NCBI GenBank assembly: GCA_934045905.1
Contig: OW203762.1
Coordinates: 9,949,647-10,013,646 of the forward strand
Length of the DNA stretch: 64,000 nt
Reading direction: 5' to 3'
Source of the DNA: Leuctra nigra
Taxonomy: Eukaryota > Arthropoda > Insecta > Plecoptera > Leuctridae
This document shows positions 1-64,000 of this stretch, one piece after another; within the stretch, counting starts at the first letter, position 1; the number at the start of each line of letters is the position of its first letter. Position numbers and translations under genes: made by a program. The notes below the pieces were generated by a model that was not told the DNA's origin, did not search any database, and saw only the letters and a list, made by a program, of their open reading frames with translations.

Positions 1-1250
1 GCACGGATACGCGCAACACTTCGAACAGAAATTCTGTCTATCGAAAATGTCATTAAAAGCCAATCATTCTAAAATTTCGTCACAGACTTGTATAAAAATC
101 TCAAAAATTCCTAAAATATTGGTTCAAATAACCATGCAAAGTTTTTAAGACGGCTGGGTAGTGAGTTTGACCTTGAAGAGTTTTTTAATCGATTATTATC
201 AATATCTTTTTCCAGTGTAATTGTTAACAAAATAGGGCTATGGACGTGAATTCAGAACAGTTCAATGAAAATAATTTCATATTGGAATAAGTTATTAGTT
301 TTATTTTGTCCAACAGGTGTTTAGAACCCGAAATTTTAGTAATTTTCGGGTTCTAAACACCTGTTGGACACAATAAAACTAATAACGTATTCCAAACTAT
401 GAAATTATTTTCATTGAACTGTTCTGAATTCACGTCCATAGCCCTATTTTGTTAACAATTACACTGGAAAAAGATATTGAAAAAAAAATCGATTAAAAAA
501 CTCGTCAAGGCCACGCTCACTACCAAGCCCTCTTAAGTTGATAGATTGAACCTTTATGATTGAACGGTTCCGTGTGAATTTTCAAAAATCCCAGGATCTC
601 CTTCAAAAAATATACCTGGGGCCACTCATATGATAAGTAAGTCTACACAATATCAGATCGACTGTTGAACGGTCATTATCAGTTTCATATGCGTTTGAAA
701 GTTTCTGCTCAAACTGCCTTGCCATGAACTGAAGAGTCGAAGTCGCCGTGAATTTGACAGCCAACACGCAAAATGTCCGTAAAATGTCAATAACTTTTGG
801 ATTTATACACAGATTAGTATGAAAGTTGTCAAAAATGCAGCTAATGTTAATCCTAACCATCATGCGAAGTTATAAGTTGATCGTTCAATCGGTTCTAGTA
901 TAAATTTCAAAAAACACAGGAATTATGGTTTCAAATTTGAACCAATGGGAGGATTTGGCTGAAACTTTTTATGATTGGGTACAATGTTGGTTGAAATGAC
1001 TTGTCAAAATTTCAAATTGATCGGAACAACCAATCAAAAGATAATATTTTTTAAATTTGAACCAATCACGCGATCCCGTTCAAAAACGATCCCAGGGATC
1101 TCATAGATTACGTTAGTATGTGTACAAAATTTCAGATCGATTGCTTGAGCGGTTTGACCTGGGCTGTGACCACAAAAAAATAAACAAACAAACACACAGA
1201 GAAAGTGCCATAAGAGTACCGTGGTGACGCTCGCTACGCTCGCTCAACTA
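1..1250 (+). repeat. Interspersed repeat family A, copy 1
   Basis: Non-coding, AT-rich. It matches 22536-23400 in the same orientation and 60755-61652 inverted, beginning with the motif gcacggatacgcgcaa and ending near a gctcgctacgctcgctcaa motif. Short ORFs inside it recur in the other copies but show no protein family I recognise. The unit contains a recurring module (accatgcaaa...ttgatcg...ggtt) every 100-200 bp. This copy is interrupted by a foldback element at 149-532. It lies downstream (minus direction) of the glycosyltransferase exon at 1433-1646. Confidence 0.75.
149..532. mobile_element. 384-bp foldback MITE with TTAA target duplication
   Basis: Two arms of about 190 bp (149-338 and 349-532) are near-perfect reverse complements around a roughly 10-bp spacer. 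The termini read gacggctgggtagtgag and its inverted counterpart. The element is flanked on both sides by TTAA (145-148 and 533-536), and the undisturbed site is visible in repeat A copy 2, where the same sequence reads through without the insertion. A TTAA duplication is the hallmark of piggyBac-type transposases, so a non-autonomous piggyBac-mobilised element is likely. No coding capacity. Confidence 0.8.
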
Positions 1251-1285
1251 TCGTATAAACGATGCGCCAAGTATAGGTATACCAA

Positions 1286-1420
1286 TAAAATAACACTCCG
1301 TGTAAAAATACCAGCCAAGTCTTTTCAACTTAAAAAAAATAGAAGAAAATTTTTAGATTTCTTATATTTTTTTAGTTTCATGGACTTGGCTGGTATTTTT
1401 ATGCAGAGTGCATTTTATGG
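1286..1420 (+). repeat. Deleted foldback of element X
   Basis: The outer ends of the element X hairpin (acactccgtgtaaaaata and its inverted partner) are present but the middle is deleted, leaving about 135 bp. It lies immediately downstream of the splice donor of the glycosyltransferase exon at 1433. Confidence 0.7.
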
Positions 1421-1432
1421 GTTAATTCTTAC

Positions 1433-1646
1433 ATCGTCGTATCCGCAGATTTTTCCAGCCACGCGTGAGACTAATAATGGGCCGTTCTGACCCCACAAGT
1501 CTCCACGAAAATTGGAGCGAAGATCTTCAACGCACAAGTCTGCAGCCATCTTGCCGACGCCAGTGGACGACATGGACAAAGCACCGCTGGCGACTGTATC
1601 ATTGCTCTCCTCACAAGCCCAGTTCCTGCCCAATTCAACCAGGGAT
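1433..1646 (-). CDS. Alpha-1,4-glycosyltransferase, second exon (C-terminal catalytic part)
   Basis: 214-nt exon on the minus strand encoding 71 residues, SLVELGRNWACEESND...GDLWGQNGPLLVSRV...KICGYDD. The segments VASGALSM, ADLCVEDLRSNFRGDLWG and NGPLLVSRV match the alpha-1,4-glycosyltransferase conserved region of the lactosylceramide 4-alpha-galactosyltransferase / alpha4-GT family (Golgi enzymes that add Gal or GalNAc to glycosphingolipids). The acceptor ttctctgtgcag precedes the exon, and its first base completes the AG|A arginine codon begun by the exon ending at 9891. The exon ends in phase 0 at GAT followed by a consensus gtaaga donor. The family normally has some 60-80 further residues, which should lie left of this window. 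The joined exons lack any frameshift. Confidence 0.85.
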
Positions 1647-2867
1647 CTGCACAGAGAATCATTGCCAATACTTGGCAGTGGCAAAGCCTTAAGAATGATC
1701 TAGACCATGTAACCACGACCACCTACGTCAAACTTCAGTATGCCCTGGGATTCATCAAAACGAAGGAGAGCATTTTCTATTTTCAAGCATTTTCCGAAGA
1801 ATTCCATTTTATTACATAGGAAAAGCTGGGTACTCGAATATCTATCTCCTGTGACTAGCTGATACAATAATTCGGTTTGTATACGGAACTTTTCGTAAGC
1901 GATCGCTCTCAATGTTTCATATTATGACATTTTAATAATGAAAATGCATGACTGAACCATGACTGAACTAAAAAGAGGGTGATAAATACTGCGTGAATAC
2001 TGGTGATAACTGCGACCACGAGACACATTGTCCATTCGGACAGGACTATTCAGCGCCTAAAGGCAAATGCCAGAACGAAGGGCCAAACATTTTAGCTGTA
2101 TACCCCTTAGAAATGGTGGTGTGGGGAGGGAAGGGGGGCAGAAAGTTGACGTTCGTTCAGCCGACAGCGGTCGGGCTGTTTACAAACTGCTGGGCCAGGC
2201 GGGCCGGCCCAAGTACAATAGAGCAGGTAACAAGAGTTAATGAGGCGTGCACTTGGGATTTTTATTGCTATACGTATGAATTTTACCCCGTTTTTTTATC
2301 ATTCTTTATAATAGCAAATGTTTTCATACGTATCACAAGTAATTGTGCGCCTCAAAAAAGAACGAGAGAAATCGGACCATAATTGTGGAAGTTATTAAAA
2401 CGGATCAACGGATCACGGATCAAAAACGTCTGCTAAAATATGTTCGATTTTCTTAAATAAAAAACCACCCTGCATCACTCCTATTTATCAATTATTATAA
2501 TTCGTCCACCCAATGAATACTTCACGTTTCATTAAAGTTTACTTTTTGTAATGCAGTAAATTAATTCCAGGTAGAAAGGGTAGGGCGAGGACAATAGAGT
2601 GTGAGGGTCGCGCTGGCCGAAACCCGGAGCATCCTGACTGGCGCTTGACTTTCACCTGCACAATGGGGCCTAAAGGACGTGCAAAATAGGAATTTCAAAC
2701 TAAAATTATTTTTTTCGCTGTTGAACCTTCCTGTCCGAATGGACTGTAGTTATATTTAAATGCACAATACGAAAATATTAAACACATACCTACCTGCAAA
2801 TTCCTTATTTTTCACAACGAATATTTTCATATCATTTACAAAGCACATAACACAACTCTAAAATTAA
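1647..2867. other. Glycosyltransferase intron, no gene recognised
   Basis: Start of the intron as read leftwards to the acceptor. A 129-codon open frame at 1993-2382 shows no recognisable family. The motif tccattcggacaggac near 2032 recurs inverted near 2735, suggesting remnants of an inverted-repeat element, but I could not trace full termini. Confidence 0.4.
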
Positions 2868-3283
2868 TTCAACGAGCAGACCATTTGAGATTAAGGACCA
2901 TGCAAAATATGAGTTTGATTAAATTTATCGAAGACCATTTTCATTTTTCAACTTATCAGGATATTTTTATTTAAATTTTAACCAATTAATGGATTTAAAA
3001 AAAATAGGGTCTGCAAACAGAAAAGGTTGTCTCTACAATATGTGCAAAAATTCAGCTCGATCGAAGAAAACTGTGACCTGGGGTGGGATTACATAAAATG
3101 ATAACTTTCTTGTCACGGTGACAAGCTTCTCACTCAATGCTATTCACGGCCTTCTAGGGACTTGTCACCGTGACAAGGAAGTTATCATTTTATGTGATCG
3201 CACCCCTGTACTGCCTCACCGAATAAAAGAGGTCCGTGCCAAGGGAGCCAAAAGGAGCCGCTCGCTTCGCTCGCTTAACAAGG
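2868..3283 (+). repeat. Repeat family A, 3' portion (copy 2 in window)
   Basis: Matches the distal third of the copy at 23100-23345 and ends in the typical gctcgcttcgctcgctt motif, directly abutting the first unit of the 70-bp minisatellite. It is split by a small foldback element at 3080-3206. Confidence 0.7.
3080..3206. mobile_element. 127-bp MITE with about 46-bp inverted repeats
   Basis: Termini ggggtgggattacataaaat and the inverted atgtgatcgcacccc enclose arms ending in cttgtcacggtgacaag. The central spacer is about 35 bp. It sits inside repeat A. No clear target duplication was found. Confidence 0.65.
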
Positions 3284-3552
3284 AAGTCCAGGTCTAGGTA
3301 TGTAACCGAATACATTCACAGAGCCAGGGGTAAATATTACCTCATTACAATGAAGTCAGGTCCAGGTATGTTGCCTCATGCATTCACAGAGCCAGGGCTA
3401 AATATTACCTGATTACAATGAAGTCCAGGTCCATGTTTGTTGCATCATACATTCACAGAACCAGGGGCATAATATTACCTTATTACAATGAAGTCCAGGT
3501 CCAGGTATGTTGCCTCATACATTCGCAGAGTTAGGGGCTCAATATTTCTTCA

Positions 3553-4572
3553 TAATAATGGATGAGATGCTGATTAAAGTAGAAGGAGGTAATAATGAAG
3601 AGGACTCTAGAACGTTAGTGTATGCAGATGATATTATGGTTTGGGGAGACAATTATGAAATGGTGCAAAGAAAGATTGACAGGTGGAGTGAAGTTACAGA
3701 AGAGTTTGGATTGAAAATCAGCAAGGAAAAGAGTGAAACTCTTAATATGAGGAAGGCAAAGAAAAATAAGAAGAGAGAAAGGATTATGTTGAAAGGTGTG
3801 GAGTTAGAAGAAAAAAGGGAATTTAAATATCTCGGAAGTATTATCTCAGAAGACGCAAAAATTAGTAGAGAAGTGGAAGGAAGAGTCAAGAAGGCAGAGA
3901 GCTTCTACCAAACTGTGAGAAAGTTATTATGGGACGAAGATTTTCCGATGTGCTGTAAGTTAATCATCTATCAGATGTATTTCATCCCTATACTAACTTA
4001 CGGAGCAGTAACTTGGACAATCGGAGGAAAAGAAGAAACTCAAATACAATCAACAGAGATGAAATTTCTTAGAAGTATGAAGCGAGTAACAAAGTTAGAT
4101 AAGATCAGAAGTACTAAGATAAGAAAGGAATTGGGAGTAGAAAGATTGTGCTTTAAGATTGGTAGAGGGCGTTTGAAATGGTTTGGGAATATGAAAAGGA
4201 TGGACAATAAGAGAATACCTCGGAAAGAGTTTGAAAAGTTGGAGCAGGGAAAGAGGCAAAGAGGGAGACCGAGAGCGAGGTGGCGTGGTTTAGTTGAAGA
4301 AGATGTCGAAGTGAGAGGCGAGCAATGGGAGATGGTGAATAAAGATGAATGGTGGTTAAATAGAGACTTGTGGCGAGCATTGGTAGATAGAGAAGAAGAT
4401 GAAGTGGAAGAAGAGGAAGAGGAAGTGGAAGAAGATGAAGCTAACGCAGAAGTTGAAGAAACGTCAGGCCCGGCCAGCCGGTTTCAATAATAGTTTAATA
4501 GGCTCTTGCATTTGTGTGGGTAGGTTTTCCTACCTCCTTTACCCATTGTATTTTGGAAAAGGATAATAAAGA
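3553..4572 (+). pseudogene. 5'-truncated LINE: reverse transcriptase C-terminal half
   Basis: Open frame to 4490 with the RT active-site motif LVYADDIMVWGD, then the thumb/connection region typical of RTE-like LINEs (FKYLGSIIS, ILTYGAVTWT, LKWFGNMKRM, RQRGRPRARW) and an acidic Glu-rich tail ending SGPASRFQ. The first ~15 codons of the open frame come from the minisatellite, so it is a chimera and not a gene. The 3' end is a short ATT microsatellite tail (gattattattattac). Everything upstream of RT motif C is missing, which fits 5' truncation during target-primed reverse transcription. It belongs to the same family as the fragment at 7946-8776. Confidence 0.85.
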
Positions 4573-7500
4573 TTATTATTATTACAATGAAGTCCAGGTC
4601 CAGGTATGTTCCCCCATACATTCACAGAGCGAGGGGCTAAATATTACCTCATTACAATGAAGTCCAGGTCCAGGTATGTTCCCCCGTATTTCCACAGAGC
4701 CAGGGGCTAAATATTACCTCATTACAATGACGTCCAGGTCCAGGTATGTTCCCCCATACATTCACAGAGCGAGGGGCTAAATATTACCTGGTTACAATGA
4801 AGTCCAGGTCCATGTTTGTTGCATCATACATTCACAGAACCAGGGGCATAATATTACCTCATTACAATGAAGTCCAGGTCCAGGTATGTTGCATCATACA
4901 TTCACAGAGAGAGGTGCTAAATATTACCTCATTACAATGAAGTCCAGGTCCAGGTATGTTCCCCCATACATTCACAGAGCGAGGGGCTAAATATTACCTG
5001 GTTACAATGAAGTCCAGGTCCATGTTTGTTGCATCATACATTCACAGAACCAGGGGCATAATATTACCTTATTACAATGAAGTCCAGGTCCAGGTATGTT
5101 GCCTCATACATTCGCAGAGTTAGGGGCTCAATATTTCTTCATTACAATGACGTCCAGGTCAAGGTAAGTTCCCCCATACATTCACAGAGCCAGGGGCTAA
5201 ATATTACCTCATTACAATGAAGTCCAGGTCCAGGTATGTTCGCCCATACATTCACAGAGCGAGGGGCTAAATATTACCTCATTACAATGAAGTTCAGGTC
5301 CAGGTATGTTTCCCCGTATTTCCACAGAGCCAGGGCTAAATATTACCTGATTACAATGAAGTCCAGGTCCAGATATGTTCCCCCATACAATCACAGAGCG
5401 AGGGGCTATATATTACCTCATTACAATGAAGTCCAGGTCCAGGTATGTTCCCCCATACATTCACAGAGCGAGGGGCTAAATATTACCTCATTACAATGAA
5501 GTCCAGGTCCAGGTATGTTTCCCCGTATTTCCACAGAGCCAGGGGCTAAATATAACCTCATTACAATGAAGTCCAGGTCCAGGTATGTTTCCCCGTATTT
5601 CCACAGAGCCAGGGCTAAATATTACCTGATTACAATGAAGTCCAGGTCCAGATATGTTCCCCCATACAATCACAGAGCGAGGGGCTATATATTACCTCAT
5701 TACAATAAAGTCCAGGTCCAGGTATGTTCCCCCATACATTCACAGAGCGAGGGGCTAAATATTACCTCATTACAATGAAGTCCAGGTCCAGGTATGTTCG
5801 CCCATACATTCACAGAGCGAGGGGCTAAATATTACCTCATTACAATGAAGTCCAGGTCCATGTTTGTTGCCTCATACATTCACAGAGCGAGGGGCTAAAT
5901 ATTACCTCATTACAATGAAGTCCAGGTCCAGGTATGTTCCCCCATACATTCACAGAGCCAGGGACTATTAATATTACCTCATTACAATGAAGTCAAGGTC
6001 CATGTATATTGCCTCATACATTCACAGAGCGAGGGGCTAAATATTACCTCATTACAATGACGTCCAGGTCCAGGTATGTTTACCCATACATTCACAGAGC
6101 GAGGTGCTAAATATTACCTCATTACAATGCAGTCCAGGTCCAGGTATGTTCCCCCATACATTCACAGAGCGAGGGGCCTAATATTACCTCATTACAATGA
6201 AGTCCAGGTCTAGGTATGTAACCGAATACATTCACAGAGCCAGGGGTAAATATTACCTCATTACAATGAAGTCCAGGTCCAGGTATGTTGCCTCATACAT
6301 TCACAGAGCCAGGGCTAAATATTACCTCATTACAATGAAGTCCAGGTCCAGGTATGTTCCCCCATACATTCACAGAGCCAGGGGCTAAATATTACCTCAT
6401 TTCAATGAAGTCCAGGTCCAGGTATGTTGCCTCATACATTCACAGAGCGAGGGGCTAAATATTACCTCATTACAATGAAGTCCAGGTCCAGGTATGTTCC
6501 CCCATACATTCACAGAGCGAGGGGCTAAATATAACCTCATTACAATGAAGTCCAGGTCCAGGTATGTTCCCCCATACATTCACAGAGCAAGGGGCTAAAT
6601 ATTACCTCATTACAATGAAGTCCAGGTCCAGGTATGTTCCCCCATACATTCACAGAGCGAGGGGCTAAATATTACCTCATTACAATGAAGTCCAGGTCCA
6701 GGTATGTTCGCCCATACATTCACAGAGCGAGGGGCTAAATATTACCTCATTACAATGAAGTCCAGGTCCAGGTATGTTGCCTCATACATTCACAGAGCGA
6801 GGAGCTAAATATTACCTCATTGCAATGACGTCCAGGTCCAGGTATGTTCCCTCATACATTCACAGAACCAGGGGCATAATATTACCTCATTACAATGAAG
6901 TTTAGGTCCAGGTATGTTCCCCCATACATTCACAGAACCAGGGGCATAATATTACCTCATTACAATTAAGTCCAGGTCCAGGTATGTTGCCCCATACATT
7001 CACAGAACCAGGGCTAAATATTACCTCATTACAATGAAGTCCAGGTCCAGGTATGTTGCCTCATACATTCACAGAGCGGGGGGCTAAATATTACCTCATT
7101 ACAATGAAGTCTAGGTCCAGGTATGTTCCCCTATACATTCACAGAGCGAGGGGCTAAATATTACCTCATTACAATGACGTCCAGGTCCAGGTATGTTGCC
7201 TTATACATTCACAGAGCGAGAGGCTAAATATTACCTCATTACAATGAAGTCCAGGTCCAGGTATGTTGCCTCATACATTCACAGAGCCAGGGGCATAATA
7301 TTACCTCATTACAATGAAGTCCAGGTCCAGGTATGTTGCCCCATACATTCACAGAGCCAGGGCTAAATATTACCTCATTACAATGAAGTCCAGGTCCAGG
7401 TATGTTCCCCCATACATTCACAGAGCGAGGGGCTAAATATTACCTCATTACAATGAAGTCCAGGTCCAGGTATGTTGCCTCATACATTCACAGAGCGAGG

Positions 7501-7945
7501 GGCTAAATATTACCTCATTACAATGACGTCCAGGTCCAGGTTTGTTCCCCCATACATTCACAGAACCAGGGGCATAATATTACCTCATTACAATGAAGTC
7601 CAGGTCCAGGTATGTTCCCCCATACATTCACAGAACCAGGGGCATAATATTACCTCATTACAATGAAGTCCAGGTCCAGGTATGTTGCCCCATACATTCA
7701 CAGAGCCAGGACTAAATATTACCTCATTACAATGAAGTCCAGGTCCAGGTATGTTGCCTCATACATTCACAGAGCCAGGGCTAAATATTACCTGATTACA
7801 ATGAAGTCTAGGTCCAGGTATGTTGCCTCATACATTCGCAGAGTTAGGGGATAAATATAACCTCATTACAATGAAGTCCAGGTCCAGGTATGTTCCCCCA
7901 TACATTCACAGAGCGAGGGGCTAAATATTACCTCATTACAATGAG

Positions 7946-8776
7946 GTAATTTACCTCATTGAAAATAAAGCGAAGTAATGTCCATGGAAAGAAAGAAGCT
8001 TCAATACGGTCATGCTAGGATCAAGCTTGGAGAGGGATGGTTGAAGGAGGTGGAAGAGTTTAAGTATCTGGGTAGCCTGCTCACCAACAAGGCTAAAGTA
8101 GACAGAGAAATACAAGAAATAAGAAAGAAAGCAGAGGCTTTTTATCAAGCAGTGAGGAAGTTGCTGTGGAATGAGAAGTTTCCACAAGTCTGCAAGATCA
8201 TTATGTACAAGATGTATTTCCTGCCAATTCTAACATATGGGGCAGTGACGTGGTCAGCAGGTGGAAAGGAAATGAACCAGCTACAGGCAGCTGAGATGAA
8301 GTTTTTGAGGAGTGTGAAGGGGGTGACAAGAATGGATAGGATCCGAAGTAGGAAGATAAGAAAAGAGCTTGGGGTTGAAAGATTGGTGTTCAAGCTGGGC
8401 AGAGAGAGGCTTAGGTGGTTCGGCCACATGAAGAGGATGGGAACCGATAGAGTGCCAAGGCGGGTGTTTGAAGCGGCTACAGGGGGAACTCGGAGATTGG
8501 GGCGACCAAGAGACAGGGGGATTGGACTGATCAAGGAGGATATGTTGGAGAGAGGAGGAAGGTGGAGTGAGTTGGAGGCTGAGAGACAGTGGGAGGACAG
8601 AACATGGTGGAAGGAATTTGTGGAACAATTAGAAGTGGAAGAAGAAGAGGAGGAAGAAGAGGAGGAAACGCCAGGCGTGGCCAGCCGGTTTCCAGGAGTC
8701 CTGCGGCCCTAGTGTTCGTGGGAATACCCACTTCCTGACCCATTAAATTGGAACCAGGGATGGATTATTATTATTA
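7946..8776 (+). pseudogene. 5'-truncated LINE: reverse transcriptase 3' fragment
   Basis: Open frame 7978-8712 begins after the YADD region and covers FKYLGSLLTNKAKVDREI, FLPILTYGAVTWSAGGKE, MKFLRSVKGVTRMDRIRS, RLRWFGHMKRMG and RRLGRPRDRGIG, ending in a Glu-rich tail and TPGVASRFPG. It is homologous to the fragment at 3553-4572 but clearly diverged, so it is a separate insertion. It also ends in an ATT tail inside the minisatellite. No catalytic residues remain. Confidence 0.85.
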
Positions 8777-9890
8777 CAATGAAGTCCAGGTCCAGGTATG
8801 TTCCCCCATACATTCACAGAGCCAGGGGCTTAATATTACCTCATTACAATGAAGTCCAGGTCCAGGTATGTTCCCCCACACATTCACAGAGCGAGGGGCT
8901 AAATATTACCTCATTACAATGAAGTCCAGGTCCAGGTATGTTCGCCCATACATTCACAGAGCGAGGGGCTAAATAATACCTCATTACAATGAAGTCCAGG
9001 TCCAGGTATGTTCCCCCATACATTCACAGAGCGAGGGGCTAAATATTACCTCATTACAATGACGTCCAGGTCCAGGTATGTTCGCCCATACATTCACAGA
9101 GCGAGGGGCTAAATATTACCTCATTACAATGACGTCCAGGTCCAGGTATGTTCCCCCATACATTCACAGAGCGAGGGGCTAAATATTACCTCATTACAAT
9201 GAAGTCCAGGTCCAGGTATGTTGCCTCATACATTCACAGAGCCAGGGACTATTAATATTACCTCATTACAATGAAGTCCAGGTCCAGGTATGTTCCCCCA
9301 TACATTCACAGAGCGAGGGGCTAAATATTACCTCATTACAATGAAGTCCAGGTCCAGGTATGTTCCCCCATACATTCACAGAACCAGGGGCATAATATTA
9401 CCTCATTACAATGAAGTCCAGGTCCAGGTATGTTCCCCCATACATTCACAGAACCAGGGGCATAATATTACCTCATTACAATGAAGTCCAGGTCCAGGTA
9501 TGTTGCATCATACATTCACAGAGCGAGGGGCTAAATATTACCTCATTACAATGAAGTCCAGGTCCAGGTATGTTCCCCCATACATTCACAGAGCCAGGGC
9601 TAAATATTACCTGGTTACAATGAAGTCCAGGTCCATGTTTGTTGCATCATACATTCACAGAACCAGGGGCATAATATTACCTCATTACAATGAAGTCCAG
9701 GTCCAGGTATGTTGCCTCATACATTCGCAGAGTTAGGGGCTCAATATTTCTTCATTACAATGACGTCCAGGTCCAGGTAAGTTCCCCCATACATTCACAG
9801 AGCCAGGGGCTAAATATTACCTCATTACAATGAAGTCCAGGTCCAGGTATGTTCGCCCATACATTCACAGAGCGAGGGGCTAAATATTAC

Positions 9891-10693
9891 CTCATTACAA
9901 TGAAGTCCAGGTCCAGGTATGTTCCCCCGTATTTCCACAGAGCCAGGAATCTGATGGCGTCACTTAAGTGTGGTTCCGGCCATTGGGATCTATGAATCTT
10001 CTTGGATTCAAACAACCCTTGCAGTGGAGTCCCGTTGAATACGCTGGTTAAACTCTCCTTCCAGACGTGTACGTTGGGAAGCTGGAGAACCTCCTGGACA
10101 AGCGGCGTGGATCGCTGGAGGCTGTCTGGACCTAGAGGACACGTGTAGAACACGTAGATGCTGGTGTTGGAATGAGTTCGAGCGGCGGATTCGATCGCGC
10201 ACAACGATTGCGCATAGAGAACGATCTCGGTTGTGTTGGAGATGTTCCGAAGAAAGCAAGTTGTTTCCACGAAGAAGATGTTCTCTTCGCCTCGCTTAGG
10301 TGTCTTCATTGAGAGTGGGGTATTTTTTTCCTTGTCTTTTATCTTCGGAATCGCGGAAGTGTGATTCTTTCCTGGAATATCAATTTTTTCCCTTTTTGGT
10401 TTCTTCATTGAGTGGGCGGTATTTTTTTCCTTGTCTTTTATCTTCGGAATCGCGGAAGTGTGATTCTTTCCTGAAATATCAATTTTTTCCCTTTTTGGTT
10501 TCTTCATTGAGAGGGCGGTATTTGTTTCCTTGTCCTTTTGCTTCGGAATCATGGAAGTGTTAATCTTTTCTGGCATGTAGATTTTTCCGGTAGTGATTAC
10601 TTCATCTTTGTAAAATATGTTCATACAATAATATGTAAAAATAAAAAGAACTACACACAAGCTCAACAATATGTTTCTTTTGATACATTTCAA
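9891..10693 (-). CDS. Alpha-1,4-glycosyltransferase, N-terminal exon (TM anchor, stem, DXD)
   Basis: Minus-strand open exon encoding a type II Golgi enzyme. A basic start (KCIKRN) leads into a membrane anchor ILLSLCVVLFIFTYY. Then comes a Lys-rich stem of three 33-residue repeats (KKPKREKID..GKNHTSAIPKIKDKEKNT). The catalytic domain opens with NIFFVETTC, CAIESAARTHSNTSIYVF and SDAIRFLALWKYGGTYLDLDFIVM. The LDLD is the DXD metal/nucleotide-sugar motif of the alpha-1,4-galactosyl/GalNAc-transferase family. The exon ends ATGAG|GTAATA at 9891, in phase with the exon at 1646. The open frame starts with TTG at 10693 and no in-frame ATG precedes the membrane anchor. An in-frame TAG at 10700-10702 lies within the end of element X, so the original start is either in an upstream exon or was lost to the insertion. 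The first exon-internal ATG falls within or after the anchor. Confidence 0.88.
10307..10603 (-). repeat. 99-bp tandem repeat in the glycosyltransferase stem
   Basis: Three in-frame 99-bp (33-codon) units encode the Lys/Glu-rich stem region. The two inner units are almost identical and the membrane-proximal one is diverged. As the unit is a multiple of three, length changes would alter the stem without breaking the frame. Confidence 0.85.
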
Positions 10694-10697
10694 CGGA

Positions 10698-11989
10698 ATC
10701 TAGTGGAGCGGTCGCTCCACCCAGCCAAGTCGTACTGTACACTCACACTCACTCAACATACCGTAAATGCCTAATAAACTGAGGAGCAGACCAAACACTT
10801 TTACTGTAAGCATCAAAGTGGCATTTTCGGCCTACTGGATCTTAAAATTGGAAAATCTCACATTGTTGCGAAATATCTTAATTTCGAGCTGACAACATAT
10901 ACCAAATTTTGGAATAACAAGTTATGCCATTTGCGAGCTAGACGGCTGTGAAAACAGTGAAATTACACCCCTTTTTAAAAGGTATCTTCTTCTTCTTCTT
11001 CTTCTTCCGCTTCTTCTTCAGATATCAAGGAACGTTGCTATCACCGCCACAGCCTAAACGGCTGAACCGATCGATTTGACATTTTTACCACATGTGCACT
11101 TTTGGCGTCTAAGGTGCCTTTTTATAAAACCAACCGGAAGCCGCCATTTTGAAACCGGAAGTGACGTCATATCTCGAAAATGGCTAGACCGATTGGAATG
11201 AAAATAGCGCCAAATGATTCAGACGGTCATCTATATGGAATATTAAAAGATGAATTAGAAATGTACTATTACCGAAACCGGAAATGACATCATCAACATG
11301 GAAAACACCCTGAAACCCCTCTTCATGCAATAAAAATACATATTTTGAAGGCTTATAATGATATATAACATTTATAGAAACAAATTCTAGGTGATATTAT
11401 TTTTAGCCGCCATTTTGAAACCCGCATGTGATGCCATATCTCGAAAACGGCTGGACCGATTGAAACGAAACTTTTGCTATACTTTGTAACATATTATTTA
11501 TAGCATTAACACAGTAACAAGCACAACTTTTCTTAGCAACCAAATCACAAAATCTTATTTTTTAAAAGAATTATAATCTTTGGTGCCACAATATGTTACA
11601 AATTGTAATAATAAACTGAAAAAAGGAGTGATATCACCATAAAAAACACTCCGTGTAAAAATACCAGCCAAGTCTCTTCAATTAAAAAAAATAGAAGAAA
11701 TCTAAAAATTCAGCACTGAAAAGTAGTGATATCAAATAATTGGCCAAGTCAAAACTTTTCAAAAAATACTTGGCGCATCGTTTTTTTTAGGACATGTGTA
11801 GATGAGTACATTTCATTTCCTGCCTACTTCTATACTATTTATATGCACGATGCGCCAAGTATTTTTTGAAAAGTTTTGACTTGGCCAATTTTTTGATATC
11901 ACTACTTTTCAGTGCTGAATTTTTAGATTTCTTCTATTTTTTTTAATTGAAGAGACTTGGCTGGTATTTTTACACGGAGTGTTTTTTAT
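10698..11989 (-). mobile_element. Element X, copy 1 (internally deleted, 1.29 kb)
   Basis: Read on the minus strand it begins with the roughly 350-bp foldback (11641-11989; arms with taccagccaagtc and cttggcgcatcg), continues with modules containing gacgtcacttccggtttcaaaatggcggc-like sequence, and ends at gacttggctgg, the stem-loop ggagcgaccgctcc and CTAGAT. It lies directly against the glycosyltransferase N-terminal exon. It is non-coding and shorter than copies 2 and 3 (about 1.85 kb) through loss of internal modules. Confidence 0.8.
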
Positions 11990-12331
11990 ATTCATTACCC
12001 TAAACCACTGAATCCTACACCGTTGCCTTAGTTTGCGTTTGATTCCACTGTAAACTTCATATAAATGACGTTCTGTTTTATTAATGTTGATAAAACATTT
12101 ATGTGCCTCTTAAAACGATTGTGTTTACACGTTGATAAGAGCCCTCATAAAATTGTACTGTTAATCTGAATAACTAGTGAGTGGTTGAAATAATTATATA
12201 GAAAACTACGCTCTTGTGCAATATTCTGTGTCCTTACACTTTAAACACTGGCCGGCCAGCCCAGTTCTGACCTGACTGGGACGACCCGGGCATTTTGGGC
12301 ATTTGGAGCAATTTTGCTATAACATTACTTA

Positions 12332-12430
12332 ATCTAGTGGAGCGGTCACTTCACCCAGCCATGTCGTACAGAGTAAAGCGCACATTCTCACTCAACATGC
12401 CGTTAAAATGCCTTAGGAGCTGACTAACAC
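12332..12430 (-). repeat. Element X terminal fragment
   Basis: About 100 bp matching the stem-loop end of element X (atctagtggagcggtc, then cagccatgtcgtac). The rest of the element is absent. Confidence 0.65.
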
Positions 12431-12435
12431 TTGTA

Positions 12436-12505
12436 GGCCTGTACAATGTCCCGACAAAGTTAGCGTTAGGATTTATTGGCTGAAACCATGGCAACAGCCA
12501 ATGAT
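12436..12505 (+). repeat. MITE Z fragment
   Basis: The motif ggcctgtacaatgtcccgac followed by gaaaccatggcaacagccaatga matches one end of the complete copy at 59469-59632. Confidence 0.55.
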
Positions 12506-13246
12506 TTACATGACTGTAAATCAAGCGTTTTCACATACGTATCGCTCACCAAACAAGAAATAAACTAAATGATGGCATTTGACAGCTCGCGCCATTGACG
12601 TCACTCAGTAGAGAAAATGTCTGTGTAAATTAGTTCCGGCATCGCCGCTACGTACTTAGCGCTGCCATCTAAAGCTTTTTTTATTGACCAAGGGTCGACT
12701 TTTTAGTAGTTATTTGTCTTCATATTCACCCCTCAGTTCGTATTCAAGATTTTCAATGGTAGAACGTTTAAGTGTCCCCACCTATAGTGTGACGTATGTT
12801 CTGTATACTCCGGGGTAAGATCAAGGCATTCTAAATCTTTTAGACCTTGAGTAAGATTCTCTTCAAAAAAGTTATCAAGGACACATATTAAATCGCATGC
12901 AGTACGATGGCTCACTAATCAACTCGTTATACGGAGTGTTTTCCTAGTACCTATATGTTACATTTACTTTGAAATTTATTTGAAACATATACCTAGGTAA
13001 ACATAAATAATTAATGTTTCATTCATCCAATTATTCGCCTCATTCCAAGGAACCAGTACTTTATTGGAGTTATATATTTTTTGCAAATAGAGACTTTTAT
13101 TTGCAACACCAAAATCATTTCTCTCGATGTTGTATGCCTTGTAAATGAATTTGATATTACACCTCAACATCCGGAAAAGAGACCCTGTTTTATATTTCTT
13201 ATATATTCATTGTTCCTTATATTGTCCAAATTTTTGAAACATGTAA

Positions 13247-13297
<51 letters not shown>

Positions 13298-13400
13298 CAA
13301 TAAGAAGATAGCTATAAAATGAGTCACAGTAAAAAAAATTAATTGCAGGAATTGGATTATTTTAATAATGTATCAATGGATTACAATATGTATAGTTCTC
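12506..13400. other. Intergenic, simple repeat only
   Basis: Short minus-strand open frames at 12733-12915 and 12976-13170 show no family I recognise. A (TAAA)n microsatellite lies at 13245-13297. Nothing else is supported. Confidence 0.4.
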
Positions 13401-13409
13401 TCTATGATG

Positions 13410-13470
13410 AGAACAACGTGGGTTCGAGTCTCACTCGAGGAAAATCTTTTCATATTGCAGTTGGTAATTA
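13410..13470 (+). repeat. SINE-like tRNA B-box fragment
   Basis: Contains cgtgggttcgagtctcactc followed by gaggaaaatcttttcatattgcagttg, the same tail that follows the tRNA-like sequence at 13673-13744. The 5' tRNA half is missing. Confidence 0.55.
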
Positions 13471-13672
13471 TTAACATTCACCTAACTGAGGGAATCAGTA
13501 AAAACCATATTTCACACATATGCGCACTCATCTGCTTATGAGAAATCCAAGTCGAATGAAGTTAGTCAGTTGTCAAACGTGGAACATCTTCCACGGTCTT
13601 CTGACCCTATCTTCAAAATCGGTAAGTTGCTAACGCAGCTTATATTGGAACATAGCCGCTGCAATATGAACT

Positions 13673-13744
13673 GCCTCGGTAGCTCAGTTGGTAGAGCATC
13701 GGACTGGATATCGGAAGGTCGTGGGTTCGAGTCCCGCTCGAGGA
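13673..13744 (+). tRNA. tRNA-like sequence, probably SINE head or tRNA pseudogene
   Basis: 72 nt fold as a cloverleaf: acceptor GCCTCGG with TCGAGGA, D arm gctcagttggtagagc, T arm gtggg-ttcgagt-cccgc. The anticodon stem has a G-G mismatch. The loop CTGGATA would give anticodon GGA (Ser), yet the long variable arm of tRNA-Ser is absent. A truncated copy with the same 3' tail lies about 250 bp upstream, which argues for a tRNA-derived retroposon rather than a working tRNA gene. Confidence 0.55.
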
Positions 13745-13846
13745 AAATCTTTTCATATTGCAGTTGTTATTTATTAATAATGTTAATATTATCTGATTGT
13801 CTGCAACAATACTCATTTCAATTGAGTAATTATTGAAAGAGTTCGA

Positions 13847-14449
13847 CTACTTTTCCCTCTCGCAGATATATACCTTTTTTAGTTCATTGCATGCATCATC
13901 ATGGAGTTTGCCGTCGCGATGAAAAGAGCCGCAGTTTTCACCAGTTGAGTTGTTAGGTTGCCCTTCCTGCCATTCGTCATAACCCGCTTGCTTGAGTGTT
14001 TTTCCTGTAAAAAGAAAAGTATGTGAGAATATTCAAACTAAGTCTGAGAGCAGAGGTAACTATGCTTTAAGGGGTGGAGGGGGGAGCTTACACTATCATA
14101 GTGGTCGTAACTTACCGTCAACAGTCATGAATATACGGGTGGTCTCTAAAGCTTGTATTCCAATAAACAAGTAATTTTCTGCAGGATCTTCTTCGGTTTT
14201 TACTCTTCCAAAGAGCTTTTTAACAATCTCAGCCTCTTCCGGCGAATTAATGATGACTAAATGTGCCCCCTCATCGACACATTTTAAGTACGCATCCACC
14301 CAAGTTAATGGCTCTGTTCCCAAACGGTACATCTTTTGAGAAGTTTCCGTAACGTTGACCGTCTCATATGTAGAATTTTCTCCAAGGCAGTGGTCTCCCT
14401 TGGTCACAACCATGAACACGACAATGGCCAGTGGATTTAATAAATTCAT
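13847..14449 (-). CDS. Secreted C-type lectin, two exons
   Basis: Exon 1 is 14449-14116 and exon 2 is 14004-13847 (stop TAG at 13849-13847). Donor ACG|GTAAGT and acceptor tttttacag join in phase 1, giving about 163 residues. MNLLNPLAIVVFMVV looks like a signal peptide. The rest is one C-type lectin domain: WVDAYLKCVDEGAHLVIINS (alpha-1/alpha-2), YLFIGIQAL, then GYDEWQEGQPNNSTGENCG, DDACNE and the terminal YICE, with four conserved cysteines in place. The carbohydrate-site tripeptide is QPN, intermediate between the mannose-type EPN and galactose-type QPD, so sugar preference cannot be called. Insect lectins of this kind are secreted pattern-recognition proteins. Gene and start codon are complete. 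Confidence 0.88.
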
Positions 14450-17400
14450 TATTCTGATTAGAAAGAGTATGAAGAAGTGCGGTTAGTTCCATGTACTCTG
14501 GCTTCTGGAAGCATTCATGAGAATCAGTTATTGCAAAAAAATCATTTTCTGATGCAAGTACTCAGAGTGCAACATTTCCATCAAAAATTCTTTAACTAAA
14601 ATATAATTTTGACTCTTAACTTATGTTTATGATTATAAATGAAAGAACACAATTTTATTGCACGATCAGGTTACTCGAAATCAACTTTAGATTAGAATGT
14701 AACTTGACATGAACGTACCTCGAGTGTTGACGATGAAACAGTTACATTCAATCGCCACGTTCTCACCTTCTTTATTGACTTTTCAAACATCATTCCATGA
14801 CGCAAGTAGGTAACGATGCAAAAGTAATAGCACTGCCTCAGATTGATTTGATTTAATTCTACTGTAATAATTTTTTTTGATCTTCGCGTTTTAAATATCA
14901 CTTATATTAATCTATACAGTTTTGACCTTGAGCGCGGAAGTAGCATTACGATAGACCTCCATAGAAATCGGCATTATATCGCAATTTCAATATAAACCGG
15001 CCTTTTCATGTAGTAGATAATTTTGAGCCATATAAACTTAAAGTGCATACCTATACATCCATATTGAATTGAAATATGATCCACTCCTTCAACATAAAAG
15101 TTTGATAAAAGTATGCTTTTCATCGAAACTTGAAAATAGCATCTAAGCACCCTGGTACATAAAGCAAATCAGATTCAATTCAACTGGCACTGAAAAACAT
15201 TCATTTCGATACTTCATATCTGACAGCTATTAAAAATGTCAATAAGTTCATACGTTCTTAACTGATTGGGATGAAAATTTGTAAAATAATAGGCAATGTT
15301 TGTCCTAACGACCATGCAAAATATGAGTTTGATCAGATTTATATCAGACCATAAAAAGGGTGGTGTGGCTACAAGCCATTATAAATTAAGCTTTACAAAT
15401 GTCAGTAAAATGTCTATTAGAGTTTACAGATTTGTCCAAAAATACTTAAAATGCTGGTACCAATATCCAATTTACCAATTTTCCAATTTGCTGGTACCAA
15501 TTTATTTTGTAGCTTAGCAGGGCAAAGTACATAATATTTGTATATGTTTAAAATCAAAAAAAAATAAAAAAATAAAAAAAAATGACAATGCAAATTTTGG
15601 TGATGATCGGTCAAACGATTGCAGTTATATTGACACACAGAGTTTCTTTCATCCCCATTGCCAAGCACAGCATCAACTACACATCAAGTTTCCGATGAAC
15701 CCAATGGATCGATCTTTCTGAAAATCATTTTGACCATAACGAGAATAGTAATATAAGTTTTGTGCAAAAATTGGCCTGATCCCTTACTTCGTTTGGCAGG
15801 AGACGCCAAATGCACAAATACACACAAAAACAGAGATTCGAGCCATAAGTTTCAAGTGGAGACGCTCGCTTCGCTCGCTCAATTACTGAACTCGTTACGA
15901 TTGACATGTAATGTAAGTGACTTTGCCCGCACGCGTACTGGGCGCATACGCGCGTGTGTGGCCATTCTTACTGATATTAGCGCATAATATTTTACCTTGC
16001 CCGGTCATTGTCCATCCAGAAGGCTTTGATTATTTCTTCAAACGTTTTCTCTGAAAGGTGACGTTTCTGTTCTCACTGACAGTTAGTACTGATATTGAAA
16101 TAATTTTGATTGAAATAATTAACAATAGTGTGTTTGAAACGACATTCGAGCACCTGCAGTGACACTTCCAGGTTCGATGCAGTTTATTAGTACATGAGAT
16201 TGATCTAGACTCATAGTGCATTGTTTAATTATATTTAGCTAAATAGTATTCAGAAAACTCGGTTTATTTATACCTGCAATTTAATTCCGGAGCTTATTTC
16301 CTCAGTTTAAATTAACCTCAGACTACATTGACTGCAGTTTTTCAAGCTATGCACAGTACCTATAGGCATTATATACCTACTTCACCATGGTATACCACAT
16401 TTACCGAAGTGGAGCTTAGCTGAACTGAAGATTAAACTAATTTGGTAATATGACATCTTAGCCTGTATTAAGACCAGTGTAGTGTATTACATACACTGTA
16501 TGTAATAACCTGTTTACATAATTTAGCATGTAATCAGTTAGGTGCATTTGGAGTTTGTACTACTTAAAGTCTTTCCATCATTATTCTAAAAGTTCAAAAA
16601 ATCCTTGAAATTTTGTCAAGGTATTCACTGAACATAGGCACCGAGAGTTCGCCACGAGTGAGAGAAATTAGCAACTTTTGTGGGAAGATCGTCAACTGTT
16701 TTATTTCTCATTGGCCGTGACCTAGCAACCGATCAGATGTCAACAAATGTACTCAAAATATTTCGGAATCAAACTAAGTCGCGCAAATTAATATTGTGAT
16801 CAGATTCAGTGAAATTGTGAACACTTTGTTGTTAATATTTTGTAGGCGAATAAACATTAGATAAACTTGTGTAAATTTTAAGAATTGATAATGCGTAATA
16901 TGTGCAGCAACATAACGTATAACTGCAGCGACTTGGACGCCTTGCCAAAAGGTAAGCTTCCTTCCCACAGATTAGGTGGCTCTGTCTGTACTTTTTACAG
17001 TGCCATCTGTTGTCTAAACACGCTGCCTATAGACAAATGCATATTATGTGAAGTCAAAAAACCACCTTGCGGTACTCTTTTTTGAGATATTACTTCTTTT
17101 ATAATATGATGACATTTCTCATAAGATAACATGGTAATCATGATTACTAACACACTCAAATCATGATTTTAAAAAAGTTACACCATACAAGTCTTTTTTA
17201 TTCAATTAATTCGAGGTCGACATATTTCTCAATCGAGTCACCGCTTTAAAAATATGTGTCACCACTAATTACCGAGATATCTTCGTTTAAAGCCAATGGA
17301 ATCCTGTATTTTTGAATAACATTACAAGCTTTACATCTGGCAACAGAGATCTTTGCAAAGATGAGATATCAAGGTGATTAGAAGCAAGCCGTTTTCAAAC

Positions 17401-17937
17401 ATGGACTTGAACAACATACTTTCACGATTCTTTTAATAATAATAAACAGTATGTCTTCATTTAGAGAATGCAGTAATCTTTATTCGATTCATAGAAGCAA
17501 TAATCTTCTGTTTAAGCAAGTTTAATCCACAATGTTCTCGATGTTTGGTTTTTGTTGGATTACACTCAGTACATATGTCATTTGCTAACAAATAAAGATC
17601 AAGGTATTCCTCGGGCACTGTTTTCGCGACATTCTTCAGACTATGTTGAACTTTTGGTCACTTCACATTTGGACATTCATCTCGCATCATCTTTCTTTTT
17701 AATAAAATGCCCCTGTCAACTGGAATTCCACACTTTTGACAGAAGCCATTATCTTTCTATACTTTACTGATAAACAACTGTCTCCCTGGCAACGAAAGAG
17801 CAATGTTGCAACCAACTCTCTGCAGTTTGTATGTTGGCAATAATACACAAAATATGCTTATAAAATTGTAATTCGCGACTAAATCAAATTGTTTCACATT
17901 TATGTGACCACAAGCATGTCATCTAAACATCAACCCC
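14450..17937. other. Intergenic stretch with a diverged repeat A piece
   Basis: A diverged part of repeat A is visible at about 15280-15880 (gaccatgcaaaatatgagtt, gctcgcttcgctcgctcaa). Apart from the candidate exon at 16891-16951 I see no coding or RNA gene. Confidence 0.45.
16891..16951 (+). CDS. Possible isolated first coding exon
   Basis: ATG followed by 20 codons (MRNMCSNITYNCSDLDALPK) and a strong donor AAAAG|GTAAGC. No homologous family is recognised and no partner exon was found downstream in the window. It may be chance. Confidence 0.2.
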
Positions 17938-19785
17938 ATAAAAAACACTTCGTGTAAAAATACCAGCCAAGTCTCTTCAACTAAAAAAAAATATGAAATC
18001 TAAAATTTCTGCACTGAAAAGTAGTGATATCAAAAAATTAGCCAAGTCAAAACTTTATTTGAAAATCAAAAAATACTTGGCGCATCGTGTACTTAAATAG
18101 CTTGGAAGTATAAGCCAATTATAAATTATACATGAAATATACATATACATAGTATACCTATAATGCCCTAAAAAAAACGATGCGCCAAGTATTTTTTGAT
18201 TATCAAATAAAGTTTTGACTTGGCTAATTTTTTGATATCACTACTTTTCAGTGCAGAATTTTTAGATTTCATATTTTTTTTTAGTTGAAGAGACTTGGCT
18301 GGTATTTTTACGAAGTGTTTTTTATGGGGATATCACTCCTTTTTTTAGTTTATTCTAACAACTTGTGACACATATGAAATGAACAATTACTAAATTCTTT
18401 TAAAAAATCATCATCCTTTACAATTTCGTTACCACTAATGAATAGCAGCGTATGGTCCTAAATAATTGCTTTAAATGATCTTTCACGAAGAATAGCAAAG
18501 GTTTCATTCCAATGAGTCAACCCAGTTCCGAGATATGGAAACACTTCGGTTTTCAAAATGGCTGCTGAACTTTCTGCAATGCCACATAGAATTTATTTCT
18601 ATACATGATGTGTATCATTTTAAGCTTTCTGAATATGTATTTATTGTATAGGAGGGAATTATAATAATTTATACATTTGAATGACGTCATTTCCGGTCTC
18701 ATAAATATGAAAATTCTATTTGTACTGTTCATATTCCATAGAGATGGCCATCCGAATCGTTTGGCGCTAGTTTCATACCGATTTGTCTACCAGTTTTTGA
18801 GATATGACGTTACTTCCGGTTTAAAAATGGCGGCTGAAATCTCTGACCCCTTGAAGTATATTTGAAACATGATTATAATTTTATAAGCTGTCTCAAATAG
18901 TATATTTATTGCATCAAAATAAAAATTTGTGAGATTATTAAAATGTGTGACGTCATTTCCGGTTTAGGTATGAGAAACTGCAAATATTATTGATGATAAT
19001 ACATAAAGTTGACCGTCTAAATTGTTTTGCGCTGGTTTCGTTGAAATCTATTTAGCCGTTATTGATATATGATGTCACTTCCGGTTTCAAAATGGCGGCT
19101 TCCGGTTGGTTTTATAACAAGTCACATGAGACGTCAAAAGTACATACGTTACATAAATATCAAAATAATCGGATCAATCTTTGTTGCCAAAAAGCCAATC
19201 GATGTATTTCAAATTTCATTACGTCATTTCCGGTTTCTTTAACATAATGTTTAGTCTTTTGCTACTTATCATGCATATAGATGACCGTCTGGATCGTTTG
19301 GCGCAATTTTCGTTCCAATCGGTCCAGCCGTTGACGAGATATGACGTCACTTCCGGTTTCAAAATGGCGGCATAAAACCAGTTATAGCAAAAGGCACCTC
19401 AGACGCCAAAAGTGCATATGTGGTAAAAATTTTAAATCAATCTGTTCAGCTGTTTATGCTGTGGCCTGTTTACCATATTTTAGCTCCACCCTACTACTAC
19501 TACTGAGATTATTATGAAAACCGCCCTAAAACACTGTTTTCACGGCCCTCTAGCGCGCAAAGGGCGTAACCTATTGTTCCCAAATTTGGTATATGTTGTA
19601 GGGTGGGCCATAGCTCGAAATTAAGATATATCGCAACAATGTGAGATTTTCCAATTTTAAGATCCAGTAGGCCGAAAATGCCACTTTGATGCTTACAGTA
19701 AAAGTGGGTTTGCTCCAGCCTTTTTAAATGAGTGTGTGCGCGCGCCGTACGACTTGGCTGGCGTGTAGCGACCGCTCCACTAGAT
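17938..19785 (+). mobile_element. Element X, copy 2 (full length, 1.85 kb)
   Basis: Foldback at 17938-18325 (arms with taccagccaagtc, ttagccaagtc and acttggcgcatcg), then about four diverged modules of roughly 270 bp, each with gagatatga(c/t)gt(c/t)acttccggttt and aaaatggcggc (near 18530, 18790, 19055 and 19325). A conserved tail follows (ttttcacggccctctagcgc, ccaaatttggtatatgttg). The end is gacttggctgg, a ggagcg/cgctcc-type stem-loop and CTAGAT. No open reading frame of note. Confidence 0.82.
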
Positions 19786-19985
19786 AAATTACTCTAATGT
19801 CAAAATAATGTAATTGTGTGTGATATATAAGTTTTATAAATTTTATGGTTAATTTTGAATTGAAATGTTGGCTAGCTTTTTCCAAATCACAACTTTTTTC
19901 TTTTTATTCAAAATAAATATAAAATCCTCTGAAATTTAACTATATTTCGGTTATAAACATTAACAAGAACTCACTGTTAAATAAA

Positions 19986-20710
19986 TTGTACAAAAACAAA
20001 AACTTGTAAAAAAACTGCCAAGCACCTTCCCACTTAAAACAATTGAGATCTAAAAAAAGGGCCAAGCAATAATATATTGTTTAAACATTTTCGCACTTAA
20101 AATTCGTGAAATCATTTCGTCCAGTTACTGCCGCCAAGCACAACACTAAAAACCTAATGTTGTGTCCAAATTTGAAGAATACAATCTAAGTGAACCATCA
20201 TTGTAAACTTTAACAAAATTATAAAAAATAAAAATGACTTAAAGTAAATTTAAAATCGAAATTAAAAAAATTAAAAATAAAGCTAGGCGCATTGTGTCAA
20301 GAAGAAGGCAACATAAGAAAGAAGATGACGATAAAGGAGCCGAAGAAAGACAGAAAGTAGGAAGAAGATAGAGGAAGTCTACAATATGGTCGGTGCAAAT
20401 TCAATGCGCCAAGCTTTATTTTTAATTTTTTTAATTTCGATTTTAAATGTACTTTAAGTCATTTTTATTTTTTATAATTTTGTTAAAGTTTACAATGATG
20501 GTTCACTTAGATTGTATTCTTCAAATTTGGACACAACATTAGGTTTTTAGTGTTGTGCTTGGCGGCAGTAACTGGACGAAATGATTTCACGAATTTTAAG
20601 TGCGAAAATGTTTAAACAATATATTATTGCTTGGCCCTTTTTTTAGATCTCAATTGTTTTAAGTGGGAAGGTGCTTGGCAGTTTTTTTACAAGTTTTTGT
20701 TTTTGTACAA
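19986..20710. mobile_element. 725-bp foldback element Y with 310-bp near-identical arms
   Basis: Left arm about 19986-20297 and right arm about 20398-20710 are reverse complements with only a few differences (for example ctagg versus cttgg near the loop). The central spacer of about 100 bp is purine-rich and non-coding. Termini are ttgtacaaaaacaaaaac. No target duplication is evident. Each arm contains several gccaag boxes. Confidence 0.85.
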
Positions 20711-22535
20711 CATGTCATATGGGGTATAAGTTTATAGCAGCTTTCACTGATCATTAAGTGTTACCTATCATTACAGTTAACGCCAACAACGTCACTTCTT
20801 GTCTAAAGTTTTCTGTTTTTATTTCAATAGTTCCGAAGTTAGTATAACGAAAGGGTCCATTTCTTTTGGTTGAATTTGAGTTATATCAAATTATAATTTG
20901 TTAAAAGTTCACAGCTTTGAGTCATGTGAATAACGTAAATTGTAGGTGTATTGTTCCGGTGTAAACCGGAATTTGTGCGTTCATCTCGTAAAACGCGTAT
21001 TTGTCGCCACTAGGTAAACTGAAAGGTACACGAAAGATGATTGCAAATGCGTTTCCTCATTTTTAAATTCTCCCATGTTCACTCTTTTATGTCAAAGTTC
21101 CGAAGTATAAACTCAATTGGTAAAGCGTGCAGGCTTACAGATGTTTACAACACATTTTAAATAAAATCCGGATGGTTTTTGGAAGGCAATGTAACTTAAA
21201 AGGAACTTAGTTAAGATTAACTAGCTGAGCCACCTGGTGTTTATAGTGCTGGTGGGAAGGAGTATGACGGGTGATGAAATTTACGCTACCCGCCTTACTC
21301 GCCTATGTACACGGATAGCATGGGCCGGCCTATACCTGGCATCTCCACCTCTCTGCCTCTCCCTGTCAGGTCAACTTAATGTTTACATTTGTTTGTTCAT
21401 GGCAAATACGATCGATGTCCATTTAGTATTGTTGTCTTCTTCTATAGGTACTTGTAAACAGTTATCGAGCTTGCATTTTAATTAGTCCACTGATCTTATT
21501 TAGTGATTATTATATTGTTTTGTGATGTTGCTGTGGAAGATAATATTTTCATATTTTCAAACCAGGAAACAACTTCGTGCTATTGCCTAGATACTTGAAG
21601 AATATTATTGTATTGCCGATGTAAACAAGCCAGATCACTTTCGTATATAACGTTCGCATCAAAACCAATGTTTATTTTATTAGTGTCAGATTAGGAGGAA
21701 CATCAGTTTCAGTTTCATTTATTTCCATTAAACAATGTCACTTGATGAGACTTTGACTCACAGTTTGGAAATAAATCATGACAATTTAAAAGCGTTTTAT
21801 TATTCTAACTTTTTAAGGGGAAGGACCGGCTGACTGCTCCTAGAGAATCAGCCCTAATTGCTATTGTAGGCGGGGTTTTTAAAGGTAAATAAGGCGGGAT
21901 CAGATTTGGAGACGAATTTGTTGTCATTACTGTGATTGGTCTAGCTGAGAACAATGTTTGATATGAATGTTTTCTTCCGACTTTAGTTCCCATGCAAAAA
22001 ATGTAAACAGAAGTGAGATCGGATACCCCGAGTATTGTTGTTATGATCGCTGGGTCCAGACTGGCTACCAACTCAAATGACATAATTAGCATCACTTTCA
22101 CAACACGAACAAAATCATCGAGGATCAAGAATAATCACACGCAATAAAGTGTTCAACACTTATCTTATAGATTCAAAGATTGCAAATCCTTTTATTGATT
22201 TTTAACCATTATAACGGCGATATATGACACTGATCTTATTTCACCACCTGAGAGTATAATGCCATTGGAAAAATTTGTTTACGAATTGGTATAGGTAGTC
22301 TCATTTCTCTCTGGGTTCTTTACTAAGAGAATAATATTATCGCAATCAGAGCAAGAAAATCATTTTAGTTTTTGTGCATGTGGTTCTTGTAATAGAATGT
22401 AGACACTGTCTACTGTCTACTTCTTGTAAGTAGAGAGTAGAAAATACGAAAAATAATGAAATAAAGTAATAAAAATACACATGAATATTTCCAGCCTTTT
22501 CTCCGGACTATATAAGTGGTATGTTGTGAAATTTA
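20711..22535. other. Intergenic, nothing recognised
   Basis: Open frames at 21237-21485 (plus) and 21805-22128 (minus) resemble no family I know and lack gene context. No RNA gene or repeat is clearly supported. Confidence 0.4.
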
Positions 22536-23400
22536 CTAGGAAAACGCTCTGAGTAACGCGTTGATGAGCGAGCACGGATACGCGCAACACCTCGAACCGA
22601 AATTATGTTTATCGAAAATGTCCTTAAAAGCCAATAATTCTTGAATTTCGTCACAGACTTGTATGAAAATCTCCAACAATTCCTAAAATATTGGTCCCAA
22701 TAACTACGCAAAGTTTTAAGTTGATCGATTGAACCTTTATGATTGAACGATTCCTTGTTAATTTCCAAAAATCACAGGATATCGTTCAAAAAAATGTTAA
22801 ACGGTCATATCAGTTTCATAATACGTTTGAAAGTTTCTGCTCTAACAACCTTGAAGTGAAGATTCGAAGATTCCGTGAAATATGAAATTCGAGAAATATG
22901 ATAGCCAACACGCAAAATATCCGTAAACTGTCGATAACTTTTGAATTTAAACACAGTTTAGTCTGATAATTGTCAAAAATACAGATAATGTTGGACCCGA
23001 TGACCATACAAAATTTAAAGTTGATCGGTCAAACGGTTCTGGATTAAATTTCAAAAAGCACATGAAATATTTTTTTAAATTTTAACCAATGGGAGGATTT
23101 GGCTGAAAATTTGTAAAATAAGAGACAATGTTGGTCCTAATGACCATGCAAAATATAAGGTCGATCACATTTGTCGAAGTCCATTTTCATTTTTCAGCCT
23201 ATCAGGAGATGATTATTTAAATTACAACCAATGAATGGATTTCAAAAAAATTAGGGTCTGCAAACAGAGAAGGTTGGTTTTACATGTGTGCAAAATTTCA
23301 GATCGATCGGTGAAACAGTGCGACCTGTGTATCGGCTATTAGCAGCCAAAAACAAAACAAAAAAAAAAAAACAGAGGGAGAGTAATGATAACGGTCAATA
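22536..23400 (+). repeat. Repeat family A, copy 3 (near full length)
   Basis: Starts ctaggaaaacgctctgag, contains gatgagcgagcacggatacg, and ends in a tract of A with scattered C (near 23347-23375). It is almost identical to the inverted copy at 60755-61652, implying recent movement or conversion. Confidence 0.8.
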
Positions 23401-24789
23401 CAACAATTAAATAACTATTCACCGTTTGTCTGACAAATCATTGCTATCGGTGACCTAAACATGTGTTCGGGATTAACGTGTGAAATAACACGTACAATGT
23501 ATAATTATCATTCAGTTGCTATGATACACATTGCAACCAAAAATATTTCTTTACCTTTATAACATACAGTTTTCAGTTATAAATAATAAAATAGTGCATA
23601 CAGTAGAGACACACATTGATGTGCTCTTAGCGAGAGTCGAAATTCATCTGTTATTCTGCACTAGTAATTGTAGACGGGAAAACTGTTCGACATTGTTGTC
23701 ACAATGAGAATAAATACACATCGTGACATAACCTTGCCGAGATTGACTCAAGAATAATAGATAGCCCGAGATGCTACTATTTAGTATTTACAGTGAATTA
23801 TTATGGATGCTTAGAGAAGTGTTGCCGATTTCAACAGTTATTCAATTAGCAAAAATATATTTATATCTTCAAAAAAACATAAATATTCAAATTAAAATTT
23901 AAAAAATAGCATAAAAAATAATATTAAGTGAAGTCATTATTAATACAACAGCGAATTTTCTTATGATAAATTAAATTGTTGGGAAGATTTGTACATGGCT
24001 GTTTTGAATATCAACATTCTATGTTTCTGAAAATTTTCACTTACATTTTATCAACTTACAATGAAAATTTAATTTTAGGCCATTTCCAACATTTTAGACG
24101 GTATACACTTTATGATAGATAGATTTTTATAAATTAGGTAAGATGATTTAGACAACTCTGAGGTCCGTCTGTCTCCAGTCGTCGTTGATTGTGTAAATGC
24201 CGGGGAAACTGATGATTATTGTTGACGTACAAACTCTCGCTATCAGTGCACTATTTATATTTCCATGCTGTCTCTTAGGACCCTCCCATCATCCCCTTCC
24301 ACACCGTTACTGGAACTCCCAGAATGTTTACTTGCAACTTCAGTCGGTTTCAGTGCCCCTGGTTTTATGCAAAACTCATAACATTGATGGTGTGAGAAAG
24401 CAAATTGTGCCTCTACCGATCAAGTTAGAAAAAAAGTTTCAAGAGCAAAGTTGCTTGAAATTAAATCTAGTTTAAGCGTCGTTGAACCAATTTTTAAAAT
24501 TATTAGTTTTATTTACTCAATAATTACGCAACATATAACTACTTATAACTTTAAGCTGATTAAAAATTTCAAATAAGTGGTCAACGCTGCAGAATCTGCA
24601 ATTCATTCTCCACAACTTTGTCGCTTTAACATCTAGTCTATCTTCAACGAGACGGGACGATAACTGCTTTCCAGCCGAGGTCCTCATTCAGAGGCTCTTC
24701 CTTCCCCTTAACGTAAGCATTGTTGGATGATGAAATGAAATTTAAATCTCTCATACCCACAGATTTCCATTAATTTACACACCTATAAA
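23401..24789. other. Intergenic, nothing recognised
   Basis: AT-rich. A 92-codon open frame at 24197-24475 shows no recognisable domain. No repeats with clear termini. Confidence 0.4.
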
Positions 24790-25335
24790 TACACCTTGCA
24801 TGGACCCTTTAGTGTAGTTTCTTGTTTATTGTAACCGAGCTTCTAAGATTGACAGATTACAACATCTGAAATAATGAAATAATTTTGACTAAGTTGTAAA
24901 CAGCTAATATACCTAGTAATGGAGCCATTTTGTGTGGTTTCTTGTTTCGTAACTGAACCATCAAGATTGACAAATTAGCATAATTAAAATATTAAATTTA
25001 TTTTAGAAACTTAAAGTTGTGATCACGTAATGGATGCACGTAATGGAGCCTTTTTGTGTGGTTTCTTGTTTCGTGTTGTTCTTGTTTCTTGTTGAGCCAC
25101 CAATATTGACAAATTAACTCTATTTTAAATAATTAAATAAGTGTGACAAATGAAAAGTTGTATATACTGAATATTGGTAATGGAGCCTTTACTGTATTTT
25201 ACTATTTACTTAATTAACTGAATTTTACATAATTAAATTATTCGAATAAATTAAAAGCTGGGACAACCTTGTGCACCCAGTAATGGAGCCTTTTTTGTGT
25301 GGTTTCTAGTTTAGTAACTGAGCCACCAAGATTCT
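24790..25335 (+). repeat. Degenerate tandem repeat, about five units of 100-120 bp
   Basis: The phrase taatggagcctttttgtgtgg followed by tttcttgtttcgtaactgag and accaagattgacaaatta recurs about five times with extensive divergence (near 24808, 24920, 25040, 25180 and 25283). Confidence 0.65.
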
Positions 25336-25540
25336 GTTGATTAGCATGACCACGAATTGTTTTATTGCACAACTTTACGTACAACGTATACATTGACAAT
25401 CATTATTAGAGTCCAATGAGAATAATATTAAAAAGAGTAGCTATGTAATCGTTGAATGTATTCGGATTAACATTTTGAATATATACACAAGAAGGTTAAA
25501 CATTTTTTAAGTAAATAAAAAGATAAAAAATAAAACGTTT

Positions 25541-25660
25541 GATACGGGGATCGAACCCGGCAACGCCGTGATCGAAGTCACTTGCCTCATGTGACCGAGC
25601 CAATTCGCCACACTGATTTATAAACCTGTGTAGTATATCAAAGAAGAAAGGTGGAGCGTA
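25541..25660 (-). repeat. tRNA-derived SINE, copy a
   Basis: On the minus strand a tRNA-like head with B-box gggttcgatccccg and a D-arm-like ggctcggtca. It is followed outward by atcaaagaagaaaggtggagcgtaaa, which recurs beside copy b about 310 bp away. Not a functional tRNA: the acceptor stem does not pair well. Confidence 0.5.
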
Positions 25661-25850
25661 AAACGACGTGCGCAATTCCTGATTCCCTGATATCTTCAGT
25701 GTTCACGATGGCAACTGGCGTGCCGCGATTGCGATGTTTCGGTCTATTGATGATCTTCACAGCATCCCTGGACCTCTCATTTGAATATATATCCATGAAG
25801 GTATCATCGCTTATACAAATTAAAAAATAATATATGAAAAAAAAAGTTTT

Positions 25851-25970
25851 CCGGGATCGGGAATCGAACGTGTTATGCAGATGTCGAAGCCAGCTGCCTT
25901 CCTAACATGAGCTATCAGTCCGATGGGAATTATAGCCGCTGTTTAGTGTATCAAAGAAGAAGGGCGGAAC
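25851..25970 (-). repeat. tRNA-derived SINE, copy b
   Basis: Second, diverged copy of the preceding element in the same orientation, with B-box-like gttcgattcccgatcc and the flanking motif atcaaagaagaagggcgg. Confidence 0.5.
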
Positions 25971-26263
25971 GTAAATATTGATAATTTTCCCACTTCCGGT
26001 TTAAATTTATTGATTTTTCTTGAAGTGGAGTGTCTAGCAATACATTGTCTTTATTGTTGCCAAATTTCAAAACTCTCGATGGACCCGTTTGACTTTTAAA
26101 ATATTTAAAATTTAAAATTGTAATAACTTCACTTCCGGTCAAAATTTTTCAGATTTTCTTTCAAAGGGCCCTGCTATAAATATGACTCTATGTCTCTGCC
26201 AAATTTCAACTCTCTAGACCAAACCGTGTAACCTGTGGAGATGGGCAAACCAACCGGCCGTGC

Positions 26264-26264
<1 letters not shown>

Positions 26265-26300
<36 letters not shown>

Positions 26301-26301
26301 A
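26265..26301 (+). repeat. (ACTA)n microsatellite
   Basis: About nine perfect 4-bp units. Confidence 0.9.
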
Positions 26302-27018
26302 TGAAAGTCAATCCTTGCATGTTTGAGGCCCAAAATTCACCCCGAAGGGATGATCGCAGCACTTTGATATTTGGTTAGGTGTTGTCAGGTGGCTAAATAT
26401 ACCCGATAACCATGGTTTTCAACTTTCATTTCTAAATGCTTGCATGCGTACTGACACCCCGAAATCGGGCCCGAAGCGCTTGCAGTATAAGTCTGGTAGT
26501 AGCTCGCACGTTGTATTAGAGCGGTGCTTGGCAGCGTCGAGCTAGCGCCCGACTAGATATAAGACCACAATATTTATATTAGAATATAATAATGATTAGA
26601 ATCATACTCTATTGTACACAAGTATCTCACTTGAGCTTGAATTAATAATGATGGCAAGACATTAAGTTATCTCGCCGTAAACTTAATTTAGCAATTTTTA
26701 TTTATTTATGAATGTATGTAGGGTATTTATTTATTTATTCATTTATTTATGTATTCATTTATTTGTTTGTTTGTTTATTTATTTGTTTGTTTATTTATAA
26801 GTACTGTTGTTAAATTGTTACCAATTAAAATGTTGTTATACCTATCCATTGTTCGGCTTTATGAAATAAATTATACTCCATTAGGTATAGACCAATATTT
26901 TCCGCAAAAATTGGGGGAATGTGTCTAAAACCGATCCACAGTCTAGGTAAAACAGAAACTAATAGACTCGTTTTCTTTCACAGCTCTTCTATCAGGTCTT
27001 CGAATTCAGAACGTCAAC

Positions 27019-27430
27019 ATGTTATGCTGTTGGTTGTTCTTAGTTTTAGTTTGGAAGAACTTTAAGTTTTTTAAAAAACATTATTGTAAAACCATATTTG
27101 AAATCCTAGTTCCCATCTTCCTAGTTGGACTGTTTTGTATCACGTTAAGTCTTTTTAAAACGTTTAGTAAGACTTATGACTCGCATGCTACGAAAAGCAA
27201 TCATACACTTGATGGTCCGGGATCTCCTGGTCAGGGCCCCTCACAAGGCGACAACCAACCTAGTGATTTCTTGAAAAAGAAAGATGGGAAAAGGCTACCT
27301 AGAATAAAGGAAAAAGTCGACGGGTACGCAATTCAACTACCTAACGGTATAAAAGTGAGTTACACACCGTCAAACGAATTCACGGATGCCCTCATGGAGA
27401 GCGTCAGGGAGTTGCTGAATATGTCCGACA
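27019..27430 (+). CDS. ABCA exon 1: N-terminal helix
   Basis: Starts at ATG 27019 ([18 protein letters not shown]), with the VWKNF motif typical of the ABCA N-terminus and the first membrane helix [19 protein letters not shown] low-complexity Gly/Pro/Ser-rich segment follows, then the loop region. Donor GACA|GTAAGT, phase 1. An acceptor-like ttctttcacag ends at 26983 and the frame stays open from there to the ATG, so the exon may begin at 26984, either as 5' UTR or with additional codons. Confidence 0.85.
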
Positions 27431-30400
27431 GTAAGTTACTCATGAAGTCGTTACTCATAGTAGTGCAGTCTGTATTCCAACAATTGTGCAAAGTGATAGA
27501 AACATTCACATTTGTGTATTACTTACTAATTCGATCACGAGAAATTCAAAAATGTATGGCTCCAAGCTGAATTCCTGCAATTTTTGGAGTAATTACCTTT
27601 AGTAATTAAATTAAACAATTAAATGTCAACTAACACAAGAAGTTGGCGACTTTTTGGACATTTTAAAATTGAATATTATACCTATGGTTCAGCCATCTAG
27701 ACAGCTAAAGTAACTTTTAGGCTTAAGTGGATTTTACTTTTCGGGACAGTCCGAAACCTGCAAATTGCCAAGAACACAAATATGATATGAGTTGTTGATA
27801 ATCCAAATAAATCTCGCTTTCAGCCTTTTGGGATTGGTTCTGGTAAATTAAATGGAAAGAACACTGTGCGCTTGCATGCTGAATAACCTTGAGGCTTCGA
27901 AAATATTGACTTACCTGTTTGAAAGCGTTTTCCACTTCCAGAGCCTAAGATTGTTGAATCCGAAAAGGACATGGTCCACGGAGAAGTCGGCGTAATCTTC
28001 GTCAACGCGGATACGGAGCTGAAGTACATCCTGCGAACCTCATCCACCGATTGGAAAGTTGCAGGCCAAATGTACCTCAATATTCCACTGGCAGGACCAC
28101 CAGATGGCACAGGTTTGTGGACGGATTTGCACCAACTCGATAGGATTTACCACAATAGTATAACGCTATAGGTTTATCGCTTTGATGAGCGAGCACCGTT
28201 ACGCGAAAATAGTGTTAATTAGCGTTTACGTTTCTTATGAGTAGGTAACACGGCAGTGTACATATCTAATCTATAGTATTCTATTACAGGTGTATATTTT
28301 AAAACTGGATTTGTGGCTGTACAACAAGCTATTGATAGAGCCTTCATAAACAGCGTTGTGCCGAAGGAGAAGACCCAGAATATTAATGTAAGTTTCCAAT
28401 CGTTTCCATGTCACCATTTGCATTTTGCATAAGAAGTGTGCTTCCATTCGGAAATAACAATCTGAACAATTTTGTTTATTTTTCCACATTGTGATGCGCG
28501 GTAGTTCCTCTGGTCGAGCTGAATTTGGCCGTCATTTAAACATAGAGTCATAAAATGAGCAGAGGACTCGAATGTATAGCACTATAGCTATAGTGGTAGT
28601 TCTATAGTGGTATATAGTGGTAGTTCTATTTAGGTATAGTGGGGAACTACCAGAGGTAGTTCCTCTGGTCGAGCTGAATTTGGCCGTCATTTAAACATAG
28701 AGTCATAAAATGAGCAGAGGACTCGAATGTATAGCACTATAGGTAACAAGACTTTAAAACTGGTTTTAATTCAAAAACACAACTTATTTATTTTATATTT
28801 ATGTCATTATTCATTTTTCAAATTCAATACAAACTCCAATACAAAATGAGTGACAGTGACGCAGCTCGGTCCTTATCTGACGGAGGGCGCTGTACAACTA
28901 ACTAAAAATCATGTTCGCTCCAGCGTCTTTCCTTCCATGACGTCATCAACACGCGTACACTAGAATATTACGTCTGAACACACGCGCCAGTCAAACACCG
29001 GTGACCGAGTCCCACTGTTCTTGACTGCACGTGCACTGAACTACGCAGTCTAGATACGCCTCGAAACATGTCCCGTATCCGTCATCAAAATAAAAACACA
29101 CATGGTAGAAAGTACCACGTGTTCGATTCCATGCAATACTGACTATGAATCATCAATTCCGTTACAACTTTATTTAGTGAAGAGCTATCTCCCACATAAA
29201 GATTTAATTTGTAATAGCATATTATACCTAGCTATATCACACAGTTACATTTATTTTACATACTCTTAATCTGCCTAACTGCTTCAGGCGAAGGAGCTGA
29301 CCGAATAAAAATGTCTTAAAAACTCAACAAATCATAAAATGGTATTTGAACGAAACGGATTGGCTGCTTGTCAGGTTCCTTGACAATCAATCCGTGTTAT
29401 TATAAATGAAATCTGGGGGCTTATTCTCGAAAAAATTTTCACGTCATAAGTTATGAATCATAAAAAAGTCATACTATTAACATAGTGAGAGATAGGACAA
29501 ACCTCCTTATGAATCATAACTTGGGAGTTATGACGTGATAACATTTTCGAGAATAAGCCCCCAGAGCTCAACTAGAGTTAGATGACGAGATATAGCACAG
29601 ACTTTATGGGATGCCATCAAATCTTTTTCAGACAATCCGTTTTGTTCTAATACCTTTGTATACTTTGTTCAGTGTACCTATTATGCCCGGCAGGTAAGTA
29701 CATATGATTTGTGCATACGAGAGAAGATCAAAATCTCATTTGAAAAATAGAGAATTCTGTATTATGACAGTTTTAACAATTAGTTGTGGTAGTACCACAT
29801 GACCAATGGTGAGTAACAGGAATCGGTGCTTTCTGAGCAACTCCGAGTGTCAATTGTGAACCAACCAACATCAACCCAAACCGTTGCGTGTGATAGGCCC
29901 CAGGGGCGCGAGAATTTTTCTTGGAAAGACTTCGTAAATGGGACGTAAATTGACTGTGACAGAAACTCTAATAGCTTATTTATTTATACAAATAGAACTC
30001 TGATTTAGAAGTGTAGTATAACATACTGTGTTCTGACAGCTATTATTATTATTATTATTAAAGCAGATTGTTTACAGCACTTCAGGCCGTATTCTGCATC
30101 CTAAATGCCATTTATCTTTATTTAAGAAGTCTCCATCGCGAAGACCTCTTCTTCTCATGGCAGTGTCAACTCCTTCTGCCCACCTCCTCCTTGGTCTTCC
30201 TCTCTTTCTTCTTCTTGACGGTACCCATGACCAGGCTCTCATTGGCAATCTTTCATCTGGCATCCTTCTCAGATGGCCATACCATAAGAGTTGCTTCATC
30301 TCTATGTAATCCGTCAGTGATGTCTCCACTCCCATCATTTCCCGTATACGGTCGTTCCTCACATGGTCGAGTATCGTAACCTTGCAGCATCTTCTCCAGT

Positions 30401-33400
30401 ACCCCATCTCCATTGCTCGGACTCTTTGTGCCATTCGGGAAGATAAGGTCCAGATTTCTGATCCATAGGAAGCGCAGCTTTCGACGAATGAGTTGTAAAT
30501 ACGTGTTTTTGTCTTGGTTGAGATGACATCGTTCCAAAGCACTGGGTGTAGTTGTCTGGTGATCGCTCTTCCTCTGCCCAGCTTGTTCAGCACATCCCTC
30601 TCATCCGTTCCGTCAGCCGTCAATGTCACACCTAGATATTTGTACTCTGTTGTTAATCTTATAATACCTTTATTGGTTACCATGTCTTGACCCTCTCTTC
30701 CAATGACCATACATTGAGTCTTATCCATATTCACTTCTAAGCCCCAGGAATCGTATTCTTCTATAAGCTTTCTCATCATGTATTCTGCGTCGTGTTCATC
30801 TTCAGCAAGAACCACCTGATCGTCTGCGAATAGTAAAGAGTGTATATATTCTTTCCCAATTTTAACACCCATCGAACTACATTTCCGAGACCAATTCTCT
30901 AAAACTCTGTTCACGTATATTTTGAACAGGGTTGGTGACAAAGGACACCCCTGCCTTACACCTTTGTTGATTTTAAATTCTTCTGAATATGATTGTCCAC
31001 TTTTTACGCAACTTACAGCATTTTCATAGAGCTTTTTAATAGCATTCACATAAACTGTTTCGATCCCTTGATCTTCCAGAGCCTCCCAAAATTTATTTAA
31101 AGGAACGCTGTCAAATGCCTTTTTAAGATCTACGAAAATCAGGTGTAATTCACTTCCATGTGCAATACTCTTGTCCATAAGTTGTTTTATACAGAAAAGG
31201 TTGTCTACACATGATCTCCCGCTCCTGAAACCACTTTGTTCTTCTGTGACTCTAGCTTGCTGTTCTAACCGCTTAGTCAGAATTCGTCCATACAGCCTAC
31301 CTATCGACGACAAAACGCTGATCCCTCTGTAGTTTCCACAGTTCTTCCTGTCTCCTTTTTTATAGATGGAGCTGATGTAGCTCAATTTCCATTCTCCCGG
31401 TACTCCACCTCCACGCAAGCATTCAGTGAATATACCGGCCAGGGATTCAATAGTTACTAACGGAGCATTTTTTATAAGTTCGATAGGTATACTTCCAGGA
31501 CCAGCTGATCTATTATTCTTCGTGGATTTTAGAGCCATCATGATCTCTGCACATGTCACCTCCTCACATACTTCTCCAAGAGCTATTGGCACTGATGTGT
31601 ATTGTATGTTGCTGTATAGCGGTCTGTTCTCGGTCAGCAGTTCTTGATAATGCTTTTGCCATTTCTGATGTCCAATTGGGTCTATCCTTAACTGTTGCTG
31701 TGTGTTCGTCTTCAACGATCCCAGTGTCTTCCAAGCCAATCTTGAACGCGAGCTTCCTAACAGTGAATTAATTTCATCACACTTTCTATCCCAGAAAGTG
31801 TTCTTAGCTCTTTCTTCACCATATAATTATAGCGCATGTACAACCGTCTATCTTAATCTCTTTCTTCACCATATAATTATAGCGCATGTACAACCGTCTA
31901 TCTTCACCATCTTTGGTTGACAGCCACCTTTGGTAAAGTCTTCTCTTTTCTTCTGTTAGGTGTTCCAAGCTATCATTCCACCAATGTGGGTTTTGGAGAT
32001 TCTTCTTCTTTCTTCCATAATCTACTGTGCCTAATGCCTCTGAAGCAGCTTGATGTACATAGTTCTTCAGCAATAGATATCTTTGTTCTGGAGTCCCTTC
32101 TAATATGGCGTTCATTTTCCCAGCTAATCTAAGCTTATACAAGAATACAGTCGAGTCATTTTCAAAACCCCGTAGGTCATACTTCGGTTCCTGAAGTTTC
32201 GAAGATCCTTGGTCTATATTTGGTTCAATTGATTTACTCCTATAATTTCTGTAATTTATATGAACCTTTGCTTTTACTAAAAAATGATCTGAACCGCACT
32301 GTGCGCCTCTCTGGACTTTTACATCTAATACTTTAATGCGAGTATTTTTTTTGATGACAATGTAGTCAATAATGGACTTGTAGCCTCTGGTGGGCTGGAA
32401 CCAGGTGAACTTATGGATATCTTTATGACGGAAAAATCCATTCATAATTCTGAAAGAGAATTGAGAACAAATCTCAATCAATCTGGTTCCGTTATCATTT
32501 ACCAAATCCTCTCCATATTGCCCTACGATCTCGTCGTTTCTCCTTTTTCCCACTCTACCATTAAAGTCGCCCATAACAACAATTTCTTTTCGATCCCCAA
32601 TATTTCCTAACACTTCCGTCAACTTATCCATAAAATCGTCTTTGACCTGCCGGTCTGCGTCATCATTTGGCGAATAAACGCCTACTATTACTAACCTATG
32701 CTGCTGAAGTGCAAGTTCTAGGGTGATCAAACGTTCGTCAATTGCTGTCCAGTTTACAATTTTATTTTTCAGCTTTTTATGTACTGCAATCGATACTCCG
32801 GCCTTTGCCCTTCTATCCTTGTCTACTCCGCTGTAGAAATGGACGTAATCTTGCAATATTTCATTTCCATTACCCTTCTTTTTAGTTTCCGATAGGACAG
32901 CAATATCGATTTGGAGATTTGCAAGCTCCTTGAAAACCTCTGGGTACTTATTGCTAATCCCTTGGACATTCCAACATCCGATACTCATATTCCGTTTAAC
33001 TCGCCGAGGTCGATTACCATTTGATCCGTCCGGGTTCCGAGGCAATTTAGGATTGTTGTTTGCAATGTTGTTATTTTCCGAGTGATGAGGAGCAGGCCCA
33101 TCGCCTCAACCCCCAGACTTGGAGGACCAGGATTTTCTGTCGGGGTTGTCTCCCTTAGCCAAGAGTTTCCGGTTTTAAGGCGCCGAAGGATCGCCTGTCA
33201 CCCTCTTCCGTTAGCTACGTGACGACCATCCATTGGCCGCCACGCATTGCCCGGGAGTCACGCCGTGGACGTGGAAGTAGGATTTGCTAGCCATTGCTGA
33301 CTCGAGACCTCGAGCTTGCCTCATGGCAAAACCAGCGGGCATTAACTAGGTTTTAATGAGATACACCCACTTGGCATAGGTATACCTCCCTAGTACCCAT

Positions 33401-35593
33401 AGCTAGCCTTTGACCTCCCTGACAGCTATTAACTTCAGTAAAATTAATGATATAATAACAGAAAATATGGTTTATTTCGAATTTAAATATCGAACATTTT
33501 TTTACTCTAGAGGGGTTTCACGACCAAAATTTTATCACAGAACTATCGTGAATGACATTTGAAAACATAATCTAGTTGGATCAACCATTTATTTCACTTA
33601 AAAAATGTTAAAACTGGAATGTTATAAAAATAATTTTTTCTTCCATTTACGAAGTCTTTGCCAGAAAAATATTCGCCCCCGGGGCCCGGGGGTCTCTTTT
33701 TGCAACGAAATTTCCAACCGCGGAATCCAGCCATGGGTTGCAACTTGCAACCCAGTGTGATATCCAATTTATGAACACAAACACAACCTCACCAATGGAC
33801 TGACACCTTGACGCGGTGGTGGGGCCTCAGGGACCAACTCACATTACGAATTGGTCCCAACTAAGTGCAGTTCAGGGTCGCCCAAGTCCCATGCCCATCC
33901 CCCAAATTCACGGGCCCCATCGGGCCGGTCTCCCCCTTGAGATGGTGATCCCCCTGAAATCGGGTCCCACCGGCCCGTAGCCTCCCCCACTGGTTCGTCA
34001 CCATTCCGGCCTGGCATTCCCACCAGATCTAGACTCCCCCGCACCGGACCCCTTTTGTTGACACCCCCAAACTACCATTGTGATTGTGATCAACACAATT
34101 AAAAATACATTTTTATGTGCGCAAAATTGCCTCGTTGTCGATGCATCATTAAACCAAATTAATCTATAATCTAATCATAAGCACAATGTTAAATCATGAT
34201 GGCTCTTATTCGCAAATAACATTGCTGTCTACTTCGTCATGCCGTCAATAGAGTACTAGAGTGCCACGCCCACCAGGCACTTCCGGAGGATTCTGGTTTT
34301 TTTCCTTTATGGAAAATAACATGGGGGCTTACTTTGATTACTGGTCATTTGTAAACGAAACAGAGTTAAGAAAATCCCAATACAACACCATTAACTTCAA
34401 TCTTTCATTTATAATATTATGTCGACACATCTCTTTAAATATATACAAAATTTAAACTGTTACAAGTTAAACAACACACTACACAGCGTATGACGTCACG
34501 AAAGTGTACACCGTTGCGAGATGTAAATTCAATGAACTGTCAGTCTACATTTCAACAGATCATTACATTTCGTTTTATAGTATCCTGAAATTAAAATAAC
34601 TATAATATGAACTTGATTCAGTGTATAAACTCGAGGAACACAGAAATACTTCAGTTTTGTTTACTTTTCGTCAACAATCGAAATTTGACGTGCAAGGTCT
34701 GGCATCATTGTTGAAAATTGTTTCATTTGTTTTTCATTTTTGTAAAGTCGCAGTTGCCAACTCGCTTCCCAGGACATCGCGCTGCGCCGTGTTACAATTT
34801 ATTATTGATGTAGATTGCAACGTCGCACTTTGGAGCTGTTTAATAACTTAAACAGATTAACTATGGTATATATTTGAAGAGATGTGTCGACATAATATTA
34901 TAAATGAAAGATTGAAGTTAATGGTGGTGTATTGGGATTTTCTTAACTCTGTTTCGTTTACAAATGACCAGTAATCAAAGTAAGTCCCCATGTTATTTTC
35001 CATAAGGGAAAAAACCAGAATCCTCCGGAAGTGCCTGGTGGGCGTGGCACTCTAGTACTCTGGTTGATATTTTAATGGAAGAGTTATCAATGAAAATGTT
35101 GAACTAAAAGTAAAACAAATGCTTCTAACGATTATTAAGGTGCCTCGTTTTTTATTAAAGGAAATAAAATAGAGAATGTTGGCTAAACTTCTAAAGTACT
35201 GGTATACATGCATAAAACAAGTCACACAAACCCATACCACGTTACATGCCGCGAGCCTTTTGGCCTCCCTATTTCAAACATTATGACTTATTTACTCTCT
35301 TGTTCCAGTACACTATCCAAGAGTTTCCCTTCCCGCCTTACCATGCCAGCTTTGAGGACAAGGTAGTTTCTCCAGCTATCTTTCCGCTGTCCATCGTCAT
35401 CGGGTACATTCTGCTGTGCATCAACACTGTGGGCCAGATTGTGGAGGACAGGCAGACCGGAGCTACGGTAACGACCAATTTTTCTCCATACCCCCGTTTG
35501 TTCAGGACAAACTCTCCTTCCCAAGATGGTCTCAAACCTACACTGCGTTCCACATTTAGCTGTCCGGTAAGATATTTTGAATTCCCTTTGTCC

Positions 35594-35639
<46 letters not shown>

Positions 35640-35643
35640 TAGC

Positions 35644-35722
<79 letters not shown>

Positions 35723-36051
35723 TGGTCTCGGAAGACCACGCGATCGCACACAGCGACTGAGGGATGGACAAAAAACCTGATATTTGCAAAATATCCCGTC
35801 TGGCGGACAGCTCCTTGTGAAACGCAGTGTAGTTTACACGGTTCAATGTTTCATTCAATGCATTGCGTGGGAACCGGTTCTATCCAATGTAGTTTAAATC
35901 CGGTTTTTGCTTCAAATTCGCGTCTACATGGTTATATTCGTTGAAGAAAAATGTTGAATAAAATATAATTAAAATAATATTATTGAAAATCTTATATTTT
36001 TTCTACAAAAACAGTTATTTGGGAGTACACAATGCGAGGTGCGTGAAGTTG

Positions 36052-36083
<32 letters not shown>

Positions 36084-39000
36084 ACCCCAGCACAAATTCT
36101 GGGACCATGCGCAAAAATGTGTGCCCAATTTGTGCTACAGCCCTGTAAATTTTTAGAATTTGTGCTCTGCTAGTTTCCGAGATATCAACCCTTGAAAGTG
36201 GGGGGGGGGGTCAACTTCACGCTCCCCCCCCCCCCCACCCCAGCACAAATTCTGGGACCCGGCGCAAATATTTGTGCTCAATTTGTGCTACAACCCTGCA
36301 AATTTTTAGAATTTGTGCTCTGCTAGTTGTCGAGATATCAACCCCTAAAGGGGGTGTGGCTCCCCCCCCCCAAATGTCTTCAAAAATTCTGGGACCCGGC
36401 GCAAAAATTTGTGCCTAATTTTTGCTGCAACCTTGCCAAATTTTAAAATTTGTGCTCTGCTAGTTTCCGAGATTTCAACCCCTAAAGATGGGGGTGGGGG
36501 GTCAACACGCTCCCCCACCCCCCCATGTCAGCACAAATACTGGGACCCGGCGCAAAAATTGGGTAACAGTACCCAGCTGTCTCTAACTGTCTCCAACTGT
36601 CCGCAACAATATCCAACTGTCTCCAACTGTCCGCAACTGTCATCAACTGTCCCCATCTGTGTCCAACTGTCCCCAACTGTTTTTAACTGTCCCCAACTGT
36701 CAACAACTGTCAGCAACTGTCTCCAACTGTCTCCGCTACTATCTTGAACTGTCTCCAACTGTACCCAACTGTACTCAATTGTCTCTAGATGTCTCCAACT
36801 TTCCCCTACTGTCCCCAACTGAACCCAACTGTCTCCAACTGTCCGCAACTGTCCTCAACTGTACCCAATTGTATCCAACTGTCTCAAATGTCGCCCCAAC
36901 TGTCTCCAACTGTCTCCAACTGTCTGCAACTGTATCCAACTGTCTCTAATGTCTTCCCAACTGTCCCCCAACTGCCTACAACTGTCTAAACCTGTCTCCA
37001 ACTGTCCTNNNNNNNNNNNNNNNNNNNNNNNNNNNNNNNNNNNNNNNNNNNNNNNNNNNNNNNNNNNNNNNNNNNNNNNNNNNNNNNNNNNNNNNNNNNN
37101 NNNNNNNNNNNNNNNNNNNNNNNNNNNNNNNNNNNNNNNNNNNNNNNNNNNNNNNNNNNNNNNNNNNNNNNNNNNNNNNNNNNNNNNNNNNNNNNNNNNN
37201 NNNNNNNNATCATATAAAAGAGGATGTAAAGTGGTACTTAGATCTTCACGTAGATCAAGAAGTTGGATGCCAACATGGTCTAGCATGCGACGTGTTCTAT
37301 GAATCGCATCACGAAGGATAGCTCCACTAGCTCGTTTCAAAATCCTATTAGTTACGTAGTTAACTGTGTGGTGTTTTAAACGGACGAAGTTTGGAATAAT
37401 ATCTTGATCACGACAGCGACACAAGAACACCAAATCACACAGTAACTTACTTTTTCTGCACATGAGTTTCTCTAAAATCTTCGTAGCTTGAAATATTTCC
37501 TCCCCATAAAGGTTTATGATATTAATTTGTAAATTTTCACGGGTGTAATACATTATTAATAAGTTTCTTAGGCTTTATACCGTGTAAATCACTTTTATTC
37601 CTCTCCCAACAGTTTCGACCACATAACAGCGATCATTTTCAAGGGACTACAAATTCATAGAAATAATTTGACAGCTAATAGAAAAATTGAACAAAGTCAT
37701 AGCATACTTGAAACAGAAAAAGTCAAAATCAGAGTCTACAAATGATAATACACTATGCAAAATAACAATTGTCATCAATAACTTAGCATGAACAAAATCA
37801 ATATTTTCAAGTATCAAGTATCACTAGACGATCTGCTAGCGGAAGCGTATCAACGTCACGTGCTTGGCTTCGTGTCACTCTTCGATTGACTTGTGTATCA
37901 GATGAACCTCTATTGTCCTCTTGAGTCTGCACTTGGAGGAGAACTAGACGATCTGATAAGGGTAGTGTATCAAGGTCACGTGCTTGGCTTCGTGTTACTC
38001 GACGATTGTCTTCGTTATCAGAAGACAAACCATTGACATTTAAGTCAAGTCCTAGTCTTCGATTGCCTCGCTGATTGTCTGTGTTTACAGCCGCATCACC
38101 ACTGCACAAGTTTTCATCCACCCGATCAAGGCCGCTAGATTTTGATTGAACTGAGATGATCGAATTTGATAAAGCAGGTAACCACGTTATTGGCAATCTT
38201 TTAGCGTCATCTCTTTTGTTTAGGTTGTCAGGTCTTTTAACTATTTCGATCGCTTCTCTATAAATACGCGGATAGAAATTCATTTCACAAGCTAGAGTTT
38301 TCGCTTCATCGAAATTAATCAAGTGTTGAGAACCTCGGACATGTTGTGCCAGAGCAGATTTCGGATCATCTTGAAAAACTGCCCTCTTATGTTCTTCTAC
38401 TCTGTTTGATATGCGTCTATTAGTCTGACCCACATATACTCGATCACAAGAGCCACATGGGATTTCATAAACGCCTTGCGATTCTAAGGGAATATGATCT
38501 TTCACACCTCTCAATAACGAACTTATCTTGTTGTCAGAGTGGAACGTCGTAGCAATGCCTTGCTTTCTCAGGATTCTAGCTATTTTATCAGAAGTTCCTT
38601 GAACATAAGGTAAGTATGCAGTTGGAAGTTTCTCCTTCTCGGAATCTTCTTTGGGTTCATGTTTGAACGCCTGATTGATAATATAATCAGAGTAACCGTT
38701 GGACCTCAGAGTACTCCTCAGAAACTTCATTTCTTCATGTAAATGATTCTCATCAGCTAATCTTTTAGATCGAGTGGAAAGGGAAAGAGCCACAGACTTC
38801 AATTGCGCAGGATGGTGGTGTGATTTAGCATTTAAATACCTGTGTGTATTAGTGGGCTTGCGATAGACTGTATGACCAAAAGAGTTATCATCATTCCGAA
38901 TTATGAGAAGATCCAAAAACGGAAGTTGTTTGTTCTCCTCAATCTCCATAGTGAAACGAATCTTCTCGTGTTGATTATTGAGATGATCAAGGAATGTTGA

Positions 39001-42000
39001 AAGAGCCTCACGTCCATGTGTCCAAATGACTAAGACATCATCAATATACCTTAACCATAGATCAGGTTTCATATGAGAGGATGCAATGGCCTTCAGCTCG
39101 AAATCCTCCATAAACAGATTGGCAACAACTGGGGATAAAGAGGACCCCATGGGTGCTCCCTCAATTTGTTTATAACGTTGTCCGTCAAACATGAAAAATG
39201 TATTAGATAGACAGTGTGAAGCTAAATCTAAAATGTGTTTTGGAGGATTATGATTTATCTTGATGATGTCGAGTGTTTCCTGGATAGGAACTTTAGTGTA
39301 AAGTGAGACAACATCGAAGCTCACTAGAATACTTTCAGGTGGAAATACATGACTCTTCAAAATATCAACTAAATGATCAGCGTTCTGGACATAAGACGCA
39401 GCTGAAGTTGCATACGGCTGTAACTGTTTACCCAAGAACCGAGCAAGAGGTTGAAGAGGAGAATCTCTAGAACTCACGATCGGTCTTAAAGGTGCTCCAA
39501 ACTTATGTATTTTGGGGAGGCCAAAAAATTTCGGAAATCTCGAAGACTTCTCTCTCGGAATAAGCGAGACCTTTATGTCTTCTTCAATAGGTGATGCTAT
39601 AATTTTGGCTTTAGTCGTTTTCTCCAGGTATGTAATCGGATCAGTCAAGTATGGTATGTAGGCCGGATCTTGTAGCAGAATGTTTACCTTGTTATTGTAT
39701 TCTGCTGTATTCATTATTACCGTAGCATTCCCCTTGTCGGCATGAAGAACAACAATGTCTTTGTTATCTCGTAACGACTTGAGAGCTTGATTTTCTTCAT
39801 AAGTAATATTTCTCTTGGGTAATCTCGCTTTCTGAAGGATTTGACAAGCCTCAATACGAATATTCTCTGCAGTCTCTTCTGGTAGACGATGAATAGCAGC
39901 TTCTACCGAACTTATGATGGACTCAACAGGCAAACGATTCGGTACAACAGCAAAATTCAAACCTCTTGATAATACATTCATAGCAGCATCGGATAAAGGA
40001 ATATCGGAAAGATTGTGTACAATCGTAACTGATTGAGATGTCTGCGCACTATGGACGATGGCTGGTCTCTGTCTGGCAACAAGCCGTTCAAACTTACGTA
40101 TATGTCGCTCGGTATTAATCATGGAGTTGCACTCAGCTCTTTGGAAAGAACTTCTATCGATAGTATCATATAAAAGAGGATGTAAAGTGGTACTTAGATC
40201 TTCACGTAGATCAAGAAGTTGGATGCCAACATGGTCTAGCATGCGACGTGTTCTATGAATCGCATCACGAAGGATAGCTCCACTAGCTCGTTTCAAAATC
40301 CTATTAGTTACGTAGTTAACTGTGTGGTGTTTTAAACGGACGAAGTTTGGAATAATATCTTGATCACGACAGCGACACAAGAACACCAAATCACACAGTA
40401 ACTTACTTTTTCTGCACATGAGTTTCTCTAAAATCTTCGTAGCTTGAAATATTTCCTCCCCATAAAGGTTTATGATATTAATTTGTAAATTTTCACGGGT
40501 GTAATACATTATTAATAAGTTTCTTAGGCTTTATACCGTGTAAATCACTTTTATTCCTCTCCCAACAGTTTCGACCACATAACAGCGATCATTTTCAAGG
40601 GACTACAAATTCATAGAAATAATTTGACAGCTAATAGAAAAATTGAACAAAGTCATAGCATACTTGAAACAGAAAAAGTCAAAATCAGAGTCTACAAATG
40701 ATAATACACTATGCAAAATAACAATTGTCATCAATAACTTAGCATGAACAAAATCAATATTTTCAAGTATCAAGTATCACTAGACGATCTGCTAGCGGAA
40801 GCGTATCAACGTCACGTGCTTGGCTTCGTGTCACTCTTCGATTGACTTGTGTATCAGATGAACCTCTATTGTCCTCTTGAGTCTGCACTTGGAGGAGAAC
40901 TAGACGATCTGATAAGGGTAGTGTATCAAGGTCACGTGCTTGGCTTCGTGTTACTCGACGATTGTCTTCGTTATCAGAAGACAAACCATTGACATTTAAG
41001 TCAAGTCCTAGTCTTCGATTGCCTCGCTGATTGTCTGTGTTTACAGCCGCATCACCACTGCACAAGTTTTCATCCAACCGATCAAGGCCGCTAGATTTTG
41101 ATTGAACTGAGATGATCGAATTTGATAAAGCAGGTAACCACGTTATTGGCAATCTTTTAGCGTTTAATCTTCGTTTGTCTTCTGATAACGAAGACAATCG
41201 TCGAGTAACACGAAGCCAAGCACGTGACCTTGATACACTACCCTTATCAGATCGTCTAGTTCTCCTCCAAGTGCAGACTCAAGAGGACAATAGAGGTTCA
41301 TCTGATACACAAGTCAATCGAAGAGTGACACGAAGCCAAGCACGTGACGTTGATACGCTTCCGCTAGCAGATCGTCTAGTGATACTTGATACTTGAAAAT
41401 ATTGATTTTGTTCATGCTAAGTTATTGATGACAATTGTTATTTTGCATAGTGTATTATCATTTGTAGACTCTGATTTTGACTTTTTCTGTTTCAAGTATG
41501 CTATGACTTTGTTCAATTTTTCTATTAGCTGTCAAATTATTTCTATGAATTTGTAGTCCCTTGAAAATGATCGCTGTTATGTGGTCGAAACTGTTGGGAG
41601 AGGAATAAAAGTGATTTACACGGTATAAAGCCTAAGAAACTTATTAATAATGTATTACACCCGTGAAAATTTACAAATTAATATCATAAACCTTTATGGG
41701 GAGGAAATATTTCAAGCTACGAAGATTTTAGAGAAACTCATGTGCAGAAAAAGTAAGTTACTGTGTGATTTGGTGTTCTTGTGTCGCTGTCGTGATCAAG
41801 ATATTATTCCAAACTTCGTCCGTTTAAAACACCACACAGTTAACTACGTAACTAATAGGATTTTGAAACGAGCTAGTGGAGCTATCCTTCGTGATGCGAT
41901 TCATAGAACACGTCGCATGCTAGACCATGTTGGCATCCAACTTCTTGATCTACGTGAAGATCTAAGTACCACTTTACATCCTCTTTTATATGATACTATC

Positions 42001-45000
42001 GATAGAAGTTCTTTCCAAAGAGCTGAGTGCAACTCCATGATTAATACCGAGCGACATATACGTAAGTTTGAACGGCTTGTTGCCAGACAGAGACCAGCCA
42101 TCGTCCATAGTGCGCAGACATCTCAATCAGTTACGATTGTACACAATCTTTCCGATATTCCTTTATCCGATGCTGCTATGAATGTATTATCAAGAGGTTT
42201 GAATTTTGCTGTTGTACCGAATCGTTTGCCTGTTGAGTCCATCATAAGTTCGGTAGAAGCTGCTATTCATCGTCTACCAGAAGAGACTGCAGAGAATATT
42301 CGTATTGAGGCTTGTCAAATCCTTCAGAAAGCGAGATTACCCAAGAGAAATATTACTTATGAAGAAAATCAAGCTCTCAAGTCGTTACGAGATAACAAAG
42401 ACATTGTTGTTCTTCATGCCGACAAGGGGAATGCTACGGTAATAATGAATACAGCAGAATACAATAACAAGGTAAACATTCTGCTACAAGATCCGGCCTA
42501 CATACCATACTTGACTGATCCGATTACATACCTGGAGAAAACGACTAAAGCCAAAATTATAGCATCACCTATTGAAGAAGACATAAAGGTCTCGCTTATT
42601 CCGAGAGAGAAGTCTTCGAGATTTCCGAAATTTTTTGGCCTCCCCAAAATACATAAGTTTGGAGCACCTTTAAGACCGATCGTGAGTTCTAGAGATTCTC
42701 CTCTTCAACCTCTTGCTCGGTTCTTGGGTAAACAGTTACAGCCGTATGCAACTTCAGCTGCGTCTTATGTCCAGAACGCTGATCATTTAGTTGATATTTT
42801 GAAGAGTCATGTATTTCCACCTGAAAGTATTCTAGTGAGCTTCGATGTTGTCTCACTTTACACTAAAGTTCCTATCCAGGAAACACTCGACATCATCAAG
42901 ATAAATCATAATCCTCCAAAACACATTTTAGATTTAGCTTCACACTGTCTATCTAATACATTTTTCATGTTTGACGGACAACGTTATAAACAAATTGAGG
43001 GAGCACCCATGGGGTCCTCTTTATCCCCAGTTGTTGCCAATCTGTTTATGGAGGATTTCGAGCTGAAGGCCATTGCATCCTCTCATATGAAACCTGATCT
43101 ATGGTTAAGGTATATTGATGATGTCTTAGTCATTTGGACACATGGACGTGAGGCTCTTTCAACATTCCTTGATCATCTCAATAATCAACACGAGAAGATT
43201 CGTTTCACTATGGAGATTGAGGAGAACAAACAACTTCCGTTTTTGGATCTTCTCATAATTCGGAATGATGATAACTCTTTTGGTCATACAGTCTATCGCA
43301 AGCCCACTAATACACACAGGTATTTAAATGCTAAATCACACCACCATCCTGCGCAATTGAAGTCTGTGGCTCTTTCCCTTTCCACTCGATCTAAAAGATT
43401 AGCTGATGAGAATCATTTACATGAAGAAATGAAGTTTCTGAGGAGTACTCTGAGGTCCAACGGTTACTCTGATTATATTATCAATCAGGCGTTCAAACAT
43501 GAACCCAAAGAAGATTCCGAGAAGGAGAAACTTCCAACTGCATACTTACCTTATGTTCAAGGAACTTCTGATAAAATAGCTAGAATCCTGAGAAAGCAAG
43601 GCATTGCTACGACGTTCCACTCTGACAACAAGATAAGTTCGTTATTGAGAGGTGTGAAAGATCATATTCCCTTAGAATCGCAAGGCGTTTATGAAATCCC
43701 ATGTGGCTCTTGTGATCGAGTATATGTGGGTCAGACTAATAGACGCATATCAAACAGAGTAGAAGAACATAAGAGGGCAGTTTTTCAAGATGATCCGAAA
43801 TCTGCTCTGGCACAACATGTCCGAGGTTCTCAACACTTGATTAATTTCGATGAAGCGAAAACTCTAGCTTGTGAAATGAATTTCTATCCGCGTATTTATA
43901 GAGAAGCGATCGAAATAGTTAAAAGACCTGACAACCTAAACAAAAGAGATGACGCTAAAAGATTGCCAATAACGTGGTTACCTGCTTTATCAAATTCGAT
44001 CATCTCAGTTCAATCAAAATCTAGCGGCCTTGATCGGGTGGATGAAAACTTGTGCAGTGGTGATGCGGCTGTAAACACAGACAATCAGCGAGGCAATCGA
44101 AGACTAGGACTTGACTTAAATGTCAATGGTTTGTCTTCTGATAACGAAGACAATCGTCGAGTAACACGAAGCCAAGCACGTGACCTTGATACACTACCCT
44201 TATCAGATCGTCTAGTTCTCCTCCAAGTGCAGACTCAAGAGGACAATAGAGGTTCATCTGATACACAAGTCAATCGAAGAGTGACACGAAGCCAAGCACG
44301 TGACGTTGATACGCTTCCGCTAGCAGATCGTCTAGTGATACTTGATACTTGAAAATATTGATTTTGTTCATGCTAAGTTATTGATGACAATTGTTATTTT
44401 GCATAGTGTATTATCATTTGTAGACTCTGATTTTGACTTTTTCTGTTTCAAGTATGCTATGACTTTGTTCAATTTTTCTATTAGCTGTCAAATTATTTCT
44501 ATGAATTTGTAGTCCCTTGAAAATGATCGCTGTTATGTGGTCGAAACTGTTGGGAGAGGAATAAAAGTGATTTACACGGTATAAAGCCTAAGAAACTTAT
44601 TAATAATGTATTACACCCGTGAAAATTTACAAATTAATATCATAAACCTTTATGGGGAGGAAATATTTCAAGCTACGAAGATTTTAGAGAAACTCATGTG
44701 CAGAAAAAGTAAGTTACTGTGTGATTTGGTGTTCTTGTGTCGCTGTCGTGATCAAGATATTATTCCAAACTTCGTCCGTTTAAAACACCACACAGTTAAC
44801 TACGTAACTAATAGGATTTTGAAACGAGCTAGTGGAGCTATCCTTCGTGATGCGATTCATAGAACACGTCGCATGCTAGACCATGTTGGCATCCAACTTC
44901 TTGATCTACGTGAAGATCTAAGTACCACTTTACATCCTCTTTTATATGATACTATCGATAGAAGTTCTTTCCAAAGAGCTGAGTGCAACTCCATGATTAA

Positions 45001-47557
45001 TACCGAGCGACATATACGTAAGTTTGAACGGCTTGTTGCCAGACAGAGACCAGCCATCGTCCATAGTGCGCAGACATCTCAATCAGTTACGATTGTACAC
45101 AATCTTTCCGATATTCCTTTATCCGATGCTGCTATGAATGTATTATCAAGAGGTTTGAATTTTGCTGTTGTACCGAATCGTTTGCCTGTTGAGTCCATCA
45201 TAAGTTCGGTAGAAGCTGCTATTCATCGTCTACCAGAAGAGACTGCAGAGAATATTCGTATTGAGGCTTGTCAAATCCTTCAGAAAGCGAGATTACCCAA
45301 GAGAAATATTACTTATGAAGAAAATCAAGCTCTCAAGTCGTTACGAGATAACAAAGACATTGTTGTTCTTCATGCCGACAAGGGGAATGCTACGGTAATA
45401 ATGAATACAGCAGAATACAATAACAAGGTAAACATTCTGCTACAAGATCCGGCCTACATACCATACTTGACTGATCCGATTACATACCTGGAGAAAACGA
45501 CTAAAGCCAAAATTATAGCATCACCTATTGAAGAAGACATAAAGGTCTCGCTTATTCCGAGAGAGAAGTCTTCGAGATTTCCGAAATTTTTTGGCCTCCC
45601 CAAAATACATAAGTTTGGAGCACCTTTAAGACCGATCGTGAGTTCTAGAGATTCTCCTCTTCAACCTCTTGCTCGGTTCTTGGGTAAACAGTTACAGCCG
45701 TATGCAACTTCAGCTGCGTCTTATGTCCAGAACGCTGATCATTTAGTTGATATTTTGAAGAGTCATGTATTTCCACCTGAAAGTATTCTAGTGAGCTTCG
45801 ATGTTGTCTCACTTTACACTAAAGTTCCTATCCAGGAAACACTCGACATCATCAAGATAAATCATAATCCTCCAAAACACATTTTAGATTTAGCTTCACA
45901 CTGTCTATCTAATACATTTTTCATGTTTGACGGACAACGTTATAAACAAATTGAGGGAGCACCCATGGGGTCCTCTTTATCCCCAGTTGTTGCCAATCTG
46001 TTTATGGAGGATTTCGAGCTGAAGGCCATTGCATCCTCTCATATGAAACCTGATCTATGGTTAAGGTATATTGATGATGTCTTAGTCATTTGGACACATG
46101 GACGTGAGGCTCTTTCAACATTCCTTGATCATCTCAATAATCAACACGAGAAGATTCGTTTCACTATGGAGATTGAGGAGAACAAACAACTTCCGTTTTT
46201 GGATCTTCTCATAATTCGGAATGATGATAACTCTTTTGGTCATACAGTCTATCGCAAGCCCACTAATACACACAGGTATTTAAATGCTAAATCACACCAC
46301 CATCCTGCGCAATTGAAGTCTGTGGCTCTTTCCCTTTCCACTCGATCTAAAAGATTAGCTGATGAGAATCATTTACATGAAGAAATGAAGTTTCTGAGGA
46401 GTACTCTGAGGTCCAACGGTTACTCTGATTATATTATCAATCAGGCGTTCAAACATGAACCCAAAGAAGATTCCGAGAAGGAGAAACTTCCAACTGCATA
46501 CTTACCTTATGTTCAAGGAACTTCTGATAAAATAGCTAGAATCCTGAGAAAGCAAGGCATTGCTACGACGTTCCACTCTGACAACAAGATAAGTTCGTTA
46601 TTGAGAGGTGTGAAAGATCATATTCCCTTAGAATCGCAAGGCGTTTATGAAATCCCATGTGGCTCTTGTGATCGAGTATATGTGGGTCAGACTAATAGAC
46701 GCATATCAAACAGAGTAGAAGAACATAAGAGGGCAGTTTTTCAAGATGATCCGAAATCTGCTCTGGCACAACATGTCCGAGGTTCTCAACACTTGATTAA
46801 TTTCGATGAAGCGAAAACTCTAGCTTGTGAAATGAATTTCTATCCGCGTATTTATAGAGAAGCGATCGAAATAGTTAAAAGACCTGACAACCTAAACAAA
46901 AGAGATGACGCTAAAAGATTGCCAATAACGTGGTTACCTGCTTTATCAAATTCGATCATCTCAGTTCAATCAAAATCTAGCGGCCTTGATCGGGTGGATG
47001 AAAACTTGTGCAGTGGTGATGCGGCTGTAAACACAGACAATCAGCGAAGCAATCGAAGACTAGGACTTGACTTAAATGTCAATGGTTTGTCTTCTGATAA
47101 CGAAGACAATCGTCGAGTAACACGAAGCCAAGCACGTGACCTTGATACACTACCCTTATCAGATCGTCTAGTTCTCCTCCAAGTGCAGACTCAAGAGGAC
47201 AATAGAGGTTCATCTGATACACAAGTCAATCGAAGAGTGACACGAAGCCAAGCACGTGACGTTGATACGCTTCCGCTAGCAGATCGTCTAGTGATACTTG
47301 ATACTTGAAAATATTGATTTTGTTCATGCTAAGTTATTGATGACAATTGTTATTTTGCATAGTGTATTATCATTTGTAGACTCTGATTTTGACTTTTTCT
47401 GTTTCAAGTATGCTATGACTTTGTTCAATTTTTCTATTAGCTGTCAAATTATTTCTATGAATTTGTAGTCCCTTGAAAATGATCGCTGTTATGTGGTCGA
47501 AACTGTTGGGAGAGGAATAAAAGTGATTTACACGGTATAAAGCCTAAGAAACTTATT

Positions 47558-47609
<52 letters not shown>

Positions 47610-50600
47610 TTCATGTAAGTTCTCGTAGCCACTAGGTATTAAAGACATGATACGGTATTATGCTACGTAAATTGTTTATTCAAACCGACGTTTCGATAGG
47701 CGTCCGCCCACCCTTATCAAGGTACAAACCAAAAAATCAAACTAAATTTTTACTAAATTTACTAAATACAAAATACTAAATTTTTTGGTTTGTACCTTGA
47801 TAAGGGTGGGCGGACGCCTATCGAAACGTCGGTTTGAATAAACTATTTACGTAGCATAATACCGTATCATGTCTTTAATATATATATATATGACTAATAT
47901 GGTTTTTTCGGATGACCTCAGATAGGGTGATGATAATTAATACCAACTGCAAATTGAAAATATTTGCCTACTGTGGGATTCGAACCCACGTCCCTCAATT
48001 GCCGGTCCAGTGCTCTAACCACTAAGCTAAGCAGGCTATTCAATTGGAGTACAATACTATATCATATCTTATATTCGTAGAAATTGGCATGGGCTGGTGG
48101 AATTTCGACTACACACCGTTCAGAGATCCAGACGACATAAACACGCTCCACGTGTTCCTGATGCTGCTCTTCGACATCCTCTTCTACTCGATTCTAACTT
48201 GGTACTTAGAAGCAATCTGCCCTGGCAAGTTCGGCATCCCCAAGCCGTTCTACTTTCTCTTGACAGTAAGCCAAAGTTTGCTATCAGAAAGTAACTTGAA
48301 TAGAATAATTTCTATAATGAAAATAGTTATCAAAACTTAGGAAGAAACTCTTTTTATTACGCGTTGGTAAGAGCGATCTGGTATCTGTACCATCCCGAAC
48401 ACGTCGAACTTTTACCCAACCGATCAGAATAGTTCTTGCGCCATTCTGAAGCACGTATCTCAGCAGGATCTGTAAACATCCTACCCATCAAACTAGCGTC
48501 TCATTATCAACACTTCAATAAAATAATCTAGAAATTCGTATCTTTAACTTCGCCCACTCTGTTTCGAGAGAAACGACTGACTCTACCACATCTCCATGAC
48601 CACATCAAGCCCTGTTCCGAAGAGGATATTCGCGTGACTCATGGTGTGCTGGCTTAGCTCAGGATCTGGCAGAAATATTTACATCTATGTGCGCATGTTT
48701 TGGATGGGACAGCAGACGGTAACGAAAAGGCGAGCTGGCTGAGCGCGGCGGCTTCCCAGAGGTCTGAATAAGCGATTCAAGGACCACATGGAGGCCACCC
48801 AAGGACGGAAGGCGCTCCAGCTGAATGGGAGGTTGTCGTGACATGTGGCGACCAATAGTCAAGGATGTGACTGCTAAAATGGGTCAGTGGCATCCCGAGT
48901 CTGGTGTTGTTCAGTGTGGATGGTTTGAAGGGTCTGCCACTCTTTAGGAGGTATAAGAAGTCATGAGTCCCAAGGCACGCTCGACATTGTGGTGAGCCAA
49001 CCACACTATGATTTCCCCGGTGCCGGCTTTCTCGTTTGATGGACAGCGACATACATAAATATGTATGTCCAAGTTGTACGTACAAGTTGACGCAGTACCA
49101 AGACCAGTCGGATTTGCCAAGGTGTTCGATGCAATTCCTCACACCTGTCTCCTGAAGATCTGCTGAAATGCAGCTAAACCGAAGAGTTGTGAGCTGAATC
49201 AGTGATTTCCTCTTCAACAGATCGCAATCAGTGACAGTTCGGTCCTCTGAACCGAACCCAGTCAACATCACCTCGGGTGTGACCTAAGGAACAATGATAT
49301 GACCGATTCTCTTTCTGGGCTTTCAACGACGTGATCAGCAACATATGGACCGCTCATAAGCCATAATAAGATTCAACCTCATTCCAGATGTTGCATGGTT
49401 AATCAATTGATTTAATATGTTTGGAATAGTCCATTTCTGGATTTGTTTTTAATTTTATTTCAATGAAACAAAAATACCTAATGATACATCCAGGAATTTA
49501 CCATTCCAAATCTAAAGAATCCTTGATTACTCGAGTTGCGGCTGAAGTGACGTAAAAATTATTGACTTCTGAGATGTCCATATCTGCTCCTGCCGAGCTA
49601 TTTGGTGAAAATCTGACTATCTACATCACAATCACAGACCCTGAATACAAAGGAACACTGAAAATGTACTGAAATGTACAAATGTATTGAAAATGTACAA
49701 TAAATTATGTATAGTATCGTGTCAATGGTGTGAAGCAAACTCTTTCCACTTTCACCCATACATGGATGAATTTACCAATAAACGATCGCCAATTACATCC
49801 ACCTATTTAATGAACAATCAGAAACTCAGAAAATCTCTGAAAACTGCAAATAGTTAGTAATCCCCTCAACAAAGAAACCTATGCCGGTGGAAGCGCATCA
49901 CTTAAATGACTTCACATGTGCATTTAGCGCAACCTTATTAAGTGTCTAATCCGATACTTAGGGATGCGCATGAAGCAGGTCTCATCGGTGTCTTGAGATG
50001 TCCAGAACAAGGGTACACATAAAAAAACACTCCGTGTAAAAATACCAGCCAAGTCTCTACAACTAAAAAAAATTATGAAATCTAAAAAATTCTGCATTGA
50101 AAAGTAGTGATATCAAAAAATGGTCCAAGTCAAAACTTTATTTGAAAATCAAAAAATACTTGGCGCATCGTGTATACATAGTTTAGAAGTATAGACCAGA
50201 TAGAAAATATACATCAAATATACATAATACATGTAGTATACCTATTATGCCCTAAAAAAACGATGCGCCAAGTATTTTTTGATTTTCAAATAAAGTTTTG
50301 ACTTGGACCATTTTTTGATATCACTACTTTTCAATGCAGAATTTTTTAGATTTCATAATTTTTTTTAGTTGTAGAGACTTGGCTGGTATTTTTACACGGA
50401 GTGTTTTTTATGTGGATATCACTCCTTTTTTTAGTTTATTCTTAGAACTTGTGACGTCAATTGAACAATTACTAAATCCATTAAAAATAGTCGCCATTGA
50501 CAATTTGGTTTACTAATGAAAATCTGCGTATGGTACTATATATTTGCTTTAAATGATCTTTCATGAAGAATAGCAAAGGTTTCATTCCTATCAGTTAACC

Positions 50601-53600
50601 GAGTTCCGAGATATGGCAACACTTCGGTTTCCAAAATGGCTGCTGAACTTACTGCACTGCCACAAAGAATGTATATCTATAAATGATGTGTATCATTTTA
50701 AGTTTTCTGAATATGTATTCATTATATAGGAGGGGATTATAATAATTTTTAAATTTGAATGATGTAATTTCCGGTCTTATAAATAGGAAATTTCTAGTGT
50801 GACTGTTCCCATTTCATAGAGATGACCTTCCGAATCGTTTGGCGGTAGTTTCATACCGATCAGTCAACCAATTTTCAAGATATGACGTTACTTCCTGTTT
50901 CAAAATGGCTGCTGAAATCACTGACCCCTTGAATTATAATTTAAACATGATTACATTTTATTATAAGCTGACTCAAATAGTATATTTATTGCATCAAAAT
51001 GTAAATTTGTGAGATTTTAAAAATGTGTGACGTCATTTCCGGTTTCGGTATGGGAAACTGCAAATATTATTGATGATAATACCTAAAGTTGACCGTCTAA
51101 ATTGTTTAGCGCTGGTTTCGTTCAAATCTATTTAGCCGTTATTGACATATGATGTCACTTCCGGTTTCAAAATGGCGGCTTCCGGTTGGTTTTATAATAA
51201 GTCAAATGAGATATCAAAAGTACATACGTTACATAAATAACAAAATAATCGGATCAAATTTGTTGCCGAAATGCCAATCGATGTATTTCAAATTTCATGA
51301 CGTCATTTCCAGTTTCGTTAACATAAATTTTAGTCTGTTGCTATTGATAATCCATATAGTTTACCGTCTGAATCGTTTGGCGCAAATTTCGTTCCGATCG
51401 GTATAGCCGTTGTCGAGATATGACGTCACTTCCGGTTTCAAAATGGCGGCACAAAAAATTAATGGGGTGAAGGTTAAATCAAACGCCAAAAGTGCACACG
51501 TGGTAAAAATGTGAGATCAATCGGTTCAGCCGTTTAGGCTGTGGCCATGTTACCGGATTTGAATTCCAGGAGACTACTACTACTACTACTGAGATTATTA
51601 TTATTATTATGAAAACCGCCCTAAAACACTGTTTTCACGGCCCTCTAGCGCGCAAAGGGCGTAACCTATTGTTCCCAAATTTGGTATATGTTGTAGGGTG
51701 GGCCATAGCTCGAAATTAAGATATATCGCAACAATGTGAGATTTTCCAATTTTAAGATCCAGTAGGCCGAAAATGCCACTTTAATGCTTACAGTAAAAGT
51801 GGGTTTGCTCCAGCCTTTATATGAGAGTGTGCGCGCGCCGTACGACTTGGCTGGCGTGGAGCGACCGCTCCACTAGATACTTGACCAATTCCACATTAAT
51901 TAGGATGAGTAAGCCTAGGCGTCAGCGTGACAAGACTGTCTAAGGTCAACATCGAGTGGCTCAAGAGTTGGTCTCCGCCACCATTACAAGACATCGCCAG
52001 GCCTCCAGACATTGGACAGACCTTTGCAAGTTTATTAAAACACTGCAAAGAAATAATCGTGCGCACACTGTTTATTCCTGAATTATTACAAGGATAATTT
52101 CTGGAGGCACTCACTTCTTGGCAGTGAAACCAGTATATTATGAAAAAAATCAGTCAATAATCAAAATGTTGTTATCCCCTTCTCCCCTAAAATTAATTTT
52201 GATGGTATTACGAATTAGTAAAGTGAGCACTAATGATTGAAATGATTATGGTTCTTTGTAGTAGCCAATTCCTAATTTGTTTAAAGTTTTGGATGCCTTT
52301 AATTAATGTATGTAATTGTTTCATTAGTGAAATTATAACATACGAAAGTACACATTTCATGTGTGTCTTGTTGGGTTGAAATTGTAATTCAACCGTTGAC
52401 AACCAATAATAAGGGTAGCATGAGACCTCTTTAACAGCTCTTAGCTCATCTTACATCAATTTTATTTCTATAGATATCGTATTGGTGGAGGGGTAAGGAA
52501 AAGCCCATGCAAGTGACAGAGATGGACGATGAGACGCTCGAGGAGCAAAACTACGAGCGTGTTCCTCCGGACCTGATACCCGGAATCAGAATCCTCAACC
52601 TGCGTAAAACATTCAAGAGGAAGCCGGCAGTGGACGGAGTAACTATTGACATCTATCAAGATCAAATCACAGTTCTGCTCGGACACAATGGAGCTGGCAA
52701 AACCACGACCATGTCCATCATGACAGGTGACTACAACACAATATATTCGTTAATTCTTGTTGCATCGTACGTAAATCCACAATAAAATAAATATCAGACA
52801 TCAGTCATAGTGAAGTCCAAACAGATTTTACCGTCACATCAAACTGATGCGGAAGAAAAGACCCTTCGTCAAGTACACGTTTGCAGCAAATATTCTAGAG
52901 GAAGTCTGAATAAACATGAGAGATCCATTGGGATCCAACACTAACTCGTGTCTTATTCAATGTGTTAATGTTTCAGGCATGATTCCTGCCACCAGTGGAT
53001 CTGTTTGGATCAATGGTCACAACATCAGGACCCATCTGTCCAGGGCAAGATCTAAATTAGGTCTTTGTCCGCAACACGACATGCTCTTCAATGATTTGAC
53101 AGTGAAGGAGCATTTAGTACTGTTCGGAATGGTGAGTATCAGGGACTGATACGCAACTGCTCTACTACTGTACTCGGCTCTTACATCACTAACAAAAACA
53201 TTGAATATTCAATATAGATTCATGTAGGATAATTGTGAAACTTTCAACTTGCAGCTGAAAGGACTGAATTGCTCCCAAGCAATATTCTCTGCGTTGGACA
53301 TCCTGAAAAAGCTAGGCTTATCGACGAAGGCTGACGCCAAGGGGAAAACTCTCTCCGGCGGCATGAAACGGAAGGTGGCTCTGGGCATCGCCCTTGTCGG
53401 TGGCAGTAAGGTGGTGATCTTAGACGAGCCTACAACAGGGCTTGATCCCGTGGCTCGACGAGAAGTTTGGGACATGCTCTTGGCACTGCGTAAGGAATGT
53501 ACAATCCTCATCACCACCCACTTCATGGAGGAGGCCGATGTACTTGGAGATCGTATCGCTATCATGGACCATGGGAAAGTACAGTGCTACGGAACCCCGC

Positions 53601-56600
53601 TCTACCTCAAGAACAGATATGGTGAGACGCATTTACATAACTCCGCATACGAATGCAAAGTCTGTATTAATTTCCTAAAATTCCGTTCAAATCTTAAACA
53701 AATCTTATGGTAATTATAAGTGCACCATGATAAGTGAAAATTTGAACGGACATGGTTGACAAATGGGCGACGTTGGGGTAATGCAAGTTATTGGACCTTC
53801 TCAGCAAGATTAAATTAGGATTCTCTAAAGCTGAGTAACAGTTAGTTCTGTCAGGTTGAACTGAAAAAAGCATGGAATTACTGCTGAGATTCTAAAGATG
53901 GATCGATGAACGACACTTCACACTTGTTAGTTGAATATCTTCTCTTCTACAGGCATTGGCTACATGCTGAAAATCCTGACTCTTCCCGGCCACGACCTCG
54001 ACTCAATATCAAAGTACGTTCAGTCTTCGATTGCAGGAGCAACATTCAAACGGCAGATTGGCTCGGAGCTGGACTACGTTTTGCCTCAGGACAAAAAATC
54101 ACAGTTTCCTGGACTCTTCAGTGGACTGGACAGTTCAAAACAAACATTGCACATCGACTCAATCGGACTCTCCATCACCACGATGGAGGATGTCTTCATT
54201 CAGGTATAAGTGGAATGTAAAATAACTGGCAAATATTGCATGCGCTTTCTTTGCAAGACAGAAGCTGTTCATCCTCTCCTCACTTCATTCATCTGCAGGT
54301 TGGTGAGATCGCGATGGCCGGACGCGTCATCGACCCGGCGACGTATGCTGCTGAGGACCTGATTGGCAGTACGCGACCACGCAACAAGGGCGCGTGCCTT
54401 GTGGTCGAGCAGACAATTGCTCTTTTGGTCAAGAGGATTATATACACCTTCAGAAGATATATCGCTCTTCTCGTCTATGTGAGCTAAAACGTTTCATTCG
54501 TATCATAATCTAAGAAGAATGCATTTCCTGGCTACTAGAGATATTACACTTCTTTCCACAGTCTTTAGCCACAGTTTGTACCCCAAAGCACCAATGACCT
54601 TCAAGCGTCCGTATAATATATTGAACTTCAGCCCACGTTACCCTGGCGCTATGTGAGCTAAAACGTTTCATTCGTATCATAATCTAAGAAGTATGCATTT
54701 CCTGGCTTCTAGAGATTTTACACTTCTTTCCACAGTCTTTAGCCACAGTTTGTACCCCAAAGCACCAATGACCTTCAAGCGTCCGTATAATATATTGAAC
54801 TTCAGCCCACGTTACCCTGGCGCTATGTGAGCTAAAACGTTTCATTCGTATCATAATCTAAGAAGTATGCATTTCCTGGCTTCTAGAGATTTTACACTTC
54901 TTTCCACAGTCTTTAGCCACAGTTTGTACCCCAAAGCACCAATGACCTTCAAGCGTCCGTATAATATATTGAACTTCAGCCCACGTTACCCCACGCTCCG
55001 CGCTGGCGCTGGCGTTGAAACCTGAACAGGGTTTCTCTTTTGACCTTGAAGCATCAGTGCATTGGCACCTGCCATTGGAACCTCCAGATTGACCAGCTGT
55101 CAAGGTCACCGCTTCCAATGCCGAGATCCAGCGATACAAGGCCGAACTGTAAACGAAGCTTGCTTCACTGTGTTTTAGATTTTGCTTCCCCTTCTGATGA
55201 TGCTCGGGGTTTTGTTCGCCTCTTTCCCCTACTTCGATGATAAGAAGGTGTTATACAAGGGTGGAGCAATCGACTTGGCTCTAACTACATACGAGCCAAC
55301 CACCGTTTACCACACCGGCATTGAGAGTGACATCGTTGAGAGGTTAGCACAAGAAATAAATCATATCCGGATAGAAGTTGTATAGTTAAATGTCAACACA
55401 CGAATAGTGGGAATCGGGCTATCGCTGGATTAAAATTTTCATTTACAACCAATATTTTGTGAACTTCTTAGCTCAACGTGGTGTCCGAAACCAACCATGG
55501 AAATGGTTCGGGACTCCAAATATTATTCTGTATTCTGTATTCTGTATTCTGTATTCTGTATTCTTATATTATTCTGGTTTTACAAGAATAATCGAATCCA
55601 ACGATAGCATTTCCATCTAGAGTTAGTTGACAACTAAGCCAAGGTCGTTTGATTGAATCATGTGTAGTCTGAAACCGAAAACGCGTAGAACGTACATCGA
55701 ATCACAGTATTCCTCCGTGTAAATGGACCATTATGTTCGTGATCTGATGATCCATGTTTGACTCTTCAGTTACCGTACATTTGTGAAGAAGGACGGCTCA
55801 AGACCTATCGCCGTGGATCCCGAAGTAGGCGTGTCGAACAAGACACTTCTGCTAGGCGTCGCCGACCTGCAGACGTTCGACAAACTCGTCGCGGCTGTCG
55901 AGTACAACGAGTCCAATGAGAGCATCTCGGTGAACGCGATGTACTCGAGCGCCGCAGTACACAGCATCCCCATCGCCATCAACCTGCTCAACAACGCGAT
56001 CCTCAAGGCATACGCGGGAGACGATTACTCCATCACAGTTGCGAGCCGTCCGATTGCTGAAGCAGAGGTGCGTACAATACTGGATACTATGAATAAAGTC
56101 CTGATTCTTCTGTTGATCCTCTTCTTCCGCTTCCGATTCTTCATTCTCCCTTTTTTCATCATTCGACCTCCATCAATCTAAACCTACTCTCTCCTCTATC
56201 TTCTCTCCTTTATCTTCCGCAGCCCCCTCCACTCCTATCATACACTTTCTTCTCGCACTGCCCTTTTTTACCTTATTGCTAGATCTGCCCTTCTTTCGTA
56301 ATGTAAATAGAATGTAATACAAAACATTTGTGAAACGAAGGAGTTCACTATGGTTGCACAGCTTCACCAGCCCCTTCTTCTGTTCGTGTTCGCTGCAGAG
56401 CTCCGGGTCTCCATTCTTTCTGCCAACATATGAATCCGTCGCTTACGTCTGGGCAGCACTGTTACCGCTGGGACTCATATTCCTCATTGGGGGCTTCGTG
56501 CTGTTCCCCTACGAGGAGAGAGTGTCGGGTGCCAAGCACCTACAGCGCATGACTGGTGTCGGACCGTTCCACTACTGGCTCACGTGTTTCATCTGGGACT

Positions 56601-59310
56601 TCATTGTCTACATGTTCGTCGCTGTGATATTGATGCTTATGTTTGTGTTTGTGGACACCGAGCACTACTACGGTCAAGGCTTTGGAAAGGAAGCAGGTAA
56701 TGCAATTCTCGAAAGTCAGTGAGGTTTATGGTGGAAGTAGGGACAGGATATTCAAAAGAAACCCCCGATACTTGCTGTAATTACGACCACATACATTAAT
56801 CATAGAGACTTCGAACCCAATGCTCAAGATTCATAATTCAATTTCACTTAAATGTGTAAACCACATTAAAAATAGACGAGACATGTATACAAAATATTCT
56901 GGTTTTAGTTGATTCTCAGCTATTACTCAAGTTATCAATGCGCATCTAGTGAGCATGATGATGGAAGAGAAGACAAAAGGGATAAAGATGAAAGTGGAGA
57001 GGAAGAGTAGACGAAGTGGCGTGGATTGAATTTAGGACTTAAAATTAAAATTAAATTACCAGGACGAAGATATCTAAATATTTTCTAAATATTTTCGATT
57101 TTCTTGTCTCCTTAATTGATTTATACATGTTTTTCCATCATTGACAACATTGACAACATTTATACATGTTTTATATTTTTAACAATGTAATACCACACAT
57201 GTGCACAAATGACTGTCATAAATAAATAAAATAAATAAAATGGCTGTGGATTAGAAAAAGGAATGCGGAAAAACTTGTCCATAGCCATAATATTGGAATT
57301 AACAGCTATTGATTTAAGATTTCGATGTTAAGTATATCGATATCCAGTGAAATGACCTAGTCGTCGAAGAACAATTAAAAAAATACACGAGTTTAAACAG
57401 TATTTTTTAAGATTGACAAACAGTTTTTTTGATAATACCTAGGATGAGATATGTACTATCCTATGGTACTATGGTTTGTTTGTTGTTACCAGGGGCCTTT
57501 GCCGTGCTGCTGGTGGCGTATGGTGCGAGTGCGATCATCTTCGCCTATGCGTTCAGTTTCTGGAGGAAATCTCCCGCCTCGAGTCTAGGCTTCTTCCTGG
57601 GTCTGAACATCACACTGAGTAAGTCGACCCGATTTTATGGGAAGTTCATGAGTCAGGCCAAATTTGACGCATAGTTGATGGAAGGGAAAGAATGTTACAT
57701 TTCTAATTAATACTTGTGATAACAATCATCACAGCGGTTTCATCACAGCTGTGTCTCGCCCATTGGACGTTTTCTTGGGCCACCAGGTAGCTCCTTTACA
57801 ATCCTAAGTTTGCTCCAACGCTGGTACTGTATACCAGCGTATACGCTGGATGCGCATACGTTTTACTGGGCAGCCTAAGGAATAAAACTCTCTATGAGTA
57901 GACAAATTCGAACTGGCAAAAAAAATAACTCTATAGGCAAAATTAAAACTTGAGAAAATTTCAAAATAAAAAATTGAGACCCCTGCCGGAATTGAAACGG
58001 TGACCCCTAGCACCGCAAGCCAATGCGCTGACCACACGACCACGGAGGTGGTGATGCCAGCATGCATTTATAACAGTGTAATGAAGATACCTATATACGA
58101 GCGCGTATAATATTTCGACCAATCACGGCGCGAGTGCAAACGTTGGAGCCGACTTAGGTTTGTAGACACGCCACCCGGTATCGTGTGTTGGTTGATGTGA
58201 CAGTATAGATTGGTTGACAGACAAGAAACACCGACCCATCTCCATTTTACAGGTTTCGTTGCCTTACTTACGATGTTTTGTTGGGACAAGATTGAACTAA
58301 TGGTAAGGTTCGCTCAGCAAAAGGATTTGTCTGAACCGAGCTCGGACGTTGTGAAGATTTTGATATCGTTGACTCCGCACTTGAACTTAGTGTTCGCGCT
58401 GTTGGACCTGATCCAAGTAATCCTGTACAAACAGTGCGAGCGCAAGAACGAAGACTGTTCCATGTGGGACGGCGAGGGAGAAGGGTATCACAGAATCATG
58501 ACGCGCCCGCCTTGTTGCTGTAAGTTCACCGTCCATCTCATGTCTCTGTATCTCAGAGGTAAAAAGGCGGCAGTCCATTGTATCGCTTCTGCATTGCACA
58601 CTTTTCGATTGATGTAATCAAGCTATTTCAACTGCCATTTTGACTGGTGTCAACAAGTACAGTTATATTGAAGTATTCTCTTACACAATCACTCATATCA
58701 CCATTACAAATATGATTGGATCAAGGCAGAATTACTGGTTTGTCGGGTAACTTCAAGAAGCATTGAAATGGGCATTTTACCCCTAAGGTACAGAGTTACT
58801 TATTTACACTTCATTGAAGGGTACAGGGGAAGAACGCTGTAAGTCACTTTTAGATGAAACTGAAATAAACAAAGTTTTATGTTGAAGCTTATATTTATCT
58901 TCCATACAGATCGATTTTCAATTGCTTTTTTCAAGACTTGTACAAATATTTTCTAAAAACCAATTGGGTATATTCTGAAAGCTCATAAACATCACTGCAA
59001 GATACACCTTGCAAAGAGGAACTAAACAAAACTCCAGCTTCGCTCACTCGCTATTATTTCTTTGTCTTCCCGCCAGCAACTGCCAAGCTACAATGGGAAG
59101 CGGTGCCCTTAATTGGAATGGTCTATGGTAGCCTCGGCTGGCACATGGTGCTGTTTGCGATATTCACTGTCTTCGTCATCCTGGTGATGATGTTGGTCGA
59201 GTACAGAGTGTGCTCTCTTCTCTGGCTCCTGATGAACAAGTCTCCCTGGAGGCAGAACCCCGCAGACATGGAGCGCGACGTTAGGGCAGAGTTCGAACGA
59301 GTCTTCGAAG
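27019..59310 (+). CDS. ABCA-subfamily ABC transporter gene (partial; 3' end outside window)
   Basis: Sixteen exons located by homology and consistent splice phases. Order: N-terminal helix and extracellular loop, first membrane domain (incomplete), complete first nucleotide-binding domain (Walker [12 protein letters not shown]-loop CPQHDM, signature LSGGMKRK, Walker [15 protein letters not shown]-loop TTHFMEEAD), post-NBD linker, then the second membrane domain with a large extracellular loop. The second NBD lies right of 64000. ABCA proteins are full transporters that move lipids across membranes. Introns total over 30 kb because of inserted transposons. Exon 4 ends in phase 0 but exon 5 needs one upstream base, so at least one exon (about 140-150 residues by family comparison) is missing between 35467 and 48081, an interval with a 200-N gap. 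All located donors are GT and acceptors AG, and no frameshift was seen. Confidence 0.92.
27942..28112 (+). CDS. ABCA exon 2: first extracellular loop
   Basis: Acceptor ttccacttccag; 57 codons including [23 protein letters not shown], the VGVIFxN segment conserved in ABCA extracellular domain 1. Donor ACAG|GTTTGT, phase 1. Confidence 0.88.
28290..28387 (+). CDS. ABCA exon 3: extracellular loop end
   Basis: [20 protein letters not shown] is the segment preceding membrane helix 2 in ABCA proteins (GF..LQ.A.DRAI). Acceptor ctattacag, donor AAT|GTAAGT, phase 0. Confidence 0.88.
28500..28742 (+). repeat. Direct duplication in ABCA intron 3
   Basis: An 86-bp segment beginning ggtagttcctctggtcgagc and ending gaatgtatagcactata occurs at 28500-28585 and again at 28656-28742, almost identical, separated by a short ctatagtggtag-rich spacer. 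Confidence 0.8.
28743..29411. other. ABCA intron 3, nothing recognised
   Basis: No coding homology or repeat termini identified. Confidence 0.4.
29412..29565. mobile_element. 154-bp MITE
   Basis: Terminal inverted repeats tctgggggcttattctcgaa with arms extending to cacgtcataa and atgattcata around a spacer of about 40 bp. No clear target duplication. Confidence 0.7.
30072..31739 (-). CDS. LINE reverse transcriptase ORF
   Basis: About 555 codons in a different frame from the endonuclease. Motifs: [56 protein letters not shown] (motif A Asp), [13 protein letters not shown] (motif B), [12 protein letters not shown] (motif C catalytic DD), then the RTE-like tail [16 protein letters not shown] and [12 protein letters not shown]. 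All catalytic residues are present. Codons upstream of the first listed start are also open back to the duplication, so this is the second half of one broken polyprotein. Confidence 0.88.
   Translation of the reverse strand: MAWKTLGSLKTNTQQQLRIDPIGHQKWQKHYQELLTENRPLYSNIQYTSVPIALGEVCEEVTCAEIMMALKSTKNNRSAGPGSIPIELIKNAPLVTIESLAGIFTECLRGGGVPGEWKLSYISSIYKKGDRKNCGNYRGISVLSSIGRLYGRILTKRLEQQARVTEEQSGFRSGRSCVDNLFCIKQLMDKSIAHGSELHLIFVDLKKAFDSVPLNKFWEALEDQGIETVYVNAIKKLYENAVSCVKSGQSYSEEFKINKGVRQGCPLSPTLFKIYVNRVLENWSRKCSSMGVKIGKEYIHSLLFADDQVVLAEDEHDAEYMMRKLIEEYDSWGLEVNMDKTQCMVIGREGQDMVTNKGIIRLTTEYKYLGVTLTADGTDERDVLNKLGRGRAITRQLHPVLWNDVISTKTKTRIYNSFVESCASYGSEIWTLSSRMAQRVRAMEMGYWRRCCKVTILDHVRNDRIREMMGVETSLTDYIEMKQLLWYGHLRRMPDERLPMRAWSWVPSRRRKRGRPRRRWAEGVDTAMRRRGLRDGDFLNKDKWHLGCRIRPEVL
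31811..31910 (-). repeat. 50-bp tandem duplication breaking the LINE ORF
   Basis: A 50-bp segment starting tttcttcaccatataattat is present twice at exactly 50-bp offset (31811 and 31861). Fifty is not divisible by three, which explains the frame change between endonuclease and reverse transcriptase. Confidence 0.9.
31816..33045 (-). CDS. LINE endonuclease domain ORF (truncated by frameshift)
   Basis: About 409 codons. The first in-frame ATG begins [11 protein letters not shown]; the open frame extends slightly upstream from a TTG. Exonuclease-endonuclease-phosphatase motifs in order: [35 protein letters not shown] and GSDHFLV. This enzyme nicks the target DNA to prime reverse transcription. 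The frame terminates early in the second copy of a 50-bp direct duplication. Without it the frame would run on into the reverse transcriptase at 31739. Confidence 0.85.
   Translation of the reverse strand: MPRNPDGSNGNRPRRVKRNMSIGCWNVQGISNKYPEVFKELANLQIDIAVLSETKKKGNGNEILQDYVHFYSGVDKDRRAKAGVSIAVHKKLKNKIVNWTAIDERLITLELALQQHRLVIVGVYSPNDDADRQVKDDFMDKLTEVLGNIGDRKEIVVMGDFNGRVGKRRNDEIVGQYGEDLVNDNGTRLIEICSQFSFRIMNGFFRHKDIHKFTWFQPTRGYKSIIDYIVIKKNTRIKVLDVKVQRGAQCGSDHFLVKAKVHINYRNYRSKSIEPNIDQGSSKLQEPKYDLRGFENDSTVFLYKLRLAGKMNAILEGTPEQRYLLLKNYVHQAASEALGTVDYGRKKKNLQNPHWWNDSLEHLTEEKRRLYQRWLSTKDGEDRRLYMRYNYMVKKEIKIDGCTCAIIIW
33782..34175 (+). mobile_element. Short retroposon W, copy 1
   Basis: 5' part gacaccttgacgcggtggtg, GC-rich middle (ccccatcgggccggtc, gagatggtgatccccctg, gtcaccattccggcctggc) and 3' end attaatctataatctaatc. 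The second copy at 60367-62042 has matching ends and a clear target duplication. Non-coding. Its small size and oligo-repeat tail suggest a SINE or deleted LINE. Confidence 0.6.
34251..35060. mobile_element. 810-bp foldback element with about 200-bp arms
   Basis: Arms 34251-34450 and about 34866-35060 are near-perfect inverted copies with termini gagtactagagtgccacgcc. The roughly 410-bp centre shows no coding function. It sits in ABCA intron 3. Confidence 0.82.
35309..35467 (+). CDS. ABCA exon 4: start of membrane domain 1
   Basis: 53 codons, [20 protein letters not shown] then a helix [20 protein letters not shown] and EDRQTGAT. The FPYPPY-like motif and the following helix match the ABCA segment before the EKE.R(L)KE motif. 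Acceptor cttgttccag, donor ACG|GTAACG, phase 0. The following exon should encode the KE.M..MGL segment but is not present. Confidence 0.88.
35593..35719 (+). repeat. (GA)n microsatellite
   Basis: About 127 bp of GA/GAGA, interrupted by a few substitutions, in the ABCA intron after exon 4. Confidence 0.9.
36045..36560 (+). repeat. Tandem repeat of about 150 bp with poly-C/poly-G ends
   Basis: Four diverged units, each with a C run, accccagcacaaattctggg, gcgcaaaaatt..gtgc, atttgtgctctgctagtt, cgagat.tcaacccc and a G run. The homopolymer C and G tracts are complementary and likely to fold back, and they lie just before the assembly gap. Confidence 0.8.
36561..37008 (+). repeat. 10-bp minisatellite (ccaactgtct)n
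   Basis: Roughly 45 variant copies of a 10-bp unit (ccaactgtct / ccaactgtcc) running directly into the N gap, so the true length is unknown. Confidence 0.9.
37009..37208. other. Assembly gap (200 N)
   Basis: Exactly 200 undetermined bases, a round number suggesting a placeholder rather than a measured distance. Flanked by minisatellite on the left and the middle of a Penelope-like ORF on the right. Confidence 0.99.
37209..37553 (-). pseudogene. Penelope-like element copy L1, 5' end of ORF only
   Basis: Minus-strand start of the same ORF as the full copies ([20 protein letters not shown]), about 115 codons, cut by the gap. It is identical at protein level to the other copies. Confidence 0.9.
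37807..40509 (-). CDS. Penelope-like element L2: reverse transcriptase with GIY-YIG endonuclease
   Basis: Intact 900-codon ORF. The reverse transcriptase core shows [29 protein letters not shown], motif [12 protein letters not shown] (Asp near residue 399), motif [18 protein letters not shown] and motif [10 protein letters not shown] (about 488-496). A C-terminal GIY-YIG nuclease follows at about residue 679 ([35 protein letters not shown]). The tail holds a duplicated [20 protein letters not shown] motif. This domain set defines endonuclease-bearing Penelope-like retroelements. Intact ORFs and near-identical neighbours suggest recent activity. Confidence 0.95.
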   Translation of the reverse strand: MYYTRENLQINIINLYGEEIFQATKILEKLMCRKSKLLCDLVFLCRCRDQDIIPNFVRLKHHTVNYVTNRILKRASGAILRDAIHRTRRMLDHVGIQLLDLREDLSTTLHPLLYDTIDRSSFQRAECNSMINTERHIRKFERLVARQRPAIVHSAQTSQSVTIVHNLSDIPLSDAAMNVLSRGLNFAVVPNRLPVESIISSVEAAIHRLPEETAENIRIEACQILQKARLPKRNITYEENQALKSLRDNKDIVVLHADKGNATVIMNTAEYNNKVNILLQDPAYIPYLTDPITYLEKTTKAKIIASPIEEDIKVSLIPREKSSRFPKFFGLPKIHKFGAPLRPIVSSRDSPLQPLARFLGKQLQPYATSAASYVQNADHLVDILKSHVFPPESILVSFDVVSLYTKVPIQETLDIIKINHNPPKHILDLASHCLSNTFFMFDGQRYKQIEGAPMGSSLSPVVANLFMEDFELKAIASSHMKPDLWLRYIDDVLVIWTHGREALSTFLDHLNNQHEKIRFTMEIEENKQLPFLDLLIIRNDDNSFGHTVYRKPTNTHRYLNAKSHHHPAQLKSVALSLSTRSKRLADENHLHEEMKFLRSTLRSNGYSDYIINQAFKHEPKEDSEKEKLPTAYLPYVQGTSDKIARILRKQGIATTFHSDNKISSLLRGVKDHIPLESQGVYEIPCGSCDRVYVGQTNRRISNRVEEHKRAVFQDDPKSALAQHVRGSQHLINFDEAKTLACEMNFYPRIYREAIEIVKRPDNLNKRDDAKRLPITWLPALSNSIISVQSKSSGLDRVDENLCSGDAAVNTDNQRGNRRLGLDLNVNGLSSDNEDNRRVTRSQARDLDTLPLSDRLVLLQVQTQEDNRGSSDTQVNRRVTRSQARDVDTLPLADRLVILDT
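40510..40762 (-). repeat. Penelope-like element inter-ORF region (pseudo-LTR)
   Basis: 253-bp spacer between the stop codon of one copy and the start codon of the next, repeated at 37554-37806, 41397-41649, 44353-44605 and 47309-47562. It contains cttgaaaatgatcgctg and ggtcgaaactgttggg, resembling a degenerate hammerhead core. Confidence 0.8.
40763..41163 (-). pseudogene. Penelope-like element L3, 5'-truncated
   Basis: C-terminal ~130 codons of the ORF ([14 protein letters not shown] to VILDT) on the minus strand, truncated at the inversion junction around 41164-41172. One substitution (V to L in LDRVDEN) separates it from L2. Confidence 0.9.
41173..41396 (+). pseudogene. Penelope-like element R1, 5'-truncated, opposite orientation
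   Basis: C-terminal ~74 codons ([18 protein letters not shown] to VILDT) on the plus strand. It is joined head-to-head with L3 through about 9 bp of non-matching filler (ttaatcttc). Confidence 0.9.
41650..44352 (+). CDS. Penelope-like element R2: reverse transcriptase with GIY-YIG endonuclease
   Basis: 900-codon ORF from ATG 41650, identical at protein level to L2 and lying in the opposite orientation. The catalytic Asp residues of motifs A and C and the GIY-YIG core (Y..P.G.C..VYVGQT.R...R..EH) are all present. The unit repeats every 2956 bp. Confidence 0.95.
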   Translation: MYYTRENLQINIINLYGEEIFQATKILEKLMCRKSKLLCDLVFLCRCRDQDIIPNFVRLKHHTVNYVTNRILKRASGAILRDAIHRTRRMLDHVGIQLLDLREDLSTTLHPLLYDTIDRSSFQRAECNSMINTERHIRKFERLVARQRPAIVHSAQTSQSVTIVHNLSDIPLSDAAMNVLSRGLNFAVVPNRLPVESIISSVEAAIHRLPEETAENIRIEACQILQKARLPKRNITYEENQALKSLRDNKDIVVLHADKGNATVIMNTAEYNNKVNILLQDPAYIPYLTDPITYLEKTTKAKIIASPIEEDIKVSLIPREKSSRFPKFFGLPKIHKFGAPLRPIVSSRDSPLQPLARFLGKQLQPYATSAASYVQNADHLVDILKSHVFPPESILVSFDVVSLYTKVPIQETLDIIKINHNPPKHILDLASHCLSNTFFMFDGQRYKQIEGAPMGSSLSPVVANLFMEDFELKAIASSHMKPDLWLRYIDDVLVIWTHGREALSTFLDHLNNQHEKIRFTMEIEENKQLPFLDLLIIRNDDNSFGHTVYRKPTNTHRYLNAKSHHHPAQLKSVALSLSTRSKRLADENHLHEEMKFLRSTLRSNGYSDYIINQAFKHEPKEDSEKEKLPTAYLPYVQGTSDKIARILRKQGIATTFHSDNKISSLLRGVKDHIPLESQGVYEIPCGSCDRVYVGQTNRRISNRVEEHKRAVFQDDPKSALAQHVRGSQHLINFDEAKTLACEMNFYPRIYREAIEIVKRPDNLNKRDDAKRLPITWLPALSNSIISVQSKSSGLDRVDENLCSGDAAVNTDNQRGNRRLGLDLNVNGLSSDNEDNRRVTRSQARDLDTLPLSDRLVLLQVQTQEDNRGSSDTQVNRRVTRSQARDVDTLPLADRLVILDT
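44606..47308 (+). CDS. Penelope-like element R3: reverse transcriptase with GIY-YIG endonuclease
   Basis: Third full ORF, head-to-tail with R2 at 2956-bp spacing. One residue differs from R2 (QRGNRR to QRSNRR, near 47046). Intact. Confidence 0.95.
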   Translation: MYYTRENLQINIINLYGEEIFQATKILEKLMCRKSKLLCDLVFLCRCRDQDIIPNFVRLKHHTVNYVTNRILKRASGAILRDAIHRTRRMLDHVGIQLLDLREDLSTTLHPLLYDTIDRSSFQRAECNSMINTERHIRKFERLVARQRPAIVHSAQTSQSVTIVHNLSDIPLSDAAMNVLSRGLNFAVVPNRLPVESIISSVEAAIHRLPEETAENIRIEACQILQKARLPKRNITYEENQALKSLRDNKDIVVLHADKGNATVIMNTAEYNNKVNILLQDPAYIPYLTDPITYLEKTTKAKIIASPIEEDIKVSLIPREKSSRFPKFFGLPKIHKFGAPLRPIVSSRDSPLQPLARFLGKQLQPYATSAASYVQNADHLVDILKSHVFPPESILVSFDVVSLYTKVPIQETLDIIKINHNPPKHILDLASHCLSNTFFMFDGQRYKQIEGAPMGSSLSPVVANLFMEDFELKAIASSHMKPDLWLRYIDDVLVIWTHGREALSTFLDHLNNQHEKIRFTMEIEENKQLPFLDLLIIRNDDNSFGHTVYRKPTNTHRYLNAKSHHHPAQLKSVALSLSTRSKRLADENHLHEEMKFLRSTLRSNGYSDYIINQAFKHEPKEDSEKEKLPTAYLPYVQGTSDKIARILRKQGIATTFHSDNKISSLLRGVKDHIPLESQGVYEIPCGSCDRVYVGQTNRRISNRVEEHKRAVFQDDPKSALAQHVRGSQHLINFDEAKTLACEMNFYPRIYREAIEIVKRPDNLNKRDDAKRLPITWLPALSNSIISVQSKSSGLDRVDENLCSGDAAVNTDNQRSNRRLGLDLNVNGLSSDNEDNRRVTRSQARDLDTLPLSDRLVLLQVQTQEDNRGSSDTQVNRRVTRSQARDVDTLPLADRLVILDT
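47309..47562 (+). repeat. Terminal pseudo-LTR of the Penelope-like array
   Basis: Copy of the inter-ORF region ending at ttattaataat, exactly before where the next ATG would be, and followed directly by an (AT)n tract, marking the end of the array. Confidence 0.8.
47563..47604 (+). repeat. (TA)n microsatellite
   Basis: About 40 bp of TA at the Penelope-like array end. A second short TA tract lies at 47880-47891. Confidence 0.9.
47637..47882. repeat. Inverted pseudo-LTR remnant of another Penelope-like family
   Basis: Two arms of about 100 bp (tattaaagacatgatacggt outward) meet head-to-head around an A/T-rich centre. Each arm carries ccttgataaggg, cctatcgaaacgtcgg and gaataaac, which align in order with ccttgaaaatga, ggtcgaaactg and gaataaaa in the pseudo-LTR at 47309-47562. 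Confidence 0.6.
47966..48036 (-). tRNA. tRNA-like sequence with non-canonical anticodon loop
   Basis: 71 nt fold well: acceptor GCCTGCT with AGTAGGC, D arm gctt...gagc, T arm gtggg-ttcgaat-cccac. The anticodon loop CCGGCAA would give GGC (Ala) but position 33 is C rather than the near-universal U, and the anticodon stem has a mismatch. Possibly a tRNA pseudogene or SINE head. It lies 45 bp before ABCA exon 5. Confidence 0.5.
48081..48265 (+). CDS. ABCA exon 5: end of membrane domain 1
   Basis: [14 protein letters not shown]...[42 protein letters not shown]. The WYLEA..PG.FG.P.P.YF motif closes the first membrane domain in ABCA proteins. It begins with two bases of a codon (phase 1 acceptor), incompatible with the phase 0 end of exon 4. 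Donor ACA|GTAAGC. Confidence 0.9.
48600..49270 (+). pseudogene. Decayed LINE remnant
   Basis: A broken plus-strand frame near 48745-48840 reads [18 protein letters not shown], resembling the GRPRKR.KD tail common at the C-terminus of LINE reverse transcriptases. The surrounding sequence is too decayed to frame. Long minus-strand open frames here are probably shadows. Confidence 0.35.
50019..51878 (+). mobile_element. Element X, copy 3 (full length, 1.86 kb)
   Basis: Foldback at 50019-50411, modules with cttccggtttcaaaatggc at about 50620, 50880, 51150 and 51420, an ATT/ACT microsatellite near 51575-51607, the conserved tail, then gacttggctggcgtggagcg, the stem-loop and CTAGAT. It is co-linear with copy 2 and lies in ABCA intron 5. 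Confidence 0.82.
52474..52726 (+). CDS. ABCA exon 6: linker and Walker A of NBD1
   Basis: [12 protein letters not shown], acidic linker, then [20 protein letters not shown] and [21 protein letters not shown] (Walker A). Acceptor tttctatag, donor ACAG|GTGACT, phase 1. Confidence 0.93.
52977..53131 (+). CDS. ABCA exon 7: Q-loop of NBD1
   Basis: [20 protein letters not shown] and [20 protein letters not shown], with the Q-loop Gln in CPQHD. Acceptor tgtttcag, donor ATG|GTGAGT, phase 0. Confidence 0.93.
53255..53621 (+). CDS. ABCA exon 8: signature, Walker B and H-loop of NBD1
   Basis: [19 protein letters not shown] (signature), [20 protein letters not shown] (Walker B and D-loop) and [20 protein letters not shown] (H-loop His). 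All catalytic residues for ATP binding and hydrolysis are present. Donor TATG|GTGAGA, phase 1. Confidence 0.94.
53953..54203 (+). CDS. ABCA exon 9: post-NBD1 regulatory segment
   Basis: [40 protein letters not shown] and [13 protein letters not shown]. The L.P......F..LF..L.......I...G.S.TT.E.VF pattern is the standard region after NBD1 in ABCA transporters. Donor CAG|GTATAA. Confidence 0.92.
54299..54478 (+). CDS. ABCA exon 10: linker into membrane domain 2
   Basis: [20 protein letters not shown], then [19 protein letters not shown], the K+R-rich entry to the first helix of the second half. Acceptor tcatctgcag, donor TAT|GTGAGC. This donor and the intron start are present three times in tandem. 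Confidence 0.9.
54476..54998 (+). repeat. 174-bp tandem triplication including the exon 10 splice donor
   Basis: Three units beginning at 54476, 54650 and 54824, each starting tatgtgagctaaaacgtttc and ending near cagcccacgttacc. Units 2 and 3 are nearly identical, and unit 1 differs at a few sites. Each unit therefore carries a potential GTGAGC donor. Confidence 0.9.
55179..55342 (+). CDS. ABCA exon 11: first helix of membrane domain 2
   Basis: [20 protein letters not shown] (helix) then the large extracellular loop [20 protein letters not shown]. Acceptor gtgttttag, donor GAGAG|GTTAGC, phase 2. Confidence 0.9.
55527..55566 (+). repeat. (tattctg)n short tandem repeat
   Basis: About five 7- to 9-bp units of the form tattctg(ta) in ABCA intron 11. 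Confidence 0.8.
55770..56067 (+). CDS. ABCA exon 12: extracellular loop 2
   Basis: [20 protein letters not shown] and [40 protein letters not shown]. The N..A.HS.P...N...NA.L motif is characteristic of ABCA proteins. NES is a possible N-glycosylation sequon. Donor GAG|GTGCGT, phase 0. Confidence 0.9.
56399..56696 (+). CDS. ABCA exon 13: membrane domain 2 core
   Basis: Helix [20 protein letters not shown], then [20 protein letters not shown] (the conserved E(R/K)..KAKHLQ...G coupling motif) and helix [20 protein letters not shown]. Acceptor gttcgctgcag, donor GCAG|GTAATG, phase 1. Confidence 0.92.
57493..57618 (+). CDS. ABCA exon 14: membrane helix of domain 2
   Basis: [23 protein letters not shown] then [17 protein letters not shown], helices 4-5 of the second membrane domain. 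Acceptor tgttaccag, donor CTGA|GTAAGT. Confidence 0.88.
57804..58067 (-). repeat. tRNA-derived SINE remnant (head near 57987-58060)
   Basis: Minus strand: cctccgtggtcgtgtggtca (A-box region) and ggtcaccgtttcaattccgg (B-box-like) give a tRNA-like head. No complete cloverleaf. In ABCA intron 14. Confidence 0.45.
58253..58519 (+). CDS. ABCA exon 15: end of membrane domain 2
   Basis: [20 protein letters not shown], then [24 protein letters not shown] (the LSPHFSL..GL-type segment of ABCA) and a Cys-containing loop ending MTRPPCC. Acceptor tccattttacag, donor TGCT|GTAAGT, phase 1. Confidence 0.88.
59077..59310 (+). CDS. ABCA exon 16: last helix before NBD2
   Basis: [20 protein letters not shown], helix [20 protein letters not shown], then [19 protein letters not shown], the acidic (E)D.DV..E..RV lead into the second nucleotide-binding domain. 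Donor GAAG|GTATGT, phase 1. NBD2 exons are not found before the window ends. Confidence 0.88.
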
Positions 59311-59468
59311 GTATGTGGAGGGAATGGTATTTCATGTATAAATAAGATTACATTTTAAGTTAGCCGCAATTTTGAAAACGGAATAGTAGTGATTTGCCAG
59401 CTTTGGTGTGAGCCGGATTTAAATCGTTTATGTCTTGTGCAAGTGTGCAGTAGAGCAATAGTCTACAC

Positions 59469-59632
59469 TAAGGCATGGTTGCACCAAGTCCCGATAAAGT
59501 TAGCGGTAGGATTTATCGCCTGAAACCATGGCAACAGCCAATGAAACACAGCCATCTAGACCGCTAAAATTCACTTTAAGCTAAAGTGGACTTTACCTTA
59601 CTTATCGGGACATCGTACAACCGGGCCTAAGT
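59469..59632. mobile_element. MITE Z (about 160 bp)
   Basis: Imperfect terminal inverted repeats: taaggcatggttgcaccaag and cttatcgggacatcgtacaa...gggcctaa. It shares gaaaccatggcaacagccaatga with the fragment at 12436-12505 and gccatctaga.cgctaaa with 27690-27750. Confidence 0.6.
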
Positions 59633-59740
59633 TAGGTAAGGTTTCAGGCTGATGCAACTACCCTATAAAGAGCGGAAAATATCAAAGCGTTCTACTTTCT
59701 AATGAAAGCTTAACCCAATGGTTGGTGTTTTGGATACCAC

Positions 59741-59830
59741 GGTACCCTTCAGATCACTAACATTGAGCGGGGATTGGATGGGTGATCATTCAACTCTGAC
59801 CTGCTAGTTGCTGCCGTCGGGCCAGAGAGA
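59741..59830 (+). repeat. 5S rRNA-like segment
   Basis: Contains agatcactaacattgagcgg and ttggatgggtgatcattcaa, resembling the 5S internal promoter region (C-box TTGGATGGGTGACC). It lacks a clean 5S 5' half, so it is probably a 5S-derived SINE or 5S pseudogene. Confidence 0.35.
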
Positions 59831-60487
59831 CTGGGGTGTTTGGTGTGACGACCTCCCTTCACTGCTATCAGTCACTCGACGGCGCGGGTTGTGGAGGCCC
59901 GTGCTGTGAATGCTACACCGTCCTTGGGATTGGGCGTTAAGCCGCCGCCCTTGGTATCTTTCGTTTTGGTTACTTCTTTCCATCGTTATAATATTTGTCC
60001 TGCATCATCAAACATAATGTAACATACGAGTCTATTAAATATTGATTGTACAGTAAGTGCAATCTGATGCTAAACTCTGGTGAGCTCTATCTTTTGATAT
60101 TTATATAGTTCGTCTGTCAGTATTATTATAAATCCCCATAAAAAACACTCCGTATAAAAATACCAGCCAAGTCTCTTCAACTATAAAAAATATAGGAAAT
60201 CTAAAAAATTCAGCACTGAAAAGTAGTGATATCAAAAAATGGGCCAAGTCAAAACATGATTTTAAAAACCGAAATATACTTGGCGCATCGTGTATAAATA
60301 ATATAGACGTGTTTGCCAAAAATCAAATGTTAATAAATATAAATAATATAGCTTAATGTCCTAAAAGCCCTACCGATGGCTGCCACCTTATTGCGGTGGT
60401 GGGGTTTGTGTTGGCCAACGATCCATTGCAGCTACGCCGGCGAGCATATGCTCATGTTTTTGGAGGCAACCTGCGAAATAAAAACGC

Positions 60488-60720
60488 GCACCCCGACTAA
60501 GAATCGAACCTAGATACTTCGGGTTACCGTATACCGTATACGGGTTACCGTATAGGTCAGATACTCGGACTCGCAAGAGTTGTATGGCAACCCAACCTGC
60601 TGATTAAGAATGCGCCCCGGTAGCTTAATGGTTAAAGCATAGGGTCGGTAACCCGAAGGATCTGGGTTCGATTCCCAGTCGGGGTGCGCGTTTTTATTTC
60701 GCAGGTTTCCTCCAAAAACA
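60488..60720. repeat. Inverted pair of tRNA-derived sequences
   Basis: The plus-strand tRNA-like sequence at 60614-60685 and its downstream tail (gcgcgtttttatttcgcagg) have an inverted partner at about 60463-60535 (cctgcgaaataaaaacgcgc, accccgactaagaatcgaac). Confidence 0.7.
60614..60685 (+). tRNA. tRNA-like sequence, non-canonical (SINE head likely)
   Basis: 72 nt: acceptor GCCCCGG with TCGGGGT, D arm gctt...aagc, T arm ctggg-ttcgatt-cccag. The anticodon loop TCGGTAA would give GGT (Thr), but position 33 is C and the anticodon stem has one mismatch. Because of these flaws and the inverted neighbour copy it is more likely part of a retroposon. Confidence 0.5.
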
Positions 60721-60754
60721 CACCATCCCTAAGTGAGAGATTCACTAAATTTCC

Positions 60755-61652
60755 ATAATTGAGCGAGCGAAGCGAGCGTCTCCTTTTGGCTCTTTTGGCA
60801 CGGACCTCTGTTTTTTTTTTGTTTTTTTTGTTTTTGTTTTTGGCTGCTAATAGCCGATACACAGGTCGCACCGTTTCACCGATCGATCTGAAATTTTGCA
60901 CACATGTAAAACCAACCTTCTCTGTTTGCAGACTCTAATTTTTTTGAAATCCATTCATTGGTTGAAATTTAATTAAACATCTCCTGATAGGCTGAAAAAT
61001 GAAAATGGACTTCGACAAATGTGATCGACCTTATATTTTGCATGGTTATTAGGACCAACATTGTCTCTTATTTTACAAATTTTCAGCCAAATCCTCCCAT
61101 TGGTTAAAATTTAAAAAAATATTTCATGTGCTTTTTGAAATTTAATCCAGAACCGTTTGACCGATCAACTTAAAATTTTGTATGGTCATCGGGTCCAACA
61201 TTATCTGTATTTTTGACAATTTTCAGACTAAACTGTGTTTAAATTCAAAAGTTATCGACAGTTTACGGATATTTTGCGTGTTGGCTATCATATTTCTCGA
61301 ATTTCATATTTCACGGAATCTTCGAATCTTCACTTCAAGGTTGTTAGAGCAGAAACTTTCAAACGTATTATGAAACTGATATGACCGTTTAACATTTTTT
61401 TGAACGATATCCTGTGATTTTTGGAAATTAACAAGGCATCGTTCAATCATAAAGGTTCAATCGATCAACTTAAAACTTGCGTGGTTATTGGGACCAATAT
61501 TTTAGGAATTGTTGGAGATTTTCATACAAGTCTGTGACGAAATTCAAGAATTATTGGCTTTTAAGGACATTTTCGATAAACATAATTTCGGTTCGAGGTA
61601 TTGCGCGTATCCGTGCTCGCTCATCAACGCGTTACTCAGAGCGTTTTCCTAG
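60755..61652 (-). repeat. Repeat family A, copy 4 (inverted)
   Basis: Near-identical reverse complement of 22536-23400, running from ttgagcgagcgaagcgagcg through a T-rich tract to gagcgttttcctag. Nested in retroposon W. Confidence 0.8.
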
Positions 61653-63486
61653 TTATCAAATATGCTCATGTGTAAGGGCTACCCATGCCGGACAGGTCAG
61701 TGGTGAGGTCCAGACAAAGAGCAGCCTAACCATGTCTAACCATGTCTAACCAGGCCTAACCATGTCCTTTCTTGAATTTGCGGTCCCCATCGGGCCGACC
61801 TTCCCCCTCGAGATGGTGATGCCCCTGAAATCGTGTTCCGCCAACCCGAATCCTCACACCCCCCGGTCCGTCACCATTCCGGCCTGGCCTTCCCACCAGT
61901 GCCGGACTCCCCCGGATCGGACCCGTTAGGTCAACCCCCTCCCAATGTCCTCCACTTAATTCAACAAAGTTTAAAGTAAAATAATTAATGTGCGCAATAT
62001 AACCTCGTCGTTGACGCGCCGTAAACCCTATTAATCTATCTATCTAATGTCCTAAAAAAACGATGCGCCAAGTATATTTCTGTTTTTAAAATCATGTTTT
62101 GACTTGGCCCATTTTTTGATATCACTACTCTTCAGTGCTGCATTTTTTAGATTTCCTATATTTTTTTATAGTTGAAGAGACAATTGGCTGGTATTTTTAC
62201 ACGGAGTGTTTTTTTATGGGGATATCACTCCTTTTTTAGATGATTTTCACACTTGTAACACAAATCGGAGCAACGACTTCCTTTGAAAATATAATCCATT
62301 TCCGATTTGGTTACTAAGAAAACATGCGTTTGGTACTAAATAATTCTTAAAAAGTTGAAATGATATTCCATGAGGAATAGCGAAAGCTTCGTTCCAATCG
62401 GTCCAGCCGTTTTCGAGATATGGCATCACTTCCGGTTAACAAAATGTTGACTGAAATCACTGCCACCAAGAATTAATTTATATAAATGTTTTGTTTCATT
62501 ATAAGCCTTCTGGGTAATATGTAGTTAACTGTTATTATAGATATGGTTTATTCCCACAAATAAGTGATACGTGATGGAGCCACTTCTGGCAAGATGGCTA
62601 CTATTATGTCCACATATTAATTTAATTATTTTTACATTTCGTGTTTCCATAAAGCAGTGAAAAAACAAAGAGCAAATGAAATTGATATTTAGCTATAAAT
62701 TTATTTTTTTGGCCATAACAAACAACTATATCAACTATTTGTATTTATATTTATGCAAATGCGCCCTTGATAACCGCCATTTACCTAGTACCACAAAATC
62801 CACCAGAGGTCAGTCGTGTTCCTTATTTTCTCGAATGGCGCTCCAACAGCGAGGTTATCAGCGCATAGTAAGAGGGGATTAAAGTCTGATTTTTCATTTT
62901 TATGACGTCATTTCCGGGTTCGGTAATAGTAAATGTATATTTCGACTATTGATATTTCATATAGAGGACAGTCTGAATCGATTGGCGCAAATCTTGTTCC
63001 GATCGGTTAAGCCGTTTTTGAGGTATGACGTCACTTCCGGTTGCAAAATGGCGGCACAAAAAATTCATATGGACAAGGTATCATCAGGCAGACGAGCTGT
63101 ATATGTGGTGAAAATTTCGTGTCAATCGACCCAGCCGTTTAGGCTGTGACGGAGACCGCGTGATTTATTCCCTCCCTACCAATGTACGACAGGAGTTAGA
63201 CTTTATTATATTTAAGAAACAGATCAGAAAGATATTAACTGAGGATGCGTGTGCTTTGCACTGAGAATTGTTACAGTTATATAATTAATTTAATATTGCT
63301 GTTATCTTTTTCATGTTTTAATTTTTCGCATAATAACTTTGTCCTCTTTTTTATTAGTTTGTACTTACCTATGTAATTTTTTTTATTATTGAAAATTGTT
63401 GAATTATTTATTATGTATGTATCTGGCAGCAGGGCACATAGTGTTACGGGGGCTACCCTATTCCTGCTGCCAGCGTATTTTGAAAA

Positions 63487-63514
63487 TAATAAATAAATAA
63501 ATAAATAAATAAAG
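63487..63514 (+). repeat. (AAAT)n microsatellite
   Basis: Short aataaataaataaata tract inside element X copy 4, following a stretch (63150-63480) absent from copies 2 and 3. Confidence 0.85.
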
Positions 63515-63751
63515 ATGAAAAATAACCATTATAATCATCGGACGAAAGCCGTACAATTTCACTGTTTTCACGGCCCTCTAGCTCGCAAAGATCATATCCT
63601 ATTGTTCCCAAATTTTGTATATACGGTGGGGTGGGCCATAGCTCGAAATTAAGAGATTTCGCAACAATGTGAGATTTCCCAATTTTGAGATCCAGTAGGC
63701 CGAAAAAGCTACTTTGATGCTGACAGTAAAAGTGGGTTGCTCCAGCCTTTA

Positions 63752-63935
63752 AGGCCGATGCACAATAGACGCAAACGGACGATGCTGACGGACGACGGAG
63801 ACCGATAAAAATGTTAAAGTCGTCGTCCGTCCGCGTCCGATTGTGAACAGCCAGAGTTAATATGTCATACCTAACATCGTATCCGTCTCCGTCGTCCGTC
63901 CGCGTCGTCCGTCTGCGTCAATTGTGCATCGGCCT
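63752..63935. mobile_element. 184-bp MITE with TTA target duplication
   Basis: Inverted termini aggccgatgcacaat and attgtgcatcggcct, flanked by TTA at 63749-63751 and 63936-63938. A 3-bp TWA duplication fits PIF/Harbinger transposases. The interior is rich in cgtccgtc motifs on both strands. The empty site is visible in element X copy 3. Confidence 0.75.
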
Positions 63936-64000
63936 TTAGGTTTAAACGGTGTGTTGTGTGAGAGTGTGCGCGTCGTACGATTTGGCTGGCGTAGAGCGAC

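Follow-up and report, generated by a model that had tools for sequence, protein, structure and literature searches.

Minisatellite-like tandem duplications of exon-intron boundaries, named mirages, have been described in amphioxus, where they were reported earlier in Adh3 and are also carried by the globin genes BflGb6 and BflGb9 (PMC3087553), by troponin C and, with imperfect repeats, by PGBD5 (PMC3902484). According to the passages cited here, the units measure 10-72 bp in Adh3 and 150-160 bp in the globins and undergo concerted turnover, and RT-PCR together with the Adh3 data suggests regular splicing (PMC3087553); normal splicing has likewise been reported for the Adh and troponin C mirages of lancelets (PMC3902484). 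Other repeats bearing on splicing include, as far as the cited portions of these papers describe them, a human minisatellite that provides multiple splice donors (Turri et al., 1995), human internal repeats at exon-intron boundaries (PMC2812944) and intronic minisatellites of Caenorhabditis elegans that are linked to complex splicing (PMC4039745).

In this study, a stretch of 64,000 nucleotides from the insect Leuctra nigra (the window) was analyzed for a 70-bp repeat array in an intron of a glycosyltransferase gene. The array is a large example of an already described type of repeat, the mirage, now in an insect. An initial annotation of this DNA had stated that no such case was described; the amphioxus Adh3, globin, troponin C and PGBD5 genes (PMC3087553; PMC3902484) and the human minisatellite with its several donors (Turri et al., 1995), as presented in the cited parts of these sources, contradict this. 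None of the matches listed from the open-licence literature describes a mirage in an insect.

The host gene lies on the minus strand. Exon 1 (9891-10699, upstream limit uncertain) is open and codes for a stem as well as the first half of an alpha-1,4-glycosyltransferase domain (PF04488, E=3.9e-10); its coding end reads ...ALWKYGGTYLDLDFIVM followed by AG. The true 5' splice site, GAG|GTAATA, occupies 9885-9893 on the minus strand, so that the exon ends at 9891 (boundary 9891|9890), and the 3' splice site of the intron, TGTGCAG|ATCCC, is found at 1647-1653 (minus). Exon 2 (1433-1646, minus), which ends GACGAT|GTAAGA, carries the start of a Gb3_synth domain (PF04572, E=3.1e-9), in a partial match covering model positions 5-47 of 131. 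The intron between the two exons (1647-9890) is 8244 bases long and of phase 2, with M R S L read across the join. The presence of PF04488 with its DXD motif, together with PF04572, places the product among the A4GALT-like alpha-1,4-glycosyltransferases, and the homologues agree: a protein search returned 25 relatives, the best eight of which are insect proteins with 38-42% identity, five of these eight being named lactosylceramide 4-alpha-galactosyltransferase or -like. The stem-coding part of exon 1 contains a 99-bp repeat of 2.8 copies (33 codons) at 10299-10573, and the paralogs L021 (165 bp, 3.3 copies) and L024 (42 bp, 6.1 copies) have repeats just upstream of the conserved domain; each of these unit lengths is a multiple of three.

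The array itself (3282-9890, minus) is a mirage-type minisatellite with 67 donor-like positions, broken by two LINE fragments, and its source segment (9878-9947, minus) comprises the last 57 nt of exon 1 and the first 13 nt of the intron. Tandem Repeats Finder reports period-70 arrays at 3278-3560, 4581-7944 and 8773-9947. A minus-strand scan with a 23-nt junction core, at no more than seven mismatches, found 68 positions, the true donor among them, which leaves 67 decoys in place of the about 69 copies estimated initially. The 67 steps between junctions measure 70 (53 times), 69 (nine times), 72 (twice) or 68 bases (once), and the two across the LINE fragments measure 908 and 1099. Against the reference of 57 exonic and 13 intronic nucleotides, the units have a mean identity of 0.891 (range 0.80-1.00; n=65 of 67, the LINE-cut units 16 and 64 being left out); the mean pairwise identity between units is 0.906. 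Unit 63 (4635-4704, minus; donor 4648|4647) is identical to the exon/intron junction over all 70 columns (LALWKYGGTYLDLDFIVMR). The best unit in a whole-genome search reached E=4.1e-27, and chance is therefore excluded. Both the scan and the self-alignment against the exon end, which had been proposed as a check, bear out the initial description of the unit as exon end plus splice donor. The extent given there needs correction, as the array does not fill the intron: it accounts for 6609 of the 8244 bases, about 1.86 kb of which is LINE sequence, and the span of 3284-9960, within which the array lies, also includes the exon end itself (9891-9960). The array is known from one assembled haplotype.

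One of the interrupting elements, at 3553-4580 (plus), is a LINE 3' fragment with the end of a reverse transcriptase (RVT_1, E=3.6e-9); the other, at 7945-8772 (plus), is LINE 3'-end-like, its open reading frame being similar by eye to that of the first and giving no Pfam match. Both fragments stop at one and the same position within the 70-bp unit (ATTATTATT followed by ACAATGAAG), which suggests that the target sequence may guide the insertion of the LINE. Elsewhere in the window, three nearly identical open frames of 907 amino acids are found in inverted and tandem arrangement, at 37807-40530 (minus), 41629-44352 (plus) and 44585-47308 (plus); by their motifs, they resemble Penelope-type elements. 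A 10-bp repeat array (CCAACTGTCT) at 36573-37006 runs into a run of N at 37009-37208.

Protein searches identified eight other members of the family in the genome. In five of these eight paralogs, an intron separates exons 1 and 2 at the same position; its approximate length is 646 (C8), 913 (C4:16.41 Mb), 4319 (C9), 650 (C7, with approximate end points because the protein match ran beyond the exon end) and 1401 bases (C6:38.7 Mb). A tandem-repeat search of these five introns found no 70-bp array, the sole repeat being a two-copy 128-bp repeat in C9. The closest paralog, C8 (L009), thus has the same intron at 646 bp without an array, and its donor is the same as the true donor here (GAG|GTAATATTG / GAG|GTAATATT). 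The members at C6:2.03 Mb and C4:19.67 Mb lack this intron and read continuously across its position; in C10, exon 1 ends at the same position and is followed by a 9-bp repeat of 4.8 copies, and exon 2 was not found in the 9.9 kb examined. Since the intron and the exon end are common to paralogs that have no array, both are old, and the gain of a new intron by tandem duplication was rejected because the same intron separates exons 1 and 2 in five of the eight paralogs. Among the family members examined, the 70-bp array is, as read here, particular to this copy. The C8 paralog has arrays of its own: at L009:2801-3167, a 92-bp unit that takes in roughly the final 27-28 codons, the stop codon and the beginning of the 3' UTR is repeated in four copies, a second case of tandem amplification of an exon end in this gene family, and at L009:8683-9901, a 139-bp array of at least 8.8 copies (99% matches) runs past the end of the stretch examined.

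A genome search with the exon-type junction returned at least 71 matches, of which 69 lie in exon 1 and the array; the two others, C8:4890356-4890427 (89%) and C6:2031013-2031077 (80%), are both exon ends of paralogs. The repeat was found at no further locus in this whole-genome search, the query being the exon-type junction only and the repeat counts lower bounds. Because the protein motif at the exon end is conserved across homologues and paralogs, the paralog introns are free of the array and the genome search located the repeat at no other locus, the exon is confirmed, judged from the sequence, as the source of the repeat, and the array as derived from its host gene rather than from a dispersed satellite. 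The initial annotation had arrived at the same origin, naming a satellite at many unrelated loci as the observation that would speak against it; with the exon-type query, only the paralog exon ends appeared besides the gene itself.

The order of the units records how the array grew. Four changes from the exon in the TGTGGAAATAC stretch are common to 61 of 65 units, and the exon form is kept in units 50, 51, 54 and 63. An internal block (4998-5333, minus), made up of the exon-type unit 54 and units 55-58, repeats the exon end and units 1-4: units 55-58 match units 1-4, which stand next to the real exon, at 99.3%, the first rank in a comparison of 1384 four-unit block pairs, which excluded any block in contact with unit 16 or 64, and the homology of the block to the exon begins at the unit joint. 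Units 65-66, which follow the exon-type unit 63 and a LINE fragment, match units 3-4 at 98.6% each, and this suggests that units 63 and 65-66 may represent a third such block, from which one unit has disappeared. Such a pattern would be the expected trace of unequal crossing-over in which the true exon end paired with an internal unit, and conversion could also produce it; the exon itself probably took part in the exchange. Growth by unequal exchange, as put forward initially, is therefore visible in the unit order through the top-ranked block copy, from which the exchange and the concerted turnover of the array are read. Exchange in the reverse direction, from a unit to the exon, would be harmful because an in-frame TGA stands in place of the tryptophan codon in 57 of 65 units.

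For the origin of the array, we infer a founding duplication of a segment that ran across the exon end and the donor of the old phase-2 intron; its putative mark is the CCTGGCTCTGTG stretch, today found where the units join. The units would then have multiplied by unequal exchange among themselves and with the real exon end, which, as a recombination partner, would have supplied exon copies to the interior of the array, and the LINE fragments would have landed in it. Most likely, the spliceosome uses the donor adjacent to the exon, and the array is removed as part of an ordinary intron.

As in mirages, many but not all of the units carry splice signals. Of the 67 decoys, 64 have a GT and 51 match the true donor exactly over its 9-mer; the initial claim of a donor in every unit is thus correct for most copies, the GT having been lost in three. 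In seven decoys, the unit junction reads CAG|GTAATA (9611, 7792, 5626, 5347, 4998, 4788 and 3409), with a computed U1 pairing of -8.2 to -8.4 kcal/mol, compared with -6.7 kcal/mol at the true donor, these values being plain duplex energies to the U1 5' end rather than a trained splice-site score; the nearest better-pairing decoy is located 280 nt downstream of the true donor. The array, with its 6609 bases, has 62 GT sites that pair with U1 at -6.7 kcal/mol or lower, compared with five in the other 1635 intron bases and with 0, 1, 2, 1 and 1 in the five paralog introns. The donor columns have a mean conservation of 0.971, compared with 0.939 elsewhere in the unit; however, of the 70 nine-column windows, 23 (counting that of the donor) equal or exceed the donor in conservation, and selection on the decoy donors was rejected on this ground.

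If a later donor is joined to the exon, the retained part starts with GTAA and the frame ends as ...FIVMR*, ahead of the part that codes for the second half of the enzyme. A simple switch to a later donor cannot diversify the protein, because any contiguously retained unit gives this immediate stop (MR*); choice among the unit donors as a route to protein variety, which had been suggested initially, fails for this reason and was rejected. A crude scan for 3' sites, based on the number of pyrimidines in 12 positions, was performed at three cut-offs. At nine of 12, which misses the true acceptor, 13 sites were found, nine in the LINEs and none in the units; at eight of 12, which the true acceptor passes, there were 24, of which 13 lie in the LINEs, 11 in the rest (the true acceptor included) and none in the units; and at seven of 12, there were 50, with 19 in the LINEs, 21 in the rest and 10 in the units. 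Seven of these 10 positions in units at the loosest cut-off coincide with CAG|GTAATA, in which a weak acceptor directly precedes a donor, an arrangement like that of recursive splice sites.

The reading that we prefer, with a probability of about 0.72, is that of a mirage-type minisatellite which arose from the exon end, grew by unequal exchange and is spliced out as an ordinary intron, a by-product with at most a mild cost. The composition of the unit (57 exonic and 13 intronic nucleotides), the ancestral exon, the array-free paralogs, the genome search, the block copy, the unselected donor columns and a dN/dS of 0.26 argue for it, and normal splicing and near-neutrality of the array are presumed in line with the amphioxus arrays, which the cited parts of the reports describe as not disturbing splicing (PMC3087553; PMC3902484). 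Three observations count against a mere by-product: the seven decoys with better computed U1 pairing than the true donor; the location of 13 of 24 3'-like sites in LINE fragments, where they could form pseudo-exons together with unit donors further downstream; and the chance that this copy is non-functional, given an insertion at the start of the exon and a last exon that is not visible. The last of these leads to a doubtful though serious alternative, compatible with the mirage anatomy, in which the gene copy is decaying and the array expanded since splicing no longer matters. Compared with the C8 paralog, about 1.3 kb of partly repetitive sequence is inserted at 10700-11987, between ATGAATAT (near 11988) and ATTCCG (10699), which casts doubt on the start codon of this copy; a stop stands just upstream of the open frame of exon 1, whose first in-frame Met lies only at the end of a hydrophobic stretch, by eye a membrane anchor. 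Exon 3 was not found genome-wide in a search that found it for all eight paralogs. However, this proves nothing, because the 5000 bases adjoining the window read N and, in C8, exon 3 follows exon 2 at a distance of less than 1 kb; the absence was set aside as evidence for a pseudogene, and exon 3 may well be located in the N stretch. Furthermore, the reading frame stays open through about 340 codons of exons 1 and 2, whose splice sites are intact, an upstream exon could possibly be spliced to CACTAG|ATTCCG, and a comparison with C8 across 202 codons gives a dN/dS of 0.26 (dS 0.47, dN 0.12; 0.21 for exon 1 and 0.35 for exon 2), a ratio that probably covers mostly the time before the array. Misassembly is frequent in tandem arrays, and an assembler could have inflated a short one; this is very improbable here, as the units differ (mean pairwise identity 0.906), their order is non-uniform, two LINE fragments interrupt them and there is no N within the array. 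That the exon instead took its end from a genomic satellite has a negligible probability, in view of the motif conserved in homologues and paralogs, the paralogs that have the exon end without the array and an exon-type query that matched the repeat nowhere else (lower-bound counts).

Splicing itself is the subject of two further alternatives. In one, which we consider unlikely, the many donors and the LINE 3'-like sites would attract U1 and U2, and intron removal would be delayed or blocked; the output of the gene would be reduced or regulated in this way, and use of a later donor would lead to a stop and probably to mRNA decay. The 51 of 67 decoys identical to the true 9-mer, the seven that pair better with U1, the excess of strong GT sites over the rest of the intron and the paralog introns (62, compared with five and with 0-2 per intron) and the MR* ending of any contiguously retained unit are consistent with such a decoy, and a precedent is provided by the decoy exons of human OGT, for which the cited part of the report describes multiple weak 5' and 3' sites and intron detention (PMC12017769). 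However, 3'-like sites in units amount to none of 24 and none of 13 at the stricter cut-offs and to 10 of 50 at the loosest, the donor columns are not specially conserved, and the mirages of lancelets are reported, in the parts cited, to splice normally (PMC3087553; PMC3902484). Slightly less probable still is a combined view, in which exon and array would form one recombining repeat family, the exon end seeding copies, so that the array would be a standing source of knock-out conversions (57 of 65 units with stops) and its 64 GT donors, with the LINE 3' sites, would act as a length-dependent decoy tuning intron removal; if this were true, enzyme output would be set in a heritable way by the length of the array.

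With the by-product reading as the preferred one, the locus extends exon-boundary minisatellites beyond lancelets to an insect. Its copies far outnumber those given for lancelets in the passages cited, the paralogs act as built-in controls, and the unit order preserves a visible trace of exchange between the coding exon and the satellite derived from it. Dozens of identical donors lie within 7 kb downstream of the true one, which makes the gene a natural test of donor choice by the spliceosome. The 6-16/IFI6 gene is probably the host of the human minisatellite with multiple donors. That minisatellite is similar in that many 5' splice sites are supplied to one transcript, as far as it is described in the source cited (Turri et al., 1995). 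The array resembles intron gain by tandem duplication, in which a duplication across an exon-intron boundary also copies the splice signals, but the intron here is old and common to paralogs, and has grown rather than arisen. With the decoy exons of the detained introns of human OGT, in the cited part of the report (PMC12017769), it has in common extra intronic 5' splice sites and a poison outcome if they are used, whereas its units have no convincing 3' splice site and their donors are only putative decoys. The intronic minisatellites of C. elegans, as described in the passage cited (PMC4039745), are not copies of an exon, unlike the insect units. The closest counterparts are the mirages of amphioxus as presented in the cited parts of the reports: their splicing has been examined, whereas the insect array is known here from sequence alone; their host is a lancelet and not an insect; and the two BflGb6 haplotypes have six and three units compared with 67 here. 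Set against them, the return of the true exon end into the interior of the array, read from the block copy, is seen here, and the 3' boundary of an exon is what has been duplicated both in BflGb9 and in this gene.
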